Part shown: in pieces, positions 1-32,376 of the stretch
Position numbering within the stretch: the first letter of the stretch is position 1
Layout of the letters: each line of letters begins with the position of its first letter
IMG/VR virus record: IMGVR_UViG_3300042463_000209
Location: 1-32,376 of that record
Length of the DNA: 32,376 nucleotides
DNA from: a virus
Direction: 5' to 3' (one strand)
Program-made: the position numbers and the translations under genes
Notes under the pieces: generated by a model
Told to the model about the DNA's origin: nothing
Databases searched by the model: none
Seen by the model: only the letters and a program-made list of their open reading frames with translations

Positions 1-127
1 TGCATTCATTGTGCCACCACCTAATGTAGCTGCTGATGCTCCTACTGAAGAAGACGTTGCTACATCTGGCATTGTTGGTGCTGTGCCACCTTCATACTTT
101 GTGCTCAATACAGCGGCCAATTGTGCG
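1..127. repeat. Left copy of a 127-bp terminal direct repeat
   Basis: The first 127 bases are identical to the last 127 bases of the window (32250-32376). The repeat lies inside the tape measure gene, and that gene reads correctly through the joint. A length of exactly 127 is a common assembler k-mer, so this is most simply the overlap left when a circular or circularly permuted genome is written as a linear contig. It is probably not a biological terminal repeat. Confidence 0.93.
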
Positions 128-2379
128 GCACCCACTACTCCAGTAGCAATACCAAACGGCAAACCTGTAGGAATACCACCACCAGTAGCAATGGCCTTCA
201 TAACTGCTTCAGCTGTACTGATTGCAATTGACGCCACCTTCAGCGCTTTCTCTCTGATAAATTGCTGCTTTCTTAATTTCTCTGCAGCATCAAATTGTTT
301 CTTCTCTAGGTTGTATGCAATGAGTGCGTATTTATCATTGATGGCCTGCTTCTGCTCAGCAGTTAAATTTGCATTGTCAAGTTCTGCTGTTTTGCGTTTC
401 TCCAATTCTGCAAGCTGTGCATCTGTCTCCTTTTGCATAGCTGCTATTTTAGCATCTTGAATCTGATTGATTGCATCATTCATTTGTCCTGCCATGTCAA
501 GTCCTTGTGCAGCATTGGCAAGTCCTTCAGTCAGTGCTTTGGTATCTTCTTCAAACTTCTTCTGAGCGGCTGCCTTAGCATCTGCATTTGCCTTGTCATC
601 AAGCTCCTTCATCTTCTTGTCCTTGGCTATCTTCATAGCTTCAAGTGCCAAGTTGTACTGCTCCTCAGTCAATAGTTTCTTGTCCAGATTTTCCTGCAAA
701 GTTTTGAGTTCAGCTGCTTGTGCATTGTCAAAGTCAACAACAGCCAGTTCATACTCATTCAATACCAATCCTTGGAACATTCTCAATGCCGTGTGGCGCT
801 CCTTCAGATTGTCTTCATATTTCTTCTGGTCCTCTTTGTCAAATTTCTCTGTACTCTTTCTGAGCGCTGCATCTTGTGCCGCTTCTAGTGCAGCAATGTC
901 ATCCTTGTTCTTTTTGTTTTGCTCTGCTTGTGTGATCAGGTTGAAGTAGTATTCTCTGATTTTGTTTTCTTCTAGCTGGCGTGCTGTCTGCTTGCTGTCT
1001 TCAAAGTCATTCAATGCCTTCATGATTTCATCATCAAGTTGACGTTGCTGTTCAGCTATATTGTCAAGTCTAGCCTTCTCAATATCTGCTAATTTCTTTG
1101 CTTGTTCCTTTGCCTCATCTGCAGCTTCTTTGTTGGCCGTGATCTGAATGATTTTCTTCTCAGCTTCTTGGTCCTTGATATCCTCTTTCATTTTGTCAAG
1201 GTTATCTTTGGCCGCTGTGCGCTGTGCTTCGTATTCCTTCTTCATGAATTTGTTATTCTTCATCAAGATGTCAAGCGCTAAAATGTTATTTTCATACTCC
1301 TTGACCTGCTCTTTCTGGTAGTCAATGGATGCTTGTATTTTTTTCTTTTTCAATTCAACAGTGCTCAGTCCTGCAGCTTCAGCCAAGGCTATCTCTCTGT
1401 CAAAATTATTTTGTTCCTGGTCAAATTCTTTTTTCTGCTGTGCCCGGAGTTGACGCTCCTTCTCCATCTGCTTCTCAATGCGTGACATTCTCTTTGCATG
1501 TGTAGCTGCTCTCTTTTTGTCTTCATCATCTTCAATCAATCCAAGCATTTGAAGTCCTTTCACTGCAGCCATGATCACACCAATGAACGGCAAGAATATA
1601 CCAATGACAATCTTCACACCTGTTCCAAGCTTGTTGAACCAGCTCACTGCCTTTCCTACTACAGATGTAACTTTTTCCCAGTTCGATATCAACAAACCAA
1701 GGCCCACCACCAAGGCACCAATACCAGTGGCAATGAGCGCAAGTCTGAATACCTTCATGGCTCCAGTAGATTGACCTACAGCAACAGCATATGCTCTCTC
1801 ATACACTGCTCTCAGCTGCATACCTACCACGTGCTCTTTGTTCAAAAGTACTGCTATCTCATTTGTGGCATTCATCAAACCTTGCACGGCCTGAAGCTTG
1901 ACCATTGTCTTCATTAGATCCTCATTCTCCACACCAGCCATAGCCATTGCGCTCTCAATTCCTTGGAACACAGCGGCACCACCTTGCAATGCTCCCATTG
2001 CTGTGTCAAGTTTAACCGTATCTGATGATAAAGCTGCCACCTGGCTCTTGATATCACCGATGGCATCCTTCAATTCACCGGCTGCAGCAATTGCCTCTTG
2101 ACCTACAGGTGAATCCATCCCTGCAGCAGCAGCAATGTTCTGGTATTCCTTCATTGTTTTGGTCATTTCACGCATTGTCATGCCGCCAGCTTCTACCTTA
2201 GCATTCAATTCTGTGAGTCTTTGTGAGAATACATCAGTACTAGCACCGTCCTGCACCGTACCTTGCAAGGTATTCACGTCCTTATTTAAGCTATTTACTG
2301 CTTGGTCAAAGGATTTTATGTCATTCACACTGTTTCCAGTGTCTACTTTCAATGAAAAAACTGCTTCTTTTGTAGCCAT
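1..2379 (-). CDS. Phage tail tape measure protein, residues 1-793 (gene crosses the circular joint)
   Basis: The tape measure protein sets tail length and helps DNA ejection. The ATG at 2379 overlaps the stop of the preceding gene as TAATG. Reading continues off the left edge and resumes at 32249, giving 837 residues in all. The N-terminal 200 residues are a soluble helical region. A hydrophobic segment follows at roughly 215-285 (rich in G, V, I and L). A very long charged, glutamine-rich coiled coil runs from about 290 to 690. The C-terminal part has a second hydrophobic stretch and a glycine-rich tail. This layout, and the place just after the distal tail genes, is typical of tape measure proteins. 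By the rule of about 0.15 nm per residue the tail would be near 125 nm, which is an inference. The coding strand carries dense lysine and glutamate codons in the coil. Confidence 0.93.
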   Translation of the reverse strand, partial: MATKEAVFSLKVDTGNSVNDIKSFDQAVNSLNKDVNTLQGTVQDGASTDVFSQRLTELNAKVEAGGMTMREMTKTMKEYQNIAAAAGMDSPVGQEAIAAAGELKDAIGDIKSQVAALSSDTVKLDTAMGALQGGAAVFQGIESAMAMAGVENEDLMKTMVKLQAVQGLMNATNEIAVLLNKEHVVGMQLRAVYERAYAVAVGQSTGAMKVFRLALIATGIGALVVGLGLLISNWEKVTSVVGKAVSWFNKLGTGVKIVIGIFLPFIGVIMAAVKGLQMLGLIEDDEDKKRAATHAKRMSRIEKQMEKERQLRAQQKKEFDQEQNNFDREIALAEAAGLSTVELKKKKIQASIDYQKEQVKEYENNILALDILMKNNKFMKKEYEAQRTAAKDNLDKMKEDIKDQEAEKKIIQITANKEAADEAKEQAKKLADIEKARLDNIAEQQRQLDDEIMKALNDFEDSKQTARQLEENKIREYYFNLITQAEQNKKNKDDIAALEAAQDAALRKSTEKFDKEDQKKYEDNLKERHTALRMFQGLVLNEYELAVVDFDNAQAAELKTLQENLDKKLLTEEQYNLALEAMKIAKDKKMKELDDKANADAKAAAQKKFEEDTKALTEGLANAAQGLDMAGQMNDAINQIQDAKIAAMQKETDAQLAELEKRKTAELDNANLTAEQKQAINDKYALIAYNLEKKQFDAAEKLRKQQFIREKALKVASIAISTAEAVMKAIATGGGIPTGLPFGIATGVVGAAQLAAVLSTKYEGGTAPTMPDVATSSSVGASAATLGGGTMNA

Positions 2380-4649
2380 TATCTTTGGTATTTGTCAGGT
2401 GATATTGTTATTGTGTACGTTTGTGCGCTCTCAGCTGTCACCAGGCGAATGAGTTCCACCTCAGTGCTGGCCATCTTGCCGCTGTCATAGTTGTTTACTT
2501 TCTGAAGTCTGAATACCACACCATCTATCTGGATGAGTTTCTTGAAGTTCAGCTGTCCAATGTCATTGCTCTGGAGCATTGCCTTAGCTGTGAGCTGCTT
2601 TCCAAACTTGCTGATGATTTCACGAATGAATGTTTCATGATACGCATACAGATTGTTGGTAGTGTATGCAATTGTCTCACCGGTAGTGTAGAACACATAT
2701 TGTGGCACACCCCAGTTCAAGTCAAAGGTAGGACTGAGGATGCTGTCCAAGTGGCCCACGTATGGATACTTTGTCTGTGGATGTTCTACATCAAATTCAT
2801 CTGTATGTATCCAATCTCCTTCTTCAAGATTACCCACTTCACCTCTCATTAGCTGAACAATGAATGGCTTGGCCACCTTCTCCACTCTATTGATGACTCC
2901 ATTGCTTTCAGTCTTCATCTGGTAGGCACATGGAATGATGAGCTCAGTGAAGTCAGAACCGTCAAACTTTGGCAGGCGCACCAATGGCTTTTGGCTAAAC
3001 GGCAGTTTTGTCTCAGTCTTGTTCTGGCTGAATGCACTACCACTGCTCACACTGTTGTTGCCATACTCCATCAAGGTATCATCAGCATAGCGTTTGCTCC
3101 AGTAGTCATCATCCTTCTCAAAAACAAAGCTGTAGTCTTTTGCAGCATAGTTGATAGTCGGAGTGATTTTGATAGGCTCTGACTTGTCTATCTTGTATGT
3201 CCAATCTATAGCAGTATCTGTGCCCTCATAGAAGTCAACAAGCGGCTCTATCTCCAAGATAGTAGGATTGAATACGTTTGGCTTGATGTACAGGTTGAAC
3301 ATGTCACGTATGCCCTTGAAGAATACATCTGCAGTCATTGAAGGTAGAAGTGTACCTATGTTCAATGTTGATCCTGGAGTGAGTGACTGCGGTTGCTTTT
3401 CAAGATTTAATATAGCACCAAGTGACTCAATGGTAGCTGTCATTGTTCCAGGCTGATTGAGATTGACACTGTACATGTTCAATTGAAGTCTAGCATCTAC
3501 CACATCACTGAACGTTAAATTGATAGGCACATTGATGTCAAATACATAGTCAATTGTGAACAAAGTCACACCCGGTGTTATTTGTCCCACAGCAATTTGT
3601 GTCACGCTGTCATTCAAACCATTCTTTCTCACAATGAGAGATACATTCCAATCACCAAACAAAAAACCTGATGTACTAGTCTGAGCTCTGAATCTGTGTT
3701 CACCTTGATACTTCACAGCAAACAAGCCTTCACTTGATGGCACAATACTCAATGGTGATGCTGTCTGCACTTGACCTTGCAAGTCAGCTGTCACCGTACA
3801 GTCATAGTTGTTGAATGAATTAAATGCAGGTATCCATGTTCCTGTCTTAGACACGTTCATCACAAAGCCATCAGCATCATTGTTTTCTGTGGTGAATACA
3901 CTGTCTATTGCGGCCTGCTCATTGGTGATCTGTGGCAGGACTCCACCAGGATAGGCAAGAAGCAGACGTTTGAATCTTTGGCTCTCAAAGAAGTTGCTTT
4001 GCCAAGTTATTCCTGCAGCATCAAATGAGCGCTTCAGAATGTCATAGCAGAATACATGTGGCGGTATGTGCTCCACTCCAAAATTGTCTGCAGCTGAGCG
4101 GTCATAGCCATAGTCAATCAGGCCATAGTAGTAGCCAAGTCCAAACCAATCAGGTCCACTGCCATTGGTGAATGGTGCACCGTTGCGCACAATGGTACCA
4201 TTCCAGCTGTCTTGCTGATTGGCATACGTGAATTCATGATTATACTCAGTCCAATCTAGTGCATTGATTTTAATATCTTTCAGCCTGCCATTGTAGTCAA
4301 TGGTCTCTGAGATGAGCACAATGTTGAAGGTCCAATTGCCTTGGCTCTGTACACATTCCTGTATCTGACAAACACCATTGAATTCAAGCACTCCATTGTG
4401 GTAGTACTGTGCTGATGCTTTCACTGAAGGATCAAAGTTCATGTATGCCATTGGCGCTCCAGGTGTAGCACTTAAGCTGAACACGTTGGCCATCAGCTGA
4501 ACATTTGTAGCGGTACCAGGTAGTGCAATTGTCTTGCTGTTGTTTCCTTTCCTGGAGCTGATGTCTTTGATGTCACTGATGGCATAGGTCAATGGGAAAG
4601 GTATCTTGTCATTCAAGTCTACCTGTATGCCGTTTATGTATAACTCCAT
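2379..4649 (-). CDS. Large distal tail / tail hub-like protein
   Basis: This 756-residue protein is encoded directly before the tape measure gene (1-base TAATG overlap) and directly after another tail gene. The N-terminus (about residues 1-60) has a short beta-strand start, then SSRKGNNSKTIALPGT. That RxGxxSKTxxLPGT-like motif recurs, to my knowledge, in large tail proteins of Bacteroidetes siphophages. The rest is rich in aromatic and beta-prone residues with no signal peptide or membrane segment, as expected for a baseplate or tail-tip hub. The C-terminal 60 residues contain a basic beta stretch resembling a receptor/hub closing domain. No enzyme motif is visible. It probably joins the tail tube end to the tip. 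The precise role (Dit, Tal or hub) cannot be fixed by reading alone. Confidence 0.72.
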   Translation of the reverse strand: MELYINGIQVDLNDKIPFPLTYAISDIKDISSRKGNNSKTIALPGTATNVQLMANVFSLSATPGAPMAYMNFDPSVKASAQYYHNGVLEFNGVCQIQECVQSQGNWTFNIVLISETIDYNGRLKDIKINALDWTEYNHEFTYANQQDSWNGTIVRNGAPFTNGSGPDWFGLGYYYGLIDYGYDRSAADNFGVEHIPPHVFCYDILKRSFDAAGITWQSNFFESQRFKRLLLAYPGGVLPQITNEQAAIDSVFTTENNDADGFVMNVSKTGTWIPAFNSFNNYDCTVTADLQGQVQTASPLSIVPSSEGLFAVKYQGEHRFRAQTSTSGFLFGDWNVSLIVRKNGLNDSVTQIAVGQITPGVTLFTIDYVFDINVPINLTFSDVVDARLQLNMYSVNLNQPGTMTATIESLGAILNLEKQPQSLTPGSTLNIGTLLPSMTADVFFKGIRDMFNLYIKPNVFNPTILEIEPLVDFYEGTDTAIDWTYKIDKSEPIKITPTINYAAKDYSFVFEKDDDYWSKRYADDTLMEYGNNSVSSGSAFSQNKTETKLPFSQKPLVRLPKFDGSDFTELIIPCAYQMKTESNGVINRVEKVAKPFIVQLMRGEVGNLEEGDWIHTDEFDVEHPQTKYPYVGHLDSILSPTFDLNWGVPQYVFYTTGETIAYTTNNLYAYHETFIREIISKFGKQLTAKAMLQSNDIGQLNFKKLIQIDGVVFRLQKVNNYDSGKMASTEVELIRLVTAESAQTYTITISPDKYQR

Positions 4650-4650
4650 A

Positions 4651-5859
4651 CTAGTTCAATTGTGTTCTATAGCTCCAAGTCACTGTGATGTTCACGGTCT
4701 CTTGGATGAGTCCATCCTTGAAACGTGACTTCAATACATTCTGATTATTCTCTACCACCACTGGTCTGAAGTTTCCACCTCTATCAAGCAGCCACACTTG
4801 TGCTGATTCGTACAGTTCACGCACTAGCCAGTTCTGTACTGCAGGTTTCATCCAATCAGAATTCAATATAATCTTGTCTTCTGCTGTCTTCATGGCTGTC
4901 TTCTTCTCAGCATCATTCAAGGTCAAATCGTAGTAGCCTTCATTCCATCCACCACGCTGCACCTGGTACCCAAAACTTTGAAGCTGTGTTGAATCAATGC
5001 GGAGCAGGTCAAATGAATACTGATCTAGCACTCCAAACTTATTCATCCAGTACAGCTTGTGATGTGTGAATCTGATGCAGCTTCTGTCAAAGTACAATCT
5101 GTACGGCTGTGTCTCAGCTACATCTAATGGATCTATTGTGCTAGTGGCTCTGATCACTACTTCATAGTAGTAGCAATCATCCCATTGATACCCGGTGGTC
5201 CATCCATTAGCATCCATTGAGCTAGGTGAAATGTCCAGCATCACCACTCTTTCAAACAAACCAACAAAGCCAGTGAATGAATATGTCTCAGCACCAGTGA
5301 TATCATATATCTTCAGAATCAATTCATAGCTAGTCAATGACTTCTTTGCCAAGATGCCTGCATGGAAAGGATCTGAATAGTTGGTGAATTGCTTCTCTGT
5401 AGATGGAAAGTAAGTCAGCCACTCTGGATAGGTAGGATTTAATGGATCAATGTAGTACTGAGTGTGATTAAATGTCACAAACTTATCGTATCTCAAAGCA
5501 GCATTGAAACCAATAAGATTGTCTGATGTTGCATAGTCTTCAAGTGCTGGTGGTGTGCCATAGCTTTCATACACTCTGATGCCTACTGTGTTCCATTGGT
5601 CAGCTGTCTCACAAACAAAGTCCACCTGTGTAGATGTGTGAGTGCGAAGGAATGAGCGCACATAGTCTGATGCGTCAAACTTGCTGTATGTATCAAACAT
5701 TGGATAAACTTCATACGTGCCAAACAAGGCAGTGTCAATGTACAGCTCCACTTTGTAGCTGAAGTTTGGCTGTCCTGTCTGGTCAGATGAGAATGACCAT
5801 AGCATCTCATTGTTGACTGGAGTGAATAGAAGCGGCTGCTGTAGAATAGTTATTGCCAT
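4651..5859 (-). CDS. Distal tail-associated structural protein
   Basis: This 402-residue protein is rich in aromatic residues (Y, W, F) and beta-prone segments, with no signal sequence, membrane helix or catalytic motif. The start at 5859 overlaps the end of the preceding gene by 10 bases, and only one base separates its stop from the next start, so the three genes are translationally coupled. The place between a neck protein and the hub-like protein, ahead of the tape measure, says tail. The repeated short domains (N-terminal FxxVNNEMLWSF, central FDRSCIRF) suggest several beta-sandwich units. A Dit-like (distal tail ring) role is plausible but not shown. Confidence 0.65.
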   Translation of the reverse strand: MAITILQQPLLFTPVNNEMLWSFSSDQTGQPNFSYKVELYIDTALFGTYEVYPMFDTYSKFDASDYVRSFLRTHTSTQVDFVCETADQWNTVGIRVYESYGTPPALEDYATSDNLIGFNAALRYDKFVTFNHTQYYIDPLNPTYPEWLTYFPSTEKQFTNYSDPFHAGILAKKSLTSYELILKIYDITGAETYSFTGFVGLFERVVMLDISPSSMDANGWTTGYQWDDCYYYEVVIRATSTIDPLDVAETQPYRLYFDRSCIRFTHHKLYWMNKFGVLDQYSFDLLRIDSTQLQSFGYQVQRGGWNEGYYDLTLNDAEKKTAMKTAEDKIILNSDWMKPAVQNWLVRELYESAQVWLLDRGGNFRPVVVENNQNVLKSRFKDGLIQETVNITVTWSYRTQLN

Positions 5860-6401
5860 TTGTCAGTGTTTTTTGTAAATGAGACGTCAAACATCAAACC
5901 GGTCACTGTAGCCAAGTCAGATGCTATCTTGTTTAGAACATCATCTGTCATGACATTCTCTGTGATTCGTTTAGGCTGCAAACCGTGATGCTTGATACTG
6001 CTTGCCGTTGCATATGCTTTCTCCATGCTGCCACCTTTCCACTGCTGTATGGCCTTAGCCATGTTTCCACTGACATATGGAGTTCTGAAGCTATACTGAC
6101 TGCCAGATACTGTTGGCCTATTGTAGTTGTATCCTGGTACATTCGGCAATGCATTGACACCTTGGTCCTGATACTTGTAGTACTGATCTGCTTGTATCTC
6201 AAAGCTGAATGCTCCAGTTGGCATGTATACCACTGACTGCATCAAGGCACCTGTATTGTTTACATTGTCACTGATGTATTGCTTGAAGTCATCAGTCACT
6301 TGATTGGCTATCTGTAGAATGAGCTTCTCATACGCTGTTTTTGGCTGAGTCAGTTCCTGCTCAGATATGCCTAGTGTATCAAGAAAGTCAAGTTCTGCCA
6401 T
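5850..6401 (-). CDS. Neck / minor tail protein (HK97 gp10-like)
   Basis: This 183-residue soluble protein begins with a helical N-terminus (residues 1-50). It then has the pattern QADQYYKYQDQGV at about residues 70-82, which resembles the A-x-Y-x-x-x-x-E/Q-x-G core of HK97 gp10-type neck proteins. The C-terminal third is alpha-helical. Members of this group sit at the head-tail joint or complete the tail. The gene follows the tail assembly chaperone, whose frameshifted reading frame overlaps its start by 14 bases. It overlaps the next tail gene by 10 bases. Family membership is an inference from motif and place. Confidence 0.6.
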   Translation of the reverse strand: MAELDFLDTLGISEQELTQPKTAYEKLILQIANQVTDDFKQYISDNVNNTGALMQSVVYMPTGAFSFEIQADQYYKYQDQGVNALPNVPGYNYNRPTVSGSQYSFRTPYVSGNMAKAIQQWKGGSMEKAYATASSIKHHGLQPKRITENVMTDDVLNKIASDLATVTGLMFDVSFTKNTDKWQ

Positions 6402-7196
6402 GTCTACTCATTATGTATTCTTGTTCCGTTTTTAGCTTGAAGTAGTTTAGCCAGAACAGTGTCTTGATGTACGGCTGCTTTGTTATTTGGTCCACATCCT
6501 TTTGAAGCTTCTCAGCCAAGTGTACCAGTAGCCCCGTCCAGATGAACCACTCTGCGTCATTTCTTTCATCTGAGCTGCTGTTGTCTCTTTCAGTATCCTC
6601 GTCTGCTCCTTCGCTCTGATCAGCTGAATCTCCAATATAGCGAGACTCCGCAGCTGTGACTGCCGCAAAAAAAAACCGAAGAAGTCTAGAAACTCATCAC
6701 CAGGGAAACTTTTGAGGAATTTCTCCTTTCGTTTGGATGATGGATTGATGACCTTTCCTCTCTGGTCTTCTTGTGCATACTCCATGCCTTCTTCAATGTA
6801 GCAGATGGCTAGTGCTGCACATGGATCCTCAGCCACTGACTCAATGAGTTTCAAGTCAATGATCTGCCCGGTGCTCATAGTGCTGATGTCTGGCTCATAC
6901 AGGTATGTGACTCCATCAATCACCACACGGCCTGTAGGTAGCTCCTTCTGTACGTAGGTGCCAAGCAATTCAATGATGTGCTTTGTGCAGGCTAGAACGT
7001 CATCAATGTGTGCTTTGCGGACACTGTTCACTGACAAGCCACTGAAGATGCTGATGAGCTGACACTGAAAGTCAAGTGATGTCATCAAGTCTTCTGAAGC
7101 TTCTTGGTACACTGGCGCTATCATCAGCCACTTTGACATCATATCTGGTGTGCAGTCCTGCAGTGTAGTTGGTAGTTTAATCTCAATCTGTTTCAT
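6388..7196 (-). CDS. Tail assembly chaperone, two products by -1 frameshift (gpG / gpGT-like)
   Basis: The zero frame starts at 7196 (ATGA overlap with the terminase stop) and ends at 6483, giving 237 residues. At codons 174-177 the message reads GGU UUU UUU UUG, a run of nine U. A shift to the -1 frame there stays open to a TGA at 6388-6390 and gives 269 residues. The -1 extension (93 residues) is acidic and then ends in a well-formed aromatic, helical stretch (AEWFIWTGLL and TKQPYIKTLFWLNYF). It fills the otherwise empty 6402-6482 gap and overlaps the next gene by 14 bases. Tail assembly chaperones upstream of tape measure genes are classically made this way (lambda G/GT). The shared part is helical, with no catalytic motif. 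The alternative is a genuine indel that broke the gene, but an intact zero frame of 60 further codons argues against decay. Confidence 0.75.
6667..6675 (-). promoter_or_regulatory. Slippery run of nine U (programmed -1 frameshift site)
   Basis: On the coding strand nine T lie between CGG and GCGG. In the zero frame the heptamer U UUU UUU matches the X XXY YYZ rule, so both P-site and A-site tRNAs can re-pair after slipping back one base. The following bases are GC-rich (GCGGCAGTCACAGCTGCGG), and GCGGCAG with CAGCTGC can form a short stem that may stimulate slipping. Transcript slippage on nine T is an equal possibility. Confidence 0.68.
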
Positions 7197-8395
7197 GCTC
7201 TTAAAATTTTATACTTTCCTTTCATCCTGTAGTGGCGAAGTGAATGCCATGCTAGTGCCGTGCTCATCACTCCATCGTCATGCATACCGGAAGGAGCACT
7301 GTACTGCACTTTCCGTGTGTTGATATTGTAAATGTAGGTAAAATTTTCTAGTTCATCAATCAGCCATGCATGCTCCATAATGCGTATCTCATTCTGCTCA
7401 AAGGCCAGTGCCAAGTCTTCAATCAACATTGGCTTGCTCTTGGATGTGGTGGTGAATGGATTGACTAAATTTCTGCACTTGGTCTGCAGCATCTCAAAGA
7501 ACACATCACCTTGATTGTTCACCTCTACCACGGTGACGGCATTGAAACGCTTGATGACATCAGCCACCTTGTCAATGATCTTGCTCCACTCATCTTGGCG
7601 CCATCTCTCCACGTGAATCATATGACCGTGTTCATTCAGTATGGTCAGCACAGTGTAGTCATCTGCTCTACCAATGTCAAGACCTGCATAGGCTTTACCA
7701 CTTGGCTCTGATGCAGCTACAGATGTGCGCACGTTGCGGAACAGTCCAGATGCATTGTCAATAAATTCTGCCATGTACTCCTGCCTGAAGATGTGGTCCG
7801 GCATGGAGCGCTTTCTTTCTTCAAGGTCAGCTGGATGAATCATAGGATTGTCGTAGCTTGTGAAGTGAAAGTATTTGTATCTGTCATCATAGTTGGGTTG
7901 CATGCACACCTTGTGAAAGTGATTCTTTCCTTTTGGTGTGCTGATGAATATCACCTTCTTGCCCTTCACTAGGACGGTTGCACTCAGCACCTCATCCCAT
8001 AGCTCTGACCTGGTGAATGCAAACTCATCAATGATCAGGTAGTCAAATGTGTTCCCTCGTATATTGTCCGGGCGCTCACCTGAGAAGAATGTGATTGTAG
8101 ATCCAAAGCCACTGATGATGAGGTCAGACTTGTTGAAGTCAAACAGGCCACTGGCAGCAGTAGCACGCTCCATCTCACTGAAGACTTTCTTGCCCTGCTT
8201 ATACACTGGAGTTACCCAGGCAATGTTGCACCCCTTGTCATTGATGGCCCAGTACAGCATCTGATTGATGCCAAGCATTGTCTTGCCAAACTGCCTGCCT
8301 ATGTTCAAAGCATAGTACTTCTCCTTGCCTTGATTGATGGCAGTGTGAATGCTCCGCTGATTGTCATGTGGCTTGTATCCTTTGATTGTGCTCAT
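7193..8395 (-). CDS. terL: Terminase large subunit
   Basis: This is the packaging motor ATPase and headful nuclease. The protein has 400 residues from the ATG at 8395. ATPase motifs seen are the terminase-style Walker A GRQFGKT (33-39), Walker B LIIDEF (120-125) and the coupling motif STP (152-154). The RNase H-like nuclease has acidic residues at D240 (GLDIG), E291 (VVEVN) and D373/D374 (HDDG). An open frame extends upstream to 8599. It would add 68 residues of poor, cysteine- and arginine-rich sequence over the end of terS and over a hairpin, so the start at MSTIKGYKPH is preferred. It is followed by the tail chaperone with an ATGA overlap. A terminator-like hairpin and a TATCTTTG box lie just upstream, so terL may be transcribed separately from terS. 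Confidence 0.96.
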   Translation of the reverse strand: MSTIKGYKPHDNQRSIHTAINQGKEKYYALNIGRQFGKTMLGINQMLYWAINDKGCNIAWVTPVYKQGKKVFSEMERATAASGLFDFNKSDLIISGFGSTITFFSGERPDNIRGNTFDYLIIDEFAFTRSELWDEVLSATVLVKGKKVIFISTPKGKNHFHKVCMQPNYDDRYKYFHFTSYDNPMIHPADLEERKRSMPDHIFRQEYMAEFIDNASGLFRNVRTSVAASEPSGKAYAGLDIGRADDYTVLTILNEHGHMIHVERWRQDEWSKIIDKVADVIKRFNAVTVVEVNNQGDVFFEMLQTKCRNLVNPFTTTSKSKPMLIEDLALAFEQNEIRIMEHAWLIDELENFTYIYNINTRKVQYSAPSGMHDDGVMSTALAWHSLRHYRMKGKYKILRA

Positions 8396-8400
8396 AGTAG

Positions 8401-8408
8401 CAAAGATA
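8401..8408 (-). promoter_or_regulatory. Bacteroidetes-type -7 box (TATCTTTG) 5 bases before the terL start
   Basis: TATCTTTG fits the Bacteroidetes -7 consensus TAnnTTTG exactly. It is followed by only five bases before ATG, so a transcript would start at or next to the start codon. Nineteen bases upstream stands CCTG, a weak match to the -33 element TTTG. It directly follows a terminator-like hairpin, which would separate terL from the early transcript. Confidence 0.42.
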
Positions 8409-8441
8409 AAAAAAGCTGTGCATCTTACAGGACACACAGCT
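8409..8441 (-). terminator. Intrinsic terminator between terS and terL
   Basis: On the minus strand AGCTGTG (8441-8435) pairs with CACAGCT (8420-8414) around a 14-base loop, and six further T follow. This 7-bp stem plus U-run lies in the 106-base gap between terS and terL. The loop is large, so partial termination is more likely than a full stop. Confidence 0.55.
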
Positions 8442-8501
8442 ATATTCAGATCAAGTTGCCGTCTATTCCGAGCTGTCATATCTGGGTTGCAGCAGATATT
8501 G

Positions 8502-8906
8502 TTATTCAAAGTCAAATTTCTCCACCGTCTTGGTCTCCACCTGTTGGCGGTCGTGCATGCCAAGCCTGTTCTTTGCGTAGAAGATACCCTTGCCCTCATT
8601 GGCTACAATATCTCTAGCCAGTGCTTTGAATGCTTCGTCAATGTTATGGATCACTCTCTGCTTCTCTGTGTTATCCCAGTTCAGCCATCGGTAGTAGCTA
8701 GATCTTTTTATAGTGTCCTGTCTGGAGTAGTTCCTTGGTATCCATATTCTCAGAAAAAAGTCAATGGTAGGAATGTGCCTATTGAGTTTTTTGACTATAC
8801 GGCCCTGAGATACTTCCTCAGTTGTATTCGTCAAGCACTCATCAATATACTGTTCTGCCAGTGTGAACAGGTTATATACAAATGCAGGTGATTTATCGGT
8901 TGCCAT
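8502..8906 (-). CDS. terS: Terminase small subunit
   Basis: This DNA-recognition partner of terL has 134 residues, is all-helical in appearance and is basic in the middle. The C-terminal half carries GKGIFYAKNRLGMHDR (about residues 107-122), which I recognise as a conserved signature of small terminases in Bacteroidetes phages. The N-terminal half probably holds the HTH that finds the packaging site. It lies one gene-length upstream of terL, in the same direction. The 106-base gap between them holds a terminator-like hairpin and a promoter-like box. No clear pac or cos site can be picked out by eye. Confidence 0.8.
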   Translation of the reverse strand: MATDKSPAFVYNLFTLAEQYIDECLTNTTEEVSQGRIVKKLNRHIPTIDFFLRIWIPRNYSRQDTIKRSSYYRWLNWDNTEKQRVIHNIDEAFKALARDIVANEGKGIFYAKNRLGMHDRQQVETKTVEKFDFE

Positions 8907-8929
8907 AACTATATATATGTAAACCTGTT

Positions 8930-9334
8930 CTATTTAGACCTAAGATGGAGAATCTCATATATCTTCTCTCTTTTTATATTCCCTTTGATGCCTGCATACT
9001 CTTTGAGTTCCTTGTAGCTCATCTTGTCAAGTGTCTCCACTAACTTCAATGCTTCTCTCCTGGTATCAATCTGCTGCTCCTCACGGTCAGCTGTACCATT
9101 GGCTACTTCGTGTCTGATTCCAATAAATGGCTCAATACGGACCTCGTGACTAATGAAGTTCAATACATCCTGCATAGCATTTCTGATGCACGTACCACAG
9201 GACTTGTTCAGTCTTGTTCCTTTGATATCAAACAGCAGGATAGCTAGTTCATTCTTCAGTTCGCTCCCCAGTGAGCAGCTCCGTGTCTTCTTGAAGCGGT
9301 CCATCTGTGCTTGTAGTTCTTTTGAAAGTGTCAT
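8930..9334 (-). CDS. Conserved phage protein with CxxC, function unknown
   Basis: This 134-residue soluble protein has a helical N-terminus, a central segment with SCGTCIRNAM (CxxC, about residues 45-54), an acidic linker, and a C-terminal helical part ending in a SAP-like or HTH-like stretch (YKELKEYAGIKGNIKREKIYEIL). That tail resembles the short helix-turn-helix of SAP/LEM-type DNA-binding motifs, which is an inference. I recall similar CGTCIRNAM proteins in other Bacteroidetes phages but know no function. It is the last early gene before terS, and its start lies 86 bases inside the preceding gene. Confidence 0.62.
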   Translation of the reverse strand: MTLSKELQAQMDRFKKTRSCSLGSELKNELAILLFDIKGTRLNKSCGTCIRNAMQDVLNFISHEVRIEPFIGIRHEVANGTADREEQQIDTRREALKLVETLDKMSYKELKEYAGIKGNIKREKIYEILHLRSK

Positions 9335-9491
9335 TGTTTAATATTTGTTTGAGTTGTTTTTCTAGGTTGGTGCCACGTATCTTCTTGCGGAGTAGCCGTG
9401 ACTTGAATAGTTCAGCAATGAGAATTGCACCTATTGTAGCCAGGTGAAGTTCATTGGCTGACTTGTCCACGTTGGTATCATCTTGCTTCAT
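9249..9491 (-). CDS. Small helical protein, unknown
   Basis: This 80-residue protein has an amphipathic or weakly hydrophobic helix (ATIGAILIAELF, about 18-29), followed by a basic patch (RLLRKKIRG) and a hydrophilic, threonine- and glutamate-rich tail. It overlaps the upstream membrane protein gene by 14 bases and the downstream gene by 86 bases, so its last 28 codons share sequence with the next frame. The middle of the gene (9335-9477) is covered by no other frame, which supports it being real. The function is not recognised. Confidence 0.5.
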   Translation of the reverse strand: MKQDDTNVDKSANELHLATIGAILIAELFKSRLLRKKIRGTNLEKQLKQILNNDTFKRTTSTDGPLQEDTELLTGERTEE

Positions 9492-9696
9492 AGATCAGTA
9501 TTAGGTCAGATGCAAGGTAGGTGATGAATGATAGCATCACTAGTGCAGGATCTACAGCCAAGAATCCAATCACCGATATCCAAAAGGATAGGCAGGATTG
9601 ACAATTGAGCGGCTTGTAATCAGGCAGGTTGAAGGTCATCAGCGCTCTGGCTATTCCTATGGAGCACAGTGTGATGATAATAAGCATAGAGATCAT
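9478..9696 (-). CDS. Small membrane protein (DUF1360-like)
   Basis: This 72-residue protein has two hydrophobic segments (about 3-20 and 36-68) separated by a conserved-looking loop with NLPDYKPLNCQSCLSFW (CxxCxSFW). This CxxC-LSFW motif after a first membrane helix is what I associate with DUF1360-type inner-membrane proteins found in phages and bacteria. Their role is unknown. The start lies 77 bases inside the end of the sigma-like gene, and a start at the fourth codon is also possible. Together with the 25-, 34- and 49-residue genes it makes four small membrane proteins in the early operon. Confidence 0.66.
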   Translation of the reverse strand: MISMLIIITLCSIGIARALMTFNLPDYKPLNCQSCLSFWISVIGFLAVDPALVMLSFITYLASDLILIYEAR

Positions 9697-10129
9697 ATTT
9701 GAATTGTTTTATTGCTTGGTGAATTACTTGAAGTGAAAGATCAGTCTCATTCCGGATGTCTCTGTAGGTCATACCGTACAGGTGCATCTTGGCTATTTCT
9801 TTGCAGAACAGATCAGTGTCATCCTTTGGCGGTTTCTCCAGGAACGTGATTAGCATATCTTCATACTCACTGAAGTCTTCTTCATCTGTCTTGATGAAGC
9901 ACTCTGGTAGTTCGTGATTGATGATGCCACGTTGATATTGCCGGTTGAATTCTGACTGTTTCCAGTTCCATTGATTGAAGGCAAACTTTGTGAAGGTCTT
10001 TGGCAGTTCATCTGCTGGTATGTCTAGCTGGTGCAAAAGGAGGTACACGTGACTCACCAGGTCCACACTGAGCTCATTGTTCCGTGTGAGTTTCTTGGTG
10101 ATTTCGTATGCCTCCTTTGACCAAAACAT
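9620..10129 (-). CDS. Sigma-factor-region-4-like / HTH transcription protein
   Basis: This 169-residue protein has an acidic, helical N-terminal two thirds. Near residues 107-150 it has an HTH of the sigma-70 region 4 / ArpU kind: LFCKEIAKMHLYGMTYRDIRNETDLS, with the YGMTYRDI turn followed by a recognition helix. Phage proteins of this kind, placed at the end of early operons and just before terminase, usually switch on late genes. That role would suit this position, but it is an inference. The 3' end overlaps the next gene by 77 bases, which is unusually long. Confidence 0.58.
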   Translation of the reverse strand: MFWSKEAYEITKKLTRNNELSVDLVSHVYLLLHQLDIPADELPKTFTKFAFNQWNWKQSEFNRQYQRGIINHELPECFIKTDEEDFSEYEDMLITFLEKPPKDDTDLFCKEIAKMHLYGMTYRDIRNETDLSLQVIHQAIKQFKYDLYAYYHHTVLHRNSQSADDLQPA

Positions 10130-10132
10130 AAG

Positions 10133-10345
10133 CTAATGTACTAAAAATTTGAACAGGTCATTGATAAATTGTTGATTGACCTGATGCCCATTCATAAAGC
10201 GCCACAGCTGATTGTACTTTAATCCTGTATCTTTAGCCAAGTTAATCAAGCGGTACCTGTCACGGCACCGCTCTTTCACTTGACGTATCATCCAGTCAGT
10301 CAGTTGCTCTCCATCAGAAAGGCAAACCGTCATCTTCTGTTGCAT
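10133..10345 (-). CDS. Small HTH DNA-binding protein (Cro/repressor-like)
   Basis: This 70-residue basic protein shows a helix-turn-helix pattern across residues 20-66: LINLAKDTGLKYNQLWRFMNG, then a final hydrophobic helix (NDLFKFLVH). The arrangement resembles Cro/XRE-type single-domain regulators. The start at 10345 overlaps the SSB-like gene by 32 bases, and a start four codons later is equally good. It stands just before the sigma-like gene. It could be the protein that reads the inverted repeat in the early promoter (19220-19238), but nothing in the sequence proves this link. Confidence 0.55.
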   Translation of the reverse strand: MQQKMTVCLSDGEQLTDWMIRQVKERCRDRYRLINLAKDTGLKYNQLWRFMNGHQVNQQFINDLFKFLVH

Positions 10346-10577
10346 CTTGTATCTTCTTTGATGTTGATACTGGAGCTTGTTGCTGCTCCTCAGGTTTCAC
10401 ATACGGCTCCTGTACTGGACCACTCATATACTTGATTCCAGATGCAGCGTCACGTACCCATAGAGATACTTCTTTCATCTTGCCATCTACCACCATTTTA
10501 CCTTTGTAGTCCGGTTGATTTTCAGCTGTCTTCTTGTCATTTTTGAAGATGACAATTGTGTTGTCTTTTTGTTCCAT
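10314..10577 (-). CDS. SSB-like protein with acidic SSB tail
   Basis: This 87-residue protein has an N-terminal beta-rich part (1-55) with NQPDYKGKMVVDGKMKEVSL, like a short OB-type or DUF736-like beta barrel. A proline- and glutamine-rich linker (56-72) follows, and the protein ends in DATEDDGLPF. That end is almost the acidic tip DDDIPF by which bacterial SSB recruits replication and repair enzymes. A barrel, a disordered linker and an acidic amphipathic tip together are the plan of SSB. The gene sits in the same operon as the ERF annealing protein and exonuclease. The barrel is shorter than in standard SSB (about 110 residues), so this is a minimal or divergent form. Confidence 0.55.
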   Translation of the reverse strand: MEQKDNTIVIFKNDKKTAENQPDYKGKMVVDGKMKEVSLWVRDAASGIKYMSGPVQEPYVKPEEQQQAPVSTSKKIQDATEDDGLPF

Positions 10578-10595
10578 TGTATTTGATTTGATTGT

Positions 10596-10673
10596 TTACT
10601 TTGTATTGTCATAGATTGATGCCAATATATATACCTGCAATAGTCCGATGAGTATTAGTATTGCCGTGCCCAT
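10596..10673 (-). CDS. Tiny membrane protein, 25 residues
   Basis: The ATG shares its A with the preceding gene's TAA stop (TAATG), and the frame runs 25 codons to TAA. The product is one hydrophobic helix (MGTAILILIGLLQVYILAS) with a short polar C-terminus. It occupies a 95-base gap otherwise empty in a very compact operon. The size is small, so support comes only from start-stop coupling, hydrophobicity and gap filling. Confidence 0.42.
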   Translation of the reverse strand: MGTAILILIGLLQVYILASIYDNTK

Positions 10674-10972
10674 TAGTTCAAGTCTTTTGCACTACCACCT
10701 GCAGCTATCCAAGCAGATGTGAATCCTTTTTTCCATTCCTCATTGTCTGTATGCTTGTACATTTTCCACGTAGCCATCATTCCAGTCAGTGCATCATAGG
10801 CTGTCTGAGCTGCGAATGCTTCAGGATCATTGATTTTCATATCAATTGATTCACTGATTTCTTCATACTGCTCATTTGTGATCCAATCGTGCGCCAATGC
10901 CGTGAATGTTATCTCATAGTGTGTGATGCCGTGCTTGCCATCATACATCTGTTTTTGTCTTACTGTGCTCAT
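10673..10972 (-). CDS. Conserved hypothetical early protein
   Basis: This 99-residue protein starts at 10972, where ATGA overlaps the stop of the preceding gene. A start six codons earlier (10990) is possible but would overlap more. It is soluble, with a beta-rich first half (THYEITFTALAHDWI) and helices after, including an acidic stretch (ISESIDMKINDPEAF) and a tryptophan-rich end. No catalytic or binding motif is recognised. It is probably part of the recombination/early operon by position only. Confidence 0.5.
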   Translation of the reverse strand: MSTVRQKQMYDGKHGITHYEITFTALAHDWITNEQYEEISESIDMKINDPEAFAAQTAYDALTGMMATWKMYKHTDNEEWKKGFTSAWIAAGGSAKDLN

Positions 10973-11163
10973 ATCTCTGTTGTATACCAAGTATTTACTA
11001 CATCTGATTCGTTACACGGCTTAGATTCACCATATACTTTTGTGGTCAAGTATCCAGCCATCTCTACAGCCTTGTCCATTTGTGATTTCCACGCACCTGA
11101 TTGTGTAGCCAGTGCAGCTGCTAGCTGAATGACTGCATTGTCAAAGAATTCTCCTCTTTTCAT
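10969..11163 (-). CDS. Small hypothetical early protein
   Basis: This 64-residue soluble, mostly helical protein (VIQLAAALATQSGAW, then KAVEMAGYLTTKVYG) has no recognised motif. One base separates it from the exonuclease gene upstream, and its stop overlaps the next start (ATGA). Tight coupling and the absence of any competing frame support it as a gene. The function is unknown. Confidence 0.5.
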   Translation of the reverse strand: MKRGEFFDNAVIQLAAALATQSGAWKSQMDKAVEMAGYLTTKVYGESKPCNESDVVNTWYTTEI

Positions 11164-11164
11164 T

Positions 11165-11785
11165 TTATTTAAGTGTTAATTGTTTGTAATAATTCTCATA
11201 GTATTCTGAGCAGATTGCTAGGCGCTCCATTATTTCAGCCTCTACCAAGATGTCACGGTCATACTGGAGCACTGTGATACGCTTGTCTGCAGGAATGTGG
11301 TCCACCTGGTGAAGATCGTGATTGTCAAATAAGCTCAGCAAGCTTGCATCAGTAGTCACTAGGCAGTATATGACTTCAGCTTGTGGTCTGTCATACAGCA
11401 TCATATAGGCTCTCATCTGCCATTCATAGTCTGAATTGATTCCATCCTGTGGCAGTGCAGGCCAAGTGTCAATGGACCAGCTTGTTTTGATGTCAATGAT
11501 AGTATCAGATGTGATGATGTCACATTCTCCAGTGAGATAGTCATTGGACACACGGCCTACGTGCTTGGTATAGCTTTCCATACGGACTGTGTTCAGCAGT
11601 TCAATTGAATCTGCCTCTTGTTGTTGTCCTTTGTCCAGGTACCTAGATGATATCTGATTGCGGTAGTTGAAAAAATTCTCTTTAGCCAGCTGTTCAATGT
11701 GGCTCTTTGCGGTCTGTGATAGGACCTCTGACTTGGATCTTGCTGATGTCATCAGCTTACCCAATGATGATGCTCTAAACTTCAT
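11165..11785 (-). CDS. PD-(D/E)XK exonuclease (YqaJ/Cas4-like recombinase partner)
   Basis: This 206-residue protein has the nuclease core in order: KGQQQEADSIELL (52-64, helix with the first glutamate), GECDII (86-91), IDIKTSW (97-103, the D-x-K pair) and EWQMRAYMML (121-130, the helix with conserved Q). This is the layout of YqaJ/lambda-exo-type 5'-3' exonucleases, which leave single strands for an annealing protein. The ERF annealing protein lies two genes upstream in the same operon, so the pair probably drives recombination and concatemer formation. The protein is slightly short for lambda exonuclease (226) but complete. Confidence 0.8.
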   Translation of the reverse strand: MKFRASSLGKLMTSARSKSEVLSQTAKSHIEQLAKENFFNYRNQISSRYLDKGQQQEADSIELLNTVRMESYTKHVGRVSNDYLTGECDIITSDTIIDIKTSWSIDTWPALPQDGINSDYEWQMRAYMMLYDRPQAEVIYCLVTTDASLLSLFDNHDLHQVDHIPADKRITVLQYDRDILVEAEIMERLAICSEYYENYYKQLTLK

Positions 11786-11788
11786 TTG

Positions 11789-12148
11789 TTAAATTTCATT
11801 AAATGTTAAAAAACCTCTTTTATCAATTGTCCACGTTACTTGTGACCAGTACTTTAAGTCATTGTACATTCTCTTAAAATATCCGGATTGAAAGTATATG
11901 TGTTCACTACAGGTATATCTCAATTCTTCACTAAATGAAGACAATTCCTTAAACCATCCTTCTCTTTCTTTTAGCTCTTTCTCTTTACAAGGGAAAAAAC
12001 ATATCAATTTATAGGCTTTGGCTTTTTGATTGTAGTAGTACATTCTGCTATCAATGTTTTTTGCCCTACCAAATTTTAGTACTGGATACAATTCACCAGT
12101 GCTCAAATTCTTATGATAGCACTTGCAGATGTAAAGTCCTGACTTCAT
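11789..12148 (-). CDS. GIY-YIG-like (T5orf172/MUG113-type) nuclease domain protein
   Basis: This 119-residue protein starts at 12148, where ATGA overlaps the stop of the 49-codon gene. An open extension to 12208 runs through that gene in another frame and is rejected. Motif GLYI at 4-7 and LKFGRAKNIDSRM at 24-36 fit the two halves of GIY-YIG-like folds (GLYI, then YKIGxTxxxxxR). An acidic residue at E83 could be the metal-binding glutamate. The base composition is visibly more AT-rich than the flanking exonuclease and ERF genes, suggesting separate arrival, perhaps as a homing-type insertion. The family assignment is a reading of short motifs and needs a profile search. Confidence 0.5.
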   Translation of the reverse strand: MKSGLYICKCYHKNLSTGELYPVLKFGRAKNIDSRMYYYNQKAKAYKLICFFPCKEKELKEREGWFKELSSFSEELRYTCSEHIYFQSGYFKRMYNDLKYWSQVTWTIDKRGFLTFNEI

Positions 12149-12294
12149 ATTGTTGTGTAAATTGAAAGTCCAATGGCTACAATAGCCAGTGCCAGGATAC
12201 CATACCACCCAAAGAAGTGGTAGGTCAATCCCCAGATGGCAGTCAGTGTGATGATGGTCAATGCAATGAGTGCATATTCTGTAAAGCGTTTCAT
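12145..12294 (-). CDS. Small two-helix membrane protein, 49 residues
   Basis: The start is the ATGA overlap with the ERF stop, and the end is the ATGA overlap with the next gene. The product has two hydrophobic helices, about residues 8-24 and 29-48, joined by a short aromatic turn (TYHFFGWYG), with a basic N-terminus (MKRF). Couplings at both ends and an otherwise empty 142-base gap make it a convincing gene even though it is short. The role is unknown. Small early membrane proteins in phages often act in superinfection exclusion or host takeover, but nothing here shows which. Confidence 0.68.
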   Translation of the reverse strand: MKRFTEYALIALTIITLTAIWGLTYHFFGWYGILALAIVAIGLSIYTTI

Positions 12295-12827
12295 AGCTGA
12301 TTTACTTTAATAATTTGTGACTCAGTTAAGGCATATGTGCTGATGAATTTCTCAGCTGTCCACTTGTTTGTGCCTGCTTCTAATGACTTGACAAACTTAT
12401 CAACAAGCTCATCTGTAGCCACTGGCTTTGCTTTCGGCTTGCTTGCTAGTTCAGCATCATCATCTGTGGACTGAAGGCATAGCAGACTGGTCAATGAGTA
12501 CCTGCGGTAGTAGCTCAATGCAGAACCAAGCTGCTGTGGTGTGCCATCTGTAGGCAATGTCATTGATGATTCAATGATTGTTGCCGTCTCTGGATCTACA
12601 ATTCGTGTGATGACCTTGCCATCATTCACCGGTTGAATCAATAGTAGTCCGTGTGCCAGAAGAATCGGCTCCACTGTCTCCAGTATAGCATTCAAGTCAG
12701 CATAGGACCGTTTGAAGTGTGGATTGTTGGCATTCTTATACACCTTTCCAATCTCTTTCTTTGCGTGCCACAGTTTCATTGTGACATCACCTGCTGGAAT
12801 GACCAGCGTTTCTTGTTCTTTTTTCAT
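12291..12827 (-). CDS. erf: ERF-family single-strand annealing protein
   Basis: This 178-residue protein has the ERF core: FKRSYADLNAILETVEPIL (38-56), GLLLIQPV (60-67) and GSALSYYRRYSLTSLLCL (101-118), followed by DDDAE. These are the hallmark stretches of ERF recombinases, which coat single strands and anneal them. The C-terminal 50 residues are a linker and a small helical domain (TNKWTAEKFISTYALTESQI). An exonuclease and an SSB-like protein follow in the operon, completing a Red-like system. A TATATTTG promoter box sits 22 bases upstream of the start. Confidence 0.88.
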   Translation of the reverse strand: MKKEQETLVIPAGDVTMKLWHAKKEIGKVYKNANNPHFKRSYADLNAILETVEPILLAHGLLLIQPVNDGKVITRIVDPETATIIESSMTLPTDGTPQQLGSALSYYRRYSLTSLLCLQSTDDDAELASKPKAKPVATDELVDKFVKSLEAGTNKWTAEKFISTYALTESQIIKVNQL

Positions 12828-12848
12828 TTATTAAATTTTAATTTTTTA

Positions 12849-12856
12849 CAAATATA
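12849..12856 (-). promoter_or_regulatory. Bacteroidetes-type -7 box upstream of erf (TATATTTG)
   Basis: TATATTTG matches TAnnTTTG exactly. It lies in the only AT-rich gap (36 bases) between the VRR-NUC-like gene and erf. No good -33 TTTG is found 17-23 bases upstream. The leader would be about 15-18 bases. Confidence 0.42.
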
Positions 12857-12863
12857 AAAATAA

Positions 12864-13328
12864 TTAAGTAAAATTCTCCCACCAAGTGACAAATTCATCA
12901 AAATTTCTCACAATTAAGTAAATTCCACCTGCCCGTTCAATGCTTTCCTGGTATTTTTTCTGTGCATCTGACTGAATATCCTTGCCATATTTTATCTCAA
13001 TCTTCACTGAACGGCCCTTGATAGTTGCTGAAATGTCTGCAGATCCTGCAGTGCTTGTTGACTTGGTCCATTTGCCCTTGCCTACAGTCCTACTGATGCC
13101 GTCAAGGTCTTTGACTTTGGCAGCTTCACGGTACACACCCATTGTGTTGATACGTTCAGCCTGGTATCCATTCAGCTGTATCCATCCAGTCACACATTTA
13201 GTCAGCCCATTGGCTGATGAGTCACTCCATTTGCTCATTGCTAATGCGTGATCAGGAACAGAAGGATACTTCTCCTTCAGATGTGCTCTTTCAAGTGCTA
13301 CTAGGCGGTCTTTGTTTGTCTTATTCAT
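12864..13328 (-). CDS. VRR-NUC-like nuclease
   Basis: The protein has 154 residues from the ATG at 13328, chosen because it overlaps the upstream stop by 8 bases. An open extension of ten codons upstream is less likely. The nuclease core reads GSADIS (95-100), KIEIKYGKD (109-117, E-x-K) and then QKKYQESIERAGGIYLIV (123-140). This is the PD-(D/E)XK layout of VRR-NUC proteins, which in phages act as junction or flap nucleases. An N-terminal helical part (1-45) and the KGKWTKSTSTAGS loop precede it. It lies between small early genes and the ERF module, in keeping with a role in recombination or junction resolution. Confidence 0.76.
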   Translation of the reverse strand: MNKTNKDRLVALERAHLKEKYPSVPDHALAMSKWSDSSANGLTKCVTGWIQLNGYQAERINTMGVYREAAKVKDLDGISRTVGKGKWTKSTSTAGSADISATIKGRSVKIEIKYGKDIQSDAQKKYQESIERAGGIYLIVRNFDEFVTWWENFT

Positions 13329-13599
13329 TGTTGTAATTTTCTTTGTAGTGTTGCTCAAAATACTTACCTGTTTCGTAACCTGTTAAAAAAGGTCTGTCTT
13401 CATTGTAAGCTAATTTCATTTGTTCCTTTTCTAAATCAAGAAGCTTTTTAGCATCTTCAATAGCAGTATGCAAGCCAGCCATAACAAAATGATATGACAT
13501 TTCACCAAACAAATCTTTTTCTTCTTCTTTCTTTTTGGATGCTAATTCAAGCCTATGCTCTAGTCCTTGAATCAATGTTTTTAATGCTGTCTTATTCAT
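13321..13599 (-). CDS. Small coiled-coil protein, unknown
   Basis: This 92-residue protein is almost wholly helical and charged, with a lysine/glutamate stretch (LASKKKEEEKDLFGEM) and a second helix (EDAKKLLDLEKEQM). The tail contains YFEQHYKENYNNE. No family is recognised. It overlaps the previous gene by 8 bases and the next by 8. The sequence is more AT-rich than the neighbouring primase and nuclease genes, with many A-ending codons, hinting at a different recent source. Confidence 0.6.
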   Translation of the reverse strand: MNKTALKTLIQGLEHRLELASKKKEEEKDLFGEMSYHFVMAGLHTAIEDAKKLLDLEKEQMKLAYNEDRPFLTGYETGKYFEQHYKENYNNE

Positions 13600-13810
13600 A
13601 GCTCACATTGTGTTCGTTCATAATAGATCTAAGCTCCTCACGTATCTCAGTGATGATATCGGTGACTTCTTCAGAATAGTTTCCGTGCTTTACTTCTGAC
13701 CTCATATACTGGTCAATCTGCCAGATAACTGCCTTGAATGCATTGCCATTCACAGCATCTTGGAATTCTTCTTGTTCCTCCGGTAGGTTAAAGGTGAGTG
13801 TTGCTGTCAT
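13592..13810 (-). CDS. Small conserved phage protein (TLTFNLPEEQEEF family)
   Basis: This 72-residue protein begins with TATLTFNLPEEQEEFQDAVNG and continues with an acidic helical body (QIDQYMRSEVKHG, EIREELRSIMNEHNV). The start TLTFNLPEEQEEF is a signature I recognise from a widespread small phage protein usually found next to replication genes. Its function is not known to me. It starts at an ATGA overlap with the PrimPol stop and is coupled to it. Confidence 0.7.
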   Translation of the reverse strand: MTATLTFNLPEEQEEFQDAVNGNAFKAVIWQIDQYMRSEVKHGNYSEEVTDIITEIREELRSIMNEHNVSYE

Positions 13811-16053
13811 TTCTCTGCTATTTCTTTGATGTAATTATTGATTGTCTGCCTTGATATACCCAACATATCAGCCATATGACTGCGGTTGAATTCCGGATGA
13901 GCTTTGTAAACTTCTTGCACCTGCTGCTTCTTGCTTTTGGTCTTATGAAGTGCTACAATTTTCTTCAATTCAAATGTCTCTGAAGACTTCATTTTGACTT
14001 TCTTAGCCATATTGATGAAGTACTTTGACAAGCGCTCAGCTTTCAGTACAGCATCCTTGGTGATAAAGTCTAATGGATACGGATCCTCACTGGTCATTGA
14101 GTCAAGTGTATTGAGCAGAAGTGCAAACCTTGGAATGTAGGACTTTTGCTTTGGCAGCATTGACTTCATATACTCATTCTCCATCTCTGAGTTCTGCATT
14201 GCAGTGATCTCATCAAAAATACGTTGCCATTCCTGCTTGGCTCCAGCGCTGAATGTGGCAATGATAGGAGTAATTTGATTGTCATTGTCATAGGTCACAA
14301 TTCTGCGCTTCACTTCCTGGTACATATTGATAGTGAAGTCTTCATACCACTGGAGCAGTTCGGCATCCATTTCATTGTCATTGTATGTCTCCACTTCTAG
14401 ATCAGGGAAGCAGGTCAAGATACGGTCAATGAAACCATTGTCTTTGTTTTCTTCAGTGAAGAATTGATTCAATATGCCTGGCTGAATACCTCCCAAGATT
14501 GGAATGACTGGTGACTCGACAAATGAGCTCTTTGATGTCTTTCTGTTCAGTGCCACACCTTTGTTGCTCCAAGATGATAACCAGAATTCAAGGTCAGAAC
14601 CTGCCCTGTACTTATTCATATCTTTCAGCCATCCTGCCAGCTCATCCTTGAATACTCCAACGGCATTCTTATTCTCCTCATGCAGCTCAACGAGTGCCTC
14701 AAGCGTGATGTCAGATGCAATAAACTGAGTCTTTGTAGGCTTGCGGAGTTGCTCCTCACCTTCACGTTCCTTCTTGTCCATCTCCATATAGGCACGGTAT
14801 GCATCCATACGTTTGATGTAGGTCTTTATTTCATTGTTATTTGCCTTCTGCAATGGGAAGATGATGTTATTGATATTCGGAGTTTTTCCCACTCCAGGCC
14901 TACCAACAATAGCCATCCACAGGATGCCGCTTTCCACCCACCCAGTCTTCACCTGTATCTTCACACTGTTGCCAATGATGATGCTCAGCATCCACATCAT
15001 TGAGCACCCCATATAGTCAAGTGATGCATTGAGTGTGCGGTGACATTCAAGCATATATTGTTGAATAGCTGTAGGAAAGATATCTAGTGGGAACACCAGT
15101 TCACTTTCATCAAGTGTGATGTCCGCTGGAGAATACTCCACTGCAGGCATCTGCTTGACTTGTCTTGATCCATACTGCTTGGCATACAGGTCACGTGATG
15201 CTGCCTTCATATCACCATTGTGATATTTGTACGCATAGATGGCGAATGGTGATAGAATTGTCTCAGCTGGATAGATTGTTCCTGTGGAGAATAGATACAG
15301 ATTGCCTGAGTCATTGAAGATGTAGCCACTATGTTCTGATGTACCACCGTTTCGCTTTACTACTTGGCGGTCCTTCAGTCTTCTCACAATGGTGAAGTCA
15401 TCTTGAATGAGATCCCAAACTGAATTGCGCTGATTGAAGTCAGTCCAAGGTGCAATACTTTGAGCAGGAATAGGCTCGTGCTGTGGCTCAGCTACAGGCT
15501 CCTTGTAGTCAAATAGCCTGGACACGTGCATCAGCATTTCACGGTCCTTCACTGATATCTCCTTAATGTCTGAGTATCCTAGTGCTGTGACCTTCTTCTC
15601 ATAGATGAATACATAGCCACCAATTCCCCTGGTCTCAATGATTGCCTCTGTAGATCCTTCAAGCTTGGCTAGTTTCTGATTGCCTTCAATGTGTTCACAC
15701 TTGTAAAGAATGTGGTAGCCGTTGTTGATTGTCTTGTAGATTACAAACTTCTCCTCAAAGTCAGCAATGGTATCATTCAAGAAGGTCAGGTATTCTTTCC
15801 AAAAGTCCTGCTGTGCTGCTAAAGTTGGCAATGTCTTGAGGTCAATGTCAATCACCTCAAGTCCACCATACCCTGTGCACAGTCCTTGACCTTTGGTAGT
15901 CTCCAGTTCATAGACTTTGGCAAATTCTTCTTTGCTCATTGCTTTAGTCTGGAATTCTTTCCACTTGATATTAGGCACCTTCTTGTCACCTATGGTGATG
16001 ATGCTATAGCCGTCATCAATTAGACGGTTGATTTTTGATAGTGGCAGCTTCAT
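13807..16053 (-). CDS. Primase-polymerase / DUF3987-type helicase fusion
   Basis: This 748-residue protein is the replication centre of the phage. The N-terminal archaeo-eukaryotic primase domain has GGLEVIDIDLK (63-73, D69 and D71 as metal ligands), NNGYHILYK (110-118, H114) and ETRGIGGYVFIY (140-151). A linker and small domain span 190-320. The helicase part has Walker A GRPGVGKT (384-391), KDELAGWL (about 460-467, Walker B-like D-E) and a DUF3987-style core. The last 35 residues are an HTH (HMADMLGISRQTINNYIKEI). It would unwind and prime at the origin-like region just upstream (16317-16547). No DNA polymerase gene is present, so host polymerase must be used. Confidence 0.87.
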   Translation of the reverse strand: MKLPLSKINRLIDDGYSIITIGDKKVPNIKWKEFQTKAMSKEEFAKVYELETTKGQGLCTGYGGLEVIDIDLKTLPTLAAQQDFWKEYLTFLNDTIADFEEKFVIYKTINNGYHILYKCEHIEGNQKLAKLEGSTEAIIETRGIGGYVFIYEKKVTALGYSDIKEISVKDREMLMHVSRLFDYKEPVAEPQHEPIPAQSIAPWTDFNQRNSVWDLIQDDFTIVRRLKDRQVVKRNGGTSEHSGYIFNDSGNLYLFSTGTIYPAETILSPFAIYAYKYHNGDMKAASRDLYAKQYGSRQVKQMPAVEYSPADITLDESELVFPLDIFPTAIQQYMLECHRTLNASLDYMGCSMMWMLSIIIGNSVKIQVKTGWVESGILWMAIVGRPGVGKTPNINNIIFPLQKANNNEIKTYIKRMDAYRAYMEMDKKEREGEEQLRKPTKTQFIASDITLEALVELHEENKNAVGVFKDELAGWLKDMNKYRAGSDLEFWLSSWSNKGVALNRKTSKSSFVESPVIPILGGIQPGILNQFFTEENKDNGFIDRILTCFPDLEVETYNDNEMDAELLQWYEDFTINMYQEVKRRIVTYDNDNQITPIIATFSAGAKQEWQRIFDEITAMQNSEMENEYMKSMLPKQKSYIPRFALLLNTLDSMTSEDPYPLDFITKDAVLKAERLSKYFINMAKKVKMKSSETFELKKIVALHKTKSKKQQVQEVYKAHPEFNRSHMADMLGISRQTINNYIKEIAEK

Positions 16054-16283
16054 ACTATGGCAGCGAATTCGTAGATGTAATTTGCTGCACCACTTTCATC
16101 CACCCTCATACCGGTGCATTTGAATAGTACTATACCTTCAGCCGTTTCAATCTCAATCTCAATGGCTGGATTGTCAGCTGTGTGGATCTCACGCTCCAAT
16201 GTAGCCAGGTGAGTGAATGGATACGTGACACCAGATGTCTCAAAATACTCACGTAGGTTTCTTACAATTAAATACCGTTTCAT
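16050..16283 (-). CDS. Small beta-rich protein upstream of PrimPol, unknown
   Basis: This 77-residue protein has no membrane segment. The first half is helical and basic (MKRYLIVRNLREYF), and the second half is a run of beta strands with acidic residues (IEIEIETAEGIVLFKCTG and ANYIYEFAAIV). It is not recognised. It is the first gene after the origin-like region, under a TACATTTG box 20 bases upstream, and it overlaps the PrimPol start with ATGA, so it is co-translated with the primase. Confidence 0.62.
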   Translation of the reverse strand: MKRYLIVRNLREYFETSGVTYPFTHLATLEREIHTADNPAIEIEIETAEGIVLFKCTGMRVDESGAANYIYEFAAIV

Positions 16284-16303
16284 TTTTCTAAATTAAGTTT
16301 TGA

Positions 16304-16311
16304 CAAATGTA
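16304..16311 (-). promoter_or_regulatory. Bacteroidetes-type -7 box at the origin edge (TACATTTG)
   Basis: TACATTTG fits TAnnTTTG exactly and lies 20 bases before the ATG of the 77-residue gene, at the left edge of the iteron region. No clear TTTG stands 17-23 bases upstream. Several iterons lie immediately upstream, so an iteron-binding protein could block or help this promoter. Confidence 0.42.
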
Positions 16312-16316
16312 ATAAG

Positions 16317-16547
16317 ATTACACCGTAAATAATTTGTGTCAAAATTTTACACTGATTTTTACACTAATTTGACACTTTTTTTACACCTATTTTTGCTCTG
16401 CATTGCACTGATAGTCTAACTTACAGCGTTTTTGCTTTACACTTTTACACCAAAATGAAAAATTTTATTTTTTTTCAATCTGATTTTTTTTCAAAGTGTC
16501 ACTGTAAAGTGTAAAAAGTGTAAAATTTTGACACTTTTTTTACACCT
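16317..16547. other. Origin-like, iteron-rich intergenic region
   Basis: This is the largest intergenic gap of the genome (268 bases between genes) and by far the most AT-rich. TTTACAC occurs six times on the plus strand (16346, 16358, 16380, 16436, 16444, 16539) and twice as GTGTAAA (16509, 16518). TTTGACAC variants sit at 16368 and 16527, with the reverse form at 16336. A 17-base near-palindrome GTGTCAAAATTTTACAC (16336-16352) recurs inverted at 16518-16534. Between the two clusters lies a run of T and A tracts (16456-16492), a natural unwinding element. The longer form TTTTACACC is close to a DnaA box (TTATNCACA), and the gene for a DnaA domain IV-like protein is two genes upstream. PrimPol follows. 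Role as origin is an inference. Confidence 0.62.
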
Positions 16548-16551
16548 ATTG

Positions 16552-16809
16552 TCACTGGTAGAATTCAATCCACTGAATAATCTTAGCAGTGTAGCTATAT
16601 TCTTCAAGGATCACTAAGCGCTTCTGCTCATTCTTCTCAATTGGACAGTCAAAGTCATCCCTGAGCATAGCAATATCCTTCTCAATGGATGACCGGTGAT
16701 AGTCCATTCCTGTGATGTAGTTCACACGTGCAGTGATTTGTTCAATGCTGTGCGGTTTCATCTGTAGCATATACACTATGCAGCTCATTCGTCTCAGTTT
16801 CTCTCTCAT
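16552..16809 (-). CDS. Small winged-helix-like DNA-binding protein
   Basis: This 85-residue protein is basic at the N-terminus (MREKLRRM). Residues 10-55 read as helix (CIVYMLQMKPHSIEQITARV), turn and recognition helix (DYHRSSIEKDIAMLRDDF), then a beta wing (IEKNEQKRLVILEEY). This is the pattern of HTH_11/DeoR-like winged helices. It begins with ATGA at the end of the DnaA-like gene and ends at the edge of the iteron region. It could assist the DnaA-like protein at the origin or control the flanking promoter. The assignment comes from pattern reading only. Confidence 0.55.
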   Translation of the reverse strand: MREKLRRMSCIVYMLQMKPHSIEQITARVNYITGMDYHRSSIEKDIAMLRDDFDCPIEKNEQKRLVILEEYSYTAKIIQWIEFYQ

Positions 16810-17228
16810 AGTATCTCCATAAAGTGTTCACGCTTGATGATTCCTTTATTGTCCAGGAACCAATCAGGATCTGTTGAAGTGAATTGAAGCTCCAGTGTCA
16901 CAATTGGTCCTGCCATATGGCTCACTGACATATACATATTCTGTTCACTGAGCGCTGTGATGGAGAAGCGGTTAACTTCTTGCCACAGCTCACTGATGAT
17001 ACCCATATACAATGCATCACGTTGCTTCATAAACAGTTCGTGTTGATTAACACCATACAGTACAGTGCTGTGATTCATCCCAAACATATCACCTACCTGC
17101 TCAAATGTGAGTCCTTTGCGCATCTCACTGAAGATGTAGTATCTTTTGTACACTATGTCACGCTTTCTTGTTTTACGCTGCAATCCGTGTGCCTCAGCTA
17201 TCTTAATCAGTTCTTTAATTGTTGCCAT
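16806..17228 (-). CDS. DnaA domain IV-like DNA-binding protein
   Basis: This 140-residue protein reads like the DNA-binding end of DnaA alone, with no ATPase. Residues 29-60 are KRYYIFSEMRKGLTFEQVGDMFG, then MNHSTVLYGVNQH. In DnaA the matching stretch is the basic loop, then FGxRDHTTVxHA, the signature that reads the DnaA box. Here N-H-S-T-V occupies residues 52-56. A helix (DALYMGIISELWQEV) follows as in DnaA. The C-terminal 50 residues (beta-rich) are new. With a dozen DnaA-box-like repeats two genes downstream it is a good candidate initiator or loader that replaces or helps host DnaA. Confidence 0.72.
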   Translation of the reverse strand: MATIKELIKIAEAHGLQRKTRKRDIVYKRYYIFSEMRKGLTFEQVGDMFGMNHSTVLYGVNQHELFMKQRDALYMGIISELWQEVNRFSITALSEQNMYMSVSHMAGPIVTLELQFTSTDPDWFLDNKGIIKREHFMEIL

Positions 17229-17413
17229 AATACTTCAATTTTTTCATTCTTAAATTCATCAATGTGACACAATTGGTCTTCTTTGCCGTGGTAGTTAAAA
17301 TTGTCCTGGCGAAAGTAGCCATTGTCATCAATCTTTCCATAGCACCAAAAGCCACCTTCTGGCTCCACCTCATCAATCAGCCATATTCTAATCATTGTTC
17401 CTGGTCTCATCAC
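17207..17413 (-). CDS. Small soluble protein, unknown
   Basis: This 68-residue protein is rich in aromatic and acidic residues (VEPEGGFWCYGKIDDNGYF) and ends in a short helix (NEKIEVLWQQLKN). The first half looks like a small beta barrel (RPGTMIRIWLIDEV). It is linked by ATGA overlap to the gene upstream and overlaps the DnaA-like gene by 22 bases. Either of the first two methionines could start it. No family is recognised. Confidence 0.52.
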   Translation of the reverse strand: MMRPGTMIRIWLIDEVEPEGGFWCYGKIDDNGYFRQDNFNYHGKEDQLCHIDEFKNEKIEVLWQQLKN

Positions 17414-17658
17414 TCAATACGTTTTTGGTCATTGTCAATTGATTTGAACAGCTCAGATGCTGAGTCAAGTCTGCCAGTTGCTTTGATGAAGTCCACTTCA
17501 ATCTTTGCTGAGTTGATAATCACAGAACCAATGGCGCTGATTGCCTTTGCCTTGTCCACTTCTGCTTTGATTTGTTCTGGACTGAGTGTATCATCATCAA
17601 TCCTTTCCAGTGCTGCGAATAGGTGATCACGTAGATCACTGATTTTGTTCTTTGCCAT
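17410..17658 (-). CDS. Small conserved helical phage protein
   Basis: This 82-residue, all-helical protein starts MAKNKISDLRDHLFAALERI, followed by an acidic loop and SVIINSAKIEVDFIKATG. I recognise this start and the INSAKxEVDF pattern from small phage proteins that occur beside replication or nuclease genes. The function is unknown. It overlaps the HNH gene by 23 bases and the next gene by 4, so it belongs to the same operon. Confidence 0.65.
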   Translation of the reverse strand: MAKNKISDLRDHLFAALERIDDDTLSPEQIKAEVDKAKAISAIGSVIINSAKIEVDFIKATGRLDSASELFKSIDNDQKRIE

Positions 17659-18262
17659 TGATTTTCTTTAATAGTTTATTGTTCAATTTTATTAGTTCTT
17701 TGATTTCTGGAGTGAAGCGGTGCCAGGTATTCATCTGCATTGCCTCAGCATAGGTCATTAGCTTCAAGTTTTCAAGCCTGCAGTCTAATGAATTGCCATT
17801 GATGAATACTACTTTCATCTTTGGCGGTATAGGACCGTGCTCCTGCTCCCACAAATAGCGGTGATATAGTACCCATTTGCTATCTGATAGCTTAATATGC
17901 ACGTATTCTCTACCTGTTTTGTCCGGTCTTGGTGTTAATGTGCCATCAGGTTTCCAGTTTTGTGGTCTGATTCCCTTCTTGAACATTGTGCCCTTGACTT
18001 TCTCATACACTTCAGCAGGCATCTTCTGTCCTTTGTTGAATGGAATGTGGCCCTTTTTGAATTCAGTTGCTGGACTGCTTCTCACACCTCGTCTCAGTCT
18101 GCCACTGTCTTCACTTGCCAAGTACGCTGGATCCTTCTTCAATCCTCTGTTCATTGCCAGGTTGTATATCTGGCTCACTTTGACACCAAGGTCTGCAGCA
18201 ATTTTGCTTGTCAATTCGTGTGGATACCTTCTCAGTATCTCTGCTTTCTGCTCAGCTGTCAT
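17636..18262 (-). CDS. HNH endonuclease with N-terminal HTH
   Basis: The protein has 208 residues from 18262. A start at 18361 would force this frame through the upstream 47-codon gene, and the ATGA overlap at 18262 is the better signal. Residues 1-42 form an HTH (LTSKIAADLGVKVSQIYNLAMNRG). The HNH domain has YHRYLWEQEHGPIPPKMKVV (133-152) and FINGNSLDCRLENLKLMT (153-170). The usual second histidine (xHxNG) is F153, a variant I know from other HNH proteins with the FxDGN motif, so it may still cut. Such stand-alone HNH genes are often homing-like. A basic C-terminal helix (LIKLNNKLLKKINGKE) follows. Confidence 0.8.
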   Translation of the reverse strand: MTAEQKAEILRRYPHELTSKIAADLGVKVSQIYNLAMNRGLKKDPAYLASEDSGRLRRGVRSSPATEFKKGHIPFNKGQKMPAEVYEKVKGTMFKKGIRPQNWKPDGTLTPRPDKTGREYVHIKLSDSKWVLYHRYLWEQEHGPIPPKMKVVFINGNSLDCRLENLKLMTYAEAMQMNTWHRFTPEIKELIKLNNKLLKKINGKEQNQ

Positions 18263-18402
18263 ACCTTCTCCACTTGAATGATTAACGGCTCCCACATATC
18301 CATCTTCTTGATAGCATCTTCTTTGCTGTTTGCCTGCAGTACACGGTACATAATTCTCCATTTACCGTCTGCCTTTGCTCTGTAGGTCACTTTCCAAGTC
18401 AT
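18259..18402 (-). CDS. Small protein of 47 residues, unknown
   Basis: The ATG at 18402 lies inside the last 41 bases of the upstream gene, and the TGA at 18259-18261 overlaps the HNH ATG. The product alternates beta-like and helical segments (MTWKVTYRAKADGKWRIMYR, then SKEDAIKKMDMWEPLIIQVE), a compact fold-like pattern quite unlike a chance frame. The competing frame, an N-terminal extension of the HNH protein, is rich in Q, C and G and looks non-coding. No family is recognised. Confidence 0.62.
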   Translation of the reverse strand: MTWKVTYRAKADGKWRIMYRVLQANSKEDAIKKMDMWEPLIIQVEKV

Positions 18403-18631
18403 TTTGTTCTTTGTTAATTTTGTTTAAGCTTGCAATTACTTCCATTTGTTTCAACAGATCACGCATTACATCAGTATCTGTGTCATCTTTATTGAGTTCA
18501 TCAAGTGCTTTTTTGTGTAATAAATACATAATATTCTGATTTATATCTTTATTCAGAATTTCTTGAATTTCAAATGCTGCAACACTTGCTGTAAAAAATA
18601 CTTTCAATGTTTTTTTATTCTCTGCTGTCAT
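18362..18631 (-). CDS. Small helical protein, unknown
   Basis: This 89-residue protein has a hydrophobic start (KVFFTASVAAFEIQEIL), possibly an amphipathic helix. An acidic coiled coil follows (DELNKDDTDTDVMRDLLKQMEVI), and the tail is polar (NKEQNDLESDLQSKGRR). It starts at an ATGA overlap with the zinc protein and overlaps the 47-codon gene by 41 bases. The sequence is AT-rich compared with its neighbours. No function is recognised. Confidence 0.55.
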   Translation of the reverse strand: MTAENKKTLKVFFTASVAAFEIQEILNKDINQNIMYLLHKKALDELNKDDTDTDVMRDLLKQMEVIASLNKINKEQNDLESDLQSKGRR

Positions 18632-19074
18632 AGCTCCACAATGTATTTGATTTCAGACTCAGCTACACCAGTTGAATTGATGAAGCTTGTGATTGCGTGT
18701 GTGATTCCTGCAGCATTCAATGTCAATCCACCAAGCAATGGAGTTGCTTCCTTCTCCACATCTCCACGTTCAATGAAGTATGTGATGTGGTAGTTGCGTG
18801 TTGGCTGTCCTGTGAAGCTCATTGATATATCTCTGTAGAACATCTCAAATGTGTCTGTGATTTCTTTGAATATTGGATGAACATTGTCACAATTTTCAGC
18901 TGAATTTGTGACTGGATGATCATCATCACCATCCTCATCATATTCTTCAATGTCTTCTTCATTGTAGCCTTGTCCATCACAGTATGAACATTCACAATTT
19001 ACCATTCTGCTAGTTTCCCAGCAAGCTACTTCGTATGCACCCTCACCGTTGCACTCTTTGCACTTGATTTTCAT
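18628..19074 (-). CDS. DnaJ-type zinc-finger protein
   Basis: The protein has 148 residues from 19074. The start is chosen for its ATGA overlap with the 34-codon gene, and an upstream extension of 18 codons is that gene read in another frame. Two CxxCxGxG motifs stand at the N-terminus, KCKECNGEG (3-11) and ECSYCDGQG (about 28-36), the signature of the DnaJ zinc ribbon. A long acidic stretch (EEDIEEYDEDGDDDHP) follows, then a soluble C-terminal half. No J-domain is present, so this is not a co-chaperone but a zinc-ribbon protein. It is the second gene of the early operon, so it is made very early. Confidence 0.7.
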   Translation of the reverse strand: MKIKCKECNGEGAYEVACWETSRMVNCECSYCDGQGYNEEDIEEYDEDGDDDHPVTNSAENCDNVHPIFKEITDTFEMFYRDISMSFTGQPTRNYHITYFIERGDVEKEATPLLGGLTLNAAGITHAITSFINSTGVAESEIKYIVEL

Positions 19075-19175
19075 AGCGAATAAAAATAAAAGATTACACT
19101 TAGCACAGCCATCATTGCTGCGATACACTGAAGGACCTCCCAGTGCTCAGGAGTTGAAGGAATAAACCTTTTCAT
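19071..19175 (-). CDS. Tiny membrane protein, 34 residues, first gene of the early operon
   Basis: The ATG at 19175 is about 32 bases below the predicted start point of the early promoter, and the TGA overlaps the ATG of the zinc protein (CTATGA). The product has a basic, polar N-terminus (MKRFIPSTPEHWEV) and one membrane helix (IAAMMAVLSVIFYFY). Promoter position, coupling and helix together make it a likely gene. As the first product of the early transcript it may act at the envelope at the onset of infection, which is an inference. Confidence 0.6.
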   Translation of the reverse strand: MKRFIPSTPEHWEVLQCIAAMMAVLSVIFYFYSL

Positions 19176-19213
19176 ACTGTTAATTTTTAATAGTTAAATG
19201 TCTTATGACTCTG

Positions 19214-19244
19214 CGAAGTTATGTAATATTTTTACATATACAAA
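19214..19244 (-). promoter_or_regulatory. Early promoter with an inverted-repeat operator in its spacer
   Basis: On the minus strand a -33 TTTG (19244-19241) is followed by exactly 19 bases and TAACTTCG (19221-19214), one mismatch from TAnnTTTG. This is the spacing reported for Bacteroidetes promoters. The spacer holds a perfect inverted repeat TATGTAA-TATTT-TTACATA (19220-19238), which touches the -7 box. A protein bound there would block the promoter. It lies 39 bases above the first early gene. It is the best promoter in the window. Confidence 0.7.
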
Positions 19245-19265
19245 TTTTAGTGAACAATTTTTTTA

Positions 19266-19298
19266 ATAAAAAACAAAAAGCACCCCGATCTGGAGTGC
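19266..19298 (-). terminator. Intrinsic terminator after the head-lysis operon
   Basis: On the minus strand GCACTCC (19298-19292) pairs with GGGGTGC (19286-19280), including one G-U pair, around a 5-base loop. TTTTTGTTTTTTA follows. It is placed 66 bases after the metallophosphoesterase stop and 22 bases before the -33 element of the early promoter, so it separates late head-lysis transcription from the early operon. Bases 19299-19363 hold no gene. Confidence 0.85.
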
Positions 19299-19363
19299 TT
19301 ATTCTTACCTAACGCCTAAACTATACTTATGCGAATATACTGCTTGGGCGCTAAGATAGTAAA

Positions 19364-20359
19364 TTATTTCACTTTGCCATCTACATAGCGTAAATTTCTC
19401 ACCTGCACTTCACCTTCTTCATCACGCTCCACAAACATCCATCCTAAATTCCACTTGTTGTAGGGCAGATATTCTGGTGAAAGTCCGCAAAGGCACCCAG
19501 TTGAAAATGTAGTGATTACATTGCCGTGCATATCCTTCTCACTATGCTCAGATGTTTGGTGATGGTGCCCTATCACACAGTGTGCTTTAGCTTTCATAAA
19601 CAGACCACGTGCAGGATTGACTGGTGAGAAGACTGAATTGCCGAATTCATGACCATGCATTATACTCAGATCTCCAAACATTATTTTTTGACGGCTCTTG
19701 ATGAGGTGAGCACCATACTGTCCAAACCTTAGTATGTTTTCAAGCTTGAAGTCTGTTATGCCTAGGAGCTCAGGAGCTGTCACCTTAAGGTAATTCTCCC
19801 ATCTGTCTTCGTGATTGCCTAGCTTGAAGTAGATAGGCCCAGGAATAGCTTCATTTAACGTCTCAAGCAATTGTCTTGTCATCTCAAGTTCACCTGCTAG
19901 ATCTCTCAGCCGTGGATCTTTGATGAATCTTGATGCCATATACATATCAATTGTGTCACCATTGAGCAGTACAGCATCAGCTTTGTGCTTGATACCGTAT
20001 GCAATGGCAGCACTCAATGCTTCTTCATCGTGATACGGTAGGTGAATGTCTGACATTATGAGCAGTCTTCTGCATCCTTTTGGTATGTGAAACGTCTCCA
20101 GTTCCTCATAGTCACTTGGTGGTAGTTTACTATTCCATCCCATTGCTTCAAGTTTTTGTTCATCAGATCTCACAGCTACAGGATCAGGGCAAAACTTTCC
20201 TTTCATTTCACCTCTGTAGTATCTGATTTTATGGTAAACATTCGTGTACTTAATAAAGATAGATGGATGCAAAGCCATCAATGCACTGGCAGCAGTTCTG
20301 CTACCAATGTCAGGATTCTCAAGTAAAAATTCCTTGATTATTTTGACATCAATCTTCAT
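19364..20359 (-). CDS. Calcineurin-like metallophosphoesterase
   Basis: This 331-residue protein has, after an N-terminal helical domain (1-55, winged-helix or HTH-like), all five signature blocks of the calcineurin fold: DIH (104-106), GD (134-135), GNHE (181-184), HGHE (235-238) and GHHH (264-267). These hold two metal ions for phosphodiester or phosphomonoester cleavage. Substrates vary widely (nucleotides, RNA, DNA, phosphoproteins), so the target cannot be named. It overlaps the endolysin gene by 11 bases and is the last gene before the terminator, so it is expressed with lysis. It might degrade host DNA or RNA ends, or act on a nucleotide signal, both speculative. Confidence 0.85.
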   Translation of the reverse strand: MKIDVKIIKEFLLENPDIGSRTAASALMALHPSIFIKYTNVYHKIRYYRGEMKGKFCPDPVAVRSDEQKLEAMGWNSKLPPSDYEELETFHIPKGCRRLLIMSDIHLPYHDEEALSAAIAYGIKHKADAVLLNGDTIDMYMASRFIKDPRLRDLAGELEMTRQLLETLNEAIPGPIYFKLGNHEDRWENYLKVTAPELLGITDFKLENILRFGQYGAHLIKSRQKIMFGDLSIMHGHEFGNSVFSPVNPARGLFMKAKAHCVIGHHHQTSEHSEKDMHGNVITTFSTGCLCGLSPEYLPYNKWNLGWMFVERDEEGEVQVRNLRYVDGKVK

Positions 20360-20837
20360 TCACTGGATGTATGAAGCCTACCAATTCAAGTCCGTTCACT
20401 TGTTTCCAGTTGTATGTTCTGGTCTTCATAGCTACTTCAATACCTTCACGGCCACCTGCTTTGTTGGTATTCCCTTCAATGCATTTGAATGAATCTGCTG
20501 AAGCTTCAGCCACAATTCCAATGTGACCGGTCCATCCCTTTCTGCCATTCTTCACTGAGCGCCATACAGCCAATGCACCAGGCACCGCTGTAGTAGATCC
20601 CTTTCTGCCAGCACCTTCATACTGTAGGTATGTCTTGAATGCTGATGCACTGAAGTGTGATGTGTCCTGTCCTGCTTCTCTCCAAACAAGTTCAGCAAAG
20701 TAAGCACACCAAGCGTGTGAGTTTACAAAGCCTACTTCACGCATCTTCTTGTCAAATTCTGGATTGATGAAGCCCATATTCCCTGGCTTCTCCTTCTGTC
20801 CAATGTACTTGCTTGCTGTTTCTACTATTCTCTCCAC
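20349..20837 (-). CDS. CHAP/NlpC-type endolysin
   Basis: This 162-residue cysteine peptidase or amidase cuts the peptidoglycan. The catalytic set is seen as HAWCAYFAELVW (C44 in an aromatic helix), GHIGIV (H105) and IEGNT (E121, N123). The length equals a single catalytic domain without a cell-wall binding module, as in many Gram-negative phage endolysins. It has no signal peptide, so it needs a holin to reach its substrate. The holin and spanin genes are directly upstream, with overlapping starts and stops, forming a full lysis cassette. Confidence 0.86.
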   Translation of the reverse strand: MERIVETASKYIGQKEKPGNMGFINPEFDKKMREVGFVNSHAWCAYFAELVWREAGQDTSHFSASAFKTYLQYEGAGRKGSTTAVPGALAVWRSVKNGRKGWTGHIGIVAEASADSFKCIEGNTNKAGGREGIEVAMKTRTYNWKQVNGLELVGFIHPVNED

Positions 20838-21259
20838 GTTGCCATCTTATATATCATCCAAGCTACCACTAGAAGCCATATAGCTAGCACCACTTTGGTG
20901 ATCAGTGTGACTGGATGTGTTTTCACTTTTGTTTTATTCTCACGTTTCGTGATATATTTTATCACTCTGAGCGTATCTCTTTTGAGCTTGTATTCAATTC
21001 GCTCCTGGTACCTTGTCTTTGGTACATATTTGATGACATTGTGGTACACAGGAACACTATCCACCACGTGCTTGAAGACTTCAATCTCCTTCGTGATTTC
21101 ATTCCAAAGTGTATCTGTCTTGTAGATGTACTGGTATGAAGTATCTGTACCAAACTTTGCACCTTTAGCCTGTGCCTTTGTGATGTGCTTCTGTGCTTGT
21201 CTCACGTGATAGGCAGCTGTGCAAGATGACAATAGCAATATGACAATGAAGTACTTCAA
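20825..21259 (-). CDS. One-component spanin (u-spanin) candidate
   Basis: This 144-residue protein begins with a lipoprotein signal, MKYFIVILLLSSC (lipobox LSSC, C13), and ends with a membrane helix (ITKVVLAIWLLVVAWMIYKM, about 119-138). Between them is a charged, aromatic, beta/helical periplasmic region of about 100 residues. An outer-membrane lipid anchor plus an inner-membrane helix in one chain is the plan of u-spanins such as T1 gp11, which fuse the two membranes at the end of lysis. It lies between holin (ATGA overlap) and endolysin (13-base overlap). The sequence family is not recognised, so the call rests on topology and place. Confidence 0.78.
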   Translation of the reverse strand: MKYFIVILLLSSCTAAYHVRQAQKHITKAQAKGAKFGTDTSYQYIYKTDTLWNEITKEIEVFKHVVDSVPVYHNVIKYVPKTRYQERIEYKLKRDTLRVIKYITKRENKTKVKTHPVTLITKVVLAIWLLVVAWMIYKMATWRE

Positions 21260-21672
21260 AAACTGTCTTTTATTTTTTTAACGCTGGCAATAAACTTCTT
21301 GAAGCGGTTGATGATACCCTTGTCATCACCGTATCTGTCTCTGATTTTCTCATCAATGGATGATACTTCAATTCCAATCAGGAACAAACCTGCAAGCTTG
21401 GTCACTACAAATGGAACACTGAACACTGTGAGCATGGCATCATTGATCATCGCATAGTCAACCAGGAAGAGAAGCAATACAGCTGCCTCATATGCGATGG
21501 TTTTGGAAAGGATTCCATTGCGTAATCGCTTGCTGGTGAATTTTCTTTTCGTCAGTGCGAGTGCCACGATTGTATCTGCCAGGATTGCCAATCCTATAGC
21601 CAGAAGAATCAATGCGATCGGAGCGAAGAAAGCCATACATGTTAAGATGGCAGTGCGAATGAATGATGTCAT
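21256..21672 (-). CDS. Holin
   Basis: This 138-residue protein has a hydrophobic N-terminal helix or helical hairpin (about 6-38, with LLAIGLAILADTIVALAL), two more helices (about 60-78 and 82-104) and a basic, charged C-terminus (KIRDRYGDDKGIINRFKKF). The ADTIVALAL segment followed by KRKFTSKRLRNG is typical of phage holin 4-like proteins. It would form holes in the inner membrane and release the endolysin. It is the first gene of the lysis cassette and overlaps the spanin start with ATGA. Confidence 0.82.
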   Translation of the reverse strand: MTSFIRTAILTCMAFFAPIALILLAIGLAILADTIVALALTKRKFTSKRLRNGILSKTIAYEAAVLLLFLVDYAMINDAMLTVFSVPFVVTKLAGLFLIGIEVSSIDEKIRDRYGDDKGIINRFKKFIASVKKIKDSF

Positions 21673-21693
21673 AGAATAATATGTAAAGATGTT

Positions 21694-22005
21694 CTACATC
21701 TCAATATTTACATTGTATCCCATCTGCTCGAATGCAGCTTTTGCATATGTGTGTGCTGTATCCAGGCCTTGAATCTCACCAGGCTGAAGCTCCACTGTGA
21801 TATTCCCCTGGGGAACATCTGTAAACATCTGACCAGCTCCAGATTCGAATGCTGCTTTGCTTGCATATGTTCCGATAGCAATTTCTAATGTCTTTCCATT
21901 TGCTCTCGCTGCGAATTCAATTCTGCCATAAACCAATGGCAAAGAGATTTCAGTACCAGTAATTGTGATTGATTTTTCTTTTGTTGAATTGATAAGTAAA
22001 CCCAT
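21694..22005 (-). CDS. Small virion-associated protein after the fibre
   Basis: This 103-residue protein is beta-rich in the first half (KSITITGTEISLPLVYGRIEFAA) and helical at the end (AHTYAKAAFEQMGYNVNI), with no signal or membrane part. It lies 17 bases after the fibre stop, ahead of the holin. Genes at this place often code for fibre-tip, baseplate or assembly proteins, but nothing in the sequence allows a firm role. Confidence 0.6.
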   Translation of the reverse strand: MGLLINSTKEKSITITGTEISLPLVYGRIEFAARANGKTLEIAIGTYASKAAFESGAGQMFTDVPQGNITVELQPGEIQGLDTAHTYAKAAFEQMGYNVNIEM

Positions 22006-22022
22006 GATTTTTATTTGTAAAG

Positions 22023-24446
22023 TTAAGATAAAAGACCTAAATTCTGCATAACAGTTACAAGTTGTGCTACAGTTGTAATTCCACTTGAAGATTGCTGATA
22101 TAGTTTAATGATGTTACCGTTTTCAGTTCTGAAGTGAGGTGCTGCGTTACCCGCTGTGATGTCATTAGAATACTGAATATATCCATCAGTTAAACTTGCA
22201 GATGGAATTCTTGGAGTAGATAATTGATAATGATTTAATCCCATACCATCACCTCGCACTTCCATAAATACAACATTTGCATTTTGAGAAAAACCCGATG
22301 CACCTGATGGAGCAGTTGCAAATTGTATAGGTGAACCTTCTCCCGAACCCGTACCATTTTGTGCAGATAGTCTAAAATATTTAGATGCTGCGGAAGTATT
22401 TTGACCATAACCACCCGATATTCCTCCTACAAATAAATTCATATTTTGAATATTTGCAGCAGATGTTACAAGTCCACCCGTACCAATAGCCATACTTGTG
22501 AATGGAAAAGACTCAGAGCCCATTACACAGCTATTATTTGATGTAAGTGTTGCGCCTACACCTATTGCTATCGCAGTTGAAAAACCACCCGTATTAACAG
22601 AATGACCTATGGCTGTCTGACTTATTCCCGATGGAGTAGTTCCTGTTCCTGTTCCAATTATTGTATTTCTTGTTCCTGATGTCGCAAGTCCAACGGAATT
22701 GTATCCGATATAAAGTGATTGAAGTGCATTTGTTCCACCCGTTAAAGTTCCAGCATGTCTAAATGGCACTGATTGAATCCATTCAGAGCCATCTCCTCTA
22801 AAAGATATTAAATCCGCACTATCCGCTGAATTCCTTACTCTAAATGCAATGTCAGTAGATAGCGCACCTTGGGCACGAACGTCTAATCTTGCGGCAGGTG
22901 ATGTTGAATTTCCACCAACTACTAAACTATGATTAAAATAACTTGTATTACCAGTGAAAAATGAAAAATTTCCATTATTTGAAACACCCATATAACCAAC
23001 TGAACCTGCAATTTTTGCTACAGTAAATATAGATTGTCCACTACTATAAACTGATATACCTCCATTCTGATTCGTTTGGTCTATTGACAAAGCAAAGTTG
23101 GTATTTGGTGACATATTAAAACTATGCTTACCATCTCCTGTAGCTTGAAATAAAACACCTGTTCCAGCACTATTGCTAATTGAAAGTGGTATATCAGTTG
23201 CCGCAGTACCTACCGCTTTAAGTGTTAACCTTTTTAGTGTATTGTTAAAAGTGAAAGTAGAATCTTGTTGAACCACTCCACCTTGCTGAAAGAATACTCT
23301 TGTATCCGTTCCCGAAGTGACTGGTGTAGTGCCTACAGCGATACCTCCTCCCACAGTTATATCACCAGCACCGAGTAATGAATTACCATTGACTGTCTTG
23401 ATATTTGTACCACTTACCAATGCAGCTTGCTTGCCATTGAATGTGCTCCAATCAGTTGAGCTCAATGCACCTCTATTAGATGCTGATGCAGTTGGTAAAT
23501 TGAATGTGTGTGTATCTGTGGCCGATGATATTGCGAAGTCAGTGCCGCTGGTGCCTACAGCAAAACTTTGAATTTGTGAAGTCAAGCCATTCAATGCAGT
23601 CAAGCCAGTTGAAAATGTTGTTATCACTTGACAAAGGTGACCATTTTCTGTATGCAGTTTGATTGTTTTGCTGCTATGGATCACATATACTCTCACAGCA
23701 AGTCTGTCAGCTGCGAGAAGCACTGTGCTTGGTACAGCTAATGCTGTTGTGTATAGATCAATCTGAGTGCCATTGGTGATGTACTCTGGATTTGCCGAGC
23801 TTGATGCAAGCAATGTTAATGTACCAGCGCTTAATTTATACAGCTCAAGATAAAATCTGGGAGTTCCTCCATTGCTTGATGCAGAAAAATACATCTCAAA
23901 ATTCCAATTACCACCAGGGATTGATAATTGATTAGGCACACTTGCATCAGTGATGAATGATTGAATATATCCATCAGCATTGATAGTAAAATCTGTTCCA
24001 GTACCAATCACTGGAGAGTTGCTCATCTGCTTAAATGCCACACCACCGAGTGTACCTTGATCGATAGATCCATTTAGGTAAAAGTTTACACTTGATCCTC
24101 CACCACTTGATGTGGGAAAGTTAGCAAGCTGACCATCTCCTCGAATATATTGGCTGCTTAATCCAGCCGCTGCCACTGCTAATGTGCCGCTTGATGTCAC
24201 AGGATTGCCAGTCACAGAAAATGCAGCTGGCATAGTCAAGTCTACTGATGTGACTGTGCCGCTTGTGATAGTTGGCTTGTTTATCAAGTCATCATAGTCA
24301 CCAGTTGTGGCCACTGTTGCAAGGTCCGCACTATTCGCTTTATCAGCAAGCGCATTGAATACTGTATCCTCCGATGGAGCTGTAGTTGTTACTCCTTCTC
24401 TGATTTCTTCTGTTACCTGGGAAGGTATGTTGATATTTATTGCCAT
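22023..24446 (-). CDS. Tail fibre / receptor-binding protein
   Basis: This 807-residue protein is rich in G, S, T and N. The N-terminus has the fibre motif LATVATTGDYDDLINKPTI (42-60), a phrase known from many Bacteroidetes phage fibres. The middle holds a repeated STDWSTFNGKQ-like unit and a beta-helical or jelly-roll stretch. From about residue 600 are YadA-head-like repeats (TAIGHSVNTGGFSTAIAIGVGAT). The C-terminus ends with HFRTENGNIIKLYQ and NLGLLS, a conserved trimer tip. It probably binds the host surface. Between about 22280 and 23310 the composition changes (nine CCCGA/CCCGT on the plus strand), suggesting the distal half was exchanged with another phage. Confidence 0.86.
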   Translation of the reverse strand: MAININIPSQVTEEIREGVTTTAPSEDTVFNALADKANSADLATVATTGDYDDLINKPTITSGTVTSVDLTMPAAFSVTGNPVTSSGTLAVAAAGLSSQYIRGDGQLANFPTSSGGGSSVNFYLNGSIDQGTLGGVAFKQMSNSPVIGTGTDFTINADGYIQSFITDASVPNQLSIPGGNWNFEMYFSASSNGGTPRFYLELYKLSAGTLTLLASSSANPEYITNGTQIDLYTTALAVPSTVLLAADRLAVRVYVIHSSKTIKLHTENGHLCQVITTFSTGLTALNGLTSQIQSFAVGTSGTDFAISSATDTHTFNLPTASASNRGALSSTDWSTFNGKQAALVSGTNIKTVNGNSLLGAGDITVGGGIAVGTTPVTSGTDTRVFFQQGGVVQQDSTFTFNNTLKRLTLKAVGTAATDIPLSISNSAGTGVLFQATGDGKHSFNMSPNTNFALSIDQTNQNGGISVYSSGQSIFTVAKIAGSVGYMGVSNNGNFSFFTGNTSYFNHSLVVGGNSTSPAARLDVRAQGALSTDIAFRVRNSADSADLISFRGDGSEWIQSVPFRHAGTLTGGTNALQSLYIGYNSVGLATSGTRNTIIGTGTGTTPSGISQTAIGHSVNTGGFSTAIAIGVGATLTSNNSCVMGSESFPFTSMAIGTGGLVTSAANIQNMNLFVGGISGGYGQNTSAASKYFRLSAQNGTGSGEGSPIQFATAPSGASGFSQNANVVFMEVRGDGMGLNHYQLSTPRIPSASLTDGYIQYSNDITAGNAAPHFRTENGNIIKLYQQSSSGITTVAQLVTVMQNLGLLS

Positions 24447-25096
24447 ACTATATTGATATCAGTTGTTGTTCCTAATGTTGGGAGTGTTATTGTGTTCTGT
24501 AAAATTTCATTTACATATACATTGTATGTGGTATCCGGAAGCACATATGTATCTCCAGATGGAATGCTGTGATTGAATGTGCCATCACTATTTACTACTA
24601 TAGCAGGATAGCAATCATTGCTGTGCGTTGGTGTGCCATTCTCAAAATCATAGTCATCCATTGGCAAGTCACACCAGTTACCATCATCAAACACGTTTAA
24701 TGATACATTCATTGACCATCCTGCAGTCATATCTTGGCTACGTTGAATGAATGGATCTGTAGCAATGGTGAAGTTGATGTCTGAAAATTCAGTCCATCTG
24801 TACTGCTGCATTGTTATCTTGATGTCATTGCAGATGCTTAGGCAGTCTGAATGTATCTCATTGATTTGTCTGTACTCTTGAAGGTTATATTTGTCAGCAA
24901 TGGTGATGATGATATTCACCTGGACAAAGCCGTCACCAAGTCCACCCGGTTGAAGTGTGGCTACCATCAAAGGATACTGTGCAGCGTCACGGCTCACAGC
25001 ATCCAGATAGTCACCTTGAAAGTACTCTTTTATTTGTCTGTGTGCTGTTGCTATCTCGCTGAGCTCTCGCATCAGCTGATTGAGTGTTCTGTCCAT
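24437..25096 (-). CDS. Tail-terminator-like neck protein with C-terminal extension
   Basis: This 219-residue protein is tail-terminator-like at the N-terminus (about 1-145: AHRQIKEYFQGDYLDAV, QVNIIITIADKYN, NEIHSDCLSICNDI), a pattern known from the tail-terminator/joining proteins of siphophages. The rest is a beta-rich extension with VYVNEILQNTITLPT, which looks like a small carbohydrate- or fibre-attachment domain. It overlaps the fibre gene by 10 bases. The position after connector genes supports a head-tail or tail-end role. Confidence 0.6.
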   Translation of the reverse strand: MDRTLNQLMRELSEIATAHRQIKEYFQGDYLDAVSRDAAQYPLMVATLQPGGLGDGFVQVNIIITIADKYNLQEYRQINEIHSDCLSICNDIKITMQQYRWTEFSDINFTIATDPFIQRSQDMTAGWSMNVSLNVFDDGNWCDLPMDDYDFENGTPTHSNDCYPAIVVNSDGTFNHSIPSGDTYVLPDTTYNVYVNEILQNTITLPTLGTTTDINIVWQ

Positions 25097-25169
25097 TTCT
25101 CTCTAGGTATTTTTTGAGCTTGTCAACGGCCTTCTTTGAAGCCTTAAATTCTTTGTTTACACTATCCAT
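25011..25169 (-). CDS. Small basic protein, 52 residues
   Basis: The ATG at 25169 lies in the last codons of the connector gene, and the frame runs 52 codons to TGA at 25011, overlapping the next gene by 86 bases. The first part is a lysine-rich helix (NKEFKASKKAVDKLKKYLER), and the rest is polar. It covers the 60-base gap that otherwise has no gene in this tight operon. The long overlap and low complexity of the second half weaken the case. Confidence 0.4.
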   Translation of the reverse strand: MDSVNKEFKASKKAVDKLKKYLERNGQNTQSADARAQRDSNSTQTNKRVLSR

Positions 25170-25669
25170 CCACTTGGCTTGTATCCTGTTCTGTCTTTGT
25201 CCACTTTCTCATTGCAGTCATCTCCACAGTCAGTGATGTATTCTGGATACTTCTGTCCATTGTCATCCATTAAATGTCCAATGAGACGCTCCTTGTAGAA
25301 GTATGCATCCTTTCTGAGTAGATCTCTGAGTGCTGTAGTTTCAGTGTCCGTGTTTGCGTTCTGATATTCATCAGTAGAACGGCCCACTGCTTTGTTGGTC
25401 AGCTTCTCATTCAATAGTACTGCAGCTCTGTAGTCAACAAATGCTACCAAACAAGGCAAGATGTAGTCATTCATCAAGCCACTGTAGTCTGGAGTCCAGT
25501 CATTGTCTTCAATACGCTGCAATAAAGCTTTATACAAACATGTTCCTGTAGCAGGTTGAATGTGCATATCCTGTGTTCGCTTGATAGCCACACTGAGGAT
25601 CTTTGTATCTGTATTGTTGTGAATCAATCCAAGCTTCTTCAGATTGTCCACGGTTATCATCATATTCAT
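25157..25669 (-). CDS. Head-tail connector-like protein
   Basis: This 170-residue soluble, mainly helical protein has the core LKKLGLIHNNTDTKILSVAI, then PATGTCLYKALLQRIEDNDW, and a long helical segment with DYRAAVLLNEKL. A cysteine pair (CGDDC) stands near the end. This reads like the helical connector (adaptor) proteins placed just after portal in siphophages. It starts with ATGA at the portal stop. Methionines 3 and 4 are also possible starts. The assignment rests on place and on a family (DUF6712-like) I recognise only broadly. Confidence 0.62.
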   Translation of the reverse strand: MNMMITVDNLKKLGLIHNNTDTKILSVAIKRTQDMHIQPATGTCLYKALLQRIEDNDWTPDYSGLMNDYILPCLVAFVDYRAAVLLNEKLTNKAVGRSTDEYQNANTDTETTALRDLLRKDAYFYKERLIGHLMDDNGQKYPEYITDCGDDCNEKVDKDRTGYKPSGWIV

Positions 25670-27645
25670 TTGCGCTTGATTACTAGTTGCTGTACCCAGA
25701 TGTGACGGCAGTACGGTGTGCTCACCTGTGTCTCAGGATTTGTGTACCATCCACCTCTGTATGTCCATACGTTTCTGTCCACTCTGTTGCTGATGTTGTT
25801 AATGTCTTCACGTGTGTAAAGTCTGTTTAAGCCAATGAGCTTAGTACAGAATTCACGGCTCTTTGTAATCACTGGTGGAACACCCGGGCGCTCCTTGTAT
25901 GTGTAAACTACTTCAAACTGTGCTACCGGTGCTTCTGCTTGGTCCACTATATTCTGTCCTAGGTCCGTCACTTGTCCCTGACTAATGACTTCAAGTGCTG
26001 TCAATTTAGCAATGGACTCAGCCACTTGTTGAATTGTTGACTGTGTTGCCTTAGCAATGGCAGTTGAATCTTCTCCACGGCTAAGCATATCAATCACATT
26101 CTTGTCATAGTCAGTCATCTGAATGAGTAGCTCACCTACAGATGCAAACATCTGGTCCTGCACAGCGAATACTTCTTCACTTGGTGTGTCCCATTCAATA
26201 ATATTCTCCTTGATCACGTAATACTCTGAAGCATTACGGCCATACTCACTAAAGATATCAAGCTCATCTTTGCTGAATGTGTGATTTGTACCACAGCTTG
26301 ACATAGTTGATGATGGCAGACCAACAATTTTGCGTGCTTGCACCTCATCAATTGAAGGAAAGGATGCCAAAACAATCTGCAATGCGCTGTCTTGAGTCAA
26401 TACTCCTGCCTTTAATTGTGCTACAATCTCCACAAGTGATGCAATTTGTGCACCGTTTAGGGCAGATTTTGCCACATCTACAGGTGCATCTGTTGATGCT
26501 GGAGCAGTTGGTTGGTTGGTTGGTGCTGTGATTGGTGCTACAGCCTTAGCAATTGAAGCAATTGGTGCCACATCTCTAAGCTTAAGTACTGCCATTGCAC
26601 CTGATAGCTTGGCCATGTAGTTAATCATCCATTCAATTTGGCGCTGTCTAGCATTTACATAGGTCATCTTGAATATCTCAAACAAGTCTGCAGACTCAGC
26701 TGCATTGAATGATCCATCCTTGATGATACCAAACAATGAAGGTGAAGTGACTGAATGTGCTACCAAGATATTCTGCTGTACTGATTTCTCAGTCATTAGA
26801 TAGCGGTCACTTAGGTCATTGCCGTTCAAGCTCATCACTGTAGGTGCCGTATCTGCTGAGTCACTGAACGTGATGATGATTTCACCTGCATCCTCAACAG
26901 ATTGTGTGCGTCCCTTGATTTGTTCCTTGATTTTTCTTTCTTCTTCTGATGTCTCAGGGAAACCACTAGCCAAGTTGATGAGCGTTCCAGCCTTGAAGCC
27001 ATTCTGTATCTCATACATATGGAATTTACTGATGTCCACATCTGTCTGAATGGCTGTGATACCACCGTAATATGCAGGCTTTGGATAGATACCCTTCTCA
27101 CCTTTGGCTTTCTTAGCAGGCTCTTTGTAGTACAGAATGAATGATCCTACAGGATTGTCTTCATCAAGTGCAGGATAGCTTCTGAAATTAGTTGCCTCTG
27201 GTGTTTGCTCACGTGCATTCCAGTCATCACTGACATAGTATGTGCGCTCATCCTCACTCATTCTCACAGCATCCACATCAATGAATTCCCAGCGGACCAC
27301 GCGTGTACCTTCTCTGTTCCAAGTACCAATGGCTGCCATTGCTCCAAACACTTCAAAGTCAAAGGTCAGCATCTGTACTATCTCATTCATTGAGAAGTCA
27401 CTGTAAGGATTTTGCATAAACAGTGTAGCATCACCTGATACCGTCTCAAGTCCGGAACCTGCAATGTAGAATGTCTTGCTTTTAATGATACCCTGGTGCC
27501 AAGCAGAACCGTTCAACAGCTCAATCAAGAAGAATGGATAGTCATTCTTGCGGCCCCAGTTCATTATGCCAGTTTTCTTGTCTTTCATCTCCACTGGCTT
27601 CTGGTATTCCTTGGAGAATGAAAGTGTGAACATCTTGTCACTCAT
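25666..27645 (-). CDS. Portal protein fused to a MuF-like C-terminal domain
   Basis: This 659-residue protein is portal at the N-terminus (1 to about 355: GIMNWGRKNDYPFFLIELL, then KFHMYEIQNGFKAGTLI, and VAHSVTSPSLFGI). A proline/alanine-rich linker (PTNQPTAPAST) follows, then a helical middle with a winged-helix-like stretch. The last 80 residues (SREFCTKLIGL, LYTREDI, YCRHIW) match the C-terminal CRHxW fold of Mu F-like minor head proteins. The portal ring is the gate for DNA, and the MuF part may sit inside the head. Portal-MuF fusion into one gene is known in some Bacteroidetes phages. It overlaps the preceding gene by 8 bases. Confidence 0.88.
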   Translation of the reverse strand: MSDKMFTLSFSKEYQKPVEMKDKKTGIMNWGRKNDYPFFLIELLNGSAWHQGIIKSKTFYIAGSGLETVSGDATLFMQNPYSDFSMNEIVQMLTFDFEVFGAMAAIGTWNREGTRVVRWEFIDVDAVRMSEDERTYYVSDDWNAREQTPEATNFRSYPALDEDNPVGSFILYYKEPAKKAKGEKGIYPKPAYYGGITAIQTDVDISKFHMYEIQNGFKAGTLINLASGFPETSEEERKIKEQIKGRTQSVEDAGEIIITFSDSADTAPTVMSLNGNDLSDRYLMTEKSVQQNILVAHSVTSPSLFGIIKDGSFNAAESADLFEIFKMTYVNARQRQIEWMINYMAKLSGAMAVLKLRDVAPIASIAKAVAPITAPTNQPTAPASTDAPVDVAKSALNGAQIASLVEIVAQLKAGVLTQDSALQIVLASFPSIDEVQARKIVGLPSSTMSSCGTNHTFSKDELDIFSEYGRNASEYYVIKENIIEWDTPSEEVFAVQDQMFASVGELLIQMTDYDKNVIDMLSRGEDSTAIAKATQSTIQQVAESIAKLTALEVISQGQVTDLGQNIVDQAEAPVAQFEVVYTYKERPGVPPVITKSREFCTKLIGLNRLYTREDINNISNRVDRNVWTYRGGWYTNPETQVSTPYCRHIWVQQLVIKRK

Positions 27646-28006
27646 ATATTGTGTGTATTATTTCAGTGTCATATTCATTGTTTGCCGTTGGATCTTCTAC
27701 CACTTTGGCAAGTCCTTCTTCACACAGCCTATGTGCTTGGATAGGATCTAGATTTGTGTCACTTTCCTGCTCATAGATACGGTATGTGTAGTCACCTGCA
27801 TAAGGGAATACCACATCCACACCATCTATCAGTACAAATTCATCATACCTAGCTATGCCAAGGCTGATATTGTCCAGGATACAAGTGACTGTCTCAAAGC
27901 TTTGCTGATGGACAAACTCAAACAGCCAGTATGGTGCCGTCAAAGTCTGCAGTTCGGTCACTGTCACTATCAGTGTGTTGCTCTGATTCCTCTGTATTTT
28001 TAGCAT
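27638..28006 (-). CDS. Conserved virion-associated protein upstream of portal
   Basis: This 122-residue protein is beta-rich, with SNTLIVTVTELQTLTAPYWLFEF (9-31), RYDEFVLID and GDYTYRIYEQESDTNLDP. These phrases recur in a family I recognise from Bacteroidetes phage head gene blocks. Its biochemical role is not known to me. It overlaps the portal gene by 8 bases and the preceding gene by 89 bases, an unusually long same-strand overlap. Confidence 0.7.
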   Translation of the reverse strand: MLKIQRNQSNTLIVTVTELQTLTAPYWLFEFVHQQSFETVTCILDNISLGIARYDEFVLIDGVDVVFPYAGDYTYRIYEQESDTNLDPIQAHRLCEEGLAKVVEDPTANNEYDTEIIHTIYE

Positions 28007-28148
28007 TGCGCTTCAATTTAGGTGATTTCGGCTCAAAAATAAACATCAAGCCAGCTTCTTTGTACTCAGTTTCATTGCCCTCAGTGATGTACCAGCGCTT
28101 GCCTTTCATCCTGATTTCAGCTCCAATGTATTCTGCTTTTATTTTCAT
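27918..28148 (-). CDS. Small basic/acidic protein, 76 residues
   Basis: The start is taken at 28148 (MKIKAEYIGAEIRMKGKRWY). An extension of six codons is possible. The N-terminal 45 residues form a small beta-like domain with a basic face (KGKRWYITEGNETEYKEAG), and the rest is a charged tail with SEQHTDSDSDRTADFDG. The tail is encoded in the same DNA as the first 30 codons of the next gene in another frame. A strong terminator lies just upstream, so it starts a new transcript or depends on readthrough. Confidence 0.6.
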   Translation of the reverse strand: MKIKAEYIGAEIRMKGKRWYITEGNETEYKEAGLMFIFEPKSPKLKRNAKNTEESEQHTDSDSDRTADFDGTILAV

Positions 28149-28164
28149 AGCATCTAATTTAAGC

Positions 28165-28192
28165 AAAAAAGGGAAGGGAACATTCCCCTCCC
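28165..28192 (-). terminator. Strong intrinsic terminator after the tail-tube-like gene
   Basis: On the minus strand GGGAGGGGA (28192-28184) pairs with TTCCCTTCCC over nine pairs (one G-U) with a loop of four, followed by six T. This lies in the 67-base gap between the tail-tube-like gene and the next. It would make capsid and tube mRNA much more abundant than portal mRNA, as virion numbers require. Confidence 0.85.
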
Positions 28193-28215
28193 TCCATTAT
28201 TTTGTGCGGTCTGAA

Positions 28216-28800
28216 TTAAACTGCTGGTGACTGCTGCTCTAGCAAGTCAGCATACAATAGTGCAGATACATCTGGTACCTCATTGTTTTCAAGTCCAGCA
28301 AGTACAATTGTGTGTCCATTGCGGTCTGATTTCACCACTCCAGAAGTGTATTCTGCAGCATCATTTACCTGAAGACCTTCTTCAAGTCCAAGTGCTACAA
28401 TTGTACCATCAGCTTTCTCTACCAATGCACACACTTCATTCTGTGCCAACAAATGCAATTCTGCACGTAGCTCTTTCGTGTCTGATGCCAAGATCATTGT
28501 CAACGTCTGCTCATACCAAAGTGTGCCATTGTCCTTGTTCACCTTGATAGGTGCAGTGTAGCTTGATAGATTGCTCTTAAGCTTGTACAAGAATGTCTCA
28601 CCTGATACAGTCATTGATGTGATCTCATTGCCACTCATTGTGATTGGAGTGACGATAGCAGACACAGGAAAAAGCAATACCGATTTGATACCACCTTTAC
28701 CATTGGTACAAGTTCTGTCATTGTACCCATTTGTCATTTCACATGCCATCTGTTCTGTGTTTTTATTTTGTGTAAAGGGAGCACCCGGAAGCGCTCCCAT
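28216..28800 (-). CDS. Major tail (tube) protein-like
   Basis: This 194-residue protein is beta-rich. It has GGIKSVLLFPVSAI, YKLKSNLSSYT, TLWYEQTLTMIL, LLAQNEVCALVEKADGTIVALG and a closing SDRNGHTIVLAGLE. A G-x-x-x-G core with a final DRxGxTxxLxG strand is common in tail tube subunits. It stands directly after the capsid gene, before a strong terminator, which suits the second most abundant virion protein. A head decoration or head-closure role is the main alternative. The start codon lies in a GGGAGC/GCTCCC hairpin (28777-28798). Confidence 0.58.
   Translation of the reverse strand: MGALPGAPFTQNKNTEQMACEMTNGYNDRTCTNGKGGIKSVLLFPVSAIVTPITMSGNEITSMTVSGETFLYKLKSNLSSYTAPIKVNKDNGTLWYEQTLTMILASDTKELRAELHLLAQNEVCALVEKADGTIVALGLEEGLQVNDAAEYTSGVVKSDRNGHTIVLAGLENNEVPDVSALLYADLLEQQSPAV
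28777..28798 (-). promoter_or_regulatory. Hairpin over the tail-tube gene start
   Basis: On the minus strand GGGAGC (28798-28793) and GCTCCC (28782-28777) pair around ten bases, and up to three further pairs with wobbles are possible. The G of the start codon is in the stem. In the message it could slow initiation relative to the capsid gene 14 bases upstream, or end some transcripts (TTTACAC follows). Confidence 0.45.
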
Positions 28801-28813
28801 TTGAATCTGTTAA

Positions 28814-29773
28814 TTAGTCGTTTCTCCAAACACCGATTTGGTCAAGGAATGGAACCTGTACACCTGCACGGAATTTAGAACGTACGTAGATCACGTCATC
28901 ATCTTGTGAATACCACATCTCGTAGTTGTCAAAGTCAGAAGACAAGTCAGTACCGAATACAAAGTCACTTGCTTTACCAGTGAAGATAGCATCAGAACCG
29001 TTCAATCCTGGAACCTTAACTACACGCATGTCTGTACCTGGTACAATCACTTCATTCATTGTAGCAATTTGCGCTGGAGAATAGTGGAAGAAGTTCAAGT
29101 CTACCAAGTTCTTCATCAAGAAGTTAAATGACTCACGGCCTGCGAAACAAATGAAACCAGGATTTTCAGCTACTGCTTCTGGTGTGTTTGTGAAACACTC
29201 ATAGAAGATGTCATATGCATTTTGAGAATCCATTGCTGCCACACCTGATGTGTTCAAGTTCACACATCCATTGGCTACAGTCAAGAATTGTACGAAACCA
29301 TTCATCCAAGACAAGTTACCTGTACCTGTAGATTTGTTTCCTCTCCAGATCAATTTGTCAAGCTCCAATGCGTGAAGGCTCAAAAGGTATGAAGTCAATT
29401 GTGCTTCAAACGGCAAAGACTGATCTTCAGCCATTGCACCCGGACGCAAAGCCAACTGTGTCCAGAAACCTGCAAGGTCCTTCTGGCAGAAACGCTTCAT
29501 GTATCCCAAAGTTTCTACAGCAATGTTGCGGTCAGTGAAGATAGTATCTCCATCTGGCTCCATTGTACAGTCACCTGATTGGTATACGATTGAATCATCA
29601 AGCAATTTGATTGCCTCAGATCCTTTAATACCTTCTTGGATTGCGATGTATCCAAGTGTTTTTGCCTCAGTCACAGAACGTGTGATAAGGTCTTCTCGTT
29701 GTTGATCAATGTATGGAGCTAAGTCAGCTACATCATAGTCAAACTTTGTGCTAATGAATTTTTTTAAGCTCAT
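28814..29773 (-). CDS. Major capsid protein (HK97-like)
   Basis: This 319-residue protein is the most evident virion protein of the window. It reads like an HK97-fold capsid subunit: an N-terminal helical arm (1-50), a long spine helix (ELDKLIWRGNKSTGTGNLSWMNGFVQF, about 136-163), the stretch VPGTDMRVVKVPGLNGSDAIFTGKASDFVFGTD and a beta-rich end (DDDVIYVRSKFRAGVQVPF). It follows protease and scaffold in the classic order with only two bases between scaffold stop and start. Codon use appears better ordered than in other genes (frequent AAC and AAG), in keeping with high expression. Confidence 0.88.
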   Translation of the reverse strand: MSLKKFISTKFDYDVADLAPYIDQQREDLITRSVTEAKTLGYIAIQEGIKGSEAIKLLDDSIVYQSGDCTMEPDGDTIFTDRNIAVETLGYMKRFCQKDLAGFWTQLALRPGAMAEDQSLPFEAQLTSYLLSLHALELDKLIWRGNKSTGTGNLSWMNGFVQFLTVANGCVNLNTSGVAAMDSQNAYDIFYECFTNTPEAVAENPGFICFAGRESFNFLMKNLVDLNFFHYSPAQIATMNEVIVPGTDMRVVKVPGLNGSDAIFTGKASDFVFGTDLSSDFDNYEMWYSQDDDVIYVRSKFRAGVQVPFLDQIGVWRND

Positions 29774-29775
29774 TG

Positions 29776-30516
29776 TTACTTGTTTAGATTGTTGCGTAAA
29801 TGTATTTGTCTAGCTGTTAGAGTGCTAGTAACTCTGGAAAATTTTTCAGTCTCAGTCACGTTGTTTGAAGGTGCTGCTTTGAAGGTCTCGAATTCACCTT
29901 TCAGTCCAGATACTTCATTGCGGAGTGTCTCATTCTCGGATGAAATAGTCTTGATCATTTCAGCCATACCCTCGAATACAGCGCTGAATGCTTCAAGCTT
30001 TCCATTCACAATTGTTTCCACATCCTCAGATGACATTGACTGTGCAACTTCCACTGCACTGTCTTCATTGATTTTTGCGATCACAGCAGTTGCCACGTCA
30101 TAGGCTACTCCCATCTCAAGTCCTAATTTTTCAGCTATCACTTCTGTGACATCCTCCAAAACTTGTGGTAAGATGTCAGCTGAGATTGCCTCAAATTCTG
30201 AGCTTGTTTCTTCTGCTACTGGTAAGTCATTTGAAGCAGATGCTGTTGTATCAATCACTTCAGTGACAATTCCATTTGCATCAACAACAATAGAAATTCC
30301 AGCCATTTCTCCACCAAGTGCATGCGTGCCCTCTGGAGCTGGTACCTGCTCAGTCTCAGTCACTACAAATACAGCTGTACCAACAACAAGCTCTCCTTCA
30401 TAAGAGATTTGTGTGCCGTCTTCTAGCACTGCCTCGTTGAAAGCTTGTGCTGATGCTGAAAATGTAGCTTTCAAGTCTCTGATTGAGTCCATGATTGCTT
30501 TGAAATTTTCGTTCAT
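29776..30516 (-). CDS. Capsid assembly scaffold-like protein
   Basis: This 246-residue acidic protein is N-terminally helical (MNENFKAIMDSIRDLKATF). A small beta unit (LEDGTQISYEGELVVGTAVFVV, then APEGTHALGGEMAGISIVVDANGIVTEV) resembles a short beta-barrel insert. Long helices follow (about 180-215, ENETLRNEVSGLKGEFETF), and the end is basic and polar (TARQIHLRNNLNK). A coiled coil plus a basic tail that can hold the capsid subunit is typical of scaffolds. It lies between prohead protease and capsid genes and would be cut and released by the protease. Confidence 0.74.
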   Translation of the reverse strand: MNENFKAIMDSIRDLKATFSASAQAFNEAVLEDGTQISYEGELVVGTAVFVVTETEQVPAPEGTHALGGEMAGISIVVDANGIVTEVIDTTASASNDLPVAEETSSEFEAISADILPQVLEDVTEVIAEKLGLEMGVAYDVATAVIAKINEDSAVEVAQSMSSEDVETIVNGKLEAFSAVFEGMAEMIKTISSENETLRNEVSGLKGEFETFKAAPSNNVTETEKFSRVTSTLTARQIHLRNNLNK

Positions 30517-30550
30517 TTGTCCTTTGTTTATTAGTATATGTATTCTTGTT

Positions 30551-31456
30551 CTAAATTTTCCAAGCTTCTGCCTCAGTATTTTCTCTGATCAGCTCTAATT
30601 CTTCTGCATTATTGTCAATGTGCTTGCTTATTCTCAGCCTATTCACTAGCATATACTTATGCTTGCCTGCAGTGAAGTACACATTCTCCTTTTTGATGCC
30701 TAGCTTTGTGGCCATTTCGTAAACTGGTCCACCATTGGACTGTGTTCTGGCTGTGATGATGAAGATTTCATCACCTGCTGCAAGGTATCTGCGTGCCATG
30801 TCCTGGCCTTTTGCTGTAGTCAAGGTATCATCATAGTCAAATGAGATTCGTTTCCTAGCAAAGGCCATATCTTTAAGGCTGTCAATTTCTTTCTTGATTG
30901 CAGCCATCATTGCTTCTTCACTTGTGCCTACGTGTTCCAGGATGAAGTCACCTTCTACACTGAATCCTGTCCATTCACCTGCCTTGGCCCGGTTATATAG
31001 CTCAGTGTTCTGTGTTTTGTAGCTCACTATCCAGCTGCCATCATTCACATCCTTGAAGCGCTCAGGTGCTGTGAGTCCTTTGTCATTGTCTACCTGGTAG
31101 CTGTGGATCATATAGATATCATCAATCACGTTGCGGCCATTGTGCTCAATGTTCACATTGTTGTAGTTGCCTCTCCTAGCATAGTCAAAAATGATATCTT
31201 TGATTGCAGCCTTGGTGAATACCACATAGTATTCTTCTTTGGTCCTGCTGTCGTATCTGTAGATTGGAGTGTCTGCTGATATTGCCACTCCACTGATGAC
31301 CTGCTCCACGTCATTGAATTCAAAGCGCTTTGCATTGGCAAAAGTCTGAAAGGAGATTTCATGTGCAGGATCATGCACCAGGCTATTGAAGCTCACCGTA
31401 GTTTCTTCATTGTTGAGATCTATGGAGATTTCGTATATTGGTAAGTTCTTTATCAT
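30551..31456 (-). CDS. XkdF-like prohead serine protease fused to a HAD-like domain
   Basis: The protein has 301 residues from 31456. An extension to 31534 would overlap the plus-strand gene and lacks support. Residues 1-180 fit XkdF/U35-type prohead proteases: H105 in NIEHNGR and S166 in GFSVEG, with a beta-rich body. Residues 200-301 carry HAD motifs: DYDDT (207-211, nucleophile D207, second D209), T235 in IITAR, K265/K267 and D281 in HIDNN. This is a complete small HAD phosphatase-like core. Such a fusion is unusual. The HAD half could be a phosphatase, a nucleotide- or sugar-phosphate binding module, or dead. It is the first gene of the head block. Confidence 0.82.
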   Translation of the reverse strand: MIKNLPIYEISIDLNNEETTVSFNSLVHDPAHEISFQTFANAKRFEFNDVEQVISGVAISADTPIYRYDSRTKEEYYVVFTKAAIKDIIFDYARRGNYNNVNIEHNGRNVIDDIYMIHSYQVDNDKGLTAPERFKDVNDGSWIVSYKTQNTELYNRAKAGEWTGFSVEGDFILEHVGTSEEAMMAAIKKEIDSLKDMAFARKRISFDYDDTLTTAKGQDMARRYLAAGDEIFIITARTQSNGGPVYEMATKLGIKKENVYFTAGKHKYMLVNRLRISKHIDNNAEELELIRENTEAEAWKI

Positions 31457-31468
31457 ATCTATATTATG

Positions 31469-31476
31469 TAAGTTTG
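31469..31476 (+). promoter_or_regulatory. Bacteroidetes-type -7 box 4 bases before the plus-strand gene (TAAGTTTG)
   Basis: TAAGTTTG matches TAnnTTTG and is followed by TTCT and the ATG at 31481, so transcription would begin almost on the start codon. At 19 bases upstream stands TTCT, a weak -33 element. The plus-strand gene is otherwise alone, so it needs its own promoter. The divergent protease gene starts at 31456, 24 bases away. Confidence 0.42.
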
Positions 31477-31480
31477 TTCT

Positions 31481-32197
31481 ATGAAGTTCGTCTATCCATA
31501 CAAATACCGGTACAATTATTTTGAGATTGAGCACTCAGTGAGATGGCTGTACCTTGCCTATCCTGATGCTGAAGTCTATATCATTGGTGACAAGCCACAA
31601 ATATCTTCACCATTTATCCACATACCGTATGAGTCATATCTGCCGTATGCTGGATGTGATGTGACTGACAAAGTGATGACATTCTGCAAGATGATTGGTG
31701 ATGAGTTCATCTTGATGAATGATGACTTCTTCATCACTGAAAGATTCCCACTTCACCAGGTCATGTACTATGACTTTCTTAATGTCAATCCTTCACACTC
31801 CATCACCTATCAGCGTGCTTGTGAACACACCATTGACTGGCTCACTCATCACTACTGTGAAACCTACAGCTTTGAATGTCATCAGCCTGTGCACATCCAG
31901 TCAAGCAAGTTCATTGAGTTGTTTGAACACATCCACTACCAGGCACACAATCACCTGCTGAAGTCCATCTACTTCAATGTATGGCCACCAAGAAAGTATG
32001 AAGGTACAAATCTGAAGTTTGGCTATTCACTGACCAAGGCAAAAGAAGCACTGGAGAAGTACGGTGCTTTCAGCTGCTCTGAAGAATTTCTCACAGCTGA
32101 AAACAAGCGCTTCATCAGTACGTACTCAGGCTCTGCTGAGTTGCCACCTTCTGTTGGGTGCCAGTTATGTCACTCTCCAGTACCACCACTTGACTGA
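31481..32197 (+). CDS. Stealth/glycosyltransferase-like protein
   Basis: This 238-residue protein is the only plus-strand gene. The first 85 residues follow the nucleotide-sugar phosphotransferase (Stealth CR2) or GT-A plan: HSVRWLYLAYPDAEVYIIGDKP (18-39), then a HIPYESYLPYAG segment, then DEFILMNDDFFIT (74-86) with the metal-binding N-D-D. In the second half PVHIQSSKFIELF and VWPPRKYEGTN carry an H and basic residues as expected for CR3/CR4. It has no signal peptide or membrane helix. Enzymes of this kind transfer sugar phosphates onto surface glycans, so it might change host or phage surface sugars. The last 27 codons lie opposite the tape measure gene. Confidence 0.6.
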   Translation: MKFVYPYKYRYNYFEIEHSVRWLYLAYPDAEVYIIGDKPQISSPFIHIPYESYLPYAGCDVTDKVMTFCKMIGDEFILMNDDFFITERFPLHQVMYYDFLNVNPSHSITYQRACEHTIDWLTHHYCETYSFECHQPVHIQSSKFIELFEHIHYQAHNHLLKSIYFNVWPPRKYEGTNLKFGYSLTKAKEALEKYGAFSCSEEFLTAENKRFISTYSGSAELPPSVGCQLCHSPVPPLD

Positions 32198-32376
32198 TTG
32201 GTGGGCCGTTCTGTCCACCAGGAAGGAAGTCAGCCAATGAAGTCTGCTGTGCATTCATTGTGCCACCACCTAATGTAGCTGCTGATGCTCCTACTGAAGA
32301 AGACGTTGCTACATCTGGCATTGTTGGTGCTGTGCCACCTTCATACTTTGTGCTCAATACAGCGGCCAATTGTGCG
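32115..32376 (-). CDS. Tape measure protein, C-terminal end (residues about 752-837)
   Basis: This is the other end of the gene that leaves the left edge of the window. The frame is the same once the 127-base overlap is removed. The protein ends with a serine/threonine-rich tail and LSTY followed by TGA at 32115-32117. Its last 83 bases lie opposite the 3' end of the plus-strand gene 31481-32197, so the two genes converge with no space for a separate terminator. Bases 32250-32376 repeat the left end and should be counted once. Confidence 0.92.
   Translation of the reverse strand, partial: AQLAAVLSTKYEGGTAPTMPDVATSSSVGASAATLGGGTMNAQQTSLADFLPGGQNGPPISQVVVLESDITGTQQKVATQQSLSTY
32250..32376. repeat. 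Right copy of the 127-bp terminal direct repeat
   Basis: This is an exact copy of bases 1-127. Removing it leaves a circular molecule of 32,249 bp. Positions here equal position minus 32249 at the left end, which lets the two halves of the tape measure gene be joined. Confidence 0.93.

Follow-up and report, generated by a model that had tools for sequence, protein, structure and literature searches.

The analysed stretch of DNA, referred to here as the window, is a virus record of 32,376 bp with almost every gene on the minus strand. An exact 127-bp direct terminal repeat (window 1-127 = 32250-32376) indicates that the 32,376-bp genome is probably complete. No match was retrieved by a DNA-level search of GenBank phages. 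The middle of the window encodes a primase-helicase protein (PrimPol), two small ORFs and a DnaA-like protein, and between the small ORFs lies an AT-rich gap crowded with short repeats (iterons). The features at this locus are as follows.

13807-16053, minus strand: PrimPol (AEP) + DUF3987 MCM-like AAA+ motor + C-terminal helix-turn-helix (HTH), 748 aa, the proposed initiator
13813-13932, minus strand: C-terminal HTH, residues 708-747, the proposed iteron-reading domain (from HTH_11 and the helices of the model)
13822-13851, minus strand: residues 735-744, the part of the recognition helix that varies with the iteron word
16050-16283, minus strand: 77-aa ORF between the iterons and PrimPol, conserved in relatives L002, L003 and L007
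16284-16551, no strand: intergenic iteron region and candidate origin, 268 bp, 25.4% GC, at a position conserved in relatives
16304-16311, minus strand: promoter-like element TACATTTG, upstream of the 77-aa/PrimPol operon, a sequence match to TAnnTTTG
16336-16343, minus strand: variant iteron TTTGACAC, word match
16336-16353, no strand: left arm of an 18-nt exact inverted repeat, GTGTCAAAATTTTACACT
16346-16352, plus strand: iteron TTTACAC, exact word match (as are all TTTACAC entries below)
16358-16364, plus strand: iteron TTTACAC
16368-16375, plus strand: variant iteron TTTGACAC, word match
16380-16386, plus strand: iteron TTTACAC
16436-16442, plus strand: iteron TTTACAC
16444-16450, plus strand: iteron TTTACAC
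16452-16495, no strand: A/T-tract stretch separating the iteron groups, a candidate unwinding element suggested by sequence and by a similar AT-rich stretch in relatives
16509-16515, minus strand: iteron TTTACAC, inverted
16517-16534, no strand: right arm of the 18-nt exact inverted repeat, AGTGTAAAATTTTGACAC
16518-16524, minus strand: iteron TTTACAC, inverted
16527-16534, plus strand: variant iteron TTTGACAC, word match
16539-16545, plus strand: iteron TTTACAC
16552-16809, minus strand: 85-aa protein with no Pfam or PHROG match, described as winged-helix in the first-pass annotation
16806-17228, minus strand: 140-aa stand-alone DnaA domain IV protein, an ORF with FGMNHSTV and Pfam, profile and structure matches, presumed accessory

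TAnnTTTG is the -7 promoter element of Bacteroidota. We take TACATTTG to fit this element, and the same promoter element is present in relatives L002, L003, L007, L009, L010, L013 and L015. As PrimPol relatives are also found on Bacteroidota MAG contigs, the phage host is probably a member of the Bacteroidota. GC skew along the genome shows no turning point; since nearly all genes lie on one strand, it is uninformative for mapping the origin. The sole sizeable plus-strand gene candidate (31481-32197, 238 aa, beginning MKFVYPYKYRYNYFEIEHSVRWLYLAYPDAEVYIIGDKPQ) has no Pfam match. Further up the minus strand, an 82-aa protein (17410-17658) matches PHROG 2044, labelled 'RNA polymerase beta subunit' (E=7e-20), a label that looks doubtful for so small a protein.

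The gap holds exactly eight TTTACAC/GTGTAAA sites and three TTTGACAC sites, and its AT-richness and these counts are as the first-pass annotation had given them. In 2000 dinucleotide shuffles of the gap, TTTACAC occurred 0.29 times on average and three times at most, and no 7-mer exceeded four copies. Genome-wide there are 14 TTTACAC against 4.1 expected, eight of them within these 268 bp. Three other statements of that annotation were right in part. The 17-base near-palindrome reported twice in inverted form is indeed an inverted pair, but one of 18 nt and exact. The gap does lie between the DnaA-like gene and PrimPol, but adjoins neither directly: the 85-aa ORF separates it from the former and the 77-aa ORF from the latter. 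Likewise, TTTTACACC is two mismatches away from the DnaA box TTATNCACA, as claimed, but DnaA-box-like sites (≤1 mismatch) show no enrichment (35 vs 51 expected). A search by alignment for a conserved element at the centre, with iteron groups on either side, gave no clear common motif; an Rfam search of the window and six loci returned no match.

In the 748-aa protein, DUF3987 (PF13148) is recognized at 189.9 bits (cut-off 27), while Prim-Pol (PF09250) scores 21.5 bits against a cut-off of 22.8, which is exceeded in L098 and L057, and HTH_11 (residues 711-746) scores 23.6 bits, just below its cut-off of 25. The AF2 model has a mean pLDDT of 85 and ends in three helices (708-718, 724-731 and 735-747) with pLDDT of about 77-87. 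Foldseek paired the N-terminus best with the pRN1 PrimPol 1rni (E=8e-7) and further parts with MCM motors; sequence search found no solved structure for PrimPol, and among GenBank phages it gave remote partial matches only. The protein is thus modelled as a pRN1-like PrimPol followed by an MCM-like motor and a C-terminal HTH.

The 140-aa protein is DnaA domain IV by fold and signature, and the description of it as that domain alone, without an ATPase, proved accurate. Bac_DnaA_C scores 28.9 bits with the single protein, just below the 31.5 cut-off, and 31.9 bits, above it, in a six-frame search. A profile of its relatives matches DnaA domain IV 1J1V (E=1.4e-4) and 3PVP. The three best PDB matches of its AF2 model (mean pLDDT 80, >90 across most of the helical core) are DNA-binding domains of DnaA, two chains of 3PVP and 1J1V, with probability 1.00 and TM 0.65-0.71 by target, although with weak E-values (0.011-0.12). 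Only HTH-type matches were obtained and no AAA+ ATPase domain was found. Compared with bacterial DnaA, the protein has the same domain IV fold and signature, lacks the AAA+ domain, carries an extra C-terminal part and, on the comparisons below, has partner DNA other than the neighbouring iterons. A protein search of GenBank phages gave no match; in viral contigs, a single-sequence search gave none and an alignment-based search recovered relatives. In six of 17 PrimPol phage records (L044, L060, L063, L076, L082 and L083), genes for a stand-alone DnaA domain IV are also found at other places.

Repeat clusters were counted within 1.2 kb on the upstream side of PrimPol and within 0.6 kb on its downstream side. 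By this definition PrimPol is accompanied by a cluster in 140 of 147 distinct loci (first sets, 79/82; second set, 61/65); none was found beside PrimPol in L024, L048 and L075. The densest repeat window of the locus adjoins PrimPol in 75 of the 82 distinct loci, and six or more copies occur beside PrimPol in 68/82 loci vs 3/82 elsewhere. As judged from sequence, the repeats are linked to the PrimPol-DUF3987 helicase beyond chance. The pairing of DnaA-like protein and iterons that was expected in related phages did not hold: 54 of the 79 iteron-bearing PrimPol loci have no DnaA-like hit. Because loci can be partial, the absence is firmer in long records, and iteron-bearing ones without a Bac_DnaA_C match include L026, L033, L038, L051, L061 and L064, the completeness of none being proven.

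The word that is repeated differs between relatives, and it follows the PrimPol recognition helix. With iteron motifs derived without reference to protein sequence, helix and iteron distances were correlated after controlling for the rest of the protein (partial Mantel r=0.505; 44 loci; 0/5000 permutations). The best of 739 ten-residue windows over the 748-residue protein starts at residue 735, and the best outside the C-terminus reaches 0.30. With the second set added, r was 0.396 (74 loci) and the peak fell again at 735. When single columns were ranked, 740 came first, 473 second and 735 third of all columns. The second-ranking residue, A473, lies in the motor domain (window 14635-14637, minus strand) and is unexplained by the recognition-helix model.

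In residue and word classes that were defined after seeing the data, N at 740 goes with AAAG-type words (27/31), K with GGTT-type (26/27) and R with AACAT-type (10/10), while R at 735 goes with TGT/ACA (60/60) and L, V or I with TTTAAA (8/8). At least 19 changes at residue 740 are placed on the tree. For this residue, phylogenetically independent pairs were concordant for R/N (6/6, p=0.031), R/K (5/5) and K/N (3/3 plus one tie), as were those for 735 (4/4), with none discordant in either column and only one single contrast reaching 0.05. The first set was also used to predict iterons in the second, which had been fetched with an alignment containing first-set members, so that selection was not fully independent; with loci of >75% core identity to a training locus left out, the nearest helix gave a mean similarity of 0.625 vs 0.539 for the nearest protein (p=3e-4; random 0.541). 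Loci L198, L212 and L214 fitted poorly. Across these comparisons the iteron word covaries with the PrimPol recognition helix and not with the DnaA-like protein, and the predicted binding specificity of the tail for the iterons is well supported.

We therefore consider it highly probable that the 268-bp region is a replication origin read by the C-terminal HTH of PrimPol-DUF3987, the DnaA-domain-IV protein being an accessory with another target. Several copies of PrimPol-DUF3987 would bind the GTGTAAA/TTTACAC iterons through their last helix; the MCM-like AAA+ motor would then load on the AT-rich DNA and open it, and the N-terminal primase-polymerase would make the first primers. The DnaA-domain-IV protein would assist from a target other than the iterons. 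We infer binding, self-loading, unwinding, priming and origin function, with loading, unwinding, priming and origin function suggested by domain content and by analogy with P4 alpha, pRN1 ORF904 and SaPI Rep/Cch2. The small replicon proposed in the first-pass annotation thus survives as the phage's own initiator and iteron module beside a primase gene, but without DNA recognition derived from DnaA.

Both proteins might act at this locus, an addition to the preferred explanation that we hold tentatively and regard as rather unlikely: the iterons would be read by PrimPol, and the DnaA-domain-IV protein would recognise either host oriC or a different site at the locus, as an accessory loader or as a brake on host replication. 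The DnaA-type recognition motif, including its invariant histidine, is conserved in the DnaA-like proteins, and their gene is kept beside the origin through exchanges of the initiator, from which a role in replication or host takeover is probable. However, no conserved second motif was found, DnaA boxes are not enriched and many relatives lack the protein altogether.

Another alternative is that the iterons bound by the PrimPol tail are chiefly an operator, or a copy-number control, for the initiator operon, with replication starting elsewhere. The placement of the iterons just upstream of the TACATTTG promoter would suit such control, and they could serve autoregulation too. Nevertheless, in 28 of the 140 cluster-bearing loci the iterons lie downstream of PrimPol, which argues against a purely autoregulatory operator, and an origin is the simpler reading because the proposed reader is itself a primase and AAA+ motor. 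Control as the main function is improbable.

The interpretation given in the first-pass annotation was that the 140-residue protein is a captured DnaA-box reader that binds the TTTACAC iterons and starts replication. The identity as DnaA domain IV is genuine, and the gene, which points the same way as the operon, is 255 bp away from the iteron region and remains by iteron regions even where the type of initiator has changed. Comparison of close relatives speaks against this interpretation. Gene order is common to L002, L003, L007, L009, L011, L013 and L015, and in L007, L013 and L015 the iteron GTGTAAA is replaced by GTGGAAA. The DnaA-like proteins of L015 and L009 are identical at 139 of 140 positions, with GTGGAAA iterons in L015 vs GTGTAAA in L009, and L093, a second contig with the DnaA-like protein of L015, also has GTGGAAA. 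It is the PrimPol tails that differ: SRQTIKNW (L013/L015) or SRQTINQW (L007) with GTGGAAA, and SRQTINNY or SRQTIQNY in GTGTAAA phages. L099 and L101 share DnaA-like proteins (138/139 identical), and yet L099 combines a DUF3987 PrimPol with six GTGTGCA sites and L101 has a different initiator, six AATCGG and no GTGTGCA. The 791-aa protein of L100, near-identical to the L101 initiator, contains BT4734-like_N, PriCT_1 and DUF5906. Repeats differ likewise between L141 and L135 (DnaA-like proteins 125/127 identical) and between L161 and L162 (121/123).

These pairs indicate that the repeats follow the initiator and not the DnaA-like protein. Most relatives, and long records too, have iterons but lack the protein, and the iteron is two mismatches from an unenriched DnaA box. 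Together with the pairs, these observations make iteron reading by the DnaA-like protein very improbable; the L015/L009 and L099/L101 swaps and the replicate contigs exclude it as the reader. On this comparative evidence the iterons are almost certainly recognized by the PrimPol-helicase tail. Iteron binding by the 85-aa protein as a regulator is scarcely tenable and the protein is likewise excluded as reader: its small gene adjoins the gap and comparable proteins occur in several relatives, but the gene is absent across the whole L003 record, where degenerate iterons persist, and the protein is identical (84/84) in L099 and L101, whose repeats are wholly different.

Initiator-origin cassettes seem to have been exchanged at the location of the DnaA-like gene. 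Other initiators encoded beside near-identical DnaA-like genes (L100, L101, L113, L116, L140, L150, L162, L135 and L155) are BT4734-like_N/PriCT_1/DUF5906 proteins or a 488-aa protein with no Pfam match, and the repeats found with them differ (AAATCGG, GTGACAA, AGGGCACA and AGTAAAAG).

A separate feature of the relatives, absent from the window's own leader, is a conserved H-type pseudoknot that follows the TAnnTTTG promoter and precedes the start codon of the initiator gene (for example L099:7898-7994, L105:4509-4607, L098:3358-3456, L100:7871-7979, L018 and L023). Its two interleaved helices (6 and 7 bp) in fixed geometry were found in 37 of 137 distinct leaders vs 1.0 expected from dinucleotide shuffles, a count that is not blind, as the geometry was set from observed examples. 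The first helix occurs in 24 different versions (ATGCAG/CTGCAT, ATGCCG/CGGCAT, ACGCAC/GTGCGT and others), and the pseudoknot persists while the type of initiator changes. In the loci tested, Rfam gave no match to it at gathering threshold. Other genes, too, seem to be preceded by similar elements.

Several known replication systems resemble parts of this arrangement. P4 alpha is primase and helicase in one, with a winged-helix domain at its C-terminus for binding the repeats of its own origin (summarised in PMC4234260), and the protein studied here is likewise predicted to combine primase, helicase and a C-terminal origin-repeat reader. However, P4 has a Toprim-type primase (PMC4234260), whereas that of the window is an AEP PrimPol and not of this type, with a DUF3987/MCM-like motor and a reader of about 40 residues of HTH. 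The pRN1 protein ORF904 (PrimPol-SF3 helicase-C-terminal winged helix) shares the N-terminal PrimPol fold and a C-terminal winged-helix DNA-binding domain; its motor is SF3 and its origin a 100-nt stem-loop instead of iterons (PMC4234260), in contrast to the iterons and MCM-like motor of the window. In SaPI Rep and SCCmec Cch2, a C-terminal domain reads short repeats just downstream of the helicase gene (PMC7581432). The C-terminal reader and the repeats adjoining the helicase gene are common to both cases, but Rep and Cch2 have no fused PrimPol and belong to other helicase families. In the PLE satellites of Vibrio, the origin and the DNA-binding domain of RepA_N covary and are exchanged together as a module (PMC8263062). 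There the initiator is RepA and not a PrimPol fusion, and covariation is known for two groups; here it spans over ten iteron words, with correspondence at the level of residues.

The domain order is shared with PrimQH-type AEPs carrying DUF3987 and a C-terminal winged helix (WH), and by this order the window's protein is PrimQH-like. Kazlauskas et al. (2018) described the PrimPol-DUF3987-WH architecture and suggested that the WH might recognise the origin, naming no DNA sites (PMC5862659); the word 'iteron' is absent from their text. What was a suggestion there is accompanied here by DNA sites and helix covariation, and the comparisons strongly support the published prediction of a possible origin-reading role for the WH tail (PMC5862659). 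Relative to the open-access literature searched, the iteron sites and the helix covariation are new, the mechanism having precedents in P4 alpha and SaPI Rep, and the covariation of domain and origin in PLE RepA_N.

More broadly, it is likely that one-protein replicons are numerous among Bacteroidota phages, that their origin word is set by helix residues 735, 736 and 740 at the end of the initiator, and that more than ten initiator-origin pairs have been swapped as cassettes while the DnaA-domain-IV protein stayed. For the locus itself, the analysis corrects a tempting misreading, since the DnaA-like protein is not what reads the DnaA-box-like repeats near its gene. It provides a probable origin and its reader for a phage group of which the phage collection searched contained no close cultured relative, and turns the published guess on the WH of PrimPol-DUF3987 into a residue-by-base hypothesis backed by about 140 loci. 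The differing initiator-origin pairs form a natural set for studying the evolution of replication specificity. If the proposed correspondence is true, origin specificity would be readable from sequence and origins would be predictable in uncultured phages.

Follow-up and report, generated by a model that had tools for sequence, protein, structure and literature searches.

Head maturation proteases are usually viewed as tools for assembly, to be discarded after use. The viral DNA analysed here (the window; 32,376 nucleotides, positions 1 to 32,376 of IMG/VR virus record IMGVR_UViG_3300042463_000209) encodes a protease of this kind that continues into a HAD-like phosphatase core. Why would a head protease carry a phosphatase? 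We analyzed both halves of the protein, its relatives and the other places in which the HAD module is found.

The protease half and its link to the HAD core

The fusion occupies a single reading frame on the minus strand (Table 1). The plus strand of the same interval is closed by stops, and the start codon of the fusion is kept in relatives. The protease half matches PF14550 with an E-value of 7.3e-8 and 32.9 bits, above the curated cut-off of 24. PHROG head-protease families also match it, more weakly. H105 and S166, which the original prediction had singled out, are invariant in 11 fusion proteins, and both columns are kept in the core alignment of the protease. By its profile match and conserved His and Ser, this half is assigned to the XkdF/Peptidase_S78_2 type. 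Scaffold-like, probable capsid and portal genes are its neighbors, as in that family. Unlike the window protein, most close relatives lack the HAD; these protease-only proteins are 198-205 residues long and terminate about where the linking helix ends.

The mean dN/dS is about 0.11 for the HAD half and about 0.08 for the protease half. Because it is near 0.1 in each, both halves are estimated to be under strong purifying selection. No second HAD copy was found in the window. For production of a free HAD from an internal start in the window gene, there is no obvious ribosome site ahead of M184/M185, and the ATG-ATG at this position is missing in some relatives.

Table 1. Positions of the features discussed (window coordinates unless contigs are named)
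Feature	Position	Strand	Basis or remark
XkdF head protease-HAD fusion gene, 301 aa	30551..31456	-	ATG at 31456, stop 30553-30551
XkdF/Peptidase_S78_2 protease domain, residues 51-169	30950..31306	-	PF14550 match
H105 of protease half	31142-31144	-	Invariant in fusion proteins
S166 of protease half	30959-30961	-	Invariant in fusion proteins
Linking helix, residues 180-198	30863..30919	-	Helix in AF2 model
Capless HAD core, residues 199-301	30554..30862	-	AF2 model, fold match, motif conservation
HAD motif I, D207/D209	30836-30838, 30830-30832	-	Relatives alignment
HAD motif II, T235	30752-30754	-	Relatives alignment
HAD K267	30656-30658	-	Relatives alignment
HAD motif IV, D281	30614-30616	-	Relatives alignment
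Scaffold-like gene, 246 aa, next gene	29776..30516	-	Inferred from position and sequence
Probable major capsid protein, 319 aa	28814..29773	-	Inferred from position
Portal protein, 659 aa	25666..27645	-	phrog_11226 E 1.2e-25, phrog_33693 E 6.6e-20
Terminase large subunit	7193..8599	-	PF03237 E 2.2e-21, phrog_2 E 1.7e-49
Protease-A10-HAD(-1) contigs	L328-L339 except L334 (e.g. L333)		Include contigs of L196, L197, L229, L251, L255, L258

Fold and motifs of the HAD half

The AF2 model of the window protein was built on a 47-row alignment. Residues 200-301 are predicted with pLDDT of 86-94 per ten-residue block and form a five-strand Rossmann-like sheet (strands 203-207, 230-235, 259-261, 278-281 and 297-300), in agreement with the core that had been expected in residues 195-301. 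The protease half is modeled less well, with pLDDT of 40-84 per block. In VIA-align, the top match of the HAD half is the 3'-phosphatase of T4 Pnkp (5uj0; Z 12.3, rmsd 1.7 Å, 97 residues aligned). Other HADs rank lower, including phosphoserine phosphatase, a deoxyribonucleotidase-like protein and AphA. Universal stress proteins, which belong to a different Rossmann-like group, score almost level with Pnkp, and they come first, with low TM-scores, in a Foldseek search with the whole two-domain model. Since they score so close, the fold match alone is unspecific and the HAD assignment is carried by the motifs.

These motifs are highly conserved. D207, D209, T211, S/T235 and R237 are present in all 114 distinct HAD relatives, the search pattern ISFDYDD accounting for part of the conservation of motif I. 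Position 235 in motif II is Ser in 94 of them and Thr in 20. The original prediction had offered K265 or K267 as the motif III lysine; K267 is kept in 113 of the 114 and K265 in 78, which singles out K267. H279, D281 and N282 are found in 113 of 113, a figure partly biased in motif IV by loci found through the pattern H[YI]DNN. Motifs II and III are not touched by bias from the search patterns. Motif IV reads D-N-N: D281 is followed by Asn and not by a second Asp, D-D being commoner among HADs. The predicted catalytic residues D207, D209, T235 and D281 thus hold near-invariantly, and the PF14550 match, the motif set and the modeled core confirm that a protease and a complete HAD core share one gene.

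Profile searches place the HAD half far from named families. None of the Pfam and NCBIfam HAD models matches above its cut-off; PF00702 reached an E-value of 0.029 in a single member out of 22. Neither the window protein nor the HAD alignment had a significant match when searched against PDB sequences, and hhalign gave a probability of 9.8% for kinship with T4 Pnkp, which is not significant. The matches to the nucleotidase family phrog_8630 and to PF06189 are weak; naming the family after them was dropped, and they are taken as a substrate hint. By fold and motifs, the HAD half is a divergent member of the HAD superfamily.

Similar to the 3'-phosphatase domain of T4 Pnkp (PseT), the modeled HAD core has DxD, S/T-x-R, K and D motifs that correspond in kind. 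Unlike T4 Pnkp, it has no kinase domain, is about 40 residues below the 5uj0 chain in length and shares 16% identity with it. In these models the link is one of fold resemblance only. HAD enzymes that lack a cap frequently have large substrates. The fold and the weak profile matches lean to a nucleotide or polynucleotide phosphate as the substrate.

The fusion in relatives

A scan of IMG/VR with the whole window protein yielded 58 loci. The HAD is located C-terminal to XkdF in 17 ORFs including that of the window (one locus per contig), so that other phages do carry the fusion, in 16 further contigs. The original prediction had considered that the halves might be separate genes in relatives and the joint an assembly error. 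Relatives with a separate HAD gene that overlaps the protease gene and follows it exist in L085, L116, L246 and L250; an assembly error at the joint is ruled out by the 16 further contigs.

In a protease tree from a short search, the 17 C-terminal fusions form one clade (SH-aLRT 84-89), and the sisters of this clade within the protease family are without HAD. A single origin suffices for these fusions, judging from this tree. In one member, L017, the reading frame of the protease half is broken. The same fusion is found in A0A6J5N6Z6 (BFVD) from an uncultured Caudovirales phage, 301 residues long and 69% identical over the full length. It is labeled just 'Phage-like element PBSX protein, XkdF', with the HAD half unnamed. 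Among isolated phages we found XkdF halves or distant HAD genes, and no full-length fusion.

A further module, NDYP, sits between the protease and the HAD in four of the 17 fusions. It occurs at L014:6598-6915 and in 21 other stretches. Its model is all-helical, with pLDDT 94.8, and has no match in the PDB. L019 contains NDYP and L022-L024 do not, and the protease cores of these are identical.

The HAD module in other contexts

The original prediction called a phosphatase module in the maturation protease unexpected. The fusion is not singular: in many uncultured phages the same HAD is found on either side of XkdF, in portal proteins and beside terminase genes. Among 132 HAD-bearing ORFs, the HAD is N-terminal to XkdF in 79, C-terminal in 17, part of a portal protein in four and a separate gene just after the protease in three, counts that depend on the queries used. 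The remaining ORFs are solo or contain small modules, and some are contig fragments. Solo and AVC-HAD genes are located just upstream of terminase genes in L086, L095, L098, L102, L105 and L103.

This gives a name to an unannotated module that is encoded in at least 574 IMG/VR stretches, among 600 candidates listed in a scan with the HAD alignment, compared with one contig in a search of one genome each of 84,980 prokaryote species. That contig is from a Bacteroidetes MAG, in which the HAD has a gene of its own that overlaps the XkdF gene. Nonlabens and Flavobacterium phages match the two halves. Because of these matches and the MAG, the phages with the module probably infect Bacteroidota, a tentative host assignment.

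The dipeptide F[AS] is found at the module joins in nine of nine distinct strings with XkdF before HAD and in 37 of 39 with HAD before XkdF. About 0.10 per 11 residues is expected, and the strings are not independent. A linker or cleavage motif is suggested. In L107 (1004-6475), a 1,824-residue protein combines this HAD with a SET domain and has a match to phage lysozyme below the threshold.

Out-of-frame modules behind poly-A runs

Among 80 protease relatives of L084, the HAD adjoins the protease in eight. Six of these HADs lie in the -1 frame and are preceded by none of the codons ATG, GTG and TTG. The join in all six is GA10, the sole A-run of nine or more in those loci. A pattern scan that demanded A10 and left the frame free gave 12 contigs. 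In 11 of them, including the six contigs of the L084 type, the protease runs up to A10, and the HAD behind it is read in the -1 frame and lacks a start codon (Table 1). Because of this arrangement, the HAD would hardly be made in the 11 contigs except as a protease fusion. In one A10 contig with the same junction, the HAD is 84% identical to the reference and the protease just 54%, indicating that the junction is common to diverged proteases.

The length of A10 is constant, and a homopolymer error is therefore unlikely. The junction is probably a programmed slip that yields the protease and some protease-HAD. Additionally, a T3-A12 tract ends the protease and NDYP continues in the -1 frame in L029, L038, L039, L041, L043 and L045; protease and NDYP are in frame in L031, L052, L053, L054 and L056. 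In the window gene, runs of A or T do not exceed five, and the HAD is in frame.

In recoded phage structural proteins, such as the T3 major coat protein and those with Ig-like extensions (PMC5009743), a -1 frameshift adds a C-terminal domain to a fraction of the product. The window's relatives are similar to such recoded structural proteins in having a C-terminal extension in the -1 frame. They differ in that a head protease is extended, by HAD or NDYP, and the window gene differs in being in frame. Neither the fusion nor the slip is described in the literature passages searched, which include few subscription papers.

Possible roles of the phosphatase

The HAD module is joined to several head proteins or located beside packaging genes. 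This variety, with attachment in some phages apparently only by frame slip, suggests that the module has been added deliberately, as a cargo enzyme or a packaging enzyme. Our preferred reading, held tentatively, is that an active phosphatase module is carried into the prohead on the protease and is probably ejected cargo. The gene product would be a head maturation protease of the XkdF type to which a capless HAD phosphatase has been added. The HAD half would be an active Mg-dependent phosphomonoesterase. Its substrates may be large or nucleic-acid-like phosphates, because a cap domain is absent and the nearest solved fold is the T4 Pnkp 3'-phosphatase. It would enter the prohead through its link to the protease, stay inside the head once maturation is done, and leave it together with the ejected DNA to function early in infection. 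In the other lineage, the dose of HAD-bearing protease would probably be set by the -1 slip on A10.

Ejection of this kind resembles what has been proposed for other phage proteins. PMC5512222 describes polyvalent proteins of phages and conjugative elements, in which disparate enzymatic domains are combined with head proteins or a head-processing peptidase; packaging and injection into the host are proposed there for polyvalent and MuF-linked effectors. The window protein is similar in having disparate domains in one head-associated polypeptide, and the module is similarly reshuffled. The SET-HAD-lysozyme-like make-up of L107 also resembles the polyvalent proteins in that text. The differences are that the peptidase is XkdF and not assemblin-like, that the window protein has two domains only, and that its ejection is a hypothesis. 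A HAD domain was not found in the searched text on polyvalent proteins (PMC5512222).

The joining of the module to XkdF on either side and to portals, and its place beside terminase genes, also count for cargo, as do the recurrence of the fusion in one clade, the low dN/dS, the kept motif residues, the fold match and the HADs behind A10 that lack a start codon. Counted against it are the absence of a HAD profile above cut-off, the lack of significant Pnkp kinship, the close scores of universal stress proteins and the D-N-N form of motif IV. In some relatives the HAD is stand-alone with its own ATG, and in some it is beside the terminase; packaging of the enzyme is thus not required. A more specific proposal, in which the protease serves to bring an active capless phosphatase into the capsid for delivery and some phages meter the load by programmed poly-A slippage, we consider rather unlikely as a whole.

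The HAD could instead act while the phage is being assembled, at the prohead or at the motor that packages the DNA, for example by dephosphorylating DNA ends or nucleotides, and not be ejected. We regard this as unlikely. Most resolved HAD contexts are head or packaging genes (protease, portal, just upstream of terminase), and the nearest fold is a 3'-end phosphatase. However, close protease-only relatives, many of them on short contigs, lack the HAD, which argues against a general packaging need, and late-gene blocks gather unrelated extra genes too.

We likewise find it unlikely that the HAD is a cytoplasmic accessory (moron) enzyme whose fusion arose neutrally from gene adjacency, with the protease possibly cleaving the HAD off. 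The separate overlapping genes after the protease and the solo HADs in other places agree with such an origin. The 11 contigs with an out-of-frame HAD, no start codon and a conserved A10 instead tie the HAD to the protease, and a neutral process would hardly attach the HAD to different head proteins by different routes. It is very improbable that the HAD fold is catalytically idle and serves for binding or structure, as a scaffold contact or phosphate sensor: motif IV has Asn where many HADs carry a second Asp, and relatives hold other modules of unknown activity at the same position, but the nucleophile, acid, Ser/Thr, Lys and Mg-binding Asp are near-invariant over 114 sequences from different contexts. 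The regulatory sensor of the original prediction finds no support, and the kept catalytic set favors an enzyme.

If the cargo reading is true, the recurrent attachment of a phosphatase, apparently by slip only in one lineage, makes the protease a cargo carrier and provides a concrete example of enzyme loading into phage heads.

Neighboring genes in the window

The fusion gene is followed by genes for head proteins (Table 1). The scaffold-like protein has no significant family match. The probable capsid protein matches phrog_11320, of unknown function, with an E-value of 1.9e-12. The portal protein contains about 230 extra C-terminal residues, with a below-cut-off winged-helix match and a Cys/His-containing end. 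On the other side of the protease, a plus-strand ORF at 31481-32197 encodes 238 residues, matches phrog_7999 (unknown function; E 3.6e-16) and opposes the minus-strand head genes. The tape measure gene (1-2379) runs off the low end of the window. Judging by the gene order in L085 and L116, the contig looks like a circularly permuted genome in which the tape measure lies directly upstream of the protease.
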